Assembly (NCBI RefSeq): GCF_038449125.1
Contig: NZ_CP151800.1
Span: forward strand, 1,088,406 to 1,152,405
Origin: Kosakonia sp. BYX6
Lineage (GTDB): Bacteria; Pseudomonadota; Gammaproteobacteria; Enterobacterales; Enterobacteriaceae
Direction: 5' to 3'
Length of the DNA stretch: 64,000 nt
In this document: in pieces, positions 1 to 64,000 of the stretch
Numbering within the stretch: position 1 is the stretch's first letter
How the letters are laid out: every line of letters starts with the position of its first letter
Notes under the pieces: model-generated
What the model was told of the DNA's origin: nothing
Database searches by the model: none
Seen by the model: the letters and a program-made list of their open reading frames with translations, nothing else
Translations under genes and position numbers: made by a program

Positions 1-634
1 CGGTGATTTTTGGTGTCACCAGGCGGCTGAACGGTGTCAGGATATTGGCGTAGTAGCGCTGGCACTGCTCAAACAGTTCGGCCTGATCCACTTCATCATT
101 GAACAGACGTTCGTCGCAGTAGTGCTGACCAAAGGCGTCGTTGCTGAACAGCACCGCATCGCCGGTCAGGTAGGTCATCATGCTGTCCGGCCAGTGCAAC
201 ATTGGTGTTTCAACGAAAATAAGCTGTTTGCCGTTGCCGATATCCAGCGTATCGCCGGTTTTCACCACATTGAAATTCCACTCCGGGTGATGGTGGTGGC
301 CGTTGATCGAGTCGATGGCGTTAAGGGTGCAGTAAATCGGCGTGTTCGGGATGTGGGACATCAACTCAGTCAGTGCGCCAGCATGATCCTCTTCAGCGTG
401 GTTGATGACGATGTAGTCGATCATTTCAAGGTCGATCTCGCCGCGTAAATTCTGCACGAACTCGCGGCTGAACTTGTGATCGACGGTATCGATCAGTACG
501 TTTTTGCCTTCGCGGATCAGGTAGCTGTTGTAGCTGCTGCCTTTCAGGGTTTTGTATTCGGTGCCATGAAAATCGCGCACTTCCCAGTCGCGTTGTCCAA
601 CCCAGTGAATGTTATTTTTTACATGAATAGCCAT
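1..634 (-). CDS. norV: NorV, anaerobic nitric oxide reductase flavorubredoxin (N-terminal 211 residues, truncated by window edge)
   Basis: The gene reads leftwards from an ATG at 634 and runs off position 1, so only the N-terminal metallo-beta-lactamase-like domain is visible. The start [20 protein letters not shown] matches flavorubredoxin. The diiron-site signature (NHAEEDHAG) is encoded around 380-410. The flavodoxin and rubredoxin domains lie outside the window. The enzyme reduces NO to N2O in the cytoplasm under anaerobiosis using electrons from NorW. It is divergent from norR, and the intergenic region carries NorR sites and a sigma-54-like promoter. Confidence 0.95.
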
Positions 635-678
635 GGTGTAAGTCCTGTGCAGTTTTTTCAATTCGATAGCATGGCTAT

Positions 679-694
679 ATCAAGATGCGCGCCA
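679..694 (-). promoter_or_regulatory. Candidate sigma-54 promoter of norV
   Basis: On the minus strand the sequence reads TGGCGCG-N4-TTGAT, close to the sigma-54 -24/-12 consensus TGGCACG-N4-TTGCA, with GA instead of GC at -12. It lies 45-60 nt upstream of the norV start and just downstream of the three NorR sites, the expected arrangement for an enhancer-activated promoter. The -12 mismatch keeps confidence moderate. Confidence 0.5.
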
Positions 695-749
695 TATTTT
701 TAATTTATTGATTTATAAGTTTTTACTCGTTTTTATTGAAAATATAAAT

Positions 750-805
750 GTCATAATGACTATGATAAATACAGTCAATATGACATTATGCATTGTCAAA
801 AAGAC
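750..805. promoter_or_regulatory. Three NorR enhancer sites
   Basis: Three copies of the NorR core GT-N7-AC occur at 750-760 (GTCATAATGAC), 774-784 (GTCAATATGAC) and 795-805 (GTCAAAAAGAC), with centres 24 and 21 bp apart. NorR is known to need three such sites to activate norVW in E. coli. The third overlaps the norR leader, consistent with autoregulation. Confidence 0.8.
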
Positions 806-817
806 AGTGAGGTAAGC

Positions 818-2332
818 ATGAGTTTTTCGCTGAATGTGCTGGCAGGTATCGCCATTGAATTGCAAAGCGGCATTGGGCACGCGGACCGTTTCCAGCGGCT
901 GATCACCACTCTGCGCCAGGTGCTGGAGTGCGATGCGTCGGCGTTGCTGCGCTACGAGGCGCGGCAGTTTATTCCGCTGGCCATCGACGGGCTGGCGCAG
1001 GATGTGCTGGGGCGGCGCTTTACCCTGGAAGGCCACCCGCGACTCGAAGCGATTGCCCGCGCGGGCGATGTGGTGCGTTTTCCCGCCGACAGTTCGCTGC
1101 CCGATCCTTACGATGGCCTGATCCCCGGCCAGGAGAGCCTGAAAGTGCATGCCTGCGTCGGGTTGCCGCTGTTTGCCGGGCAGAACCTGATTGGCGCGCT
1201 GACCCTTGATGGCATGTCGCCGGATCAGTTCGATACCTTCAGCGATGAAGAGTTGCGGCTGATTGCCGCGCTGGCGGCAGGCGCGCTGAACAATGCGCTG
1301 CTGATTGAGCAACTGGAGAGCCAGAATATGCTGCCCGGAGCGCCCGCGGCCTTTGAGCAGGTGGCACGTAGCGAAATGATCGGCCTGTCGGCGGGCATGA
1401 CACAGTTGAAAAAAGAGATTGATATTGTCGCGCCGTCCGATCTTAACGTGCTGATAAGCGGCGAGACCGGCACCGGCAAAGAGTTGGTGGCGAAGGCTCT
1501 CCACGAAGGTTCGCCGCGCGCGGTCAATCCGCTGGTCTATCTCAACTGTGCCGCACTGCCGGAAAGCGTCGCCGAAAGCGAACTATTCGGCCATGTGAAA
1601 GGGGCGTTTACCGGGGCTATCAGCAACCGTAGCGGAAAATTTGAGATGGCGGATAACGGCACGCTGTTTCTCGATGAGATTGGCGAACTTTCCTTGTCGC
1701 TCCAGGCGAAACTGCTGCGTGTGTTGCAGTACGGCGATATTCAGCGCGTGGGCGATGACCGCAGCCTGCGTGTGGATGTGCGCGTACTTGCGGCGACGAA
1801 CCGCGACCTGCGCGAAGAGGTGCTGGCCGGGCGTTTTCGCGCCGATCTTTACCATCGCCTGAGTGTGTTTCCGCTGACGGTGCCGCCGCTGCGTGAGCGG
1901 GGTGAAGATGTGGTGCTGCTGGCAGGTTATTTCTGTGAACAGTGCCGTTTGCGTCTGGGGTTGGGCCGCGTGGCGTTAAGCCCCGGTGCGCGGGCGCATC
2001 TGCTGAGCTACGGTTGGCCGGGAAATGTGCGCGAGCTGGAACATGCCATTCATCGCGCGGTGGTGCTGGCGCGCGGCACGCGAAACCATGACGATGTGGT
2101 GCTGGAAGCGCGTCATTTTGCCTTGAGCGATGAACCCGCGGCGGTTTCGCCGTTGGTCACGCTGCCGGGCGCAGAGCAAAATTTGCGTGATGCGACAGAG
2201 GACTTTCAGCGGGCGTTTATTTCCCGCTCGCTGCAAGAGCACGGCGGAAAATGGGCGCCCTGCGCCAGAGCGCTGGAAATGGACGTCGCCAACCTGCACC
2301 GGCTGGCGAAACGCTTGGGGTTGAAGGATTAA
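818..2332 (+). CDS. norR: NorR, NO-responsive sigma-54 activator
   Basis: A 504-residue protein with an N-terminal GAF domain (about 20-170) that senses NO through a non-haem iron, a central AAA+ sigma-54 interaction domain (Walker A GETGTGKE near 220, GAFTGA loop, [10 protein letters not shown]) and a C-terminal Fis-type helix-turn-helix ([16 protein letters not shown]). It activates norVW. The ATG at 818 ([10 protein letters not shown]) is preferred over an upstream in-frame ATG at 788: it has a GTGAGGT ribosome site and gives the family length. The stop overlaps the tail of gutQ by 4 bp on the opposite strand. Confidence 0.96.
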
Positions 2333-3294
2333 AGGATACCGGCCTGGTAAAAGTCTTGCAGGTTGATGGCGCCAACCAGTTGCCCCTCGTCATTGACCAC
2401 CGGCGCGGCGGCGATTTTGCGCTGCATCAAACGTTCTTTGGCGTCGACCGCGCGGCTGTTGGCTTCCAGTGTGATGCCGGCTGGCGTCATCGCCTCGCTC
2501 ACCCTCGCCGTTAACGCACCGCCCGCCACCAGCCAGCGGCGCAAATCACCGTCGGTAAACACGCCTTTGACGTGGCGTTCGTTGTCGCACACCGCCACCA
2601 GACCTAAACCGGTGCGGCTCAGTTCCAGCATCGCGTCCATCACATTGGTGGTCAATTGCACCTGCGGCACCTGTTCATCTTTGCGCATCAAGTGGAACAC
2701 TTTATTCAGCAGCCGTGCGCCAAGCGCGCCCGCCGGGTGCGAACGGGCAAAATCTTCTTCATCAAAACCGCGTGCCTGCATAACCGCCATCGCCAGCGCA
2801 TCGCCCATCATCAGCGTGTTGACGGTGCTGGAGGTCGGCGCCAGATACATCGGGCAGGCTTCGCGTTCGACCGCGATATCCAGCACCGCGTGAGCAGCCA
2901 GCGCCAGCGGCGAGCGGGGTTTCCCGGTCATCGCCAGCAGCACGATGGATTTCTCTTCAAGGCGCGGCAGGATCAGGTCCAGCTCTTTTGCCGACCCGGA
3001 ATAGGAGATAAAGAGCATCACATCGCGGCTTTCGATCATGCCGAGATCGCCGTGCAGCGCTTCCGCCGGGTGAACAAAAAAGGCTGGCGTGCCGGTGCTG
3101 GCGAAGGTGGCGGCGATCTTCTTGCCGATATGACCGGATTTGCCGATGCCGGAGACGATCACTTTCCCTTTGCAGTTCAGCACTGTTTCTGCGGCGCGAA
3201 CAAAGGCCTCGCCGAGGCGTTCCGGCAGGCGGCTTGCTTCCTGCAATTCCAGCAGCAGGGTTTGTCGCCCGGCGTTAATTAATGACTCACTCAT
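2329..3294 (-). CDS. gutQ: GutQ, arabinose-5-phosphate isomerase
   Basis: A 321-residue sugar-phosphate isomerase: an SIS domain (about 35-170; [21 protein letters not shown]) followed by two CBS domains (about 200-321). It interconverts ribulose-5-P and arabinose-5-P, the precursor of KDO, and is the srl-linked paralogue of KdsD. It is the last gene of the srl operon. The start [10 protein letters not shown] at 3294 gives the E. coli length; an upstream ATG at 3309 in the same frame would add five residues. It overlaps the end of srlR by 8 bp, suggesting translational coupling. Confidence 0.95.
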
Positions 3295-4060
3295 GATGTT
3301 CTCCGGCAATGATCACTTCGACCCCTTTTTCTTCCAGCGCAGCGCGGACATCCGCCGGGATCCCCGCGTCGGTGATTAATTTATTGATACTTTCCAGGCT
3401 ACAAACGACGTTCGGGCTTTTGCGGCCAAATTTCGACGAGTCTGCCATCAGGATCACTTCCCGCGCGGCGTTGCACATCGCTTTACTGACCGTAAAGACC
3501 TCATTGAAAGTTGTGACGCCGGCATTCAGATCGATGCCGTCGGTGCCCATAAACAGCTTGTCAAAGCTGAAATGGTCGAAGGCGTTTTCCGCCAGTTGAC
3601 CGTGGAAGGAGGCGGATTTTTTACGGAAGGTGCCGCCGGGCATCAGAATAGTTTGTTCGTTATCCAGTTCCGACAAAGCGTTGACGATATGCAGGCTGTT
3701 GGTCATCACCGTGATGTTGTTGAAGTGGCTAAGCAACGGCACCATTTGCAGCACCGTACTGCCCGCATCGAGGATAATGGAATCGCCGTCGTGGATGTAA
3801 CTGACCGCCGCTTCGGCAATCAATCCTTTCTGTACGGTGTTGATCAGCGTTTTGTGATCGATCGGCGGGTCGGCCTCATCTTTGTTGAGCACCACGCCGC
3901 CATAGGTGCGGATCACCGCGCCGGACTGCTCCAGCGCAACCAAATCTTTACGTATGGTCGTGCCTGTGGTGTCGAAATAGTGTGCCAGCTCTTCAACAGA
4001 ACACTTTCCCTGCTTTTGCAGATGCTCAAGAATTGCCGCCTGACGCTGACGTGGTTTCAT
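3287..4060 (-). CDS. srlR: SrlR (GutR), DeoR-family repressor of the glucitol operon
   Basis: A 257-residue DeoR-type regulator with an N-terminal winged helix ([20 protein letters not shown], then [10 protein letters not shown]) and a C-terminal sugar-phosphate sensor domain ([12 protein letters not shown]). It represses srl genes in the absence of glucitol. It sits between gutM and gutQ, as in E. coli. Confidence 0.95.
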
Positions 4061-4127
4061 AGGCGAAGTTATCCTGCGTTACGTTGCAAAATGATAATTT
4101 CGCAAGCTAATAGCGTTCACAACGAAA

Positions 4128-4487
4128 TTATCCATGTTTCATTTTAAGCGCCAATGATAGAGCATTCTGACAACCCGGATCATGGGGAAAGATCACATCA
4201 GGCTCTAATTCCTCTCTTTTTATCCCTATTAAGTGGTCGATTTTTGCCGGACGGGCAAAGACCGTGATGCCGCGCATCAGTAATGTGTCGCTGACGCGGT
4301 CTTGTTGATCGAATGCCACCGCCAGCACAACGCGCGGTTTGAAACGCCCACCGGAACGCCCGACGCCGACGCGACCGCGCTGGCACAGCGCATCGAACGC
4401 TTTGTTGAACCGGCGGATTTGCCAGCCGCCGAGGGCAAGCTGGCTGAGCCAGGCGATAACGGCGAGGGTTATCAGGGATGGAACCAT
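4128..4487 (-). CDS. srlM: GutM (SrlM), glucitol operon activator
   Basis: A 119-residue protein with an N-terminal hydrophobic segment (ITLAVIAWLSQLALGGWQI) and the family's VGVGRSGGRFKPRVVLA and IFPHDPGCQNALSLALK stretches. GutM is an unusual positive regulator of glucitol genes and works together with SrlR. The length equals that of the E. coli protein. It is downstream of srlD with a REP pair in between, which may set different expression levels. Confidence 0.93.
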   Translation of the reverse strand: MVPSLITLAVIAWLSQLALGGWQIRRFNKAFDALCQRGRVGVGRSGGRFKPRVVLAVAFDQQDRVSDTLLMRGITVFARPAKIDHLIGIKREELEPDVIFPHDPGCQNALSLALKMKHG

Positions 4488-4514
4488 CGGTGTCTCCTTG
4501 ATGTTGGTTAACTT

Positions 4515-4605
4515 GCCGGATGGCGGCTGGCGCCTTATCCGGCCTACGAGTACAGCGCTGTTTTAGCGACCTGGCGTAGGCCTGATAAGCGAAGCGCCAT
4601 CAGGC
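4515..4605. repeat. REP/BIME element (two inverted REP units)
   Basis: Two REP-type units in opposite orientation lie between gutM and srlD. The first carries GCCGGATGGCG and TTATCCGGCCTACG; the second carries GTAGGCCTGATAAGCGAAG and CGCCATCAGGC. Each folds into a hairpin. In this position they may stabilise upstream mRNA or attenuate gutM. Confidence 0.85.
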
Positions 4606-4616
4606 AATTGATGCCA

Positions 4617-5396
4617 TCAGAACATCACCTGACCGCCGGTGACATTGATCGACTGGCCGGTGCAATAGGAGGCTTTGGCGCTGGCGTAAAACATCAGCAC
4701 ATTCAGCACATCCTGGTAATCACAGCCGCGTTTGAGCGGCACTTTATCAATGTAATATTGCTCCACTTCGTCTGCTGGTAGGCCAAGCTTGCTGGCGTAC
4801 TGCGGAATAAGAGACTGGAACATTGGGGATTTCAACAGGTTGCCGAGCATCAGCGAGTGAACGGTAATACCGTATTCCGCCAGATCCAGCGCCAGCGATT
4901 GGGTCAGCCCAACGCCGCCGAATTTCGCCGCGCTATAGCCGGAATTGTGTTTGCTGCCCACTTTGCCGGATTTGGAGTTGATCTGAATAATGCGCCCCTG
5001 AATGCCGTCGCGAATCATCAGTTTGGAGAACTCGCGCGCGCAGAGGAAATAACCCACCAGATTCACCTGCAACGAGCGGTCAAAATCGCCGAGCGCAAAG
5101 TCGCTGATAAACGCCGCTTTGGCGATCCCGGCGCTGTACACCAGTAAATCCGCGCGGCCAAAAATCTCATCGACCCCGCGCGCCAGCGCCAGCACGCTGT
5201 GCTCACTGGTGGCATCGGCACCGAAGCCGTATGCCATTCCTTCACCGAACTCGCTATTGATCTCCTGCGCGACATTGGCCGCTTTATCACTCTGAATATC
5301 CACTACCGCCACGCGGTAACCTTCTGCGGCAAGCCCACGGCTAAGGAACGCCCCAAGGGTTTGTCCTCCACCAATGACAACGGCAACCTGTTTCAT
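4617..5396 (-). CDS. srlD: SrlD, sorbitol-6-phosphate 2-dehydrogenase
   Basis: A 259-residue short-chain dehydrogenase: N-terminal Rossmann motif (VIGGGQTLGAFLSRGLA), NAG-like SAGIAKA, and catalytic Ser/Tyr/Lys (INSKSG...YSAAKFG). It oxidises glucitol-6-phosphate to fructose-6-phosphate with NAD+. It is the catabolic enzyme of the operon, following the PTS genes. Confidence 0.96.
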   Translation of the reverse strand: MKQVAVVIGGGQTLGAFLSRGLAAEGYRVAVVDIQSDKAANVAQEINSEFGEGMAYGFGADATSEHSVLALARGVDEIFGRADLLVYSAGIAKAAFISDFALGDFDRSLQVNLVGYFLCAREFSKLMIRDGIQGRIIQINSKSGKVGSKHNSGYSAAKFGGVGLTQSLALDLAEYGITVHSLMLGNLLKSPMFQSLIPQYASKLGLPADEVEQYYIDKVPLKRGCDYQDVLNVLMFYASAKASYCTGQSINVTGGQVMF

Positions 5397-5413
5397 ACTC
5401 TTCTCCTTACGAC

Positions 5414-5776
5414 TTAAGCGATAAATTTCAAAATGCAGCCGGGGGCGATACCGTCCGGCACCGGGCCTGCGACGTGAACCGTTCCCGGATATTCCGCCTG
5501 CGTTTGCCCGTCGAAACGCAGGGTGATATGACCCAACTCGCGCAAATTCTGTTCGGCAACGTCGCCGACGGCGGTCACTGGGTAGTGCTTCTCGCCTAGC
5601 TCAAATTGCGCGCCCGGCAACAGCGCACCGTTCAGTGCGCCGTGGTTATGAATAAAACAGAACTCGGCGACATCGGCTGGCGCGCCTTCACGAAAAGTAA
5701 TCAGCATGTTGTCGCTGAGCGCGTCCGGGGCGCTTTCACCGATACGGGTAATGGTGGTTTGATAAATCACAGTCAT
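5414..5776 (-). CDS. srlB: SrlB, glucitol/sorbitol-specific PTS EIIA
   Basis: A 120-residue cytoplasmic EIIA of the Gut family. The phosphoryl-accepting histidine is in FCFIHNHG (His43 is the best candidate). It transfers phosphate from HPr to the EIIB domain of SrlE. It is 11 bp downstream of srlE. Confidence 0.95.
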   Translation of the reverse strand: MTVIYQTTITRIGESAPDALSDNMLITFREGAPADVAEFCFIHNHGALNGALLPGAQFELGEKHYPVTAVGDVAEQNLRELGHITLRFDGQTQAEYPGTVHVAGPVPDGIAPGCILKFIA

Positions 5777-5787
5777 AAGACACCCCC

Positions 5788-7423
<1,636 letters not shown>

Positions 7424-7576
7424 ATTTTGCGAGGGCGTACGAATTCAAATGAGCGATAAATGAAACGAAGAAAAGTGAAGTGCGAGTGAGTACGCAGGTG
7501 TTGCAGCGCTTCCTTGTCGATAGCCAGATGCTTTACCATACTTGCTCCTGGCTGAATTCGTTTAAATGGATGTCCC

Positions 7577-8665
7577 ATGTTGAAGCGTTGTTACGCAGCG
7601 TTGCTGCCTGCGTTTGTTGTGCTCTGTTCCTGTAGCAGTAAACCCCCGCTTGCTGAAGCCCCGCAGACCGTGTCGCCCGCGCCGTCCGGCGGTTTTCTCC
7701 TGGAGCCACAGCACAATGTGGTGATGAGCGGTGGCGACTTCGCCAATAACCCGGCGGCGGAGCGGTTTATTGACGCGATGGTGAGCAAGCACGGCTTTGA
7801 TCGTCAGCAACTGCATGAAATTCTCTCGCAGGCCAAACGTCTGGATTACGTGCTGCGCCTGATGGATAGACAGGCACCGACAACCACGGGGCCGACTGGG
7901 CCAAACGGCGCCTGGCTGCGTTATCGCAAACAGTTCATCACGCCAGATAACGTGCAAAACGGTGTGGCGTTCTGGAACCAATATCAGGATGCCCTTGACC
8001 GTGCCTGGATGGTGTACGGCGTACCGCCAGAAATTATTGTCGGCATTATCGGTGTGGAAACCCGTTGGGGCCGCGTGATGGGTAAAACCCGCATTCTCGA
8101 TGGGCTGGCGACGCTGGCCTTTGCTTACCCGCGCCGTGCGGACTATTTCGCCAGCGAGCTGGAAACCTTCTTGCTGATGGCGCGTGATGAGAGTGACGAT
8201 CCGCTCGAACTGAAAGGTTCTTTCGCCGGTGCGATGGGGTACGGTCAATTTATGCCGTCGTCCTATAAGCAATATGCGGTAGATTTCAACGGCGACGGGC
8301 ACATCAATCTGTGGGACCCGGTTGATGCGATTGGCAGCGTGGCGAATTACTTCAAACAGCATGGCTGGGTGAAAGGCGACCTGGTTGCTGTGCCAGCTAA
8401 CGGCCAGGCACCGGGCCTGGAAAACGGTTTTAAAACCAACTACAGCGTTGGACAGCTGGCGGCCGCGGGCTTAACACCGCAGCAGCCGCTGGGCGATCAT
8501 CAGCAGGCGAGCTTGCTGCGCCTTGATGTCGGCACCGGTTATGAATACTGGTATGGCTTGCCGAACTTCTACACCATCACCCGTTACAACCACAGCACGC
8601 ACTACGCAATGGCGGTCTGGCAGCTTGGCCAGGCGGTTTCGCTGGCGCGCATCAACATTCAATAA
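7577..8665 (+). CDS. mltB: MltB, membrane-bound lytic murein transglycosylase B
   Basis: A 362-residue outer-membrane lipoprotein: signal peptide with lipobox-like VVLCSC and lipidated Cys near 19, then the SLT family 3 catalytic domain. The catalytic glutamate is Glu161 in GIIGVETRWGR. An EF-hand-like calcium loop (DFNGDGHINLWD) is present. It cleaves glycan strands of murein to give 1,6-anhydromuropeptides. It is divergent from srlA. Confidence 0.96.
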   Translation: MLKRCYAALLPAFVVLCSCSSKPPLAEAPQTVSPAPSGGFLLEPQHNVVMSGGDFANNPAAERFIDAMVSKHGFDRQQLHEILSQAKRLDYVLRLMDRQAPTTTGPTGPNGAWLRYRKQFITPDNVQNGVAFWNQYQDALDRAWMVYGVPPEIIVGIIGVETRWGRVMGKTRILDGLATLAFAYPRRADYFASELETFLLMARDESDDPLELKGSFAGAMGYGQFMPSSYKQYAVDFNGDGHINLWDPVDAIGSVANYFKQHGWVKGDLVAVPANGQAPGLENGFKTNYSVGQLAAAGLTPQQPLGDHQQASLLRLDVGTGYEYWYGLPNFYTITRYNHSTHYAMAVWQLGQAVSLARINIQ

Positions 8666-8670
8666 TGCTT

Positions 8671-8690
8671 TCCCCTCCTGCGGGAGGGGA
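8671..8690 (+). terminator. GC-rich hairpin after mltB
   Basis: A perfect 8-bp stem (TCCCCTCC/GGAGGGGA) with loop TGCG begins 5 nt after the mltB stop. No U-run follows, so it may protect the 3' end rather than act as a strong intrinsic terminator. Confidence 0.5.
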
Positions 8691-8753
8691 CTGAAACATT
8701 TCGACGTACTCCCGTTACGTATTCCCGTTTACATCATTATCACTACCATTTAT

Positions 8754-8768
8754 TGTTACGTTATAACA
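8754..8768. promoter_or_regulatory. Candidate Zur box
   Basis: TGTTACGTTATAACA closely matches the gamma-proteobacterial Zur core TGTTATANTATAACA, with intact outer half-sites TGTTA and TAACA. It lies 14 bp upstream of the ATG at 8783, where a bound repressor would block the promoter of the metal transporter operon. It points to zinc rather than manganese as the substrate. Confidence 0.6.
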
Positions 8769-8782
8769 TATGGAGTGAGTGA

Positions 8783-8893
8783 ATGATTCCGCTAACACTG
8801 TTTTCCCTTTCTGGCATCACCCGCCTGTTATTGGCTGTGGGGCTATTGCTGGTGCTTTGGCTACTGACTGGCTGGGCGGTCGCGCTGCCATGA
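8783..8893 (+). CDS. 36-residue hydrophobic leader/membrane peptide of the metal transporter operon
   Basis: This small ORF starts with ATG 7 nt after a GGAG ribosome site (8772-8775). It encodes a short polar start, one strongly hydrophobic helix (LLLAVGLLLVLWLLTGWAVA) and ends LP. Its TGA overlaps the ATG of the ATPase gene (ATGA at 8890-8893), the classical sign of translational coupling. The ATPase ATG has no good ribosome site of its own. It could be a real small membrane protein or a leader ORF whose translation drives the ATPase. I do not recognise it; function unknown. Confidence 0.6.
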   Translation: MIPLTLFSLSGITRLLLAVGLLLVLWLLTGWAVALP

Positions 8894-9558
8894 TTGAACT
8901 TGACCATTTAGTGGCGGGCTATGGCCGACTGGCAATCACGCCTGCGCTGTGCGGCACGCTGGAACGCGGCAGCATGACGGCGATTGTCGGCGCGAACGGC
9001 TGCGGAAAATCGACACTGTTAAAAACGCTGGCAGGATTTTTACTGCCGGTCAGCGGCGTGCTGCACTGGCAACCGGCGCGACCCACAATCGGTTGGCTGG
9101 CGCAACGCCATGCGCTGGAATCGCAATTCCCGGTGACGGTACAAGAAGTGGTGAGCATGGGCTGCTGGCCGCGCGTTTCATTGTTTCGCGGCCTGAATCG
9201 CGACGCCCGCAAACGCGTGGCGCAAGGGCTGGAGCGCGTCGGGTTGACGGCTATGGCGCGTGAGACGATCGACACTCTTTCTGGCGGGCAATTTCAGCGC
9301 ATGTTGTTCGCCCGTGTCTGGGTGCAAAACGCGCCACTGGTCATGCTCGACGAACCTTTTACCGGCATTGACGAAATCACGTCGCAAATCTTGATGGAGC
9401 AAATTGTCGATATGCACCGCGCGGGGCAAACCCTGCTGGCGGTGCTCCACGACAGCGAACGGGTAACGCGCTATTTCCCACAAACCCTGCGCCTTGGCGA
9501 AAATGTGGCGCATTGGGGCGCGACGGAGCAACAGGTAAGGGAGAAGTGTCACGCATGA
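8890..9558 (+). CDS. Metal (zinc/manganese-type) ABC transporter ATP-binding protein
   Basis: A 222-residue ABC ATPase: Walker A GANGCGKST (about 36-44), signature LSGGQFQR, Walker B MLDEPF, and H-loop LHDS. It resembles ZnuC/MntB-type ATPases and energises the adjacent permease. The start at 8890 (MIELDHLVAGYG) is chosen because it aligns with the family; an in-frame GTG at 8779 would add 37 residues with no ABC homology. It overlaps the next gene by 4 bp. The operon is absent between mltB and pncC in E. coli K-12. Confidence 0.88.
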   Translation: MIELDHLVAGYGRLAITPALCGTLERGSMTAIVGANGCGKSTLLKTLAGFLLPVSGVLHWQPARPTIGWLAQRHALESQFPVTVQEVVSMGCWPRVSLFRGLNRDARKRVAQGLERVGLTAMARETIDTLSGGQFQRMLFARVWVQNAPLVMLDEPFTGIDEITSQILMEQIVDMHRAGQTLLAVLHDSERVTRYFPQTLRLGENVAHWGATEQQVREKCHA

Positions 9559-10418
9559 TCTGGCATCTCTTTTTCCAGCCGTTTATCGAATTTGGTTTTA
9601 TGCGGCGTGCGCTGGTGGTGTGCCTCGCGCTCTCTATCAGCACCACGGCATTAGGCGTCTTTTTGCTGCTGCGGCGCATGAGCCTGATGGGCGATGCTTT
9701 GTCACACGCCATTCTGCCCGGCGTGGCGGTGGGTTACCTGCTGAGCGGCATGTCGCTGCTGGCGATGAGCATCGGCGGGTTTATTGCCGGGATAAGCGTC
9801 GCGCTGGTGGCGGGATGGGTAAGCCGTCGCACACCGCTCAAAGAAGACGCCAGCTTTGCCGGTTTCTATCTTGGTTCGCTGGCGCTCGGCGTCACGCTGG
9901 TGTCGTTGCGTGGCTCCAGTGTTGACCTGCTGCATCTTTTGTTTGGCTCGATTCTGGCCGTGGATCGCGAAGCTGCGCTGTTTGTTGCCGGTGTCGCCAG
10001 TTTGACGCTGATTGTGCTGGCGTTGTGCTATCGCGGGTTAGTTAGCGAAGCCTTCGACAGCGCGTTTTTACAGGTTAATGCCCCGCGCTTGCCTGGCTTG
10101 CTGCACGGGCTGTTTCTGGCACTGCTGGTGCTCAACCTGGTGGCCGGGTTCCAGGTGCTCGGCACATTGATGGCGGTGGGTGTAATGATGCTGCCTGCCG
10201 TGGCAGCGCGCTGCTGGGCGCGAACATTACCGGGTTTATTGCTGTTAGCGGCTGGTATTGGCGCGCTGTGCGCCTGGCTGGGGCTGAGCCTGTCGTGGAT
10301 GGCGGGTTTGCCTGCCGGTCCGGCGATTGTGCTGACCGCCAGCCTGATCTTCTTTTTTTCCATTTTTTTCGGCACGCGTAGCGGACTGGCACACAGCCTG
10401 CGCGCACTTTTCAATTAG
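9555..10418 (+). CDS. Metal ABC transporter permease (ZnuB/MntC-like)
   Basis: A 287-residue polytopic membrane protein of the ABC-3 family, with about eight hydrophobic helices and the characteristic LMGDALSHAILPGVAVGY segment near residue 40. It forms the inner-membrane channel. Its ATG at 9555 overlaps the ATPase stop (ATGA). An upstream in-frame start at 9513 lies inside the ATPase gene and is less likely. Confidence 0.88.
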   Translation: MIWHLFFQPFIEFGFMRRALVVCLALSISTTALGVFLLLRRMSLMGDALSHAILPGVAVGYLLSGMSLLAMSIGGFIAGISVALVAGWVSRRTPLKEDASFAGFYLGSLALGVTLVSLRGSSVDLLHLLFGSILAVDREAALFVAGVASLTLIVLALCYRGLVSEAFDSAFLQVNAPRLPGLLHGLFLALLVLNLVAGFQVLGTLMAVGVMMLPAVAARCWARTLPGLLLLAAGIGALCAWLGLSLSWMAGLPAGPAIVLTASLIFFFSIFFGTRSGLAHSLRALFN

Positions 10419-10427
10419 CAAGGGGAA

Positions 10428-11309
10428 ATGATGAAACGTACAGGGGTGATTCTGGCGCTCGCGCTGGGTTTGGTGGCGCACGGCGCGATGGCAAAAACAA
10501 TTAATGTGGTCGCCAGTTTTTCGATTGTGGGGGATATCGCAACTCAGGTCGGCGGCGATCATGTCAAGGTCACCACGCTGGTGGGGCCGGATGGCGACCC
10601 GCATACTTTCGAGCCGTCGGCGAAAGACAGCGCGTTGCTTAACAAAGCCGATGTGGTGGTGGTTAATGGCCTGGGGCTGGAAGGTTGGCTGGACAGGCTG
10701 GTGAAAGCGTCCGGTTTTAAAGGCCAGATAGTGGTGGCTTCCAACGGTGTGGCAACGCATACGCTGGAAGAAGACGGTGCGACGGTGACCGACCCGCACG
10801 CCTGGAACAGCGCTGCCAACGGTGCGTTATATGCGCAAAACATTCTCACTGCGCTGGTGAAAGCCGATCCGGCGGACGACGCGGCGCTGAATGCGTCTGG
10901 CCAGCGTTATATTGCGCAGCTAAAACAGCTTGATAGCTGGGCAAAAGAGCGCTTTAGCGCGGTTCCTCAGGCAAAACGTAAAGTGCTGACCAGCCACGAT
11001 GCGTTTGGCTATTTCGCCCGTGCGTATGGCGTCGAATTTATGGCTCCGCAAGGGCTCTCTTCAGAGAGCGAAGCCAGCGCGGCGCAGGTGGCTGAGCTGA
11101 TTAAGCAAATTAAAGCTGACGGCGTGAAAGTGTGGTTTATAGAAAACCAGCTGGACCCACGACTGGTCAAACAGATTGCCAGCGCCACCGGCGCACAGCC
11201 GGGCGGTGAGCTTTACCCGGAAGCACTGAGCGCGAAAGGCGGCGTGGCGGATACTTACCAGAAAGCGTTTCGTCATAATGTGGATACCATTGTTAACAGC
11301 ATGAAGTAA
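10428..11309 (+). CDS. Metal ABC transporter substrate-binding protein (cluster A-I, ZnuA/SitA/PsaA-like)
   Basis: A 293-residue periplasmic protein: signal peptide (GVILALALGLVAHGAMA, cleavage near 22) and the cluster A-I fold. Likely metal ligands are His in DPHTFEPSAKD, His in TDPHAWNS, Glu in GLSSESEAS and an acidic residue near GELYPEAL. It lacks the long His/Asp-rich loop of ZnuA. Metal choice cannot be read from the protein; the upstream Zur-like box argues for zinc. A good AGGGGAA ribosome site precedes two adjacent ATGs (10428, 10431). Confidence 0.88.
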   Translation: MMKRTGVILALALGLVAHGAMAKTINVVASFSIVGDIATQVGGDHVKVTTLVGPDGDPHTFEPSAKDSALLNKADVVVVNGLGLEGWLDRLVKASGFKGQIVVASNGVATHTLEEDGATVTDPHAWNSAANGALYAQNILTALVKADPADDAALNASGQRYIAQLKQLDSWAKERFSAVPQAKRKVLTSHDAFGYFARAYGVEFMAPQGLSSESEASAAQVAELIKQIKADGVKVWFIENQLDPRLVKQIASATGAQPGGELYPEALSAKGGVADTYQKAFRHNVDTIVNSMK

Positions 11310-11323
11310 TTTCGCTATTTATT

Positions 11324-11349
11324 GCCGGATGTGCATGACGCCATCCGGC
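11324..11349. repeat. REP-like hairpin after the metal transporter operon
   Basis: An 8-bp inverted repeat GCCGGATG/CATCCGGC with a 10-nt loop resembles the stem of a REP unit. It sits 15 bp after the stop and may act as an operon-end element. No long T-run follows directly. Confidence 0.55.
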
Positions 11350-11458
11350 GAAAATCGAATTTTTCTGAAGCCTCCTCGTAAATCCGTTATCCCATCCCCC
11401 TATTTGCCCGGAAAGTGGTATCTTTTCCGCCACGGTTTTTGGACGCGGGGGAGCCATC

Positions 11459-11956
11459 ATGACGGACAGTGAATTAATGCAACTAAGTGAACGCATCGGG
11501 CTGGCGCTGAAAGCGCGGGGTGCGACGCTGACGACAGCTGAATCCTGCACAGGCGGCTGGGTTGCCAAAGTGATCACCGATATTGCGGGCAGTTCCGCCT
11601 GGTTCGAACGCGGGTTTGTTACCTACAGTAATGAAGCAAAAGCGCAGATGATTGGTGTCCAGACGGCAACGCTCGACGCGCATGGCGCAGTGAGCGAACC
11701 GGTGGTCGTGGAAATGGCGATTGGCGCATTGAAAGCGGCGCGCGCCGACTATGCCATTTCGATCAGCGGCATCGCCGGGCCGGATGGTGGCAGTGAAAGC
11801 AAACCGGTTGGCACCGTCTGGTTCGGCATTGCCAGCGCCAGTGGGGAAGGGATCACACGGCGTGAATGCTTCCAGGGCGACCGCGAAGCGGTGCGCAGAC
11901 AGGCAACGGCTTATGCGCTACAAACCCTGTGGCAACATTTTCTACAAAATACTTGA
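11459..11956 (+). CDS. pncC: PncC, nicotinamide-nucleotide amidase
   Basis: A 165-residue CinA C-terminal-domain protein (TTAESCTGGWVAK; SGIAGPDGGSESKPVGTVW), same length as E. coli YgaD/PncC. It deamidates NMN to NaMN in NAD recycling. It is immediately upstream of recA; its stop codon abuts the recA -35/LexA region. Confidence 0.95.
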   Translation: MTDSELMQLSERIGLALKARGATLTTAESCTGGWVAKVITDIAGSSAWFERGFVTYSNEAKAQMIGVQTATLDAHGAVSEPVVVEMAIGALKAARADYAISISGIAGPDGGSESKPVGTVWFGIASASGEGITRRECFQGDREAVRRQATAYALQTLWQHFLQNT

Positions 11957-11980
11957 TACTGTATGACCATACAGTATAAT
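11953..11980 (+). promoter_or_regulatory. recA promoter with LexA box
   Basis: The -35 TTGATA (11953-11958) and -10 TATAAT (11975-11980) are 16 bp apart. The LexA operator TACTGTATGACCATACAGTA (11957-11976) fills the spacer and matches CTG-N10-CAG. It is nearly identical to the E. coli recA operator, so SOS control is expected. Confidence 0.95.
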
Positions 11981-12016
11981 CGCGGCAACAGAACAGTTAT
12001 TCACCACGGGGCGTAA

Positions 12017-13111
<1,095 letters not shown>

Positions 13112-13128
13112 TAACGTAAACCGTAATC

Positions 13129-13159
13129 AAGGGCTGCTGATGCAGCCCTTTTTGTTTTT
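13129..13159 (+). terminator. recA terminator
   Basis: Stem AGGGCTGC/GCAGCCCT with a short loop is followed by TTTTTGTTTTT. A typical intrinsic terminator that limits, but may not fully block, read-through into recX. Confidence 0.85.
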
Positions 13160-13179
13160 CTATGGCCACAGGATTTGCC

Positions 13180-13680
13180 ATGTCCGATAACACTTCTCGC
13201 CGTTCTGCGGTTGCCCGCTTACGCGATCGAGCAATGCGTATCCTGGCGATGCGCGACCACAGCGAAAAAGAGTTTCGTCGTAAGCTGACCGCGCCGGTCA
13301 TGAGTAAAAACGGCCTGGAGGAGATTGACGTCACGCCGGAAGAGATCGATCAGGTAGTGGAATGGTGCCTGGAGCATAACTTTCTCGACGATGCACGTTT
13401 TGTCCGCCAGTTTATCGCCAGCCGCGCGCGCAAAGGCTATGGCCCAGCTCGTATCCGCCAGGAGCTGAATCAAAAAGGTATTGGCCGTGACATCAGCGAA
13501 AGTGCGATGCGCGAATGCGATATCGACTGGGTTGCGAATGCCCGTGAACAGGCGCTACGGAAGTATGGTGAACCGCTACCGACTGAGTTTGCAGCGAAAG
13601 TCAAAGTGCAGCGCTTTTTGCTCTATCGCGGCTTTATGCAGGAAGATATTCAGGAAATATGGCGGAATTTTGTAGACTGA
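13180..13680 (+). CDS. recX: RecX, RecA modulator
   Basis: A 166-residue protein built of three-helix repeats ([14 protein letters not shown] type; [21 protein letters not shown]), which caps RecA filaments and inhibits their extension. The ATG at 13180 gives the E. coli length and has AGGA upstream; an ATG at 13162 lies in the recA terminator U-run region. Expressed by read-through from recA. Confidence 0.94.
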
Positions 13681-13810
13681 GCGCATACGGGATTTTACTT
13701 CGCACTAAAGAAAACTTATCTTATTCCCACTTTTTCCAGTAGCTGGTGCGTTTGTCATGCAATGGCGGCGGCCTGTTACCACATTTCGTTAGCTTGATTT
13801 CAGGATAATT

Positions 13811-16441
13811 ATGAGCAAGAGCACCGCTGAGATCCGTCAGGCGTTTCTCGATTTTTTCCATAGCAAGGGACATCAGGTAGTTGCCAGCAGCTCCCTGGTA
13901 CCGAATAACGACCCGACTCTGCTGTTTACCAACGCCGGGATGAATCAGTTCAAGGATGTGTTCCTTGGGCTCGACAAGCGTAATTATTCCCGCGCTACTA
14001 CTGCACAGCGTTGCGTTCGTGCCGGTGGTAAACACAACGACCTGGAAAACGTCGGCTACACCGCACGTCATCACACCTTCTTTGAAATGCTGGGCAACTT
14101 TAGCTTCGGCGACTACTTCAAACATGATGCTATCCAGTACGCATGGGAACTGCTGACCGGCGAAAACTGGTTCAACCTGCCGAAAGAACGCCTGTGGGTG
14201 ACGGTGTACGAAACAGACGACGAAGCCTACGAAATTTGGGAAAAAGAAGTTGGTATCCCGCGCGAGCGTATTATCCGCATTGGTGATAACAAAGGCGCGG
14301 CCTATGCGTCTGACAACTTCTGGCAGATGGGTGACACCGGTCCGTGCGGCCCGTGCACCGAGATTTTCTACGATCATGGCGATCATATCTGGGGCGGCCC
14401 GCCGGGTAGCCCGGAAGAAGACGGCGATCGCTATATCGAAATCTGGAATATCGTCTTTATGCAGTTCAACCGCCAGGCCGATGGCACAATGGAGCCGCTG
14501 CCGAAGCCGTCCGTTGATACCGGCATGGGCCTGGAACGTGTTGCGGCTGTGCTGCAACATGTGAACTCTAACTACGAAATCGACCTGTTCACTAAGCTGA
14601 TTCAGGCAGTGGCGAAGGTGACTGGCGCGACAGATTTGAGTAACAAATCTCTGCGCGTTATCGCTGACCACATCCGTTCTTGCGCATTCCTGATTGCTGA
14701 TGGCGTGATCCCGTCGAACGAAAACCGTGGCTATGTGCTGCGTCGCATTATTCGTCGCGCTATCCGTCACGGCAATATGCTGGGCGCGAAGGACACCTTC
14801 TTTTATAAGCTGGTTGGGCCGCTGATCGACGTGATGGGCTCAGCAGGTGAAGATCTGCAACGCCAACAGGCGCAGGTTGAACAGGTTCTGAAAACTGAAG
14901 AAGAGCAGTTTGCCCGTACGCTGGAGCGCGGTTTGGCGCTGTTGGACGAAGAACTGGCAAAATTGAAAGGCGATACGCTGGATGGCGAAACCGCTTTCCG
15001 CCTGTATGACACTTACGGTTTCCCGGTGGATCTGACCGCTGACGTTTGCCGCGAGCGCAATCTGAAAGTTGACGAAGTGGGCTTCGAAGCCGCCATGGAA
15101 GAGCAGCGCCGTCGCGCGCGCGAATCCAGCGGTTTTGGCGCAGACTACAACGCGATGATCCGCGTTGACGGTGCGTCTGAATTCAAAGGTTATGACCACC
15201 TTGAACTGAATGGCAAAGTGACCGCACTGTTTGTTGATGGCAAACCGGTTAACGCGATTGCAGCGGGCCAGGACGCGGTTGTCGTTCTCGACGAAACGCC
15301 GTTCTATGCTGAATCGGGCGGCCAGGTTGGCGACAAAGGCGAACTGAAAGGTAACGGGTTTACCTTTGCCGTGCAAGATACGCAGAAATATGGCCAGGCA
15401 ATTGGTCATATCGGCAAGCTCAGCACCGGTTCGCTGAAAGTCGGCGATGGCGTGAAAGCAGAAGTCGACGAAGCGCGTCGCGCTCGTATTCGCCTGAACC
15501 ATTCAGCAACGCATCTGATGCATGCTGCGCTGCGTAGTGTGCTCGGTACGCACGTGGCGCAGAAAGGCTCTCTGGTGAACGACAAGGCGCTGCGTTTTGA
15601 CTTCTCTCATTTCGAAGCCATGAAACCGTCGGAAATCCGCGCGGTGGAAGATCTGGTTAACGCGCAAATTCGCCGTAACCTGCCGATCGAAACCAACATC
15701 ATGGATCTGGAAGCGGCAAAAGCGAACGGCGCAATGGCGCTGTTTGGCGAGAAATATGACGACCGCGTGCGTGTTTTGAGCATGGGCGATTTCTCGACGG
15801 AACTGTGCGGCGGTACGCATGCCTCGCGTACCGGTGATATCGGCCTGTTCCGCATTGTGTCTGAATCCGGCACGGCGGCAGGTGTTCGCCGTATCGAAGC
15901 GATTACCGGTGAAGGCGCAATTGCCAGCCTGCATGCGCAAAACGATCAGTTGCACGATATTGCTCAGTTGCTGAAAGGCGACAGCCAGAACCTCGGCGAC
16001 AAAGTACGTAGCGTTATTGAGCGTACTCGTCAGCTGGAAAAAGAGTTGCAGCAGCTTAAAGCGCAGGCGGCAGCGCAAGAAAGCGCAAACCTGTCCGGTA
16101 ACGCTATCGAAATAAATGGCGTGAAACTGTTGGTTAGCGAACTGGCAGACGTCGAGCCGAAGATGTTGCGTACCATGGTGGACGACCTGAAGAACCAACT
16201 CGGCGCTTCGGTTATCGTTCTTGCCACTGTAGTGGAAGGAAAAGTTTCTCTGATCGCGGGCGTCTCAAAGGATGTGACTGACCGTGTTAAAGCAGGGGAA
16301 CTGGTAGGAATGGTCGCCCAGCAAGTTGGGGGCAAAGGTGGTGGACGCCCGGATATGGCTCAAGCCGGTGGTACGGATGCGGCCGCGCTTCCTGCGGCTC
16401 TCGCCAGTGTTAAAGATTGGGTAAGCGCTAAACTGTCATAA
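13811..16441 (+). CDS. alaS: AlaS, alanyl-tRNA synthetase
   Basis: An 876-residue class II synthetase of the standard length: N-terminal catalytic core ([16 protein letters not shown]; motif 2 region near 60-90), an editing domain with zinc ligands ([12 protein letters not shown] about 565, [13 protein letters not shown] about 665) and the C-terminal oligomerisation domain with Gly-rich end ([15 protein letters not shown]). It charges tRNA-Ala and clears mis-acylated Ser/Gly. Confidence 0.98.
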
Positions 16442-16459
16442 TTACAAAGCGAATGCACA

Positions 16460-16490
16460 GGCCATAACCTTGCGGTTATGGCCTTGTTGC
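16460..16490 (+). terminator. alaS terminator
   Basis: A perfect 10-bp stem GGCCATAACC/GGTTATGGCC with loop TTGC, followed by TTGTTG. Located 19 bp after the alaS stop. Confidence 0.75.
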
Positions 16491-16680
16491 CACTACGCTA
16501 TTGATAACGAGAAAGTCAGGTTGAAGTTGTGTATATCGGCTAAACTTACGTCTAGCAGAATGTAATGCCGTGACTGCTTACACTTTACGAGTTTGTCATC
16601 GCTTACTTTTTGGCGTTGTATGACGGATAATGCCGGGATACAGAGAGACCCGACTCTTTTAATCTTTCAAGGAGCAAAGA

Positions 16681-16866
16681 ATGCTGATTCTGACTCGTCG
16701 AGTTGGTGAAACCCTCATGATTGGGGATGAGGTCACTGTGACTGTATTAGGGGTGAAGGGTAATCAGGTACGCATTGGCGTAAACGCCCCTAAAGAAGTG
16801 TCGGTTCACCGTGAAGAGATCTACCAGCGTATCCAGGCTGAGAAATCCCAGCAGTCCAATTACTAA
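16681..16866 (+). CDS. csrA: CsrA, carbon storage regulator
   Basis: A 61-residue RNA-binding dimer ([36 protein letters not shown]), identical in size to E. coli CsrA. It binds GGA motifs in mRNA leaders and is titrated by CsrB/C sRNAs. A strong AAGGAG ribosome site precedes the ATG. Located between alaS and the tRNA cluster, as in E. coli. Confidence 0.98.
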
Positions 16867-16874
16867 TGCATTAT

Positions 16875-16901
16875 GCGTCTCGCGGCTGTCCGGCGAGACG
16901 C
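16875..16901 (+). terminator. Hairpin after csrA
   Basis: A 9-bp stem GCGTCTCGC/GCGAGACGC begins 9 nt after the csrA stop. It lacks a U-run, so it is a likely 3'-end structure rather than a proven terminator. The remaining 210 bp up to the tRNA promoter is AT-rich with no supported gene. Confidence 0.55.
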
Positions 16902-17113
16902 AACCACACCTCCAGATTCTCCCTCGCGCACGTTTCCTTTTTATTTCAAATTCACTGTATTTCTTTCTCTACGACTGCGCTTTTGTCGCCCTCAGCTTCG
17001 TGTTTTTTGCCAACGTAGCGGCGGAAATTCTGCTGATAAAACATCCTTTTTGGCCTTTTTGCAGGCTAATTGTCTGCGAAGTGTGCAAACGATTCAGGGG
17101 TGGGAAAAATTGT

Positions 17114-17141
17114 TTGACTTATAAGTCCCAGAAAGTAATAT
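17114..17141 (+). promoter_or_regulatory. Promoter of the serV-argVYZ tRNA cluster
   Basis: TTGACT (17114-17119) and TAATAT (17136-17141) are spaced by 16 bp and followed by the GC-rich discriminator GTGCGCCAC, typical of stringently controlled stable-RNA promoters. The first tRNA starts 62 bp downstream. Confidence 0.75.
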
Positions 17142-17203
17142 GTGCGCCACGCAGCGACGATGAGCTCTCAACAAGTTCTTCGAAGCACTCGTAAGAGGCG
17201 TGT

Positions 17204-17296
17204 GGTGAGGTGGCCGAGAGGCTGAAGGCGCTCCCCTGCTAAGGGAGTATGCGGTCAAAAGCTGCATCCGGGGTTCGAATCCCCGCCTCACCGCCA
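17204..17296 (+). tRNA. serV: tRNA-Ser (anticodon GCU)
   Basis: A 93-nt class II tRNA: acceptor GGTGAGG/CCTCACC, long variable arm, anticodon GCT at 17238-17240, T-loop GGTTCGAATCC and encoded CCA at 17294-17296. First gene of the cluster. Confidence 0.97.
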
Positions 17297-17300
17297 TTTT

Positions 17301-17377
17301 GCATCCGTAGCTCAGCTGGATAGAGTACTCGGCTACGAACCGAGCGGTCGGAGGTTCGAATCCTCCCGGATGCACCA
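17301..17377 (+). tRNA. argV: tRNA-Arg (anticodon ACG), copy 1
   Basis: A 77-nt tRNA with acceptor GCATCCG/CGGATGC, anticodon ACG (17335-17337; read as ICG) and encoded CCA. It reads CGU/CGC/CGA. It lies 4 nt after tRNA-Ser, so both are from one transcript. Assignment to individual E. coli arg alleles is by position only. Confidence 0.97.
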
Positions 17378-17440
17378 TCTTGCTCAGTGTGGCGAGGTAA
17401 CGCAGCACTGAATCAGCGTTGTAAAGCAAGTTTTCCCGAT

Positions 17441-17517
17441 GCATCCGTAGCTCAGCTGGATAGAGTACTCGGCTACGAACCGAGCGGTCGGAGGTTCGAA
17501 TCCTCCCGGATGCACCA
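17441..17517 (+). tRNA. tRNA-Arg (anticodon ACG), copy 2
   Basis: Identical in sequence to the first copy, 63 nt downstream of it. The spacer resembles the following spacer (both begin TCTTGCTCAGTGT), so the repeat unit is tRNA plus spacer of about 140 bp. Confidence 0.97.
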
Positions 17518-17581
17518 TCTTGCTCAGTGTCTCGCATGTAATGCAACACTGAATCTGCGTTGTAAATTAAGTTTCCCCGAT

Positions 17582-17658
17582 GCATCCGTAGCTCAGCTGG
17601 ATAGAGTACTCGGCTACGAACCGAGCGGTCGGAGGTTCGAATCCTCCCGGATGCACCA
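17582..17658 (+). tRNA. tRNA-Arg (anticodon ACG), copy 3
   Basis: A third identical copy, 64 nt after copy 2. E. coli K-12 has four copies at this locus (argQ, argZ, argY, argV), so this strain has one fewer here. Confidence 0.97.
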
Positions 17659-17794
17659 TCTTCTGTAAGTCCCCCATATTCTGCGAAATTCCTCCCAACA
17701 AAGCACAAACCCCTCTGCTTATTGTTCGCTGGCAGCGACAAAAAGCCTTGTTTACGTTAAAGTAAATGTTTGTTATCTGGTTTACGAGAGCACG

Positions 17795-18361
17795 ATGTAC
17801 GAACGTTACGCTGGTCTGATTTTCGATATGGATGGCACCATCCTCGATACTGAACCGACCCACCGCAAGGCCTGGCATGAAGTGTTGGCGCACTACGGAA
17901 TGCGTTTTGATGAACAGGCGATGGTCGGGCTGAATGGCTCACCCACATGGCGTATCGCGCAGGCGATCATCGAAGCAAACCAGGCCGATTTCGATCCCCA
18001 TTTACTGGCTAATGAGAAAACCGCAGCGGTGAAAACAATGTTGTTGGATTGTGTGCGCCCGTTACCGCTGATTGACGTGGTGAAAGAGTGGCATGGTCGC
18101 CGTCCAATGTCCGTTGGCACAGGCAGTGAAAGCGCAATTGCCGAAGTTCTGCTGACGCATCTTGGCTTACGCCAATACTTCACTGCGGTCATCGCCGCCG
18201 ATCACGTTAAAAATCATAAACCTGCACCGGATACTTTCCTGCTCTGCGCCCAAAAAATGGGTGTGGATCCATCGCAGTGCGTCGTGTTTGAAGATGCTGA
18301 TTTCGGCTTGATGGCCGCGCACGCTGCCGGTATGGACGTTGTGGATGTTCGCGTATTGTGA
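17795..18361 (+). CDS. yqaB: YqaB, HAD-family fructose-1-phosphate phosphatase
   Basis: A 188-residue HAD hydrolase of the beta-phosphoglucomutase-like subgroup: catalytic DMDGT near residue 11-15, GTGSES (motif II) and FEDADFG (motif IV). It dephosphorylates small sugar phosphates, best known for fructose-1-phosphate. Its stop overlaps the GTG start of yqaA (GTGA). Confidence 0.95.
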   Translation: MYERYAGLIFDMDGTILDTEPTHRKAWHEVLAHYGMRFDEQAMVGLNGSPTWRIAQAIIEANQADFDPHLLANEKTAAVKTMLLDCVRPLPLIDVVKEWHGRRPMSVGTGSESAIAEVLLTHLGLRQYFTAVIAADHVKNHKPAPDTFLLCAQKMGVDPSQCVVFEDADFGLMAAHAAGMDVVDVRVL

Positions 18362-18786
18362 GTGACGCTCTGTCACTTTTTTCATTGTTTGCCAGCAGTT
18401 TTCTCAGTGCCACGCTGTTGCCCGGCAATTCTGAAGTTGTGCTGGTTGCGATGTTACTCACGCATGTTAGTCAGCCCTGGCTGCTTGTTGTAATAGCAAT
18501 AATAGGTAATAGCCTTGGAGGGCTGACTAACGTTATTCTTGGGCGTTTCGTTTTGCAGCGCAAAGCATCGCGCTGGCAGGAAAAAGCGACCGGCTGGCTC
18601 AGACGTTACGGCGCTGCGGCGCTGTTGTTGAGTTGGGTGCCTGTTATAGGCGATTTACTGTGCTTTCTTGCGGGATGGATGCGGCTCCCGTGGGGGCCAG
18701 TTCTGATTTTTTTATGCCTTGGCAAAGCGTTGCGCTATGTGGCTCTCGCCCTCGTAACGTTGCAAGGTATGACGTGGTGGCACTAA
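18358..18786 (+). CDS. yqaA: YqaA, DedA-like (SNARE-associated/VTT) membrane protein
   Basis: A 142-residue inner-membrane protein with several hydrophobic helices and the GNSEVVLVAML and GNSLGGLTNVILGRF motifs of the family. It starts with GTG at 18358, overlapping the yqaB stop, and the length matches E. coli. Function not established. Confidence 0.93.
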   Translation: MSDALSLFSLFASSFLSATLLPGNSEVVLVAMLLTHVSQPWLLVVIAIIGNSLGGLTNVILGRFVLQRKASRWQEKATGWLRRYGAAALLLSWVPVIGDLLCFLAGWMRLPWGPVLIFLCLGKALRYVALALVTLQGMTWWH

Positions 18787-18866
18787 TTGGACTGTGTGAG
18801 TGACCTTTCATCGTCAACCATTACAATTATGCTTAATAAAATGATTATTACAGGCGGGAGGTCAAT

Positions 18867-20411
18867 TTGATCCCGGACGTATCACAGGCGTTGTCCTGGC
18901 TGGAAAAACATCCTCAGGCTCTCAAGGGGATCCAACGCGGTCTTGAACGTGAAACTTTGCGCGTCAATGCGGATGGTTCTTTAGCAACAACGGGTCATGC
19001 GGCAACGCTTGGTTCTGCACTGACCCATAAATGGATTACCACTGATTTCGCCGAAGCGCTGCTGGAGTTTATCACTCCGGTTGATGGCGATATCGACCAT
19101 ATGCTGACGGTGATGCGCGATGTTCATCGCTACACTGCCCGCCAGATTGGCGATGAGCGCCTGTGGCCGCTCAGCATGCCGTGCTATATAAAAGAAGGGC
19201 AGGATATTGAGTTGGCGCAATATGGCACCTCTAATATCGGGCGCCTGAAAACGCTTTATCGCGAAGGGCTGAAAAACCGCTACGGCGCGTTGATGCAGGT
19301 TATCTCTGGCGTGCATTACAACTTTTCGCTACCGATGGCTTTCTGGGAAGCCAAAAGCGGCAGTACGGATAAAGAAACGGTGTCAGATGGCTATTTCCGT
19401 CTGATCCGCAACTATTACCGTTTTGGCTGGGTAATCCCGTACCTGTTCGGTGCATCCCCGGCGATCTGCCCGTCGTTTCTGCAAGGAAAGCCGACCACAC
19501 TGCCGTTCGAGAAAACGCCAAACGGTATGTACTATCTGCCGTATGCGACCTCATTGCGTATGAGCGATTTGGGTTACACCAATAAATCGCAGAACAACTT
19601 GGGCATTACCTTTAACAACCTGCATGATTACGTCGTTGCCCTGAAGCGCGCCATCAAAACGCCTTCAGAAGAATACGCGAAAATCGGCTTGAAAAAAGAT
19701 GGCAAGTATCTGCAAATCAATACCAATATTTTGCAGATAGAGAACGAGCTGTATGCGCCGATCCGCCCGAAGCGCGTGACCCGCAGCGGCGAAACGCCGT
19801 CGGATGCGCTGCTGCGCGGCGGTATTGAATACATCGAAGTGCGCTCGCTGGATATCAACCCGTTCACTGCGATTGGCGTTGACGAGCAGCAGGTGCGCTT
19901 CCTCGATCTGTTTATGGTCTGGTGTGTGCTGGCCGACGCACCGGAAATGAGTAGCGACGAATTGCTGTGTACTCGCACCAACTGGAACCGCGTGATTCTG
20001 GAAGGTCGTAAGCCAGGTTTAACGCTGGGTATAGGCTGTGAAACGGCGCAATTCCCATTGGCGCAAGTCGGCAAGGATCTGTTTGGCGATCTGAAACGAG
20101 TGGCACAAACGCTGGATGGCGTGTACGGTGGCAATGAGTATGAAAAAGTATGTGACCAGCTGGTCGCCAGTTTCGACGATCCTGAATTGACGTTCTCTGC
20201 GCGTATTCTGCGCTCAATGATTGATGATGGAATTGGCGGTACAGGTAAGGCGCTGGGCGATCAGTACCGTTCGCAGCTGCGTGAAGAGCCGCTGGAAATC
20301 TTGCGTGAAGAAGATTTTATCGCTGAATGCAAAGCATCGCTGGCGCGTCAGGCTGAAGTTGAAGCCGGGGATACGGAGTCATTTGAAGCGTTGCTCGCAC
20401 GTCACGCCTGA
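18867..20411 (+). CDS. gshA: GshA, glutamate-cysteine ligase
   Basis: A 514-residue first enzyme of glutathione synthesis, joining glutamate and cysteine with ATP. Conserved blocks include [31 protein letters not shown] and [12 protein letters not shown]. It starts with TTG at 18867 after GGGAGGTC, as in E. coli, where the weak start limits output. It is four residues shorter than the E. coli protein, near residue 165. Confidence 0.97.
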
Positions 20412-20420
20412 TAGAAAAGA

Positions 20421-20493
20421 AAAAGGCCACATCGCTGTGGCCAAAATTTCATCTCTGAAAATCAGGGATGATGATAACAAATGCGCGTCTTTC
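20421..20493 (-). ncRNA. micA: MicA sRNA
   Basis: The minus strand from 20493 reads GAAAGACGCGCATTTGTTAT, matching the MicA 5' end that pairs with ompA mRNA. An internal hairpin (CCCTGATTTTCAGAGATG region) and a terminal stem GGCCACA-GCGA-TGTGGCC followed by a U-run at 20424-20420 complete it. About 73 nt. It is an Hfq-dependent repressor of ompA and other porin mRNAs. It is divergent from luxS and convergent on gshA, as in E. coli. The same hairpin may help end gshA. Confidence 0.95.
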
Positions 20494-20499
20494 ACATAC

Positions 20500-20527
20500 T
20501 CAGACTCGCACGGGAAAAAAGAGTTCA
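20500..20527 (-). promoter_or_regulatory. Sigma-E promoter of micA
   Basis: On the minus strand TGAACTC (-35, 20521-20527) and GTCTGA (-10, 20500-20505) are separated by 15 bp, with the -10 ending 7 nt before the MicA 5' end. This matches the sigma-E consensus GGAACTT-N15/16-GTCTAA. Confidence 0.8.
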
Positions 20528-20564
20528 CTTTATTTTTAAAAAAATCACTATCGGAGGTGACTAA

Positions 20565-21080
20565 ATGCCGTTATTGGATAGCTTCACTGTCGATCATACC
20601 CGTATGGAAGCGCCTGCAGTCCGTGTTGCCAAGACCATGGACACCCCGCACGGCGACACCATCACCGTATTCGACCTGCGTTTCTGCGTACCGAACAAAG
20701 AAGTGATGCCGGAAAAAGGCATTCATACGCTTGAGCATCTGTTCGCGGGTTTTATGCGTAATCACCTCAATGGCAATGGCGTTGAGATTATCGACATCTC
20801 CCCGATGGGCTGCCGCACAGGCTTCTATATGAGTCTGATCGGTACGCCGGATGAACAGCGTGTCGCTGACGCCTGGAAAGCGGCGATGGCCGACGTTCTG
20901 AAGGTTAAAGAGCAGAACCAAATCCCGGAACTGAACGTTTACCAGTGCGGGACTTACCAGATGCACTCGCTGGACGAAGCGCAGGAAATCGCGCGCCACA
21001 TCCTCGATCGCGATGTTCGCGTCAACAGCAACGAAGAGCTGGCCCTGCCGAAAGAAAAGCTGCAGGAATTGCACATCTAG
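20565..21080 (+). CDS. luxS: LuxS, S-ribosylhomocysteine lyase
   Basis: A 171-residue metalloenzyme that splits S-ribosylhomocysteine into homocysteine and DPD, the AI-2 precursor. Metal ligands His54, His58 (HTLEHLFAG) and Cys128 ([10 protein letters not shown]), and catalytic Cys83 (MGCRTGFY) are present. A strong CGGAGGT site precedes the ATG. Confidence 0.98.
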
Positions 21081-21103
21081 CTGCCATTTTTGTCGTTGTC
21101 TTT

Positions 21104-21141
21104 AATACCGCCTTTCTGTTAGCAGAAGGCGGTATTATTAT
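21104..21141 (+). terminator. luxS terminator
   Basis: Long inverted repeat AATACCGCCTT/AAGGCGGTATT, extended by CTG/CAG, is followed by ATTATTT. The 230 bp after it, up to the lipoprotein gene, is strongly AT-rich with no supported gene and presumably holds that operon's promoter. Confidence 0.8.
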
Positions 21142-21374
21142 TTGGCTGGTATCTATCAGATAATTTTTATTCACGAAATATATTCAAGCTTTGAATTTAT
21201 ATTAATTATTAATGTGTCTGTAATATCCTGTTTAGCTAAATGTCTTCTGGTTGTCATTTAATTCTTGCCATGATAGTTTTCTCACCTCGTCGTTATTAGA
21301 CGAACGTTTACTTTCAATATATTTACCTTATAAACAAATTTCAGCGAAAAAGATGCCTGAATGACGAGGATATT

Positions 21375-21746
21375 ATGCGGCGTTTACAGTTTTCTATCAT
21401 ATGTACCTCAATTTTTTTACCGCTCACATTAGCCGGTTGCGTCAAATCGACAGTGCCCACAGTAGTGCAGGATGCGCCGCAAAAGCAGCAAACACAGCAG
21501 TGTTATGAGCTACTCACCGCATTAAAAGGTTTAGATAACTCAGCTTATGAAACATATAAGCAACAGTTCAACACCATCAATCAAACCTACGAAGTTTATA
21601 AGAAAAATCAGCCGATAATAGATAACAACTCGTCGGAAATAATGAAATCTGAAATTGACAACAAAATTGAAGTTGTCTGTTCTCGCGTACGCAGCGCGGT
21701 ATTCACGGATATGTCCAGACGAGCAAATACACTGAAACAGTTATGA
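21375..21746 (+). CDS. Small predicted lipoprotein (unknown function)
   Basis: A 123-residue protein with a type II signal peptide and lipobox LAGC (lipidated Cys near 22). The mature part is short, polar and probably helical, with two further cysteines (QQCYELL and VVCSRV) that could form a disulfide. Lys after the lipidated Cys (CVKST) does not suggest inner-membrane retention. The gene is clearly more AT-rich than its neighbours. GAGGA precedes the ATG. Its TGA overlaps the next gene's ATG, so the two proteins are translationally coupled and probably work together. I do not recognise the family. Confidence 0.8.
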   Translation: MRRLQFSIICTSIFLPLTLAGCVKSTVPTVVQDAPQKQQTQQCYELLTALKGLDNSAYETYKQQFNTINQTYEVYKKNQPIIDNNSSEIMKSEIDNKIEVVCSRVRSAVFTDMSRRANTLKQL

Positions 21747-23158
21747 GAAAACTATTATATTCATCAGCTGTATTGTTATCGGCTATTTCAACCTCTGCGG
21801 TCTGTGCTGATCCTGCGGCGCTACTCGACCGCCTTAGCAAAGAGAACATAATATCCGTCGAGCCAAAATCCCCTTTCACCAATGACAGTACTTCTGCAAG
21901 CAAGGTTGCCATGCCTGCCTCTCCGGCTCCTGCGCCAAAGCGCGATGTGCCCAAAGAAGAGGCAAGCACTAAAGAGATCAGGCAGCTGAAAAGTAAGCTC
22001 GCGGCGTCACGGCGTGAAGTACAAGTATTGCGAAAAAAACAAGCCGCAGCTGCACCTGCAAAGGCCCCGGTTGAGCAGAACAATACCGTTAGTCAGGAAA
22101 ACAAACAGTTGAAGCAGCAGTTGCAGCAGCTTGCGGAAACGAATAAAAAGCACGCGCAGGATGCCGGGAAATTACAGGCTGTCAGCGACGAGAACAAGCA
22201 ACTGCAACAGCAGCTCAAAACCAGCCAACAGCAGTTGGCTGAAGAGAAAAAGCAGCGTGCAGAACAAAGCTCGACGCTACAAATCGCGGCAACGAAAACG
22301 GCGGATCACGCTAAGCAGCTCACGCAAGCGAATAAAAAGCATGATGAGATAAAGGGCCAGCTTGATGTCGCCACAAAGAAAATAAGCGAGCAAACGGCGC
22401 GTATCGCGGCGCTGGAAGAGAAATTGAAACAGAGCGCTGAAGAGAAGGCGACGGTTGAGAAGCAGCTCACCACTGCGCTGGCAACAACCCACGCGCCTGC
22501 AAAAGAGGCCGAGAAAACCACGGCGCCGCTTTACTCGCTGGCCGCAAATAAATCAGCTCAGGCGAGGACAAACTATGCCTGGGGCGTCTGGTTTGCGGCA
22601 AAAGTGCAACTCGAAAGCGAAATGCTGAAAAGCACCGGGCAGAAATTTATGCCTCCCGCTTTTGTGCAAGGTTTACAGGACAAATTCGCCGGTAGCTTGC
22701 AGATGAAGAATGCCGATATCGAGAAGGCACTGGACACCCTTAACAAGCAAGTGGATGATGCGCGAAAACGCGATATGGCGCAAAACAAGAAGCGGGCGCA
22801 GGCGCTTCTCGCCAGCGCGGCAAAGCTTAAAGGTGCTGTGCGGGGAGAAAACGGCGTCATCTATCTGGTTGAGAAGCGCGGGCTAGGGGCAGCGATCAGT
22901 AATAACGATGTCATCCGCTTCAAAGTGGATGAAACCATCAGCTCCGGGCAAGTTCTGGCGCAGGGAGAGGTTCATACCGGCCGGGTGAGCGAGCTTCCGC
23001 CATTGATGCGCGTCGGTGTGGAAAAGCTGGTTATTGGCGGCAGGGTGAAAATTTATATCCCCGTCGAACTGGCTTATGGTGAAGAGGGAATACCCGGCAA
23101 GGTGCCCGCCGGTGTAGCCTCGACCATGACACTGGAAGTTCTCAGCATCGAAAAATAA
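21743..23158 (+). CDS. Exported coiled-coil protein with FKBP-like C-terminal domain
   Basis: A 471-residue protein. A signal peptide (cleavage near CADPAA, about 22) is followed by a Pro/Ala linker, then a long charged Gln/Lys/Glu-rich coiled coil (about 75-250). Next come an FkpA/Mip-like dimerisation helix region (about 265-375) and a C-terminal FKBP fold (about 380-471) recognised by VELAYGEEGIPGKVPAG. The substrate pocket looks degenerate: the usual V-x-Y...FDSS stretch is replaced and the pocket-floor Trp position appears to be Met/Arg, while the AYG tyrosine is kept. It may therefore be a periplasmic scaffold or chaperone rather than an active prolyl isomerase. Inserted between luxS and emrB relative to E. 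coli. Confidence 0.8.
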   Translation: MRKLLYSSAVLLSAISTSAVCADPAALLDRLSKENIISVEPKSPFTNDSTSASKVAMPASPAPAPKRDVPKEEASTKEIRQLKSKLAASRREVQVLRKKQAAAAPAKAPVEQNNTVSQENKQLKQQLQQLAETNKKHAQDAGKLQAVSDENKQLQQQLKTSQQQLAEEKKQRAEQSSTLQIAATKTADHAKQLTQANKKHDEIKGQLDVATKKISEQTARIAALEEKLKQSAEEKATVEKQLTTALATTHAPAKEAEKTTAPLYSLAANKSAQARTNYAWGVWFAAKVQLESEMLKSTGQKFMPPAFVQGLQDKFAGSLQMKNADIEKALDTLNKQVDDARKRDMAQNKKRAQALLASAAKLKGAVRGENGVIYLVEKRGLGAAISNNDVIRFKVDETISSGQVLAQGEVHTGRVSELPPLMRVGVEKLVIGGRVKIYIPVELAYGEEGIPGKVPAGVASTMTLEVLSIEK

Positions 23159-23190
23159 AAAATCGCCTCCTAAATGGAGGCGATTTGCTT
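23158..23190. terminator. Bidirectional terminator between the FKBP-like gene and emrB
   Basis: Perfect 11-bp stem AAATCGCCTCC/GGAGGCGATTT with loop TAAAT, flanked by an A-run on the left and T-rich sequence on the right. It separates convergent genes. Confidence 0.85.
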
Positions 23191-23196
23191 TCATCA

Positions 23197-24729
23197 CTAA
23201 TGCGCGCCGCCACCGCCGCCTGCGCCAAACGGTGGTCTCGCAAACCACACCAGCCCAAGCAGGATCAAGAACACGCCCGCCGAGAACCAGAAAATCTCGT
23301 TAGCCGAGATAATCAGCCCCTGGTTAGTAATTTGCTGCGCAATCCAGCTTGATGACTGTTGCTGCGACATGCCCAGCCCTTGCAGTTGGTCATACATTGC
23401 TTGCGAGTTCGGGTTGTACGGATTAACCGATTCCGTCAATTGCGCGTGGTGCAACGACTCCCGGTTGGTCCATAGTGTCGTGGTAATCGACGTACCGATG
23501 GAACCGGCAAGCGTTCGCGTAAAGTTCGATAAACTGGACGCCGCTGCCAACCGTTCAGGCGGCAAACCGGAAAGGGTTATGGTGGTCAGTGGCATAAAGA
23601 AGCATGCCACCGCGAAGCCCTGAATAAACTGCGGCCACGCCGACGCGCCAAAATCCATTCCCGGCTCGAAAGTATACGCACGCCAATAGAAGCACACCGC
23701 ATACATAATAAAGCTAAATGTCACCAGACGGCGCATATCCAGCTTATGCGCGAAGCGGCCAATAATCGGCGATAGCAATACCGGGATCACCCCAACAGGC
23801 GCAGACGCCAGACCCGCCCAGGTCGCGGTATAGCCATACACCTCCTGCAACAACTGCGGCAGCAAAACAATCGCGCCGAAGTAGAGCATATAAGCGAGGC
23901 TGATACATAAACAGCCAATGGTAAAGTTGCGCGACTTAAACAGCGACAGGTCGACAATCGGGTTGTCATCGGTCAACTCCCACACCACCAGGAAGCTTAT
24001 CGACACCACGGCGACGATCGTCAGCACGATGATTTCTGTGGAGTTAAACCAATCCAGCTCTTTACCCTGGTCGAGCATGACTTGCAGGCTACCGATGCCC
24101 ACCACCAACAGCGCCAGGCCAATGCCGTCAATGCGCCGCTGTTCGGTACGTGTTTCACGACCGCGCAAGCTTTGCAGCGTCAGCAACACCACCAGCGCGC
24201 CAATCGGCACGTTGATAAAGAAAATCCAACCCCAGTGGTAGTTATCGCTGATATACCCGCCAAGGATCGGCCCACAAATCGGCGCGACAATCACCGTCAT
24301 CGACCACAACGCCAGCGCGATAGAGCGTTTGGCAGGCGGGTAGTTACTCAGCAGCAGGCTTTGCGAGAGCGGAATCAACGGCCCGGCGACAATCCCCTGG
24401 ATGACGCGAAAGAAAATCAGCATCCCCAGACTATTGGAGACACCGCACGCCCAGGAGGCGATGGCAAACGCCACGGTCGACCAGAGAAACAGCTTCACTT
24501 CGCCGACGCGTTTCGCCAGCCAGCCGGTGATCGGAATCGAAATCGCATTCGCCACGCCGAACGAGGTGATCACCCACGTCCCCTGGCTCAACGAGGAACC
24601 AAGGTTACCGGCGATGGTTGGAATCGCAACGTTGGCGATGGTGGAATCCAGCACCTGCATGAAGGTCGCAAGCGAAAGCGCAATGGTCATAATGACCAGT
24701 TGCGCGCCTTCCAGCGGTTTCCTGTGCAT
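23197..24729 (-). CDS. emrB: EmrB, DHA2-family multidrug/proton antiporter
   Basis: A 510-residue, 14-helix MFS pump. DHA2 signatures are clear: LDSTIANVAIPTIAG in TM1 and GPILGGYIS in TM5. It ends in a Gly-rich tail plus AH. With EmrA and TolC it exports hydrophobic toxins such as CCCP and nalidixic acid. The ATG at 24729 follows AGGTGAG; a GTG nine nt upstream lies inside that ribosome site. It is 15 bp downstream of emrA. Confidence 0.96.
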   Translation of the reverse strand: MHRKPLEGAQLVIMTIALSLATFMQVLDSTIANVAIPTIAGNLGSSLSQGTWVITSFGVANAISIPITGWLAKRVGEVKLFLWSTVAFAIASWACGVSNSLGMLIFFRVIQGIVAGPLIPLSQSLLLSNYPPAKRSIALALWSMTVIVAPICGPILGGYISDNYHWGWIFFINVPIGALVVLLTLQSLRGRETRTEQRRIDGIGLALLVVGIGSLQVMLDQGKELDWFNSTEIIVLTIVAVVSISFLVVWELTDDNPIVDLSLFKSRNFTIGCLCISLAYMLYFGAIVLLPQLLQEVYGYTATWAGLASAPVGVIPVLLSPIIGRFAHKLDMRRLVTFSFIMYAVCFYWRAYTFEPGMDFGASAWPQFIQGFAVACFFMPLTTITLSGLPPERLAAASSLSNFTRTLAGSIGTSITTTLWTNRESLHHAQLTESVNPYNPNSQAMYDQLQGLGMSQQQSSSWIAQQITNQGLIISANEIFWFSAGVFLILLGLVWFARPPFGAGGGGGAH

Positions 24730-24744
24730 TGCACTCACCTCAAA

Positions 24745-25917
24745 TTAACCGGCGTTGGCTTTGACGATGTTATCGATAAGCGTGTTGACCGGCTCAAGGT
24801 TGATTTCCCGGGCGTTGCTTTCGTATGCCGGGCGGGTACGCACCTGGCTGGCCAGCACTTGGCCGTCACGGGCAGAAGTGTCCACTTTCACCAGTGTCGA
24901 AAGGCCAATGCGCAGCGGATGATCGGCGAGTTGTTTCGCATCCAGCTCAATACGCACCGGCAGGCGCTGAACCACTTTGATCCAGTTACCGGTGGCGTTT
25001 TGCGCTGGCAGCAGCGAGAAGGCGCTCCCGGTACCCATATCGAGACCGACAACTTTACCGCTGTACTCCACCTCATCGCCGTAGATATCACTGATGACCG
25101 TCGCAGTTTGCCCGATGCGCATATGCGCGACTTGCGTCTCTTTGAAGTTCGCGTCCACCCACAAATGGGTTGCCGGCACCACGGCCATCAACGACGTTGT
25201 GGAGCTAATCTGCGCGCCAGGCTGCACGGCACGGCGGGACACGTAACCGGTGATGGGGCTTACAATCTTGGTACGTTGCAGCGCCAGCCAGCTATTCCGC
25301 ACTTCGGTGGCGGCCTGCATTACCGCAGGTTGGTTTTCAAGGCGAGTATCAAGAATGATCGCCTGATTAGCGTTGTATTGCTGAACGGCGACATCCAGTT
25401 CGGCTTGCGCGCTGGCGACCGCATCACGGGCGTGTTGCAGTTCTTCGCGGCCAATCAAATTGGCGCTTCCCAGCGGCACCCGGCGGTTAAAATCGCTTTG
25501 TGCCTGCGCCAGTGCGGTTTTTTTCAGTTCAATGCTCGCCAGCAACTGCTTGCTGTTGATCATCGACTGGCGGGTTTGTCGCACGCTGCTCGCCAGCTCA
25601 GTTTGCGCTTTTTCAAACGCTTGCTGGGCGTCGGTGGCATCCAGCGTGACCAGCACATCCCCTTGTTTTACTAAATCGGTATTGTCGGCCCAGACTTTCG
25701 TCACGCTGCCGGATACCTGCGACATGATTTGAACTTGGTTCCCTGCCACGTATGCGTCATCCGTTTCTTGAAAATGACGCAGTACCAAAAACCAATAAAT
25801 CCCATATGCCACGGCAATAACAATAAAGAGCAAGGTCAAAAGAAGAAGCAGGCCTTTGCGTTTCCCTTTCTTCTTGACCGGTTGCTGCGGGGGTTGACTC
25901 TCCGCAATAGCGCTCAT
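24745..25917 (-). CDS. emrA: EmrA, membrane-fusion protein of the EmrAB-TolC pump
   Basis: A 390-residue periplasmic adaptor: cytoplasmic Lys-rich start (PVKKKGKRKG), one TM helix (about 25-47), lipoyl/biotinyl-like halves (DDAYVAGNQVQIMSQVSGSV and SPITGYVSRRAVQPGA) around an alpha-hairpin. The ATG at 25917 (MSAIAESQ) is preferred over one four codons upstream because it follows GGAG and matches E. coli length. Confidence 0.96.
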   Translation of the reverse strand: MSAIAESQPPQQPVKKKGKRKGLLLLLTLLFIVIAVAYGIYWFLVLRHFQETDDAYVAGNQVQIMSQVSGSVTKVWADNTDLVKQGDVLVTLDATDAQQAFEKAQTELASSVRQTRQSMINSKQLLASIELKKTALAQAQSDFNRRVPLGSANLIGREELQHARDAVASAQAELDVAVQQYNANQAIILDTRLENQPAVMQAATEVRNSWLALQRTKIVSPITGYVSRRAVQPGAQISSTTSLMAVVPATHLWVDANFKETQVAHMRIGQTATVISDIYGDEVEYSGKVVGLDMGTGSAFSLLPAQNATGNWIKVVQRLPVRIELDAKQLADHPLRIGLSTLVKVDTSARDGQVLASQVRTRPAYESNAREINLEPVNTLIDNIVKANAG

Positions 25918-26036
25918 GTTTTTCTCCACGATCTTATATTTTCATTTCGGCGAGGGCCGACCTTTCGTCAGAAAGGCCAGCGAAATGCCGGCCCTTCAAT
26001 ATTCTTATATCCTGGATATTCAAGCAGATAGTCGCG

Positions 26037-26567
26037 TTAGCGCAGCGCCTCAAGGATGACATCTTCTTCATCCATCTGGTCGAGACGTGACAGGAGTTTG
26101 CGGGTGATTTGCTCGAGCTGGTCTTTTTCGCCAACCGTCAACGAAGACCAGAGTTGGTGCAGGCAATTGTGCTGCGGGGGCAGAACTTGGCGCAGGAATT
26201 CGTGACCTTTATCAGTCAGTTGCAGGTGCAAACAGCGGCGATCGTTATCGCTTTCGCGGCGCTCAATCCAGCCGCGCTTTTCCAGCTCATCGGCGATACG
26301 CGTCGCATTGGTGCGCGATGAACCCAGCGCGCTGCTAAGCTCAGAAGGCTGAATACTGTGGTTTTCCTGAGATTCCAGCGTAATCAACGCCATAAACAAC
26401 GTCTCGTTAATGCCCTGCGCTTTCAGCATCTTATTGCGGTTTTCCAGCAGCTTGCCCTGCATGTGCATACACAGGCGGGTCAGCAAAATTTCCTGAAACG
26501 GGAAATCTTCATAACGGCTGGCGCGAAACTTAAGCATTTGTTCAATGGGCGTAAACGAACTATCCAT
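26037..26567 (-). CDS. mprA: MprA (EmrR), MarR-family repressor of emrRAB
   Basis: A 176-residue MarR winged-helix protein ([23 protein letters not shown]-recognition region [30 protein letters not shown]). It represses its own operon and is released by pump substrates. It is first in emrRAB, with 119 bp between it and emrA. Confidence 0.97.
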
Positions 26568-26597
26568 TTGGGTATAACCTCATTAATTGCAGTCGAT

Positions 26598-26626
26598 ATA
26601 GTAACGACAGTGACAAATAAAGTAAA
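26598..26626 (-). promoter_or_regulatory. emrRAB promoter/operator
   Basis: On the minus strand -35 TTTACT (26621-26626) and -10 TACTAT (26598-26603) have a 17-bp spacer. The sequence TTTATTTGTCACTGTCGTTAC between and around them closely follows the E. coli emrR promoter, where EmrR binds an imperfect palindrome. Confidence 0.7.
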
Positions 26627-26653
26627 TGTATTATTTGTACTAATAAATTTGCT

Positions 26654-26887
26654 TTATCTATATATCCGTTGGAATTTTCCAACGACTCCGTGCGCGCGAA
26701 CGCGACGCCGCATGGGCGTGTTAAAGATGCTGTGTAGGGAAGTAAAACCGAGCCGGGTGGCAAACATGTCGAAGGCAAACGTAACCGGGACGTTGCTTGA
26801 GACGGTGGCAAGACTGTTTCGGATCCCTTCCGGTAAGGTTGCCGCCTTGAACGAGGCGGCTACTGTAGTTGAACTATCCATATCCAT
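26654..26887 (-). pseudogene. ygaZ: Remnant of ygaZ (L-valine exporter large subunit)
   Basis: The minus-strand reading from an ATG at 26887 gives 77 codons. Residues about 15-57 resemble the YgaZ N-terminus: LPEGIRNSLA, NVPVTFAF and ATRLGFTSLHSIF against the E. coli pattern MEGCKDSLP, YIPVAFAF and ATRLGFSPLESVF. Similarity then stops abruptly, and nothing resembling the rest of YgaZ or YgaH is present. Position (between the YgaY-type gene and emrR) and strand match ygaZH in E. coli, so this is a deletion scar. The remaining part of 26568-27013 holds an 18-bp palindrome and a GC hairpin (26841-26860), but no other gene. Confidence 0.65.
26667..26684. repeat. 18-bp perfect palindrome upstream of emrRAB
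   Basis: CGTTGGAATTTTCCAACG is a perfect inverted repeat located 40 bp upstream of the emrR -35 region, inside the region left by the ygaZH deletion. It may be a protein site or a relic terminator; function unknown. Confidence 0.5.
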
Positions 26888-27013
26888 AATGTTTGTTATA
26901 TATCACCCACGTTAATATAACCGGGATAAACAAGTCCCATAACCTTAACAGACTGGGGGGCGCCTTAACACCCCGGGTTTCACCGAATCCAATAAACGTG
27001 GGGGTAATCGCGG

Positions 27014-28192
27014 TTATGCCTCCTGCCGTTGGAATCCTCGCCACCACACTAGCAGGTTGAGTACTGCGAGCGTGCAGCCCGCCACGCACACGCCCGTCCA
27101 GCCCGCGTGTTGCCAGGCGGAGGCGGAAATCAACGAACCCGCCGCGCCGCCAATAAAATAGCTGGTCATATACCCGGCGGTCAGGCGGTTACGCGCATCC
27201 GGGTTCACGCGGTAGATAATCGTCTGGTTGGTAATGTGTACGGCCTGCACGGTGAGATCCAGCACGATAATGCCGATAACCAGCGCGATCACGGAACTGT
27301 GACCCAGCCAGGTGGCAACCCACGAGAGCAGCAGCAAAATCAGGCCGAACGTGGTGGTGAGGTGCGATTTTCCTTTATCGGCCAGACCGCCCGCCTGACG
27401 AGCGCCCAGCGCACCCGCCGCTCCTACCAGACCAAACAGGCCAATCACCGCTTCAGAGTAGTTAAACGGCGGCGAGGCCAGCAGAAACGCCATCGACGTC
27501 CATAGAATGCTGAAGTTGGCAAAACACAGGCAGCCGAGTATCGCGCGGGTGCGCAACAGTTTATTGCCTGCGAACAGCGTGAATACCGAGCCGAGCAGTT
27601 GAGGATAATTGAGATGGTTTTCCTGCTTGAGTTTCGGCAAACCGCGCCACAGCGCCAGCGCCATCAACACCATTAATACGCTGGCAACCCAATAGACAGT
27701 GCGCCAGCCGCCGAGGCTGGCAAGTAGCCCGGCCACGGTGCGCGCCAGCAAAATCCCGAGCAGCAGGCCGCTCATAATCGTGCCAACTACTTTGCCGCGC
27801 TTTTCCGGCGAGGCGAGCGTCGCCGCCAACGGCACGAGGATCTGCGCCACCACGGAAAACAGGCCGGTCAGCAACGTACCGAGGATCATCAAACTAAGCG
27901 ACGGGCTACTGGCGGTGATCAACATGCCGCCCGCCGAGAGTAACGACATCACTACGATCAGCGTGCGACGCTCAAACATATCGCCCAGCGGCACCAAAAA
28001 CAGCAGCCCGGCGGCGTAGCCAAGCTGGGCCGCGGTGACAATAAACCCAGCCTGGTTAGGCGAGAGCGAAAAGGCGTTGGCGATGGTATCAAGCAGCGGT
28101 TGCGGGTAGTAGTTGCTGGCGACGGCGAGGCCGGTGGCAACGGACATCAGCGCAATCAGCGCCGGGCTCAGGCCCTGGTTTGGTTTCGTCAT
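27014..28192 (-). CDS. ygaY: YgaY-type MFS transporter (intact)
   Basis: A 392-residue, 12-helix major facilitator protein of the arabinose-efflux-like DHA1 group (NYYPQPLLDTIA in TM1; GDMFERRTLIV loop motif A). E. coli K-12 carries only a disrupted ygaY at this place, so the complete reading frame here is notable. Substrate unknown. No SD stronger than GGAA is seen before the ATG at 28192. Confidence 0.85.
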   Translation of the reverse strand: MTKPNQGLSPALIALMSVATGLAVASNYYPQPLLDTIANAFSLSPNQAGFIVTAAQLGYAAGLLFLVPLGDMFERRTLIVVMSLLSAGGMLITASSPSLSLMILGTLLTGLFSVVAQILVPLAATLASPEKRGKVVGTIMSGLLLGILLARTVAGLLASLGGWRTVYWVASVLMVLMALALWRGLPKLKQENHLNYPQLLGSVFTLFAGNKLLRTRAILGCLCFANFSILWTSMAFLLASPPFNYSEAVIGLFGLVGAAGALGARQAGGLADKGKSHLTTTFGLILLLLSWVATWLGHSSVIALVIGIIVLDLTVQAVHITNQTIIYRVNPDARNRLTAGYMTSYFIGGAAGSLISASAWQHAGWTGVCVAGCTLAVLNLLVWWRGFQRQEA

Positions 28193-28298
28193 GGGAATAA
28201 TAAGTCAGGTAATGGTTTAGCCGGAAATCTATCATAACCAATTGATTGGGGTTATGTGTTGTCATCTGTGCAGCATATCTATGCCAGATAAGATGACA

Positions 28299-28379
28299 CG
28301 CCCGGTGGCGCTAACGTTTACCGGGCCTACAAACCGATTCCGCACCCGTAGGCCGGATAAGGCGAAGCCGCCATCCGGC
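28299..28379. repeat. REP/BIME element between ygaY and proX
   Basis: Two REP units in opposite orientation: one with CGCCCGGTGGCGC and TTACCGGGCCTAC, the other with GTAGGCCGGATAAGGCGAAG and CGCCATCCGGC. Both form hairpins in the 280-bp intergenic region. Confidence 0.88.
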
Positions 28380-28410
28380 GAAATACCGACACCATATCCG
28401 CAAGCCAGAT

Positions 28411-28448
28411 AAACAAAAGCGCCATCTGGCACAAATCCAGATGGCGCT
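28411..28448 (-). terminator. proX (proVWX operon) terminator
   Basis: A 12-bp stem AGCGCCATCTGG/CCAGATGGCGCT with a 7-nt loop is followed on the minus strand by TTTTGTTT. It ends the proU operon. Confidence 0.85.
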
Positions 28449-28474
28449 CTAATGCGTTTGTGATGGGAAACGCG

Positions 28475-29476
28475 TTATTTCTGAGCGGCCAGCGCTTCTT
28501 TCACCCAGCCGTCAAACAGCTGCTGGTGCGCTTTGATCCAGCCATCAACGTGGCCCTGAACATCCGCTTCAGACGATTTGCCTTCATGCATCATGGCATT
28601 CTGCGCGTTGATATCCGCCAGCGGCAGTTTCATCACCGAGAACAGCTTCGCCGCCGCCGGGTTTTTCTCGGCCCAGGCTTTGTTGGCAACGATATGCATG
28701 GTGTTCACCGGGAAGCCATAGTTCATGCCGTTCGGCAGTTTGGTATCGATATCTTTCTGCTCGCCCGGCAGGGAAGAGAACGGCACCTGCAGCCAGACCA
28801 CATCTTTACCTGGTTTCAGCACGTCGCTCACCCAGTACGGCGTCCAGGTGTAATACAGAATCGGTTTGCCTTCTTTGAAGCGAGTGATGGTGTCGGCCAT
28901 CATTGCGGAATAGTTACCGTGGTTAACCGTTACCGTGTTTTCCAGACCGTACGCCTGGTGCTGGTGGTTAATTACCGCTTCACAGCCCCAGCCCGGTGAG
29001 CAACCCATCATGTCGGCTTTGCCGTCACCGTTGCCATCAAACAGTTTGGCGATTTTCGGGTCTTTTAACTGCTCAATATTGGTGATGTGGTACTTGTCGG
29101 CGGTTTTCTTGTCGATCAGGTAACCCTGCGCTGCGCCAGTCACGAAGGTGCCTTCGCGGTAGAATTTTTTCGCGCCGCCCGCGGCAGCATACATATCGTC
29201 GTGCAGCGGCTGCCAGTTCACGGCGGTGAAGGTGACATCACCCGCCGCCAGTGAGGTGTAACCGACGTTGTAATCCACTTCGTCGGGTTTATCGACGGTG
29301 TAGCCGAGCTTCTCCAGCGCGCGGCTGACCAGCAAAGTCTGGAAGGCTTCTTCCGCAATGGTGCTCTGGAAAGGTTTTACGGTGATGCCTTTGCCGGGCA
29401 AATCTGCATCTGCAGCAAATGTGCTGGTAGAGACAAGGGTGGCAAACGCTGTGGCAAAAAGTACGCTATGTCGCAT
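28475..29476 (-). CDS. proX: ProX, glycine betaine/proline-betaine periplasmic binding protein
   Basis: A 333-residue protein with signal peptide (cleavage after STFA-ADA region, about 21) and the cluster F binding fold. Aromatic cage tryptophans are visible ([31 protein letters not shown]). Delivers betaines to ProVW during osmotic stress. Last gene of proVWX. Confidence 0.97.
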
Positions 29477-29539
29477 CGTTGTTCCTTATTTTTCAGGTGG
29501 GACGCTGTTGCCCGGTACGGTGTGCACCGGGCAAGAGGT

Positions 29540-30607
29540 TTATTTTGCGAATGGGCGGGTCAGCAGACCCAGCGGGCCGGTTTGATACCAGCGACGATTA
29601 CCGCGGCTACGGGAATCGCGACCGACAGCCTGTGTCAGGCGGTCGAGAATGATGGCGAGGATAACGATCCCCACGCCGCCGACGGTGGCAAGCCCCATAT
29701 CGAGACGGCCAATTCCGCGCAGTACCATCTGGCCAAGCCCACCAACGGCGATCATCGAGGCGATCACTACCATGGAGAGGGCAAGCATCAACGTCTGGTT
29801 AATTCCCGCCATAATGGTCGGCATGGCCAGCGGTAACTGTACTTTGAACAACATCTGGCGCGGGCTGGCACCAAATGAGCGTGAAGCTTCAATCAAATCA
29901 GCCGGAACCTGGTTAATCCCGAGGATGGTCAGGCGCACGACCGGCGGCAGGGCGAAGATAATCGTCACCACCACACCCGGTACGTTGCCGATACCAAACA
30001 GCATCACAATCGGCACCAGGTAAACAAATGCCGGAGTGGTCTGCATCGCATCCAGCAGCGGGCGAATAATTTTCGCCGCCCGCTGGCTACGCGCCAGCCA
30101 TATCCCCATCGGCAAGCCGATTACCACGCAGAACAGCAGTGCGGTCAGAACCAGCGCCAGCGTCACCATTGCCTGCGACCAGGCACCAATTGCGCCAATC
30201 GCAATCAACGACACCAGGGTTGCCACGCCCATCCCGGCGCTGCTCATCTGCCAGGCGATCAGGGAGAAAACAATAATCGCCACCGGCGATGGCATGCCCA
30301 GCAGCAACTGCTGGAAGCCGCTCAGAATATAATCCACCGGGACACGAATCCCCTGAAACACCGGGCGGAAGTGCATCACAACCCAGTCGATCGCCTGTGT
30401 CACCCAGCTATCAAGCGGGATCAGCGTCTTATGGAACGGATCCATAATATTGAAATGTTCTGGTGCCGGTGCGGGCGCGCTGTGCAGCCAGTCTGCGCCG
30501 CCGCCATCGGCTGGCGCGGCAGAACCGCCGCCGCCCCATGCATCAGCAGATTGTGCAGCGTTGTCCGTTGCCGGTGCGCTATCCCACGGATTATTTTGAT
30601 CAGCCAT
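29540..30607 (-). CDS. proW: ProW, glycine betaine ABC transporter permease
   Basis: A 355-residue inner-membrane permease with a long periplasmic N-terminal tail rich in Ala/Gly/Trp (about 1-60) typical of enterobacterial ProW, followed by transmembrane helices and the EAA loop ([20 protein letters not shown]). Overlaps proV by 8 bp. Confidence 0.97.
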
Positions 30608-31802
30608 TGTTTGCCCCCTCGCGATCTAAAGCCTGAAGCAGCATCCGTTTGGAAATGATGCCCACGTACTGTTGTTCTTCACCGACGACTGGCACCGCAC
30701 AGGGCGCCTGTCCGACATGGGAGAGCAACTCGCTAAGCGGCGTTTCGGCGTCCACCGCGAGCGGGGAGTCAATTAACGCCGCATCGATACCCTGACTCTG
30801 GCCTAACGCCTCTTTCAGGGAGTCGATGGAGACAATGCCGACAAATTTATTGCCGCGTTCAATCACATAACCGTATTCACGGTCTTCATCCTGCAATAAC
30901 TTCAGCGCAGAGCGCGGGCCAAAGCCCGGCGTTTTGCGGATCAAACCGACCGGCGTACGACGCGCAATATCTTTCGCGCTGAACACCTGGCTAATATCCA
31001 CACCGCGGAAGAAGGTGCGCACATAATCATTGGCCGGATTATTCAAAATCTCATCCGGCGTACCCACCTGTACCACTTCGCCGTTTTGCATAATGGCGAT
31101 GCGGTCGCCAATACGCATTGCTTCATCCAGATCGTGGGAAATAAACACGACGGTACGCTGGTGTTTCGCTTGCAGCTTCACCAATTCATCCTGCATTTCC
31201 GTACGAATTAAGGGATCGAGCGCCGAGAAGGCTTCATCCATTAATAAAATATCGGGATTGATGGCTAATGCACGGGCCAAACCTACACGTTGGCGCATAC
31301 CGCCAGAGAGTTCATCGGGGTAGGCATGGGCATAATTTTCCAGGCCTACCTGGCGCAGCGCATCCAGCGCTTTTTCCTGGCGCGCTTGCGCCGGAATGCC
31401 CGCTAACTCCATACCAAACGCGGTATTATCCAATACCGTCAAATGGGGCATTAGCGCAAATGACTGGAAGACCATCGCAATCTTTTTCCTGCGCACCTCG
31501 CGCAACTCGGCGTCTGATATTTTGGCGATATCTACGCCGTCAATCAGCACCTGTCCGCGGGTGGGTTCAATCAGGCGATTGAGAAGGCGTACCATAGTGG
31601 ATTTACCCGAGCCGGATAATCCCATGATGACAAATATCTCGCCTTCTTCAATGGCCAGACTGGCGTCTTTAACGCCAAGCGACAGACCCGTTTTTTCCAG
31701 TATTTCTTCTTTCGAAAGTCCTTTTTCAATATATTTGAAAGCTCGCTGCGGATGCTCACCAAATACTTTGTAGAGATTTTTAACTTCTAATTTAATTGCC
31801 AT
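30600..31802 (-). CDS. proV: ProV, glycine betaine ABC transporter ATPase
   Basis: A 400-residue ATPase: Walker [10 protein letters not shown] near 61, signature LSGGMRQR, Walker [13 protein letters not shown], and two C-terminal CBS domains (about 280-400) that sense ionic strength. First gene of proVWX. Confidence 0.97.
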
Positions 31803-31869
31803 GCAATAATAGAGTTCCTGTTATTTATTATGTCGATATGCTACCCAATGAGAATAATTAACTGGCATT

Positions 31870-31897
31870 ACCCTACCATACTGAGAATCTGAGACAA
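31870..31897 (-). promoter_or_regulatory. proU main (P2-type) promoter
   Basis: On the minus strand TTGTCT (31892-31897), a 16-bp spacer and TAGGGT (31870-31875) reproduce the E. coli proU P2 promoter including TCAGATTCTCAGTATG. The rest of the 31803-32190 gap is AT-rich, consistent with H-NS silencing; no gene is visible in it. Confidence 0.8.
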
Positions 31898-32159
31898 CCC
31901 TCAATCGGCGGGCTTTGCAGAATTGACAGGTGCAGAATCGTCTCTATTTCCCATGAGATAAGGGCTGACGGCGGATGGTAAATTTTTCTTATCCATCGGG
32001 AAATCGCATCTGAATTGTGGTGGTTCAGATGGAAATGACATGGAAATTACAGTGTAGAACTGCTGAAGATATTATGTTGAGAATTTACGCAATATTAATA
32101 AATAACTAATGACCTTTTTTTGCTGCGGGCTATTTTAAATTAAATAATCGCGGGAATAT

Positions 32160-32182
32160 TCCTCTCCCGAAACGGGAGAGGA
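32160..32182 (-). terminator. nrdHIEF terminator hairpin
   Basis: Perfect 10-bp stem TCCTCTCCCG/CGGGAGAGGA with loop AAA, 8 bp after the nrdF stop. The downstream U-run is weak (ATATT). Confidence 0.6.
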
Positions 32183-32190
32183 GAGGGCGG

Positions 32191-35280
<3,090 letters not shown>

Positions 35281-35308
<28 letters not shown>

Positions 35309-35691
35309 AATTCGCTCACTCCTTTACGCACATTGTCGATGTCCTGCTGGGTTCCCATTAGCTCAAAACGATACAGATACGGCACGCCGCATTTTTGCGA
35401 CACCACATCGCCTGCGCGCCCATAGGCGTCGCCGAAGTTGCGGTTACCGGCGGCGATAACGCCGCGAATCAACGCGCGGTTTTGCGGATCGTTTAAAAAG
35501 CGAATCACCTGGCGCGGCACAGCGCCTGCCGTACCGCCGCCGCCATAACTGGGAACCACCAGAATATAAGGTTCGTCTACCTGAATACGTTCGCGCTCGT
35601 TAAGCGGAATGCGCACAGCGGGCAACCCGAGGCGCGTCATAAAGCGCTGCGTGTTTTCCGAGCTGCTGGAAAAGTAGACGAGATTGCTCAT
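35281..35691 (-). CDS. nrdI: NrdI, flavodoxin-like maturase of NrdF
   Basis: A 136-residue flavoprotein ([30 protein letters not shown]) that supplies the oxidant for Mn-tyrosyl radical assembly in NrdF. The ATG at 35691 overlaps the nrdH stop by 4 bp; the upstream in-frame start at 35754 lies within nrdH and is rejected. Confidence 0.97.
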
Positions 35692-35933
35692 GCGCTGGCG
35701 ACGCTGGGGGCAGTGTGCAGGCTGTTGATCATATCCGGGCGGAAACCGGACCATTTTGTTTCGCCGGCGACAACCACCGGTAACTGACGAAAGCCCATCG
35801 CGCGAAGCTCATCGGCAGCTTCTGGCACATGGTCAACGTTCACCATTTCGAATTCAAAACCACGGTTTTCCATTGCACGTTTGGTGGCGTGACATTGAAC
35901 ACAATCATTTCGAGTGTAAATGGTAATGCGCAT
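35688..35933 (-). CDS. nrdH: NrdH, glutaredoxin-like redoxin
   Basis: An 81-residue redoxin with active-site Cys11-Val-Gln-Cys14 and the typical [10 protein letters not shown]-terminal signature. Reduced by thioredoxin reductase, it feeds electrons to NrdE. First gene of nrdHIEF. Confidence 0.97.
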
Positions 35934-36006
35934 AGTTCGTATTTCCGTTTAAAATGAAAGAACGGCGCGAGGTATCGCGTCAGTTAGTGTGTTGCTACTG
36001 GAAGAA

Positions 36007-36053
36007 ATACTAGATGTAGTTATCAAAAGATGCAACCACACAATATATAGGAA
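36007..36053. promoter_or_regulatory. Paired NrdR boxes upstream of nrdH
   Basis: Two NrdR-like elements 31 bp apart: ACTAGATGTAGTTA (from 36009) and ACACAATATATAG (36038-36050). The pairing at three helical turns is the known NrdR arrangement, so repression of nrdHIEF by the ATP/dATP-sensing NrdR is expected. Confidence 0.8.
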
Positions 36054-36139
36054 AATAACATGAGCTATGCCCAGTTGATAAACAGAATGGGTAAGGGCGA
36101 ATTGTCTAGATTTTATACAGGGATACGCGAGCGAGGGGC

Positions 36140-36178
36140 AAAGAAAAACCCCTGCACGTCGCGAAACGCGCAGGGGTT
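36140..36178 (-). terminator. ygaM terminator
   Basis: Stem AACCCCTGC/GCAGGGGTT, with an inner CGTCGCGAAACGCG part, followed on the minus strand by TTTTTCTTT. It lies downstream of ygaM and upstream of the nrdH promoter. Confidence 0.8.
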
Positions 36179-36196
36179 CAGAATTATTTTTGCCGG

Positions 36197-36523
36197 TTAA
36201 CGGCGCAAACTGAGCAACGCGCCGAGGAACACCCCGACCGCAGCGGCAGCACCCACGCTGCACCAGGGTTTGTCTTTCACAAAGGTATCTGCACAGCCAA
36301 CAGCATCGCGCGCGGCTTGCTGAACACGGTTACGCCCATGCATACGTGCGCGGGTCTCTTTCAGCAGCGCTTGCGCTTTACGACGTGCGCTATCAGCTTC
36401 ATCTTTCGCATCGCTACCCCAGGATTTAAGCACTTCTTCCAGGCTATCGGCTAATTGGCTGACATCGTTATTGATATCCTGAACACCTTCATCTACATCA
36501 CGGCGATTCGGTCTGTTAAACAT
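36197..36523 (-). CDS. ygaM: YgaM, DUF883 (ElaB/YqjD-type) ribosome-associated membrane-anchored protein
   Basis: A 108-residue protein: amphipathic helical N-terminal part (DINNDVSQLADSLEEVLKSW, AKDEADSARRKAQALLKETR) and one C-terminal TM segment (VGAAAAVGVFLGALLS) ending in RR. The family anchors inactive ribosomes to the membrane in stationary phase. One residue shorter than in E. coli. Confidence 0.93.
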   Translation of the reverse strand: MFNRPNRRDVDEGVQDINNDVSQLADSLEEVLKSWGSDAKDEADSARRKAQALLKETRARMHGRNRVQQAARDAVGCADTFVKDKPWCSVGAAAAVGVFLGALLSLRR

Positions 36524-36684
36524 AGGAGTCTCCCTTTTTTCGATGTGAATTTTAGTTTAGACCATAATTTTCAAGGCCAGACGGCGATCACCTCTTTCAC
36601 GTCCGTTTGTGGAATTTTCTGAGTCAATGTCCATGCTCAGTACTGTAAGGTGGCGAAGCAGTAGAGAGATGACGAGGAAAATCT

Positions 36685-37029
36685 ATGTACTTACGACCCG
36701 ATGAAGTGGCACGTGTTCTGGAAAATGTAGGATTTACGATGGATGTGGCCACGCCGAAAACCTATGGTTATCGCCGCGGTGAAAATTATGTTTATGTTAA
36801 TCGCGAAGCGCGGATGGGACGCACAGCGCTGATCATTCACCCTACGTTAAAAGAACGCAGTTCATCGCTTGCGGAACCTGCCTCGGACATCAAGATGTGC
36901 GATCACTATCAGAACTTTCCCCTCTATTTAGGGGGCCACGCGCAGGAGCATTACGGTATTCCGCACGGCTTCAGTTCACGCATGGCACTGGAAAGATTTT
37001 TGAGCGGATTATTTGGCGAACAGCACTAA
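36685..37029 (+). CDS. ygaC: YgaC, DUF2002 family protein
   Basis: A 114-residue cytoplasmic protein of the YgaC family ([36 protein letters not shown]), same length as E. coli. The E. coli gene is Fur-regulated; I could not identify a clear Fur box here. Divergent from ygaM and convergent with alaE. Confidence 0.92.
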
Positions 37030-37042
37030 CACCCGCGCGCCA

Positions 37043-37492
37043 TCAGGCTTTGGCCTGGTGGTAACTGCTCACCCGGAACAGGCGACGGCAGTAATCAAGG
37101 AAATAGCCGTAAACCGCCCCCATCATCATTGACAGCACGATATTCGAACTCACCGCCGCAACAATTTGGTGCCAGTCCGCACCCACCGTCCACAGAATCG
37201 CCACATAAACCGGTGACTGAAAGGTCACATAAGCCAGCACATCTGCCAGGTTTTTCATCCAGCCAGACGGGCTAATGCGGCGCGCATAACGCATAAACAG
37301 ATCGCGATACAGCCCATAAGGCCAGGCAATAATAATGTTGACCGGGATAGCGACAAGGCGTGATGAAAGTGACTGTTCGAAGCTCATTCCGGAGAGGAAT
37401 ATTTCAATCAACATGTTCACTACCGAACAATAGACAACCATCGCAAAGGTGTCCGCAGCGGCGTGACGCAGGCGAGACTGCGAAGAGAACAT
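37043..37492 (-). CDS. alaE: AlaE, L-alanine exporter
   Basis: A 149-residue inner-membrane protein with four hydrophobic helices and the AlaE family pattern ([32 protein letters not shown]). Exports alanine, preventing toxic accumulation. Strong AAGGAG site before the ATG. In E. coli stpA follows upstream of this gene; here the 440-bp gap 37493-37934 is AT-rich and lacks stpA or any supported gene. Confidence 0.95.
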
Positions 37493-37906
37493 GGGAGTGC
37501 TCCTTGATAAATAATAAAAGGCTAACGAACAGTATTTAGCGTTTTGAATCGGCTAGATTTATGCGAATAGATTATCCATCTGGTTTGAAACTCACAACTA
37601 GCGATAAATTTTTATTTTCTTTTCTTTGTTGGATAAAGTGCTCTGCGATTGGTTAAATCTTAACCCTTTCATTATTTTTGTTGGGGATTTAAATAAATGC
37701 TATTTATATCAAATGGTTAATCTGAATGAGAGAAAGCATACGACGCTAGCGATAAAGACAGCGGAGAGAATTTTAGTGTGCTGTGCTCCCGTTGTGCTTA
37801 CAGAATAAGCAGCAGCATTTTTTATGCTGGGCAAGGCAACTTTGCAGGATTAAGTGCTGAGAAATGGGATGGGAATTTATGCGGTTTTATTGCATGAATA
37901 TTTGAA

Positions 37907-37928
37907 GCGGTGAGAGAGTTCTCACCGC
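37907..37928 (-). terminator. Hairpin downstream of the YodC-like gene
   Basis: Perfect 9-bp stem GCGGTGAGA/TCTCACCGC with loop GAGT, 7 bp past the stop of the gene at 37935-38114. Followed on the minus strand by TTCAAAT only, so termination strength is uncertain. Confidence 0.6.
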
Positions 37929-37934
37929 AGCCAA

Positions 37935-38114
37935 TCAGCAAACGCCGAAATCGCCGTCTTCTTTATACAAAGAAACATCTTCCGCTTTGAGGGTGATTTT
38001 ATCGGCCTGTTCGTCGTAGGCCGGCACGGCGACAATTTGATCTTCATGAACTTCGAGGACTTTCAATTTAGGGCCGCCAATGCGCGGCTGCACGATATCG
38101 CCAATTGCAAACAT
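37935..38114 (-). CDS. Small YodC/DUF2158-like protein, 59 residues
   Basis: A short gene with an excellent AAGGAG site 6 nt before the ATG at 38114. The product begins MFAIGDIVQPRIGGPKLKVL and ends GDFGVC. The GDIV-x(4)-GGP-x(3)-V pattern and size fit the YodC/DUF2158 small-protein family, a beta-rich fold. Function unknown. The family assignment is from the pattern only. Confidence 0.75.
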   Translation of the reverse strand: MFAIGDIVQPRIGGPKLKVLEVHEDQIVAVPAYDEQADKITLKAEDVSLYKEDGDFGVC

Positions 38115-38295
38115 GCTTTTCTCCTTATTTGTAACGAGCTTGTAAATGTAAACATAGCCTGAACTCCGAAGTCGGTACAGCGTAAAAGAGGGTAAACAGG
38201 CTATGTGAGAGTGGCAGGTGCAGGCAAAGTGGCTAAGCTTTAAGAGATTGTGTCATTTTTTCAATCACCTGGAATTTACTTGCATAGGAGGCTAT

Positions 38296-38454
38296 ATGGG
38301 TTTCTGGCGTGTTGTTATTACGATTCTTCTTCCGCCATTGGGCGTATTGATTGGCAAAGGCTTCGGCTGGGCATTTATCATTAACATTTTGCTCACCTTG
38401 TTGGGCTACATCCCCGGTTTAATTCATGCCTTTTGGGTACAAACCCGCGATTAA
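38296..38454 (+). CDS. yqaE: YqaE, Pmp3/UPF0057 small membrane protein
   Basis: A 52-residue, two-helix membrane protein (MGFWRVVITILLPPLGVLIG; LLGYIPGLIHAFWV), nearly identical to E. coli YqaE. The family modulates membrane potential and stress tolerance. The ATG at 38296 follows AGGAGG; an in-frame start at 38218 would add 26 residues of no homology. Confidence 0.95.
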   Translation: MGFWRVVITILLPPLGVLIGKGFGWAFIINILLTLLGYIPGLIHAFWVQTRD

Positions 38455-38502
38455 CCCCTTCAGGGCAGCCCTGTTTTAGAAGGACGATCCCACTCATCAA
38501 AT

Positions 38503-38532
38503 CACCCGCGCGACGGCAATGTATCGCGCGGG
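38503..38532 (-). terminator. Hairpin after the chemoreceptor gene
   Basis: Perfect 10-bp stem ACCCGCGCGA/TCGCGCGGGT with a 10-nt loop, 11 bp beyond the chemoreceptor stop; on the minus strand it is followed by ATTTGATG, a weak U-tract. Confidence 0.6.
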
Positions 38533-38543
38533 TTGTCTCACCG

Positions 38544-40214
38544 TTAGAACGTTTCCCAGTTGCTGTCGCTCTTGCCCGATGTCGTTGCGGCGACCGGGCG
38601 CAGCGGTGCGGCGTGCGGTTTAGCCGCTTTGGCGCTCAGGGGGGCGCTGTGCCCGTTCACGCGAAATACGGCGACGGCCTGGCGCAGTTGCTCGGCTTGC
38701 TCTTCCAGCGCGGCAGACGCGGCGGCGGATTCCTGCACCAGCGAGGCGTTCTGTTGCGTCACGCTGTCCATCTGCGAAACCGCGAGGCTTACTTGCTCAA
38801 TGCCTTTGCTCTGCTCATCAGAGGCGGACGCGATTTCCCCCATAATGTCCGTCACGCGGGTCACGGCGTTGACGATCTCTTTCATGGTATCGCCCGCTTC
38901 CGCCACCAGCGTCGAACCGGAGTTCACGCGGTTCACCGAGTTATCAATCAGCGTTTTGATCTCTTTCGCCGCCTGGGCGCTGCGGCTTGCCAGCGTGCGT
39001 ACTTCACCGGCCACCACCGCAAAACCACGGCCCTGTTCACCGGCACGCGCGGCTTCAACCGCGGCGTTCAGCGCCAAAATATTGGTCTGGAAGGCAATGC
39101 CATCAATCACGCTCGTAATGTGGGCGATTTGCTGCGAACTATCAGAAATCTCACTCATCGTGCGCACCACATTGCTCACCACCTGGCCGCCGCGCGCGGC
39201 GGTGTCCGAGGCGTTTTTCGCCAGTTGCGATGCCTGACGCGCGTTGTCGGTGTTCTGTTTCACCGTGGCGGTCAATTGCTCCATGCTGGCAGCCGTCTCT
39301 TCCAAAGACGCAGCCTGCTGTTCGGTACGGGAAGAGAGATCGTTGTTGCCGGTGGAGATTTCGCTCGCGCCGGTGTAAATCGAGTCCGAGCTATTGCGCA
39401 CGGCGCTGACGGTTTTCACCAGTGACGACTGCATCTCGTGCAGGCCCGCCGCCAGTTGGCTCATCTCGTTGCGGCCTTGCGCCGAAATCGACTGCGTGAG
39501 ATCGCCCCCGGCGATCGCGTGAATATGGCTCATCACGCTATGCAGCGGTTTGAGCAACAGGTGTTGCAGGCCCAGCCAGATGATGACCATCACGGCGATA
39601 ACCACCAGCAAAATGCTCCCCAGTGTCCACTGCATGCTGGTAAAGCTGCTCTGGTTTTGTTGCGCGGCGGCTTGCAGGAAGGTGTTGTTTTCCGCGCGCC
39701 ATTTCGCGTAGCTGGCATCCATATCGTCCTGCGCTTGCTGCGCATCGAGGTTGCCATAGGCTTCGTAATTATTGGCACGCAGGAAGGCGATCGATTGCTG
39801 CAAAACGTCATGCATTTTGGTGACGTTCTGCGCCACTTCATCGGCTAAGGCGTTGTCCTGCCCGGTAACGTGCGGGGTGTTTTTGTAATTGTTGAAATAG
39901 CCTTCGGACTTGCCGAGGGAGTCGGTCGCGACGGTAAGCAGTTTTTCAATGCTGGCGAGAGACGCTGGATCGCGCTGGTTTTTCAAAAAGCGGATGGCGA
40001 CACGGTTTACGGTGACGCGCGTTTTAATCAGCGTGTTTACGCTGTCGCCCAGGTTTTCTTGCTGTGCGTTCAGTACAACGGTGTTCTGAAAGTTCACTCT
40101 GTCGTTGTTGACCGCCGAGTAGAAAAGTCCCCCGGTGACCAGTTGAAGAAGACAAAATACCGAAAGCGCGATGATGATGCCGGTAATAACACGTATGTTT
40201 TTGAGCATGGCCAT
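38544..40214 (-). CDS. Tsr-like methyl-accepting chemotaxis protein
   Basis: A 556-residue transmembrane chemoreceptor: TM1 about 8-32, four-helix periplasmic sensor (35-190), TM2 about 192-215, HAMP, methylation helices and the conserved hairpin tip ([22 protein letters not shown]). The C-terminal pentapeptide NWETF is the CheR/CheB docking site of high-abundance receptors. The signalling half resembles Tsr closely while the sensor differs, so the ligand is open. It has its own sigma-28 promoter. A second ATG two codons later (40208) could be the true start. Confidence 0.93.
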
Positions 40215-40245
40215 AGTCCGTGAGAGAGTCGGGATTGCTCAATTA

Positions 40246-40272
40246 CTATCGACCTGGCCGCAATTAACTTTA
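40246..40272 (-). promoter_or_regulatory. Sigma-28 (FliA) promoter of the chemoreceptor gene
   Basis: Minus strand reads TAAAGTTA (40265-40272), 11-bp spacer, GTCGATAG (40246-40253), nearly matching the FliA consensus TAAAGTTT-N11-GCCGATAA. It lies 32 bp upstream of the ATG and couples the receptor to flagellar class III expression. Confidence 0.85.
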
Positions 40273-40344
40273 TGATCACTTTTTAAACACTTTATTCATG
40301 TTTAGAAAAGTGCCCGATGCCGCACACACCGGGAGAGGGAATTA

Positions 40345-41757
40345 TTATTTTTTGCGCCGCGCAACCGCCAGCGCGATGCGAGGTTCCAGCAGTTTTGCCA
40401 CGGCGGCAAAAACCGGTACGACCACCGAGTTGCCGAACTGGCGATAGGCCTGGGTGTCGGACACCGGAATGCGAAACGGTTTTTCACCCACTGTTTCAAA
40501 CCCCATCAAACGCGCGCATTCGCGAGGCGTCAGGCGACGTGGGCGGCGCGCCTGGTTTTCCGCATCGCCGAAATCTGCTTCGCCCAGGGCTTTGTCCCAG
40601 CCGCGATCGATAAGGATCTCGGAACCGTCTTTGTGATAACGGGCGGAAAGGGTGCGCGCAACGCTCTCGGCGCGAGTGGGATCGACCAGCCCGAAACCAA
40701 AACCGTTGCCTTTGGCGGCATGCTTTTTCGCGTAGCGATAAAGGTAGTCCCACAGCTTGTGCGACAGCACATATTTGCTGTCAACGGTGGGTTCTAGCAA
40801 CTCGCCAAACGCCGGGCGCTGTGTCGGGTAAAGGCGGTCGATATCGCGCAGGGTAAACCCGTCGGCGAGATCGAGATCGCGGCGAAAACCGACCAGCACA
40901 ATGCGTTCGCGGTGCTGCGGTAAAAAGTGTTTCCCGTCGATGATTTTCGGATCGTCTTTGCCGGACGCATCGGCATCGGCCACGTCGTAACCCAGTTCAT
41001 CCAGCGTATTCATGATCACACTGAAGGTTTTGCCTTTGTCGTGGCTTTTGAGGTTCTTAACGTTTTCCAGCACGAAAATCGCCGGACGACGGGCTTTGAT
41101 AATGCGCGCCACATCGAAAAACAGCGTGCCCTGGGCTTCGCATTCAAAACCGTGGGCGCGACCCAGTGCATTCTTTTTACTGACCCCGGCGAGGCTAAAC
41201 GGCTGGCAAGGAAAACCCGCCAGCAGCACATCGTGTTCGGGGATCTGTTCGGCGATATGCGCGTAAGCCTGCGCTTCAGAGATGCTCGGATTACCGCTCA
41301 GTGTCACTTCGCGGATATCCTGGTTAAAGGTGTGCGCGGCGCTATCGTTGTACCAGTTGGCTTTGTAGGTGCGCACCGCGTTTTTATTCCATTCGCTGGT
41401 AAACACACACTGCCCGCCAATCGCTTCAAACCCGCGGCGAATGCCGCCAATACCGGCGAAGAGATCGATAAAGCGAAAGCGATAATCAGGATGGTGCGCA
41501 GGCGGGGAGGGCAGAAGTCCGCGCAGTAGCGCTTCTTCGGCGGCGGTAAAGGTTCTTGCCGCGCCTTTGCCGTTCACCCAGCGGTTGAGCGATTCGCGGC
41601 TCCATTCGGATTTACCCGCTTTTTTTAACTGCTCCGCCACGTACTTTTGACCGTAGATTTCCAGTACCTGGTCCAGTAATGCCCGATCCTGCTGCTGCCG
41701 CTGGTCAGTCTCTGCCTCTGCCAGCAGATCCTGCGCGAGTGAATCAAATTCCGCCAT
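40345..41757 (-). CDS. dcm: Dcm-type DNA cytosine-C5 methyltransferase
   Basis: A 470-residue C5-methyltransferase closely resembling E. coli Dcm (CCWGG): SAM motif [21 protein letters not shown] (about 97-116), catalytic Cys184 in [15 protein letters not shown], motif [19 protein letters not shown], target-recognition region about 310-400 and [12 protein letters not shown]. The N-terminal 90 residues are more divergent. No vsr repair gene or restriction gene lies next to it, so it is an orphan methylase here. The ATG at 41757 follows AAGGAG. Confidence 0.92.
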
Positions 41758-41837
41758 GGCGTCTCCTTGGGTTTGCGCCCTGAAATATATCACTCATTTG
41801 ACCCAGAGGAGAAACGCCAGACGCGCGGAGCCGGTAT

Positions 41838-42233
41838 TTAGTGCTGCCAGGATTTAAAAACAAACTCAAGGCTGTAGCCATCAAGATCGCGAACTTGCGC
41901 GGCGTAATAGTCGGGATCGTAGTGCAGTTGCGGGCCGGGCGCGTGGATGTCCGTCGCGCCCGCCGCGAGTGCGGCAGCATACGCGCGGTCGACCATTTCG
42001 CAGGAATTCGCCACAAAACCCACATGCACCGCGCCGGGAAGAGCATCGCCCTGGCGTAACCAGAAGAACATGCGCCCGTTTGCGCCAAAACCTTCCAGAT
42101 CGGGGTGTCCGGCTGGCCCATTGCGTCCTTCGTAGGTAAGTCGATTGCGGATGCCAAGCGGTTTCAATACCTGGGTGTAAAACGTGATGGCACGGTCAAC
42201 ATCACTGACGGTCAAAAAAATATGGTCGAGCAT
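41838..42233 (-). CDS. VOC (glyoxalase/bleomycin-resistance) family protein
   Basis: A 131-residue single-domain vicinal-oxygen-chelate protein: MLDHIFLTVSDVDRAITFY at the start, and DLDGYSLEFVFK near the end. Putative metal ligands are His4, a His in AVHVGF and Glu in SLEF. Substrate unknown. Divergent from the AraC gene. Confidence 0.85.
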   Translation of the reverse strand: MLDHIFLTVSDVDRAITFYTQVLKPLGIRNRLTYEGRNGPAGHPDLEGFGANGRMFFWLRQGDALPGAVHVGFVANSCEMVDRAYAAALAAGATDIHAPGPQLHYDPDYYAAQVRDLDGYSLEFVFKSWQH

Positions 42234-42370
42234 AGGTGGTCTCTCTGATGGCTAACTGATTGCCTTAGCATAATTTTTTACGGGCGATGTTGCTGATGCG
42301 ATCCGCCTGCAAAGTTGCCTAATCCTGCTTTTCCCTTGTTGCACACGAACGCGCGTGCTACTAATCGCCA

Positions 42371-43255
42371 ATGGAACAACAACTGCAAGAACTGCGCGAA
42401 CTGGCGAGCTGCGCCGGTCATCAGCGAACAGACACGGGCATCCCTCGGTTAGCGATGGTGCAGGGTGAAATCCCAGAACACCGGTTATCCGCCGTTTACG
42501 AACCCATGATTAACCTGGTCCTCACCGGTTCGAAAACCATGAGCGTTGGCGAGCACAGTTACCATTACGATCCAGCGACCTATTTTGTCATGTCGGTGGA
42601 TTTACCGGCGATTGGGCGTGTACACGCCGACACGCAAAGCGCGGCGCCTTACCTGGCGTTAAGCCTCACCTTGCAACCTGAATTGATTGCAGAACTGCTT
42701 TCCAGCCTACCTGGACGCACGTTTACGGAGCGCGATCAGGCGGCTTTTGCCGTTGCTCCCGTCACGCCGGAACTGCTGGATGCCTGGCTGCGTTTGTTGC
42801 GCTTAATGAAACGTCCCGAGGAAATTGCGGCGCTGGCGCCGGCCTACGAACGCGAGATTTTATTTCGTGTGCTGCAAGGGCCGCTGGGCTGGATGCTGAG
42901 GGATATCGCGACGCCAGAGACGCATCTGGCGCGCATTTATAGCGTTGTCGGCTGGCTAAAAGCCAACTACATGCAACCGGTGCGCATGGAGGTACTGGCC
43001 GAGATGGCGGCGCTGAGCGTATCGGCTTTCCATCGCCACTTTCGCGCTATCACCGCGCTAAGCCCGTTACAGTACCAAAAGCGTATCCGGCTGATGCAGG
43101 CGCGTTCACTGCTGGCGACCGGCAAAGGTAATGTCACCACCGTCGCTTTTGCGGTTGGTTATCAAAGCCACACGCAGTTTAGCCGCGAATATGCGCGGCT
43201 ATTTGGCGTACCGCCTTCACAAGATGCACTGCGTCTGCAACGGCGCGGTGGTTAA
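42371..43255 (+). CDS. AraC-family transcriptional regulator (AraC_N type)
   Basis: A 294-residue regulator with an N-terminal effector domain (about 25-180; ILVLTGSKTMSVG-like stretch) and a C-terminal double helix-turn-helix (about 195-290; LAEMAALSVSAFHRHFRAIT; VAFAVGYQSHTQFSREYARLFG). It belongs to the YqhC-like group. Neighbours suggest it controls the lipase-like gene downstream or the divergent VOC gene. Confidence 0.88.
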   Translation: MEQQLQELRELASCAGHQRTDTGIPRLAMVQGEIPEHRLSAVYEPMINLVLTGSKTMSVGEHSYHYDPATYFVMSVDLPAIGRVHADTQSAAPYLALSLTLQPELIAELLSSLPGRTFTERDQAAFAVAPVTPELLDAWLRLLRLMKRPEEIAALAPAYEREILFRVLQGPLGWMLRDIATPETHLARIYSVVGWLKANYMQPVRMEVLAEMAALSVSAFHRHFRAITALSPLQYQKRIRLMQARSLLATGKGNVTTVAFAVGYQSHTQFSREYARLFGVPPSQDALRLQRRGG

Positions 43256-43326
43256 CGTTCCAGGCTGATAATCTCTCGTCGTTTACGGCGATGACAAACA
43301 ACCGTAATAACCTGGAGAATAACGTC

Positions 43327-44586
43327 ATGGTTTGCCGCACTGTTCTGTTTACACTCTGCGTGCTGGCAGCGTTTAGCTGCGGTGCAAATGCCTTGCCCAT
43401 CGGGCCGGCGGTTGGCGATCAATCCCTTTCGCCGTTCTACATTTGGAACGGCGCATTGCCGGAAAAACCCGGCGTGATGCTGCGCGAAGAACCTGTGCAA
43501 GCTCAGCCGGGAATCATGGATGCCAGCAAAATGCAGCGCATTCTCTACACCTCACAGGACAAACGCTGGAACGCAGGGATTGTGCCGGTCAGCGGCCTGC
43601 TGTGGTTCCCGAAAGGCAAAATGCCTGCCGGTGGCTGGCCGATTATCGCCTGGGCGCACGGTACGCTTGGCGTTGCCGACCGTTGTGCACCGTCGTGGAC
43701 AAACCCCACCGCGCGCGATGCGCACTATATCAACCAGTGGCTGAAACAGGGGTTTGCGGTGGTCGCGACCGATTATCAAGGGCTGGGCGGGCCGGGGCCG
43801 CACCCGTATTTGAACTGGGAAGCGGAAGGGCGTTCGGTGCTCGACAGCGTGCGCGCCGCGCGACAGGCTTATCCCACATTGATTGCCAACACATTGGTGA
43901 TTAGCGGGCAATCGCAAGGTTCCGGCGCATCGCTCGGCGCCAGCCTGATCGCCCCCGATTACGCACCCGAGCTAAACCTGCGCGCCACCCTTGCTACCGG
44001 CGTGGTCGCCACCTTCCCGGACGGCCCGGTCAACGCCGGTCATGCGCGTCCTGGCCATCGCGACCCGGCGCGGTTTACGTTGCTGCGCCTGCTCGGCGGT
44101 TCGTTACCGGACGGCGCGCCAGCGCCAGAAAAGTGGCTGACCGATAAAGGCGCGGAGATGCTAAAGCTCGCCCGAACCTCCTGTATTAAAGATCTGGGCA
44201 GTTATGAAAAGCGTGAAAAAGTGGATGGCAGCACCGCGTTTATTGGCGGTTCACCGCAGGTTGAAGCCGGGTTGATGCCGGTGAGCGATATGCCGGTCAA
44301 CCGTTTCCCGGCGCCGTTGTTCACCGCCACCGGCCTTGCCGATCACACTTTGGCGCCGCATCACCAATATGCCGCTGTCGCTGCGCTGTGCGCCGGGGGC
44401 AATGCGGTGGAATGGAAAACCTACCCCGGCATTACGCACAACGGCATTGTGAATGTCGCGTTTAACGATGAACTGAACTTTGTGCGTGGAGTGATGGACA
44501 ATGCCCCGCAGCCGAACAGCTGCGGTTCATTACACGCGCCAGGCAAACCGCAAAAGCCCGCCAAAGGCGTGCCGTTTAACGGCTGA
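43327..44586 (+). CDS. Secreted lipase-like alpha/beta hydrolase
   Basis: A 419-residue exported hydrolase: signal peptide (LFTLCVLAAFSCGANA, cleavage near 22), oxyanion AWAHGTLG, nucleophile Ser196 in GQSQG, probable acid Asp in GLADHTLAP and catalytic His in PGITHNGIV. It resembles the secretory lipase (LIP) family. The ATG at 43327 follows TGGAGAA; an in-frame start at 43291 would bury the signal peptide. Substrate not known; periplasmic or secreted. Confidence 0.83.
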   Translation: MVCRTVLFTLCVLAAFSCGANALPIGPAVGDQSLSPFYIWNGALPEKPGVMLREEPVQAQPGIMDASKMQRILYTSQDKRWNAGIVPVSGLLWFPKGKMPAGGWPIIAWAHGTLGVADRCAPSWTNPTARDAHYINQWLKQGFAVVATDYQGLGGPGPHPYLNWEAEGRSVLDSVRAARQAYPTLIANTLVISGQSQGSGASLGASLIAPDYAPELNLRATLATGVVATFPDGPVNAGHARPGHRDPARFTLLRLLGGSLPDGAPAPEKWLTDKGAEMLKLARTSCIKDLGSYEKREKVDGSTAFIGGSPQVEAGLMPVSDMPVNRFPAPLFTATGLADHTLAPHHQYAAVAALCAGGNAVEWKTYPGITHNGIVNVAFNDELNFVRGVMDNAPQPNSCGSLHAPGKPQKPAKGVPFNG

Positions 44587-44600
44587 CGCAGAAGAGAGGA

Positions 44601-45335
44601 TTAACCGTAAACGCTCAATGACGCCAGAATGCGGGTGAAATAGTCATCCGCGCGTTTTTGCGCCAGCTTGCCGTCGCGGGCTTCCAGCGCATCGACCAGC
44701 GGGGTGAGTTCGCGCAAGGTCTGTTCGCGCACAATGTCACTGACCGCAGAGTGCAGGGAATGCTGGCCGTCGTACTGCACCGCCCGGCGATCGGCGATGA
44801 CATTATCGAAAATCTGGATCAGAAAGCGGTTGCGGGTGGCGGCGAACATCGCCTGGTGGACGGCGTAAATATGCTCTTTGTAGAGCAGCCATTCTTGCGC
44901 CTCGCGGATCCCTTGCAGGTGATGGCGCATGATGGCGAAATCTTCGCTGGTGGCGCGGCTGGCAACCAGCGTCATCATCATCGGCTCGAACAGCAGGCGG
45001 CCTTCGAGGATTTCGCTGTAGGTCGGCACTTCTTTGTGCCAGGCCGCGACCGGGCGATCCGTATCATCAAGATGCTGTCGCAAATTGTCAGAAAGGTAAG
45101 AACCACTTCCCACTTTGCGTGTGACCAGCCCCTGCGTGGACATCATCGCCAGCACGTTACGAATCGTACTGCGGGAGGTCTCGAAGCGCCGCGCCAGCTC
45201 TCGCTCGTTGGGCAACTTATCGCCTGCTTTTAAATCGCCATCGTTAATGGCGCGCATAATCGCGCGATACACGCTAACGGCGGCGGTCTTGTCGTGTCCG
45301 ACAATTCGCTGGGTGATGTCATCACTATTGTTCAT
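44601..45335 (-). CDS. GntR-family regulator (FCD/FadR subgroup)
   Basis: A 244-residue repressor: N-terminal winged helix (LPNERELARRFETSRSTIRNVLAMM) and a C-terminal all-helical FCD effector domain (about 95-240) with metal-ligand-type Asp/His residues. It is divergent from the RidA/ABC transporter operon and very likely controls it. AGGAG precedes the ATG. Confidence 0.88.
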   Translation of the reverse strand: MNNSDDITQRIVGHDKTAAVSVYRAIMRAINDGDLKAGDKLPNERELARRFETSRSTIRNVLAMMSTQGLVTRKVGSGSYLSDNLRQHLDDTDRPVAAWHKEVPTYSEILEGRLLFEPMMMTLVASRATSEDFAIMRHHLQGIREAQEWLLYKEHIYAVHQAMFAATRNRFLIQIFDNVIADRRAVQYDGQHSLHSAVSDIVREQTLRELTPLVDALEARDGKLAQKRADDYFTRILASLSVYG

Positions 45336-45370
45336 CTGGCGGCTCCTGATACCGTGCGCAGAAATATCCC

Positions 45371-45386
45371 TTATTGGCTGACCAAT
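45371..45386. promoter_or_regulatory. Candidate GntR operator 1 (autoregulatory)
   Basis: TTATTGGCTGACCAAT lies 36 bp upstream of the GntR gene and matches the TTATTGG-N-TGACCA core of the site near ridA. Confidence 0.6.
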
Positions 45387-45566
45387 CTGGCCCGCGGTGG
45401 TGAATTATATCCTGAGAAAATCACGGCGGCGAGCGTCGTTTACAGCAAGCTGTACGCAAATTACTCTTTCCAGAGCGCTTACTTATTCCTTACACGTTAC
45501 CAATATGCTGATAAGCTGCGTTATCCGCCGATTTTAACTTTTTTGCAACTTTGCCATACAGATCTC

Positions 45567-45597
45567 TTATTGGTTGACCATTATGGTTGACCAATAA
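45567..45597. promoter_or_regulatory. Candidate GntR operator 2 (double site before ridA)
   Basis: A 31-bp element with two TGGTTGACCA copies (45571-45580 and 45584-45593), framed by inverted TTATTGG/CCAATAA. The TGGT-NN-ACCA symmetry suits FCD-type GntR dimers. It lies 47 bp upstream of the ridA ATG. Confidence 0.65.
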
Positions 45598-45643
45598 AAA
45601 CCAGCGTGTTCATAATGCCGAAAAAAGAGACGACGGGGAAAAA

Positions 45644-46168
45644 ATGAACACGCCCATGCCAACACCAGCTCACACCGCCCATTGCCGACTGGCGGATCAC
45701 CTGCACCATCTGGGCATTGAGTTGCCGCCGGTCCCTGCGCCGGTGGCGAACTTTGTCACCTGGCGACGTTTCGGCAACGTGCTTTACCTCTCCGGGCAAG
45801 GGCCGCTGGAAGCGAGCGGCCATTTGCATACCGGCAAAGTAGGAAGCGAAGTGACCATTGAAGATGCTTACCACCATGCGCGCATCACTGGCTTGAACCT
45901 GCTGGCGGTTGTTCGCCAGGCCACCGGCGACCTGGGGCGCGTGAAAAGCGTGGTCAAGTTGCTCGGCTGGGTCAATGCCGATGAGAGCTTCAAACACCAT
46001 CCGCAGGTCATCAATGGCTGTTCCGATCTGTTCGTGCAGGTGTTTGGCGAACAGATCGGGCGCGGCGCCCGTTCCGCGATTGGCGCCGGATCGTTACCGC
46101 AAAACCAGACGGTAGAGATCGAGGCGATCCTCGAACTGGAGGCCAACTCAGATGGATTACCTCTTTGA
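45644..46168 (+). CDS. RidA-family (YjgF/YER057c) protein
   Basis: A 174-residue Rid protein with an N-terminal extension relative to RidA (about 130 residues). The core VLYLSGQGPLEASG and RVKSVVKLLGWVNADE is clear; an Arg near the C-terminal GARSAIGAGSLPQ could act as the imine-binding residue. RidA proteins hydrolyse reactive enamines/imines made by PLP enzymes, which fits the PLP dehydratase at the end of this operon. The ATG at 45644 follows GGGGA; it overlaps the next gene by 17 bp. Confidence 0.85.
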   Translation: MNTPMPTPAHTAHCRLADHLHHLGIELPPVPAPVANFVTWRRFGNVLYLSGQGPLEASGHLHTGKVGSEVTIEDAYHHARITGLNLLAVVRQATGDLGRVKSVVKLLGWVNADESFKHHPQVINGCSDLFVQVFGEQIGRGARSAIGAGSLPQNQTVEIEAILELEANSDGLPL

Positions 46169-46814
46169 TTTCTCCGCGTTGCTGCCCTACACCGATGTGG
46201 TGTTGGAAGGGCTGCTCGGCACGGCGATTTATGCCGTGCTCTCCATCCTGTTTGGCCTGACGCTGGGGGCGGTCTGCGCCCTGACGCTGCTGTATGGCGC
46301 AAAAGGCTGGCAGCGCGTCGTGCGCTGTTACGTCGAATTTTTTCGTAACACGCCGTCGCTGGTGCAACTGTTTTTAATCTATTTCGGTTTACCGAGCCTC
46401 GGTGTGCATCTCTCGCCGCCGGTGGCGGGCACCATTGCGCTGTCGCTCTATTGCGGGGCGTATATGACCGAAATTCTGCGTGCCGGGCTGATCTCGTTAC
46501 CGCGCGGTTTGAGCGAGGCGGGCGAAGCGCTGGGCTTGTCGCGTCGGCAAATCATCACGCATGTGCTGACGCTTCCCGCCATGCAGAATGTCTTCCCGGC
46601 GCTGGCAAGCCAGATGGTGCTGACATTAATTGGCACCAGCCTGATTTCGCAGATTGGCGTGGAAGAGATTTTCCATAACGGCAGCTTTGTCGAGTCACGC
46701 ACCTTTCGCAGTTTTGAAATCTACCTGTTGATTTGTGGCCTCTATTTCTTTGCCGTCAGCCTGATGAAAATCGTGCTGCGCTTAGTCTGGTACCGCTTTC
46801 AGGAACGGAGGTAA
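46152..46814 (+). CDS. Polar amino acid ABC transporter permease (first)
   Basis: A 220-residue HisM/GlnP-type permease with five TM helices and the EAA loop (LSEAGEALGLSRRQIITHVL). Pairs with the next gene to form the channel. Starts within the ridA 3' end after GGAGG. Confidence 0.9.
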   Translation: MDYLFDFSALLPYTDVVLEGLLGTAIYAVLSILFGLTLGAVCALTLLYGAKGWQRVVRCYVEFFRNTPSLVQLFLIYFGLPSLGVHLSPPVAGTIALSLYCGAYMTEILRAGLISLPRGLSEAGEALGLSRRQIITHVLTLPAMQNVFPALASQMVLTLIGTSLISQIGVEEIFHNGSFVESRTFRSFEIYLLICGLYFFAVSLMKIVLRLVWYRFQERR

Positions 46815-46816
46815 GC

Positions 46817-47473
46817 ATGCGCGGTATTTCTCTTAGCGATCTGTGGATGATCATCAGCGCTCTGCGCTGGACGTTGATCCTCGCTCTCAGCACCTTTGCC
46901 TGCGGTGCAATCATTGGCCTGTTGATTGCCACCGCGCGCTCCTCCCATCAGCGCTGGCTGCGCACCGTCGCCTGGTGCTATGTCGAATTGATCCAGGGCA
47001 TTCCGCTGCTTGGTCTGCTGTTTTTGTTGTTCTTCGGCGTGCCGATGCTGAGCGGCATCGAAGTAAGTTCATTCATTGCCGCATTAACGGCGTTTTCCCT
47101 CTCTGCGGGCGCGTTCCTTGGAGAAATCTGGCGTGGCAGCATTGCCGCAGTGCCAAAAGGGCAGTGGGAAGCGTCGCTGTCGCTGGGCATTTCTCGTGGG
47201 CAAATGCTGCGCAACGTCATTTGGCCGCAGGCATTTCGCCTGGCATTGCCGCCGACGGTGGGCTTCTCGGTGCAACTGATCAAAAACACCTCGCTGGCGG
47301 CGCTGGTGGGCTTTGTTGAGCTGACGCGCTCCGGGCAAATCGTCAGTGGCTCAACCTTGCAGCCGTTGGTTATCTACCTGCTGGTGGCGCTCTGTTATTT
47401 CGCGCTCTGTTTCCCGCTGGCTCGACTCTCATTACAACTGGAGGCCCGATTCCATGGCGCTGGTCGTTATTAA
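46817..47473 (+). CDS. Polar amino acid ABC transporter permease (second)
   Basis: A 218-residue HisQ-type permease with TM helices and EAA-type loop (KGQWEASLSLGISRGQMLRN). The ATG at 46817 follows CGGAGGTAAGC, 2 bp after the preceding stop. Overlaps the ATPase gene by 20 bp. Confidence 0.9.
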   Translation: MRGISLSDLWMIISALRWTLILALSTFACGAIIGLLIATARSSHQRWLRTVAWCYVELIQGIPLLGLLFLLFFGVPMLSGIEVSSFIAALTAFSLSAGAFLGEIWRGSIAAVPKGQWEASLSLGISRGQMLRNVIWPQAFRLALPPTVGFSVQLIKNTSLAALVGFVELTRSGQIVSGSTLQPLVIYLLVALCYFALCFPLARLSLQLEARFHGAGRY

Positions 47474-48182
47474 TTCCCTCAAGAAAAGTTTTGGTCAAAA
47501 CGAAGTGCTGCGCGGTATCAACGCCACCATCGAACGCGGCGACATTGTGTCGATTATCGGCAAGAGCGGTTCCGGCAAAAGCACGCTGCTGCGCTGCATT
47601 AACGGGCTGGAAAAACCCGATAGCGGCTCGATTCACGTGGGCGGTTTGCAGGTCGGTGGAACGCCCGCCGAATTGCAAAAACTGCGGCAAAACGTCGGCA
47701 TGGTGTTCCAGAGCTTCAACTTGTTTCCCCATCTGACGGCGGCGGAAAACGTCACGCTGGCGCCCATTTTGACGCGGCGCATCAGCAAATCCGAAGCCCC
47801 GGCACTGGCAAAACGTTTGCTGGAGCAGGTTGGCCTCGGGCAGAAATGCGATGCCTTTCCCTCCTCCCTGTCCGGCGGGCAACAGCAACGTGTGGCGATT
47901 GCCCGCGCGCTGGCGATGTCGCCGGAAGTGATGCTGTTTGATGAAGCGACCTCGGCGCTCGATCCGGAACTGGTCGGCGAAGTCCTGCGCGTAATGGAAG
48001 ATTTGGCAAAGCAGGGCATGACGATGATTGCCGTCACCCATGAAATGGCCTTCGCCCGTAAAGTTTCCAGCAATGTCGTCTTTATGCACCAGGGCGAAGT
48101 CTGGGAAAGCGGGCCACCTGCGGAGATTTTCGGCGCGCCGCGCACCGCGGAATTACAACGATTTATTCAAACCCCAGCCTGA
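47454..48182 (+). CDS. Polar amino acid ABC transporter ATPase
   Basis: A 242-residue GlnQ/HisP-type ATPase: Walker A GKSGSGKST, Q-loop VFQSFNLFPHLTA, signature LSGGQQQR, Walker B VMLFDEATSALD, H-loop VTHEM. The ATG at 47454 is chosen by family alignment and GGAGG upstream. Confidence 0.94.
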   Translation: MALVVINSLKKSFGQNEVLRGINATIERGDIVSIIGKSGSGKSTLLRCINGLEKPDSGSIHVGGLQVGGTPAELQKLRQNVGMVFQSFNLFPHLTAAENVTLAPILTRRISKSEAPALAKRLLEQVGLGQKCDAFPSSLSGGQQQRVAIARALAMSPEVMLFDEATSALDPELVGEVLRVMEDLAKQGMTMIAVTHEMAFARKVSSNVVFMHQGEVWESGPPAEIFGAPRTAELQRFIQTPA

Positions 48183-48200
48183 TAACACCGGAGATTTGGC

Positions 48201-48983
48201 ATGAAAATGATGAAGAAAATTGCACTGATCGCCTTTTGCGCACTGCCGTTACTGGCGCAGGCGAGTTCGCTGGATGACATCAAATCGCGTGGCGTATTGC
48301 GCGTTGCGACCACGGTGGATGCCGCGCCCTGGGGCTACACCGACGCGTCCGGCAAAGCGACCGGGCTTGATGTGGAGTTAGCGCAAAAGCTGGCGCAAGA
48401 GATGGGCGTGAAGCTGCAACTGCAACAGGTGACCGGCGCGAACCGCATTCCTTATTTAATGTCGCGCAAAGTGGATGTGCTGATTGCCGCCCTCGGCTCC
48501 AGCCCGGAACGCGCCAAACTGGTGTCATTCTCCAAACCGTATGCCGCGGTTTATCTGGGCATTTATGGCAATGACAGCGTGAAAAAAGTCGGCAAGCTGA
48601 GCGAACTGGGCAAGGCCACCATCGCGGTGCCGAAAGGCTCCACGCCGGATCTGACGCTGACCGAGCTTTACCCGCAAGGTAACTATTTGCGCCTCGAAGA
48701 TACCGCTTCAGCGGTGAGCGCGTTTCTCTCCGGGCAAGCGCCGATGTTTGCCGAAAACAACCTGATTGCGCAGAAGGTGTCGCAAGAAAATCCGGCAAAA
48801 CATATCGAACTGAAATACCTGCTGCGTAAAAGCCCGGCCTATATCGCCGTGCGCCCTGGTCAGCCGGAACTGATGGCGGCAATCAACCAGTTTATCGACA
48901 AGAGCACCAAAGATGGCGAGCTGCCCGCGCTGCGCCAGAAGTGGTTTAACGACGAACAAAACGACCTGGCAACGGAGCAGTAA
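48201..48983 (+). CDS. Polar amino acid ABC transporter substrate-binding protein
   Basis: A 260-residue periplasmic protein: signal peptide (KIALIAFCALPLLAQA), then the SBP_bac_3 fold (GVLRVATTVDAAPWGYTD; GKATGLDVELAQKLAQEMGV). It has no obvious specificity signature; operon partners suggest an N-acylated or hydroxylated amino acid. Confidence 0.92.
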   Translation: MKMMKKIALIAFCALPLLAQASSLDDIKSRGVLRVATTVDAAPWGYTDASGKATGLDVELAQKLAQEMGVKLQLQQVTGANRIPYLMSRKVDVLIAALGSSPERAKLVSFSKPYAAVYLGIYGNDSVKKVGKLSELGKATIAVPKGSTPDLTLTELYPQGNYLRLEDTASAVSAFLSGQAPMFAENNLIAQKVSQENPAKHIELKYLLRKSPAYIAVRPGQPELMAAINQFIDKSTKDGELPALRQKWFNDEQNDLATEQ

Positions 48984-48985
48984 CA

Positions 48986-49993
48986 ATGTCGACAGTGTTT
49001 ACCCATATTGATTTCAACCAGCCCGGCAAACAGGTGGGCTTCGCCCACCTGCCGCTCTCCGCTCATAACGATGCCTGGGGAACCATTGCCATGCCGGTTG
49101 CGGTGATCGCCAATGGCGAAGGGCCAACGTTGCTCATCACCGGCGCGATCCACGGTGATGAGTATGAAGGGCCGATCATTATCAATGAGCTGATCCGCAC
49201 GCTCACCGCCGGGCAGGTGCGTGGGCGCATTATTCTGCTGCCCTGCGCCAACACGCCCGCGCTGCGTGCGTCGATGCGCGTCAGTCCGCTGGACAATAAA
49301 AACCTGGCGCGCGTGTTCCCCGGCAACCCGTGGGGAACACCGACCGAGCAGATTGCCGCCTGGATCCACGATGCCCTTTTCCCGTTGTGCGATTTTTACC
49401 TCGATCTGCACAGCGGCGGCAGTTCGCTGTTTATTGAAGAGAGCGCGCAAGTCGTGGTGACAGAAGAACTCAGCCCGCAAGTGCGCGAGCAGAGCGAAGC
49501 GATGGCGCGCGCGTTCGGCGCTACGCTGACGGTCGTCACCAACAATATGGGCGACCCGCGCACCAGTTGCGGCTCTGCCGCCAATCTCGGCATTCCGGCG
49601 ATTGCCGCCGAAATGGGCTGGAATGGCAGCATTTCTCCGCGCGGTGTGAAACGCACCCGTGCGGCGGTCGAGCGCGTACTGAACCACCTGGGGCTGATCC
49701 AGTCTGATCCCGTGGCGGCAGAAGCGTCGCAACAGGTGTTTATTCCGCCAGGCGGGAATTTACTGTCGCCGGGCGACGGCTGGTTCGAATCGGTCGTGGA
49801 CATTGGCGATGTGGTGAACGCGGGCGATCTGGCGGGATGGCTGCATCGCCTGTCGGAGCCGGAAGCCGCGCCGCAGGCGGTGCGCTTTGCTATTGGCGGG
49901 CGCATTTACTCACAACGCACCTTTGGCGCGACCGCGCAGGGCAACAGCCTGGCGGTACTGGTGCAAGATTTACCCGTGGAGGAAAAAGCATGA
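48986..49993 (+). CDS. Succinylglutamate desuccinylase/aspartoacylase-family deacylase
   Basis: A 335-residue M14-like zinc amidohydrolase. Zinc ligands His56 and Glu59 (GAIHGDEYEG) and His142 (DLHSGGSS), and a likely catalytic Glu209 (AEMGWNG), are present, followed by a C-terminal beta domain. The closest known roles are removal of acyl groups from amino acids, for example DoeB/EutE acting on N-acetyl-diaminobutyrate. No ectoine hydrolase gene is nearby, so the substrate is open. Its stop overlaps the next ATG. Confidence 0.85.
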   Translation: MSTVFTHIDFNQPGKQVGFAHLPLSAHNDAWGTIAMPVAVIANGEGPTLLITGAIHGDEYEGPIIINELIRTLTAGQVRGRIILLPCANTPALRASMRVSPLDNKNLARVFPGNPWGTPTEQIAAWIHDALFPLCDFYLDLHSGGSSLFIEESAQVVVTEELSPQVREQSEAMARAFGATLTVVTNNMGDPRTSCGSAANLGIPAIAAEMGWNGSISPRGVKRTRAAVERVLNHLGLIQSDPVAAEASQQVFIPPGGNLLSPGDGWFESVVDIGDVVNAGDLAGWLHRLSEPEAAPQAVRFAIGGRIYSQRTFGATAQGNSLAVLVQDLPVEEKA

Positions 49994-50931
49994 GTTCTGA
50001 CATCACCGCCAATGACTATCTCGCTGCGTTAGACCGGGTTCGCCCGTGGGTGCGCAAAACCCCGTTGGTTGAAGCGGCGCCCTGGCAGCCGGTGGCCGGT
50101 ATCGAACTGCGCCTGAAAGCCGAATCTTGCCAGGTAACCGGTTCGTTTAAAGCGCGCGGCGCGTTTAACCGCGTGTTGAACCTGCCAACCGATGTACGGG
50201 AGCAGGGGCTGGCGACCGCTTCAGGCGGCAACTTCGGCGCGGCCGTGGCCTATGTCGGCCAACAACTGGCGCTGCCAGCGGATATTTTTGTGATGAACAC
50301 CAGCACGGAACTGACCCGTCAGCGGATTGAAAGCTACGGCGCACAACTGACGGTCGAAGGGGATTTCTGGGATCAAAGTTGGGACGCGGCAGGCGCGCGC
50401 ATCGCGCAAACCGGCGGCGCACTGCTGCATCCTTACGCCGATCGCGATGTGATCATCGGCCAGGGCACGATGGCGCTGGAGATCCTCGAACAGTGGCCGG
50501 AAGTCGAGACGCTGGTGGTGTCGATCGGCGGCGGTGGTTTGATTGCCGGTGTCGCGCAGGCGGCGAAACTGCTCAAACCGGGTATTCGCATTATCGGTGT
50601 TGAAGCGGCTGGCTGCCCGATGATGTGGACTTGTCGCCAACAGCAGCAGATCGTCAAACTCGAATCGGTGAAAACCATCGTGCCAATTTTGGCGGCGCGC
50701 TCGACCGAGGCGATCAACTTTGCGTTAGTCGAGCAATACGTTGATGAGATTGTACTGGTCCCGGAAGATCAGGTTGAAGCTTCGGCGCGCGAAGTGTGGG
50801 CGGCAACGGGACTGGCGATTGAGCTGGGCGCGGCGACCGCCGTTGCCGCCGTTACGCGCCAGCTTTTCACCCTGAAGCCGGATGAGAAAATTGCCGTTGT
50901 GCTCTGTGGCAGCGGGACTAACGGTCTCTGA
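49990..50931 (+). CDS. PLP-dependent threonine/serine dehydratase-like enzyme (EutB/IlvA fold type II)
   Basis: A 313-residue fold-type II PLP enzyme. Schiff-base Lys54 in GSFKARGAFN, phosphate-binding region SGGNFGAAVAY, Gly-rich loop SIGGGGLIAGVA and C-terminal LCGSGTNGL. It would eliminate water or an amino group from a beta-hydroxy or diamino acid. No ACT regulatory domain. ATGA overlap with the deacylase stop indicates coupling. Its 3' end overlaps the converging phnE gene by 14 bp. Confidence 0.88.
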   Translation: MSSDITANDYLAALDRVRPWVRKTPLVEAAPWQPVAGIELRLKAESCQVTGSFKARGAFNRVLNLPTDVREQGLATASGGNFGAAVAYVGQQLALPADIFVMNTSTELTRQRIESYGAQLTVEGDFWDQSWDAAGARIAQTGGALLHPYADRDVIIGQGTMALEILEQWPEVETLVVSIGGGGLIAGVAQAAKLLKPGIRIIGVEAAGCPMMWTCRQQQQIVKLESVKTIVPILAARSTEAINFALVEQYVDEIVLVPEDQVEASAREVWAATGLAIELGAATAVAAVTRQLFTLKPDEKIAVVLCGSGTNGL

Positions 50932-51805
50932 CATCAAACAGCGGAACCGCTTTGCCCGTGATATAGCGTCGGCGCAACCAGGCCGACGCCGTATCCATCA
51001 GCATCACCACCATCACCAGAATCACGGTGATAAACATCACCACATCCCAGTTCCACAGGCGCATGTTTTCCGCGTAGATAAGACCAATCCCGCCCGCGCC
51101 GACAAAACCGAGCACCGCCGCCGAGCGGGTGTTGGACTCAATCTGGTACAGGCTGAGCGCCAGGAATGTCGGGAAGGATTGCGTAAAGGTGCTGAAGCGG
51201 TGTTTTTGCAGGCTGCTTGCACCAACGGCGGTTAACCCGCGCCCCGGTGAGCGATCCACCGCTTCATGGCTTTCGGCGTACAGGCGGCCGAGCAGGCCGG
51301 TGTCCTGCATGATGATCGCTAACACCCCGGCGAGCGGCCCGAGGCCGACGGCACGCACGAAAATCAACCCCCAAATCGCCATATCAATGCCGCGCAGAAT
51401 ATCGAACAGGCGGCGCACGAAAAACGCAATCGTGCCGAGAACCCCGCCGCGCATAATATTGCGCGCGGCAAAGAACGACAGCAGCAGCGCGAACACGGTG
51501 GCGGTCATTGTTCCGGCAAAGACAATTGCCAGCGTGATGCCAATCTGCGTGAAGTAGTAGCCAAACGGCCAGTTGAGAAAATCATGCCAGACGAACATGC
51601 GCAGAATGTAACGACCAATTTGCTGCATGCCGCTGAGCGCCTGATCAAGGGGAATGCCGAACTGCATAAAAAACCAGACGTAATAGAGCAGTACGACGAG
51701 CGCGACCAGGCCAAGACGGCGCAAATAGCGCCCCTGCGCCTGAAACAGGTGTTTGTTCAGCTTGCGGCTTAGCGCCACATTCGGTACGGCTTGCCAGTTC
51801 GTCAT
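50918..51805 (-). CDS. phnE: PhnE-like phosphonate-type ABC transporter permease (second)
   Basis: A 295-residue permease with six TM helices and the PhnE loop (ESHEAVDRSPGRGLTAVGAS). Its ATG at 51805 overlaps the previous gene by 4 bp and follows GGAGGGGA. Last gene of a phnCDEE set. Confidence 0.88.
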   Translation of the reverse strand: MTNWQAVPNVALSRKLNKHLFQAQGRYLRRLGLVALVVLLYYVWFFMQFGIPLDQALSGMQQIGRYILRMFVWHDFLNWPFGYYFTQIGITLAIVFAGTMTATVFALLLSFFAARNIMRGGVLGTIAFFVRRLFDILRGIDMAIWGLIFVRAVGLGPLAGVLAIIMQDTGLLGRLYAESHEAVDRSPGRGLTAVGASSLQKHRFSTFTQSFPTFLALSLYQIESNTRSAAVLGFVGAGGIGLIYAENMRLWNWDVVMFITVILVMVVMLMDTASAWLRRRYITGKAVPLFDVRDR

Positions 51806-52674
51806 TTTTTCCCCTCCACCACCCACTGGCGCAAACGACCCGACAGCGTATCCAGCAGCGACACCACAATAATGATCAGCAGCAAGGTGATACTGACCTG
51901 ATCGTAGCGGTCGAGTTTGATATTGGTCATCAGCTCCTGGCCGATGCCGCCCGCGCCCACCAGGCCGAGAATGGTGGACGAACGGAAGTTAATCTCCAGG
52001 CGCATAAAGCCGTAAGAGAGGAAAATTGGTTTGACTTGCGGCCAGAGTGCAAACCGAATGCGTTGCAAATGCGTGGCGCCGCAGGCGGCCAGCCCGCGCA
52101 CCGGCCTGTCTTGCGCGCTCTCCACCGCTTCATAAAACAGCTTGGTCAGGCTGCCGATGGTGTGCAGCGCCAGCGCCAGGAAACCGGGGATCGCGCCGAT
52201 GCCAAAGGCCATCACAAAAATCACCGCCCAGGCAAGCTCGGGCATGGTGCGTAAAAACGCCACCAGTGTGCGAATGGCAATGCGCAGCGCAGGCGGCGAC
52301 CAGGTGTTGCCCGCCGCCAGAAAAGCCAGCACCGTGGCCGCGGCAAAAGAGACCAGCGTGGCGGCCAGCGCCAGTTGCAGGGTTTCCCAAATCAGCGGGA
52401 GCTGGATCGGCAAACGGTAACCCCAGTACGCCAGCGAACCTTTGGTGTGGCTGTCTGCGAACAACTGCGCCCAGTGCAGCGTCGGCACGGTTTCCAGCAT
52501 GTAATCGAGAAAGTTGGGCAGCGAGTGCCAAATCGTAAACAGGTTAAACTCAGCCGCGCTTCCGGCGGTGAAATAGAGCGCCAGCAACACCAAAGACCAG
52601 GTGACAGTATCGCGTTTCTGGCGCAGCCTGATCTGTTGGTAATACTGTTCAAATGGCGTATTCGACGTGTTCAT
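51802..52674 (-). CDS. phnE: PhnE-like phosphonate-type ABC transporter permease (first)
   Basis: A 290-residue permease homologous to the next gene (YEAVESAQDRPVRGLAACGAT loop; STILGLVGAGGIGQEL). The two permeases probably form a heterodimer, a known variant of phosphonate and phosphite transporters. Confidence 0.88.
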   Translation of the reverse strand: MNTSNTPFEQYYQQIRLRQKRDTVTWSLVLLALYFTAGSAAEFNLFTIWHSLPNFLDYMLETVPTLHWAQLFADSHTKGSLAYWGYRLPIQLPLIWETLQLALAATLVSFAAATVLAFLAAGNTWSPPALRIAIRTLVAFLRTMPELAWAVIFVMAFGIGAIPGFLALALHTIGSLTKLFYEAVESAQDRPVRGLAACGATHLQRIRFALWPQVKPIFLSYGFMRLEINFRSSTILGLVGAGGIGQELMTNIKLDRYDQVSITLLLIIIVVSLLDTLSGRLRQWVVEGKK

Positions 52675-52760
52675 GCGTTAAAAAAGCGTCCTGTATGACA
52701 ATCGAATAAAAGCCTCTGGTTTTGACGCCAGAGGCCCGGGTGATGAAGGTAACGCGTTGA

Positions 52761-53708
52761 TTAACGTGCCGTTACCAGTTCGCGTTTCATCTCGATAATC
52801 TGTTTGAAGTCATCCACGCTGCCGGGGCCGATATGCTGGGTGCCGCCCATCGCTTTCACGAAACAGGCGTGGTTGTCGGTATCCAGTTTTTTCACCGCCG
52901 TAATCACTTTGGCTTTGAAATCCGCCGGCAGGCTATTACTCACCAGAATCGGGCCGTTCGGAATAAGCGGCGATTCCCAGATAATGCGGATCTGCTTCAT
53001 CAGATCAGGGTGATCCATACGAATCAGGCGGTTAAACGCGCCAACGCTGTAACCAGTATCGTAATCACCGACCATTGAGGTCCAGGTGACCGCACCGGCG
53101 AATTGGCCGTTCAGCACGCCAAGAATGTCCTGCTCATGGCCGCCAGAGAAAGTGACGCTGGAAAAGGTGTTGTTGTATTTATTATCGGCATTGCCGCCGA
53201 ACTGCTGTTTAAAGGCGTAGTTCGGGATCAGGAAGCCGGAGGTGGAATCCGGGTCGGCGAAACCAAAGGCTTTGCCTTTCAGATCTTCCAGTTTTTTGTA
53301 CGGGCTGTCGGCTTTCACAATCACCACCGAGTGGTAACCGCGCGACTTGTCTTTGTCATCCACCGCGATCCCCACGATATCCACCGCTTTCGGGTTGTTG
53401 ATATACACCGAGGCGTAAGACGAGGGTGACATGCTCAGCACCACGTCCACTTTGCCACCCAGCAAACCCTGGATAACGCCCGAATAATCAGACGAGTTGC
53501 GCAGTTTGGTATCCACGTTGAGTTCTTTATCGAGGAACGTTTTTACGCACTGGTTATCGCCAATTTGCTGGGTCGCGTTCTGCCCACCCAAAATCCCCAA
53601 ATTCAACTCCTTCGGCTGCTCAGCGGCGAAGGCCTGCCCGGTCAGCAGAAGACCGGTCATCAATGCAGATAAACGTAATGCACCAGAAAGTTGCTTTTTC
53701 ATTGTCAT
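52761..53708 (-). CDS. phnD: PhnD-like phosphonate-type substrate-binding protein
   Basis: A 315-residue periplasmic protein with signal peptide (LSALMTGLLLTGQAFA, about 29) and the PhnD core (DYSGVIQGLLGGKVDVVL; FADPDSTSGFLIPNYAF; ESPLIPNGPI). The DPDSTSGF loop binds the phosphono group in this family. A second ATG two codons downstream is an alternative start. It diverges considerably from E. coli PhnD, so the ligand may differ. Confidence 0.87.
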   Translation of the reverse strand: MTMKKQLSGALRLSALMTGLLLTGQAFAAEQPKELNLGILGGQNATQQIGDNQCVKTFLDKELNVDTKLRNSSDYSGVIQGLLGGKVDVVLSMSPSSYASVYINNPKAVDIVGIAVDDKDKSRGYHSVVIVKADSPYKKLEDLKGKAFGFADPDSTSGFLIPNYAFKQQFGGNADNKYNNTFSSVTFSGGHEQDILGVLNGQFAGAVTWTSMVGDYDTGYSVGAFNRLIRMDHPDLMKQIRIIWESPLIPNGPILVSNSLPADFKAKVITAVKKLDTDNHACFVKAMGGTQHIGPGSVDDFKQIIEMKRELVTAR

Positions 53709-53737
53709 TGCCTGTGTCGTCTTGTTTGAAGGAATTG

Positions 53738-54580
53738 TTAATGCAGTTGACCGATCTCATCGCCATACAGCGCTTGCAGAACGTCCTGCGTCAGGCGAGA
53801 AGGATGATCGTCAAAAATAATCTCTCCTTGAGAAACGCCGATAACCCGCGTGCAGTACTCCTTCACCAGCTCAACGGAGTGCAAATTCACCATCACGCTG
53901 ATGCCTTGTTCGCTCACTTCGCGCAGCACACCCATGATGCGCGAGGTGTTTTTCGGGTCCAGCGAGGCGACGGGTTCATCCGCCAGTAACAGGGCAGGGT
54001 TCTGGATCAACGCCCGGCAAATCGCCACGCGCTGCATTTGACCGCCGGAGAGGGTTTCCGCGCGCTGCAAGGCATGCGGCAACATGTTCAGCCACTCCAG
54101 CAGCGCAATAGCCTTTGCGCGGTCTTCATCGGTGAACACGTTAAACAGGGATTTGAGCGTCGAGGTTTGGCTGAGTCTGCCGAGCAGGACGTTGGTCAGC
54201 ACATCGAGGCGCGGCACCAGGCAGAAATCCTGGAAAATCATCCCGCACTGGCTGCGCCACTGGTTGAGCGCGCGGCCTTTCAGGTGCGCGACATCGTGCG
54301 GCGTACCGACATCGGGGAAGCTTAAGATCTCGCCAGACGTCGCGCTGTGGGTACCGTTCAACACATGCAACAGCGTGGATTTCCCCGCGCCCGAACGGCC
54401 AATCACGCCAACCATTTCGCCGCGATGCAGATCAAAACTGATGTCGTGCAGCACCGTTTGGTGTTCGTTGTAGGCTTTGCGCAAGTGCTTCACGCTCAGC
54501 ACTTTTTGCGCCGGAACGGTGTTTAATTGGGGCAGAGACGAATAGGGGGCTTCAGAAAGCTCTGCTAACGCGCTGTTCAT
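53738..54580 (-). CDS. phnC: PhnC-like phosphonate-type ABC transporter ATPase
   Basis: A 280-residue ATPase: Walker [10 protein letters not shown], signature LSGGQMQR, Walker [16 protein letters not shown] 28-residue N-terminal extension precedes the ABC domain. First gene of phnC-phnD-phnE-phnE. No C-P lyase gene is in the window. Confidence 0.88.
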
Positions 54581-54629
54581 AAGTCATCCGGTATTTTTCA
54601 GTAAACTCGCGACCATTAAGGGGACCGGG

Positions 54630-54648
54630 GATGATCGTTTTATGACGA
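54630..54648 (-). promoter_or_regulatory. Candidate Pho box upstream of phnC
   Basis: On the minus strand TCGTCATAAAA-CGATCATC resembles two 11-bp PhoB half-repeats (CTGTCATAAAT), the first better than the second. It lies 50-68 bp upstream of phnC. Weak match. The rest of the divergent 54581-54945 gap shows no gene. Confidence 0.35.
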
Positions 54649-54945
54649 AAAGACGAACAAATAATGAACGCGAAGCGTTGGGGTAGACCTTAGGCGATTG
54701 ATATTTTCCCATTTGTTAATCACGCGGTGGAAATAAACGCCGCCGTGTTTTATTTATTCCCTTTTGCCAGGCCATTCCTTACGTTGAATATATCTCAGCA
54801 ATTTCATAGAGAAATTGCCGGATCCCTTGCTTAAAGCACGCCAACTTCACAAAACCCGCAAAAAAGAACCCGCCGCGTTGCATCGGGCGGCCGACGCGCT
54901 ATATGTTAAATTTGTGTTTAAAAAAAGAAACCAAGGGGTTTGTTC

Positions 54946-56034
54946 ATGGACAAGAAAATAACAGTTCTGGCAGCCGCGCTGGCGACGCTCTTTTCCGCTG
55001 CTGCGCTGGGTGCCGTCCCTCAGGGCTATCCGGCGGATTATCAGAAAATCGTCGACGCCGGCACCAAAGAAGGCAAAGTTGTCATCTACTCCACCACCGA
55101 CACCAAAGCCGCCGGCCCGTTAATTAAAGGTTTTGAAGCGCAATATCCGGGCATCAAAGTTGAATATAACGATATGAACAGCACCGAGCTGTATAACCGT
55201 TATCTCAGCGAACAGGCTTCCGGCGGCGGCAGCGGCGATGTGGTGTGGAGTTCTTCAATGGACACCGCGCTGAAACTGGCGACGGAATATGCCGACGAAT
55301 ATGCTTCGCCGGAGCAAAGTAAATTACCGAAATGGGCGGTTTGGCAGAATAAAGCCTACGGCACCACGTATGAGCCGGTGGTCTTTATCTATAACAAACG
55401 CCTGATCACGGGAGGTGATGTGCCGGACTCCCACACCGCGCTGGCGAAATTAATCGCCGGTCAGGCCGACAAATTCAAAAATAAAGTCACCACCTACGAT
55501 ATCGAAAAATCCGGGCTCGGTTTTATGCTGGCCGTTGAAGACAGCAAACACGATAAAGCGTATTTCAAAAACCTGGCGGATATCGCGAAGGGCGGACTGA
55601 CGGTGCAATCATCCACCGGCACCATGATGGAGCGCGTGTCATCCGGTGAAAACCTGGTGGGTTACAACATACTTGGCTCTTACGCCGAAGCGCGGGCGAA
55701 AGGTGATAAGGCGCTGGGCATTGCGTACCCGAAAGATTATGTGTTGGTACTCTCGCGCGTCTCGTTTATCAGCGCCGAAGCTGAACACAGCAACGCGGCG
55801 AAATTGTGGTTTGACTATGTGCTGTCGGAAAAAGGGCAGAGCATTCTGGCAAGCCAGGCGGATATTCCGTCGTTGCGTAATGATATTGAAGGCAACAACG
55901 ATATCGACGGCATGACCAAATTGCTCGGTGATGCGTTAAAACCGATCCCGGTTGATGAATCGCTGCTGGAATATCTGGAGCCGAAAAAACGTCTCGAATT
56001 TATAAAACAATGGCGCGCCGCGGCTGCCAAATAA
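54946..56034 (+). CDS. FbpA/AfuA/PhnS-type ABC transporter substrate-binding protein
   Basis: A 362-residue periplasmic protein with signal peptide (ITVLAAALATLFSAAALGA) and the class of folds that bind ferric ion, sugar phosphates or 2-aminoethylphosphonate (EGKVVIYSTTDTKAAGPLI). The adjacent tyrosine pair used by FbpA to hold iron is not seen (the corresponding NILGSYAEA has one Tyr), which argues against iron. The ATG at 54946 follows AAGGGG. Confidence 0.85.
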   Translation: MDKKITVLAAALATLFSAAALGAVPQGYPADYQKIVDAGTKEGKVVIYSTTDTKAAGPLIKGFEAQYPGIKVEYNDMNSTELYNRYLSEQASGGGSGDVVWSSSMDTALKLATEYADEYASPEQSKLPKWAVWQNKAYGTTYEPVVFIYNKRLITGGDVPDSHTALAKLIAGQADKFKNKVTTYDIEKSGLGFMLAVEDSKHDKAYFKNLADIAKGGLTVQSSTGTMMERVSSGENLVGYNILGSYAEARAKGDKALGIAYPKDYVLVLSRVSFISAEAEHSNAAKLWFDYVLSEKGQSILASQADIPSLRNDIEGNNDIDGMTKLLGDALKPIPVDESLLEYLEPKKRLEFIKQWRAAAAK

Positions 56035-56128
56035 CCTCTGTACCGGTTGTGTGTTAAGCCGTTTTAAACACGCAACCTTTTTAGCCTTCAACGGGTTTGT
56101 AAGATGCACCTGACCACAGGGATTTTTT

Positions 56129-57898
56129 ATGAATATCGTGCGCAGAAAATGGCAGGGGTTACCGCGTGGCGTCATTGTCTTAATTACCGCGCTGGTCATT
56201 TATGTTCCGCTGCTATTTATCGTGGTGCAGAGTTTTCTCTCCGCACCGTTCTTTTCCCGCGCTAAAGAGCTCAGCCTCGAATCCTTTGCCTTTATTTTTA
56301 CCGATCCGGATTTTTATCTGGCGCTCAAATCCGGCTTTATTCTGGCCTTTGGTCTGGTGTTTATTGCCATTCCGCTCGGCGGCATTCTCGCCTTTTTAAT
56401 GGTGCGTACCGACTTACCCGGACGCCGCTTTATTGAGCCGCTGATCCTTGTGCCAATCTTCGTGTCGCCGATGGTGCTCGCGTTTGGCTATGTGGTCTCC
56501 GCCGGGCCGGTCGGTTTTCTCTCGCAGTGGGCGCAGCAGTTGATCGGTGTTGTGCCGTGGAATATCTATTCAATGTTCAGCATTGTGGTGATTGCCGGGT
56601 TAACGCACGTGCCACATGCTTACCTCTATATCTCCTCGGCGCTACGCAGTGTTGGGTCGGATGTGGAAGAAGCCGCTCGCACGGTAGGTGCCTCGCCGTT
56701 GCAGGTGATGACAGCGGTCAGCCTGCCGATGGTGCGTCCGTCGATTTTATACGCCTGCGTGCTGCTCTTTTTCCTCGGGCTGGAAGTGTTCGGCCTGATG
56801 CTGGTGCTCGGCGATCCCGAAGGCAATATGGTGCTGGCGACCTACCTCTATAAGCTCACCAACAAACTCGGCACGCCGTCTTATCACCTGATGGCCGCCG
56901 TGGCGGTGGTGCTGATTTGCATCACTATTCCGCTGGTGATGCTGCAACGCCGGTTGATGCGCACCGCCAACCGCTTTGTCACCATGAAAGGCAAAGCCTC
57001 GCAGGCGCGCGCGCTGCCGCTGGGCAAATGGCGCTGGGTGGCCGGTGCGGTGGTGATGGCCTGGCTGACGGTCACCATTGGTGTGCCGCTGATTGGCGTG
57101 GTGCTGCGGGCGTTTATCTCCAACTGGGGTGTGGGCGTTTCCCTGTGGGATGAAGTCTCGCTGGATACGTTCCGCAATATCTGGCAGCAACCCAATTTGC
57201 TGCGCGCTATCGTCAACTCGATGGCGATTGGCGTGTTCGGCGGCGCGCTGGCGGTGGTTTGCTATCTGTTTGTCGGCATTGCCATGCACCGCAAACAGGA
57301 TAATGTCACACGGTTCCTTGACTACAGTGTGCTGGTTCCCCGCGCGGTACCGGGGTTGCTGGCGGGGCTGGCATTTTTATGGGTGTTCCTGTTTTTACCG
57401 ATGTGGCTCGATCAGTCGCTGAAAAACGGTTGGCTGTCGGGCTTACCGGTGGCGGAGTGGCTGCGCGAGCACCTGATTGTCTGGCTGCGATCGCTGCGCA
57501 ATACCATTTTCAGCGTCTGGCTGGCGTACACCGTGGTGTGGATGGCCTACGGCCTGCGGCTGATTTCGTCGACTTTATTGCAGGTCGGGCCGGAGCTGGA
57601 AGAAGCCGCGCGCAGCACGGGCGCCACCAGCGGGCAGGTCACGCGCCACGTCACGGTTCCGCTGTCGCGCTATGGGCTGATCGGCTCCTGGCTGCTGATG
57701 TTCCTGATTTTTGAGCGCGAGTATTCCACCGGCGTGTATCTGCTCTCGCCCGGTACCGAAACCATCGGTTCGATGCTGGTGTCGCTGTGGGCGGCGGGCG
57801 CGATCGACATTGTCGCGGCGCTCTCGTTTATTAATATTTTGCTGGTGGTCATTGGTCTTGGTGTGGCCCTGCGCTTTGGAGTGAAATTACATGATTGA
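56129..57898 (+). CDS. Fused double-domain ABC transporter permease (FbpB-like)
   Basis: A 589-residue membrane protein made of two permease halves (about 1-290 and 300-589), each with an EAA loop: VEEAARTVGASPLQVMTAVS and LEEAARSTGATSGQVTRHVT. Such fusions are typical of FbpB/AfuB systems. Overlaps the ATPase gene by 8 bp. Confidence 0.9.
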   Translation: MNIVRRKWQGLPRGVIVLITALVIYVPLLFIVVQSFLSAPFFSRAKELSLESFAFIFTDPDFYLALKSGFILAFGLVFIAIPLGGILAFLMVRTDLPGRRFIEPLILVPIFVSPMVLAFGYVVSAGPVGFLSQWAQQLIGVVPWNIYSMFSIVVIAGLTHVPHAYLYISSALRSVGSDVEEAARTVGASPLQVMTAVSLPMVRPSILYACVLLFFLGLEVFGLMLVLGDPEGNMVLATYLYKLTNKLGTPSYHLMAAVAVVLICITIPLVMLQRRLMRTANRFVTMKGKASQARALPLGKWRWVAGAVVMAWLTVTIGVPLIGVVLRAFISNWGVGVSLWDEVSLDTFRNIWQQPNLLRAIVNSMAIGVFGGALAVVCYLFVGIAMHRKQDNVTRFLDYSVLVPRAVPGLLAGLAFLWVFLFLPMWLDQSLKNGWLSGLPVAEWLREHLIVWLRSLRNTIFSVWLAYTVVWMAYGLRLISSTLLQVGPELEEAARSTGATSGQVTRHVTVPLSRYGLIGSWLLMFLIFEREYSTGVYLLSPGTETIGSMLVSLWAAGAIDIVAALSFINILLVVIGLGVALRFGVKLHD

Positions 57899-58961
57899 GC
57901 TATCGGTAGAGAACCTGCACCTGACCTACGGCGACAACCCGGTGTTAAAAGGCGTGTCGATGGAGCTAAAACGCGGCGAAGTGGTTTCGCTGCTTGGCCC
58001 CTCCGGCAGCGGCAAAACCACGCTCCTGCGCGCGGTTGCCGGGTTGGAAAAACCGACCCAGGGGCGAATCACCATCGGCAACAATGTGGTTTATGACGGC
58101 ACGCCGCGTAGCGAAGTCCCGGCGGAAGAGCGTAACCTCGGGCTGGTGTTTCAATCCTACGCGCTGTGGCCGCACAAAACGGTGTTCGAGAATGTCGCTT
58201 ACCCGTTGAAACTGCGCAAAGTCTCCTCCTCGGAAATCACCCAACGCGTGCAAACCGTGCTGGACCAGCTCGGGCTTGGCACGCTGGGCAAACGCCATCC
58301 GCACCAACTTTCCGGCGGCCAGCAGCAGCGCGTGGCGATCGGGCGGGCGCTGGTCTATAACCCGCCGGTGATCTTATTGGATGAACCGCTTTCCAACCTT
58401 GATGCGAAGCTGCGCGAAGAGGCGCGGGTGTTCCTGCGCGAGCTGATTGTCAAACTCGGCTTATCGGCGCTGATGGTCACCCACGATCAGAATGAAGCGA
58501 TGGCGATTTCCGATCGCATCTTGCTGCTCAATAACGGCGTTATCGAACAGCAGGGCACGCCGCAGGAGATGTACAGCACGCCGTCGACGCTGTTTACCGC
58601 TGAGTTTATGGGTAGCAATAATCGGCTGCATGGCAAGGTGAGCGAAGTGGTCAACGGCAAAGCGCGTATTGAAGGGGCGTCGTGGGCATTATGGGGAATC
58701 GCCGGTCCTGGCGTGAGTGTCGGCCAGGACGCGACGGCGGTGATCCGCGTTGAAAGCCTGCGCCTGGCGGATGCCCCGCAGGACAACTCGCTGGAACTGC
58801 CCATGCTGACCAGCATGTATCTTGGCGATCGCTGGGAATACCTGTTTCGCACGGCGGGCGATGATTTCGTGGTGCGCGTGTACGGCACACAGCAGCGAAG
58901 CGAGCAACACTACCGCGTGGTGTTACCCGCCGAGCAACTGTGGATCTTCCCGAAAAAGTGA
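57891..58961 (+). CDS. FbpC/PotA-type ABC transporter ATPase
   Basis: A 356-residue ATPase: Walker A GPSGSGKTT, signature LSGGQQQR, Walker B VILLDEPLSNLD, H-loop VTHDQ, and a C-terminal TOBE regulatory domain (about 240-356). Completes the 54946-58961 operon. Confidence 0.93.
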   Translation: MIELSVENLHLTYGDNPVLKGVSMELKRGEVVSLLGPSGSGKTTLLRAVAGLEKPTQGRITIGNNVVYDGTPRSEVPAEERNLGLVFQSYALWPHKTVFENVAYPLKLRKVSSSEITQRVQTVLDQLGLGTLGKRHPHQLSGGQQQRVAIGRALVYNPPVILLDEPLSNLDAKLREEARVFLRELIVKLGLSALMVTHDQNEAMAISDRILLLNNGVIEQQGTPQEMYSTPSTLFTAEFMGSNNRLHGKVSEVVNGKARIEGASWALWGIAGPGVSVGQDATAVIRVESLRLADAPQDNSLELPMLTSMYLGDRWEYLFRTAGDDFVVRVYGTQQRSEQHYRVVLPAEQLWIFPKK

Positions 58962-58964
58962 GGG

Positions 58965-59600
58965 TTACGGCAGGGAAACCCAGCGGTAACCCAGCGCCAT
59001 GGTCAGCAGCACAATGGTGCTAATAGCGGCGAGATGCCCTAACAGATCCGCCGCGCTGATATGTGTCGGGTGGCACAGCGATAACAGCGTCAACGCCATA
59101 CAAGCAACGCCCGCGCCCGCCGCCGCAAGGCTGCGAGCGGGAAACAGCGTGCGGGTGCGGCGCAAGTAACCGACCACAATCGCCGCCATTGGCATGCTGA
59201 CCACCAGCATAAACAGGTAACAGTTTGGCCCGTCGACGCTGGCGGTTGTGGGGACGCTGTGATGTAAATGCAGGTTTGCCAGGGTGCTGGCAAGCCAGAC
59301 GCTGACCAGCGGCGCAAACCATTTCCAGCCGAGCGGTTGCCGCCCGGCAATGCTCAGCAAAAACGCATTGCGAATCGCCAGCGTGCCAGCGGCAAAGGTC
59401 AGCAGCAGTTGTAACACCACCGCCAGCGCGCCGGTCTGCGACCAGTCGGTCAGGGTTCTGTTAAGCAATAAGCTGGCGACGATACCGCAAGGTAACGCCA
59501 GCGCCAGCCAACTGATGACCCGTACGCCGGGCTGCCACGGGCGTTTGACCGGCTCCGCAGAACGGCTCAATTTTTCAATTAATACGTCATGATCGGCCAT
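58965..59600 (-). CDS. NrsF-like (DUF1109) anti-sigma factor
   Basis: A 211-residue protein with six hydrophobic helices, matching the DUF1109/NrsF family of membrane anti-sigma factors. Cys residues occur near 38, 126, 167 and 175; in Caulobacter NrsF, periplasmic cysteines sense metals or redox change and free SigF. The start overlaps the sigma gene by 14 bp, as expected for a sigma/anti-sigma pair. Confidence 0.82.
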   Translation of the reverse strand: MADHDVLIEKLSRSAEPVKRPWQPGVRVISWLALALPCGIVASLLLNRTLTDWSQTGALAVVLQLLLTFAAGTLAIRNAFLLSIAGRQPLGWKWFAPLVSVWLASTLANLHLHHSVPTTASVDGPNCYLFMLVVSMPMAAIVVGYLRRTRTLFPARSLAAAGAGVACMALTLLSLCHPTHISAADLLGHLAAISTIVLLTMALGYRWVSLP

Positions 59601-60144
59601 GATGTGCTCCTAACCGACGAAGTGTCGTTAATGCGCGATGCAGCAGCGACTTAACGGCAGAGACCGTCAAATTGTTGTGCGTCGCGGTTTCCGCAAGGCT
59701 CATTTCCCGCAGATGAACATGTTCGATAACTTGCCGCTGGCGTGCCGGAAGCTGGTCAAGCAGCGTCGATAACTCATCGTGCGACGGCGGTTCCATGTTG
59801 GCGGCAAACACCGGTTCATCCGCGTGCTCGCTGTTTTGCACTTCCCGCTGCTGGTGGCGCCCGCGTTTACGCAGTGCGTCCACTGCGCGGGCATGGGCGA
59901 TGGCCATTAACCACGGCAGGAAAGGCGAGGCGGGATCGTAGGTGTGGCGTACCCGGTGTACGGTCAGCAGCACATCCTGAATCACATCTTCCACCAGCAC
60001 GTCATCGGCGATGTGTTTGCGCGCAAGCGAGCGAATAACCGGCACCAGCGCTTTGAGCAGCCGCGTGTAGGCCTGGCTGTCGCCCGCTTGCGCTTGCGCC
60101 ATCAGGTGCGGCCATTCATCACGCGCTGCCTCACTTTTTTCCAT
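59587..60144 (-). CDS. ECF-family RNA polymerase sigma factor
   Basis: A 185-residue sigma-70 group IV factor: sigma-2 (about 25-95; DVIQDVLLTVHRVRHTYDP) and sigma-4 (about 120-180; LDQLPARQRQVIEHVHLREMS, VKSLLHRALTTLRR). Paired with the NrsF-like gene, it most resembles the SigF/ECF16-type group. It likely controls this cluster. Confidence 0.9.
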   Translation of the reverse strand: MEKSEAARDEWPHLMAQAQAGDSQAYTRLLKALVPVIRSLARKHIADDVLVEDVIQDVLLTVHRVRHTYDPASPFLPWLMAIAHARAVDALRKRGRHQQREVQNSEHADEPVFAANMEPPSHDELSTLLDQLPARQRQVIEHVHLREMSLAETATHNNLTVSAVKSLLHRALTTLRRLGAHHGRS

Positions 60145-60153
60145 ATCCCGCCT

Positions 60154-61374
60154 TTAGGTTTTTTTCCCGCTGGCCTGCGTTAATGCATTCACCACAATTG
60201 AAGGTGTTAAGACCTGCGGCAAAATTTTCGGCGCGCTGCCATCCGCCGGGTAAAGCACATACAGCGGCAAACTGCCCTGGCCCAGTGCATTCATGGTGTC
60301 ATCGATGTCGGTGTTAAACTTTGTCGAATCGGCAATCATATACAGCGTGCCGGTCTTCGCCAGCGCCTCTTTCACCGCTTCTGTGGAAAGTGACGTCCGT
60401 TCATTCACCTGGCAAGTGATGCACCATGAGGCGGTGAAATTCACAAAAATGGCTTTGCCGTGACCACGGTTATCCGCCACGGTTTGCGGCGACCATTTCA
60501 CCTCGCTAACGCTCGTTGAGGGCAGAGCGGCTCCGCTTTTCACCACTGACGGCAGCGGCGCAATCGCGGCGATAATGAGCGCGGCGGTGACGGCAAACAG
60601 CACCTTATGCCCGCGTCCGGCGAAGCGGCGCTGCTGCGCCATGCCGTACAGCCAGGCGGCGAAACCCAACACGACCGACGCCGCAAGAATCGCCGCCAGC
60701 GCGGTGGTTCCCGCCTGTTGCGCCAGTACCCACACCAGCCAGCCGAAGGCGCCAAACATTGGGAATGCCAGCCCGCGTTTTAGGGTATTCATCCACGCGC
60801 CGGGGCGCGGCAGCCATTTGCCGAGCGCCGGAAAGAGCGAAATCAGGCTAAACGGTGCGGCAAAACCGAGCGCTAAGGCGAAGAAAATCGCCAGCGCCAC
60901 AGCGGGCGGTTGCACCAGCGCGTAACCGATAGCGCCTGCCATAAAAGGTGCCGCACACGGCGTGGCAACGATTATCGACAATGCGCCAGTGAGTGCGGCG
61001 CGGGTAAACGCCCCGCGCTCAACGGTAATTTCCCCGGCGCGCTGCATCGACAGCCCCACTTCAAACACGCCGAGCAAATTGAGCGCGGCCGCCAGGATAA
61101 CCAGCGCGAGAAAGGCGATAACCAGCGGAGACTGTAGCTGGAACCCCCAGCCAACCGCCGTTCCGCCGGCACGTAACGCCAGCAGGATCCCCGCAAGCGC
61201 CAGCATGGTCGCCACGGTACCCAATAAAAAGCCGAGACCCTCTTTGCGGGTTTGCGCGGTGTTATCGGCGTGGCGCAGCAATCCGAGCGCTTTCAGGGAA
61301 ATTATCGGAAACACGCACGGCATAAAATTGAGAATAATGCCGCCTGCGAAGGCGGCGAGCATAGCGGTTAACAT
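60154..61374 (-). CDS. DsbD/ScsB-like thiol:disulfide interchange protein lacking the alpha domain
   Basis: A 406-residue protein with eight TM helices and two membrane cysteines (MPCVFP near 20; TPCAAP near 140), followed by a periplasmic thioredoxin domain with WCITC near 318-322. It moves electrons from cytoplasmic thioredoxin to the periplasm. The N-terminal periplasmic domain of E. coli DsbD is absent. Only 28 bp from the peroxiredoxin gene, which it may reduce. Confidence 0.88.
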   Translation of the reverse strand: MLTAMLAAFAGGIILNFMPCVFPIISLKALGLLRHADNTAQTRKEGLGFLLGTVATMLALAGILLALRAGGTAVGWGFQLQSPLVIAFLALVILAAALNLLGVFEVGLSMQRAGEITVERGAFTRAALTGALSIIVATPCAAPFMAGAIGYALVQPPAVALAIFFALALGFAAPFSLISLFPALGKWLPRPGAWMNTLKRGLAFPMFGAFGWLVWVLAQQAGTTALAAILAASVVLGFAAWLYGMAQQRRFAGRGHKVLFAVTAALIIAAIAPLPSVVKSGAALPSTSVSEVKWSPQTVADNRGHGKAIFVNFTASWCITCQVNERTSLSTEAVKEALAKTGTLYMIADSTKFNTDIDDTMNALGQGSLPLYVLYPADGSAPKILPQVLTPSIVVNALTQASGKKT

Positions 61375-61402
61375 AATGATTCTCTGACGGAAAAAGGATT
61401 AA

Positions 61403-61954
61403 TTACGAATGCGATTTCGCATACTGTTTCACCGCGTCCATCGTTTTTTGAATATGCGTTTCCGGATTTCTGTCAGTGTAGCTCAGCAGGATCTTGCCGT
61501 CCGGCGCGATAACGTAAGAGGTGCGATCGGAGAGGGTTTTGCCGTTCATCTGCATCACGCTGTCATATTTCGCGGCCACTTTCGCACCCGGATCGGCGGT
61601 GACGGTGAATTTGTCGCGGCACTCCACTTTTGAAAATTCATCCACCTGTTCGGTATTCCCGGCGGTGACGCCAACCACCGTCGCGCCCAGTTTTTTGAAA
61701 TCATCCGTCGCTTCGGCAAAAGCATGGGCTTCAATCGTACAACCTTTGCTGAACGCCGCCGGGAAGAAGTACAGCACCACCGGGCCTTTTTGCAGCGTTT
61801 CCTTTAAGTTGAAGGTCAGCGGTTTACCGGCCAGCGCGCCTTGCAGTTGGAAATCCGGGGCGGACGCACCGGCAGGCAGCGCGGCCTGGGCGGTGGCGAC
61901 ATTCAGCAGTGCGGCGGCAGAAAGGCTGAGAAACAGTTTTTTCATCGGGGTCAT
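61403..61954 (-). CDS. Periplasmic AhpC/TSA-family peroxiredoxin
   Basis: A 183-residue protein with signal peptide (LFLSLSAAALLNVATAQA) and a BCP/PrxQ-like thioredoxin fold. Peroxidatic Cys in FSKGCTIEAHAF; a second Cys in KVECRDKF may act as resolving residue. Reduces peroxides in the periplasm, most simply with electrons from the downstream DsbD-like protein. Confidence 0.87.
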   Translation of the reverse strand: MTPMKKLFLSLSAAALLNVATAQAALPAGASAPDFQLQGALAGKPLTFNLKETLQKGPVVLYFFPAAFSKGCTIEAHAFAEATDDFKKLGATVVGVTAGNTEQVDEFSKVECRDKFTVTADPGAKVAAKYDSVMQMNGKTLSDRTSYVIAPDGKILLSYTDRNPETHIQKTMDAVKQYAKSHS

Positions 61955-62170
61955 GTTGCGCTCCAGTTTGGGGTCAGATTATTCACGCTCATAAACAGTT
62001 CGCTGCGGGGAGCGCAAAAGTTTCGGCCTGGCAGAAAAAACATCGAAATTATCAATAGCACGAAACGCCAGTAGCGAATAATCATGGGATTTTTCTCATA
62101 TGCTATATTTAATATTCTCTCGCCGCAGTGTTTTCTCTATCTGAATTCGTCTTTATTACGGTAAAAATCA

Positions 62171-63814
62171 ATGGCTTATTACACTGCCGTACAAAAAGGC
62201 AGCTTGCTGCGCCGATATAATCGGCTGCTTTCCAGATACAGTACGCATCGACATGAATTAGGCCTCGCGCAAATTGCCGATACATTAGCTTGCTCCTCAC
62301 GCTATGCACGCTCGTTGTTACAAGAGATGCAAGAAGAGGGCTGGCTTATTTGGCGTTCCCGGCCTGGGCGGGGCGCGCTGGGCATGTTGCAATGCCGGAT
62401 GAGCATCTCGGCGCTGGAGAATATGCTTGATAGCCCATCTCCTATAACAGAGGTGAAACCCGTACGCGCGCCGACGGATGTCTACTCCAGCGATGGCTTT
62501 CGCTACTTCATCTCCTTTTATCGCCCGCTGCAGGCACCGGTGCCGTCGATTCACACCGACCGCGCCGGGCGGCATATTCTGCAAATGGTGCATGCCGGGT
62601 TAACCCGGCATATTCCCGAACAGGTCGAACCGGTGCCGGGTCTGGCGCATACGATTCGCGTCAGTGACGACGGGTTAAGCTGGCATTTTATGCTGCGCCG
62701 CGGGCTGGTCTGGCACAACGGCGAACCGCTGGAGCCCGCGCAGTTGCAGGAAGTGTTGCGGCGCTATGTAGGTGGGCCGGGTTTGCCGCATGTGGTTGAG
62801 GTGATTCAGCAAGACTATGTGTTGATCATGCACCTCAGCCAGCCGGATGTGATGTTGCGCTACCGGCTTGCCAGCCCGGTTTATGGCCTGGCGCACCCGC
62901 AGATCGGCTCCATCGGCCTTGGGCCGTTTAAAGTCAGCAGCCATTCCGATATGCAAATGACGTTAACGCGCGCGCCTGGCTGGTACGGTGAAACGCCGCA
63001 GGCCAGTGAAATTGTCTACAATACGCCGCTCAACGTGGCGCCGCTTCCGGCCGCCGTTCGGCTGGATACGCCGCGATCGCTATTGATGCCCGAACCGGTG
63101 ACCACCCGAGACAACGCCGATGCCTTTTACTATGTCTCTTTTAACTATTTGCGCGGGCGGTTAAGTCTTGCCCAGCAGTCGGTCATCCGGCTGATCACGC
63201 TTTCTCTAAGCCGTGCGCTGGCCGAGCGGGAAGAGACATTGATGCCGCTGCCGGCGTGGTTACAGCCGGAAAAAGAGGCGTCAACGCAGGCGCTATTGCC
63301 TGGCACGCTCAACATTGCCTATTTCCGTTCGACGGAGATGAAAAAGCTGGTGGATGAGCTGGTAAAAAGCCTGCGTTATCGCGGATGCACAGTAAATACC
63401 AAGCCGATCAGCGTCACACACTGGTTACTGCCGGACGAAAGCTGGGAAGAGCAGGATCTCTGCCTGGGGTTTTTACGGCTTGAACAGCACGAAACCTTCA
63501 GCCTGGAAGAGCGTTATCGCCACAGCGTGATGTGGCCCTGGTTCTGGGGCAAAGCGCCGTGGGCGAGGGGGTTACGGTTGTTGGATCACATTGATGCCGG
63601 CCCGGTGACCCGCTACAGCCAGCGCATGAAACGGATGATGCGTTATGTCAGCGCACACCGCTGGATAGTTCCGCTGTTTGCGCAGCGTTACCGGCTGGTG
63701 ACGCCCTCTTGTATTCATAACGTTTTTTGTTTCCCACAAAGCTGGCCGGATTTTACGCGGATCTGGACCGATGAGCGCCAGGAAGAGGGGGGAACAACGC
63801 TTAGTTCAGAATAA
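62171..63814 (+). CDS. SgrR-like transcriptional regulator with solute-binding domain
   Basis: A 547-residue cytoplasmic protein: N-terminal SgrR_N winged helix (about 1-115; LGLAQIADTLACSSRYARSLLQEMQEEGW) and a C-terminal SBP_bac_5-like domain (about 160-510). SgrR itself senses glucose-phosphate stress and drives SgrS; YbaE is another paralogue. No SgrS-like sRNA was seen beside it. Divergent from the peroxiredoxin gene. The terminal 63815-64000 stretch is AT-rich without a supported feature. Confidence 0.85.
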   Translation: MAYYTAVQKGSLLRRYNRLLSRYSTHRHELGLAQIADTLACSSRYARSLLQEMQEEGWLIWRSRPGRGALGMLQCRMSISALENMLDSPSPITEVKPVRAPTDVYSSDGFRYFISFYRPLQAPVPSIHTDRAGRHILQMVHAGLTRHIPEQVEPVPGLAHTIRVSDDGLSWHFMLRRGLVWHNGEPLEPAQLQEVLRRYVGGPGLPHVVEVIQQDYVLIMHLSQPDVMLRYRLASPVYGLAHPQIGSIGLGPFKVSSHSDMQMTLTRAPGWYGETPQASEIVYNTPLNVAPLPAAVRLDTPRSLLMPEPVTTRDNADAFYYVSFNYLRGRLSLAQQSVIRLITLSLSRALAEREETLMPLPAWLQPEKEASTQALLPGTLNIAYFRSTEMKKLVDELVKSLRYRGCTVNTKPISVTHWLLPDESWEEQDLCLGFLRLEQHETFSLEERYRHSVMWPWFWGKAPWARGLRLLDHIDAGPVTRYSQRMKRMMRYVSAHRWIVPLFAQRYRLVTPSCIHNVFCFPQSWPDFTRIWTDERQEEGGTTLSSE

Positions 63815-64000
63815 TGTCTTTGGTTTCATCTCAATGAGCAAAGTTAAAAAATCTCTAAATTATTTTTCAGGGAAATTATGGCGCTGATGATGTTCGCATT
63901 AACTACTGCTTAATCATCTGAATGGTTGTAAATTATTTCTCTCAATTTCTCTTGACCCATTATTAAATCAATTATTTGTCCTGTATTTTTAATTTTACTC

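Follow-up and report, generated by a model that had tools for sequence, protein, structure and literature searches.

FkpA of Escherichia coli (PDB 1q6h) resembles FKBPL, the exported protein described here, in its signal peptide, in the order FKBP_N then FKBP_C and in its fold. FKBPL differs from it by a long coiled coil of variable length, an N-terminal motif, a replaced pocket, a lipoprotein partner and a location outside the kefB-slyD-fkpA context. Legionella Mip likewise joins an FKBP head to a helical part. Mip has a single helix arm, is active as an isomerase and is not known to have a partner lipoprotein. Among surface structures, the inverse autotransporters (intimin/invasin, PF11924) have a rod of variable repeat number and include a subset with an adjoining lipoprotein from a sister branch of the family described below. 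Their rod, however, consists of barrel-anchored Ig repeats, and no homology to FKBPL was found. Chaperone-usher accessory genes offer a further comparison, since FKBPL genes lie in or beside such clusters on five plasmids, whereas the pair described here has no fimbrial genes around it. In our view the lipoprotein–FKBPL pair is a variation on a known fold, and its lipoprotein possibly represents a new family of adaptors. In a literature search largely confined to papers outside subscription, neither the pair nor the lipoprotein family was found described. One report mentions, downstream of sinH, an inverse autotransporter gene, sinI and not this lipoprotein (PMC6714894).

Gene layout and composition of the locus

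Around the pair, the window (the whole stretch analysed, 64,000 nucleotides from Kosakonia sp. BYX6) carries, in order, tRNA-Ser, three tRNA-Arg, yqaB-like, yqaA-like, gshA, micA (antisense), luxS, the lipoprotein gene and the FKBPL gene, followed by emrB, emrA and mprA, which are convergent to the pair. The gene names are those we presume, save where Pfam, Rfam or ARAGORN backs them. ARAGORN also called a tRNA-Arg(tcg) at window positions 17598-17676 on the minus strand, opposite tRNA-Arg(acg), which is probably a false call. Both open reading frames of the pair, described with their ATGA overlap in an earlier sequence-only reading, were confirmed in position, strand and length (Table 1). That reading had also called the pair an AT-rich two-gene insertion. 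The description suits the leader and the lipoprotein gene (GC 0.406) and does not extend to the FKBPL gene, whose GC of 0.528 is near that of the window (0.551). Terminator-like sites, scored as consensus matches, are hardly commoner than in shuffles (5 observed against 3.2 expected); the stems on either side of the pair are consistent with a transcription unit of its own. Usher and chaperone profiles matched nothing within the window, the genome's three usher matches lying elsewhere, and no adhesin, usher or outer-membrane pore gene adjoins the pair.

Table 1. Features of the pair and its flanks, in window coordinates
Feature	Position	Strand	Remarks
Lipoprotein gene, 123 aa	21375..21746	+	Signal peptide with lipobox LAGC; predicted three-helix bundle
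FKBPL gene, 471 aa exported protein	21743..23158	+	ATGA overlap with lipoprotein gene
FKBPL signal peptide and conserved short helix (mature N-terminus)	21743..21859	+	Alignment of FKBPL N-termini
FKBPL coiled-coil rod, about residues 72-248	21956..22486	+	Model, heptad periodicity, five-Kosakonia alignment; length varies in relatives
FKBP_N and pseudo-FKBP_C, about residues 271-471	22553..23155	+	FkpA fold, pocket residues replaced
AT-rich leader of the pair, GC 0.316	21081..21374	unstranded	
Terminator-like stem-loop 3' of luxS	21112-21129		Consensus match only
Terminator-like stem-loop, 11 pairs, between FKBPL and convergent emrB	23160..23186	listed on minus	Consensus match only

The genome's close named relatives are four Kosakonia species. 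The site varies among relatives. Two congeners without the pair (G072 and G193) have emrB directly after luxS, and in G295, G297, G301 and G302 the first 1.5 kb past luxS showed neither the pair nor emrB. Two further genera (g68 and g96) also carry the pair, together with extra genes, in the luxS-emrB interval; either the interval was occupied before these genera diverged or it is a hot spot. In L064 and L067, from two other genera, the luxS-emrB interval holds isopropylmalate-synthase-like and AAA/HD genes, joined in L064 by an RNA ligase.

Distribution and conservation of the pair

The full FKBPL protein matches nine of the 15 genomes of the genus and, at E 1e-25, eight of 295 genomes of the family, the source genome being included in both counts; the lipoprotein adjoins in all eight. 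Searching the 295 family genomes with the FKBPL C-terminal domain gave 61 places at 173 bits or more, short frames (about 250-325 aa) that we took as FkpA having scored up to 171 bits. This number is a lower bound, because divergent long FKBPLs (e.g. L132, L138, L141-L144) lie outside it. One of the 61 is an ordinary FkpA (L201), one is an FkpA paralogue (L200) and three are cut by contig ends, which leaves 56 assessable; the places other than L200 and L201, contig-cut ones included, are spread over 48 genomes.

A family lipoprotein lies within 3 kb of FKBPL at 50 of the 56 assessable places (50/57 if L200 is counted as an FKBPL), overlapping it or standing within 100 nt at 47, with distances taken on stop-to-stop open reading frames and one of the 50, L188, being a 196-aa fragment. 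No lipoprotein was detectable within 3 kb at the other six (L186, L187, L193, L196, L197 and L198). The coupling of the two genes claimed in the sequence-only reading therefore recurs in relatives, so that the refuting case named there, a lipoprotein gene not kept next to the FKBP-like one, did not arise, and the pairing is tight enough to argue for a lipoprotein–FKBPL complex. Neither protein belongs to a named family in Pfam or NCBIfam beyond the FKBP domains, in keeping with that reading, which recognised no named system. A blastn search of E. coli genomes found no DNA match to the pair. We view lipoprotein–FKBPL as a widespread, apparently unnamed gene pair of gut and plant bacteria.

The lipoprotein is a predicted three-helix bundle with invariant cysteines

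In the window lipoprotein, the lipid-bearing Cys22 of the LAGC lipobox is followed by Val at +2. The two extra cysteines that had been pointed out earlier are Cys43 and Cys102 in the mature part (there is also Cys10 in the signal peptide), and C22, C43 and C102 are the sole invariant columns among 30 aligned diverse lipoproteins, in an alignment that left out five of 34 non-redundant members. One member of the family, L043 10062-10469, has no lipobox. AlphaFold, given five close sequences, predicts a three-helix bundle (helices 37-53, 55-81 and 84-122) in which 75 residues reach a pLDDT of 90 or more. Compared with the PDB, the model had no match at E 0.001 or better, from which novelty of the fold does not follow. 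The sequence stays below the curated Pfam and NCBIfam cut-offs, its best scores being 19.7 of 27 bits for DUF7321 and 16.8 of 80 for MAG5150.

Asp occupies +2 in none of the 39 distinct lipoproteins with a script-detected lipobox, which by the Lol rule fits sorting to the outer membrane.

The family was found in at least 18 of 394 genomes order-wide (scoring the best 10 or fewer candidates per genome) and in at least one of 276 class-wide, namely the source genome (scoring the best 14 or fewer). Plasmid matches of the window lipoprotein amount to 106 records, 87 of them from Escherichia. Weak matches of 255 aa (G003, G060, G155 and G243) were dismissed as spurious; some of the weak places from that search were fetched, and the one opened (L153) had no profile match.

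The FKBPL head keeps the FkpA fold and has lost its pocket

The FkpA-like region was borne out by Pfam: FKBP_N (residues 275-376, E 7.7e-11) is followed by a weak FKBP_C (416-457, E 5.8e-5), both above their gathering scores. The head model aligns with FkpA (PDB 1q6h) over 150 residues of the stretch 317-470 (Z 15.1, rmsd 3.7, 22% identity) and with Legionella Mip (PDB 1fd9 and 8bjc) at Z 14.7-14.8. Its pLDDT is 73-88 in most blocks from residue 331, 52-65 at 441-460 and below 60 before 331. Against the FkpA equivalog PRK10902 of NCBIfam, FKBPL scores 78.9 bits, below the 215-bit cut-off.

We compared eight pocket positions, numbered by what we take to be the FKBP12 scheme: Y26, F36, D37, F46, V55, I56, W59 and Y82; I91, P93 and F99 were not located in the alignment. 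None of the 54 aligned FKBPLs keeps FkpA's residue at any of the first seven, the D37 column being less certain because one subfamily has an Asp one column away, and 53 of the 54 keep the Tyr82 equivalent. As a control, two ordinary FkpA proteins in the same alignment keep all eight. With these residues absent throughout at seven of eight positions, FKBPL is probably no isomerase, and the retention of the fold alongside the loss of the pocket argues for binding without isomerisation. The source genome encodes a separate FkpA.

The paralogue at L200 (6748-8238, 496 aa) keeps four of the eight pocket residues, and where FKBPL has its coil it has an N-terminal part of low complexity. It adjoins an ordinary fkpA (8459-9253), slyD and kefB (names that we presume from sequence), and it may, judging from these features, be a halfway form between FkpA and FKBPL. 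The sequence-only reading had mentioned neither the lost pocket residues nor the occurrence of the lipoprotein family next to inverse autotransporters and type IVb pili.

The FKBPL arm is a coiled coil of freely varying length

Residues of about 24-38 (PAALLDRLSKENIIS) form a conserved short helix in the alignment of FKBPL N-termini, followed by a Pro/Ala/Ser-rich linker. The helix motif differs by subfamily (LLxxLxxExII, VPALLQFAEQY or FNxVIEDFDRY), and the model places a helix at 24-33 with low confidence, as part of a whole-protein prediction that is weak (mean pLDDT 59, pTM 0.33). The coiled coil of about 175 residues announced in the sequence-only reading was a fair estimate, with model helices at 72-101, 116-175 and 183-248. 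Among coil segments of at least 80 residues, heptad power exceeds that of shuffles by more than 3 s.d. in 52 of 64, with a spectral peak whose median, 103 degrees, compares with 102.9 expected.

FKBPL frames range from about 330 to 1834 residues, which speaks against a fixed periplasmic ruler. The longest FKBPL-type open frame (L198 6283-11787, 1834 residues) has no detectable lipoprotein nearby. By a crude rule, the longest uninterrupted coil run has a median of 185 and a maximum of 1,229 residues; with 0.15 nm per residue, the latter comes to about 180 nm. Here the earlier proposal of a periplasmic spanner finds no support, since uninterrupted coils running from tens to more than 1,200 residues among relatives cannot be accounted for by a fixed span from inner to outer membrane.

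Tandem repeats of at least 42 nt, in-frame and 81-98% matching, occur in 38 of 79 FKBPL genes, and in all 94 repeat rows the period is a multiple of three. Classed by best period, 15 of the 38 genes have 7n residues (p = 1.2e-4) and 12 have 7n+4, the period of a coiled-coil stutter. Taken together, the two classes account for 27 of 38 (p = 7e-8), or 17 of 25 with distinct periods counted once (p = 5e-5), the 7n+4 class having been picked after the periods were seen. L200 and L201 were excluded from the coil and repeat statistics.

Three candidate relationships of FKBPL were set aside. An N-terminal docking motif common to FKBPL and inverse autotransporters was convincing by eye and unsupported by profile tests: the FKBPL profile ranked 13 autotransporter N-termini over 146 other exported proteins at p = 3e-6 and over their own shuffles at p = 0.043, and the reverse test on 40 FKBPLs gave p = 2e-10 and 0.3, respectively. 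Being near-null against own shuffles, the apparent motif is explained by composition. A link to anti-phage defence was suggested by PADLOC matches to the LmuB and JetC models, which fall on coil-rich parts and were read as coiled-coil similarity. Three matches in a phage collection cover residues 265-469 only, at 28% identity, and were taken as FkpA-like.

Genomic neighbours of FKBPL and of the lipoprotein family

FKBPL matches 23 plasmid records, of which seven were opened; five of these hold FKBPLs and two hold FkpA-type proteins. On the five (hosts: Salmonella twice, Serratia entomophila, E. albertii and Enterobacter), FKBPL is part of a chaperone-usher cluster or adjoins one, and a family lipoprotein lies nearby in every case. 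In fetched stretches of about 9-20 kb around the 61 FKBPL places, an usher gene lies within 10 kb at 17 and a LuxR-type gene within 6 kb at 16. EAL-domain genes stand beside the lipoprotein or FKBPL on three opened plasmid records.

For 100 lipoprotein-family ORFs, among which the broken gene L118 is counted twice, we recorded the nearest profiled same-strand downstream gene within 2 kb: FKBPL in 51, an inverse autotransporter in 18, another lipoprotein in four, a TcpA-type pilin in two, LuxR in one and none of these in 24. Four of these 24 unlinked ORFs adjoin an autotransporter gene at its far end and two are within 1.5 kb of FKBPL; behind another of the 24, L146, an FKBPL-type start appears where the contig ends. 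The source genome holds, besides the window pair, a lipoprotein–autotransporter pair at C1:4272216-4273864, in which a second lipoprotein immediately precedes an inverse autotransporter gene containing six Big_1 stretches (locus L080, C1:4264001-4284000, about 5315-10005 within the locus).

Partner type was mapped on a weakly resolved lipoprotein tree (94 rows, 84 columns), which excluded ORFs that were shorter than 100 aa, lacked a recognisable cysteine pair or had a core identical to another's, and whose labels come from neighbours within 2 kb, 18 rows being unlabelled. The 21 autotransporter-linked lipoproteins fall on one side of a branch (SH-aLRT 96) and the two pilus-linked ones (TcpA/CofB, type IVb) on another branch (SH-aLRT 99); 53 are FKBPL-linked. 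Partner type is stable on this tree, with two changes compared with a shuffled mean of 20.5. The position of one branch next to some of the inverse autotransporters is a hint that a role in cell-surface building is shared. A role as general partner of inverse autotransporters was rejected: a Pfam search of 119 genomes gave 30 further loci, with the lipoprotein in the 1.5-kb flanks of none, so that just a subset of such adhesins is involved. Eight other places from that search are the lipoprotein-linked ones already found.

Other contexts were also observed. In the Rahnella record, the one opened of 10, the lipoprotein has neither adhesin nor FKBPL nearby, and a copy on a Citrobacter plasmid is followed by acyltransferase and hydrolase genes. 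In the plasmid record of E. coli EMG2 (L218, 8992-10552), an F+ ancestor of K-12, two family lipoproteins flank a gene annotated as a polymer-forming cytoskeletal protein, and an EAL-domain gene that also scores with the LuxR profile follows. Three more lipoproteins have no FKBPL or adhesin directly adjoining; by eye, L163 7852-8313 is near apparent flagellar export genes, and L150 7295-7822 and L156 5326-5841 are near type VI secretion spike-like genes.

A proposed tethered module for surface-structure assembly

Our preferred reading, to which we give a probability of about 0.4 and which is therefore tentative, is that the pair forms an outer-membrane-tethered, non-enzymatic module that helps to assemble surface structures as a chaperone (holdase) or adaptor. 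The lipoprotein would be a three-helix bundle, pinned by a disulfide, at the periplasmic side of the outer membrane, and the conserved N-terminal helix of FKBPL would be the contact that holds FKBPL to it. A flexible linker and an arm of freely varying length would then bear the FkpA-like head, which may dimerise and, though not an isomerase, would bind unfolded or assembling clients. Neighbouring chaperone-usher fimbriae would supply these clients in many relatives; the Kosakonia pair stands alone between luxS and emrB. A review describes binding of the EspP passenger by FkpA and unimpaired pertactin secretion in E. coli after fkpA loss (PMC8151025). The EspP result makes a holdase for surface proteins plausible by analogy, despite the result with pertactin. 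Against the tethered chaperone we count an arm of 1,200 residues, which a chaperone does not obviously need, together with the lone window pair, the six FKBPL places lacking a lipoprotein, the lone Rahnella lipoprotein, the 0/30 autotransporter loci, the L043 member lacking a lipobox, the unsupported docking motif and the pertactin finding.

Somewhat unlikely, in our judgement, is that FKBPL is a structural fibre whose variable length is its function, held by the lipoprotein on or under the outer membrane, with the pseudo-FKBP tip as a binding head; inverse autotransporters and pili may be held in this way in sister loci. The free coil length that counts against a spanner leaves room for this role, the in-frame repeats of 38 FKBPL genes favour periods of 7n or 7n+4 residues, and the lipoprotein family's other neighbours are elongated surface structures; however, the window pair has no adjoining outer-membrane pore gene, and FKBPL bears, by sequence, only a signal peptide.

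That the pair instead senses the state of the envelope or of an adhesin and signals to a LuxR-type regulator or a c-di-GMP enzyme is quite improbable. LuxR-type genes near 16 of the 61 places and the EAL-domain genes on plasmids would fit such a sensory module, but most of the 61 places have no such gene in the stretch examined, none adjoins the window pair and no inner-membrane component was recognised. Very unlikely is an ordinary, active isomerase of the FkpA/Mip type that is membrane-tethered by happenstance: the FKBP domain matches, the FkpA fold and the Tyr82 equivalent speak for it, against which stand the seven changed pocket positions in all 54 proteins and the separate FkpA of the genome. 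Chance neighbours of unrelated function on a mobile segment, a reading to which the variable site within the genus and the plasmid-borne relatives lend something, are scarcely credible given adjacency kept across many genera and different sites.

Implications

Beyond the tethered module, we also hold out, as an unlikely but broader reading, that the unnamed outer-membrane lipoprotein family is a common adaptor for unrelated, length-variable rods of the surface or envelope (coiled-coil pseudo-FKBPs, some inverse autotransporters and type IVb pili), and that FKBPL is a new envelope fibre with uninterrupted coils of up to about 1,230 residues and a head converted from an enzyme to a binding tip. 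The two lipoprotein copies on the EMG2 plasmid open the adaptor idea to testing in K-12. If true, a small lipoprotein family annotated as 'hypothetical' would mark and serve several adhesin classes, and an enzyme fold would have been re-used as the head of a rod whose length shifts by repeat shuffling. The family would then give a way into the coupling between surface structures and the outer membrane.
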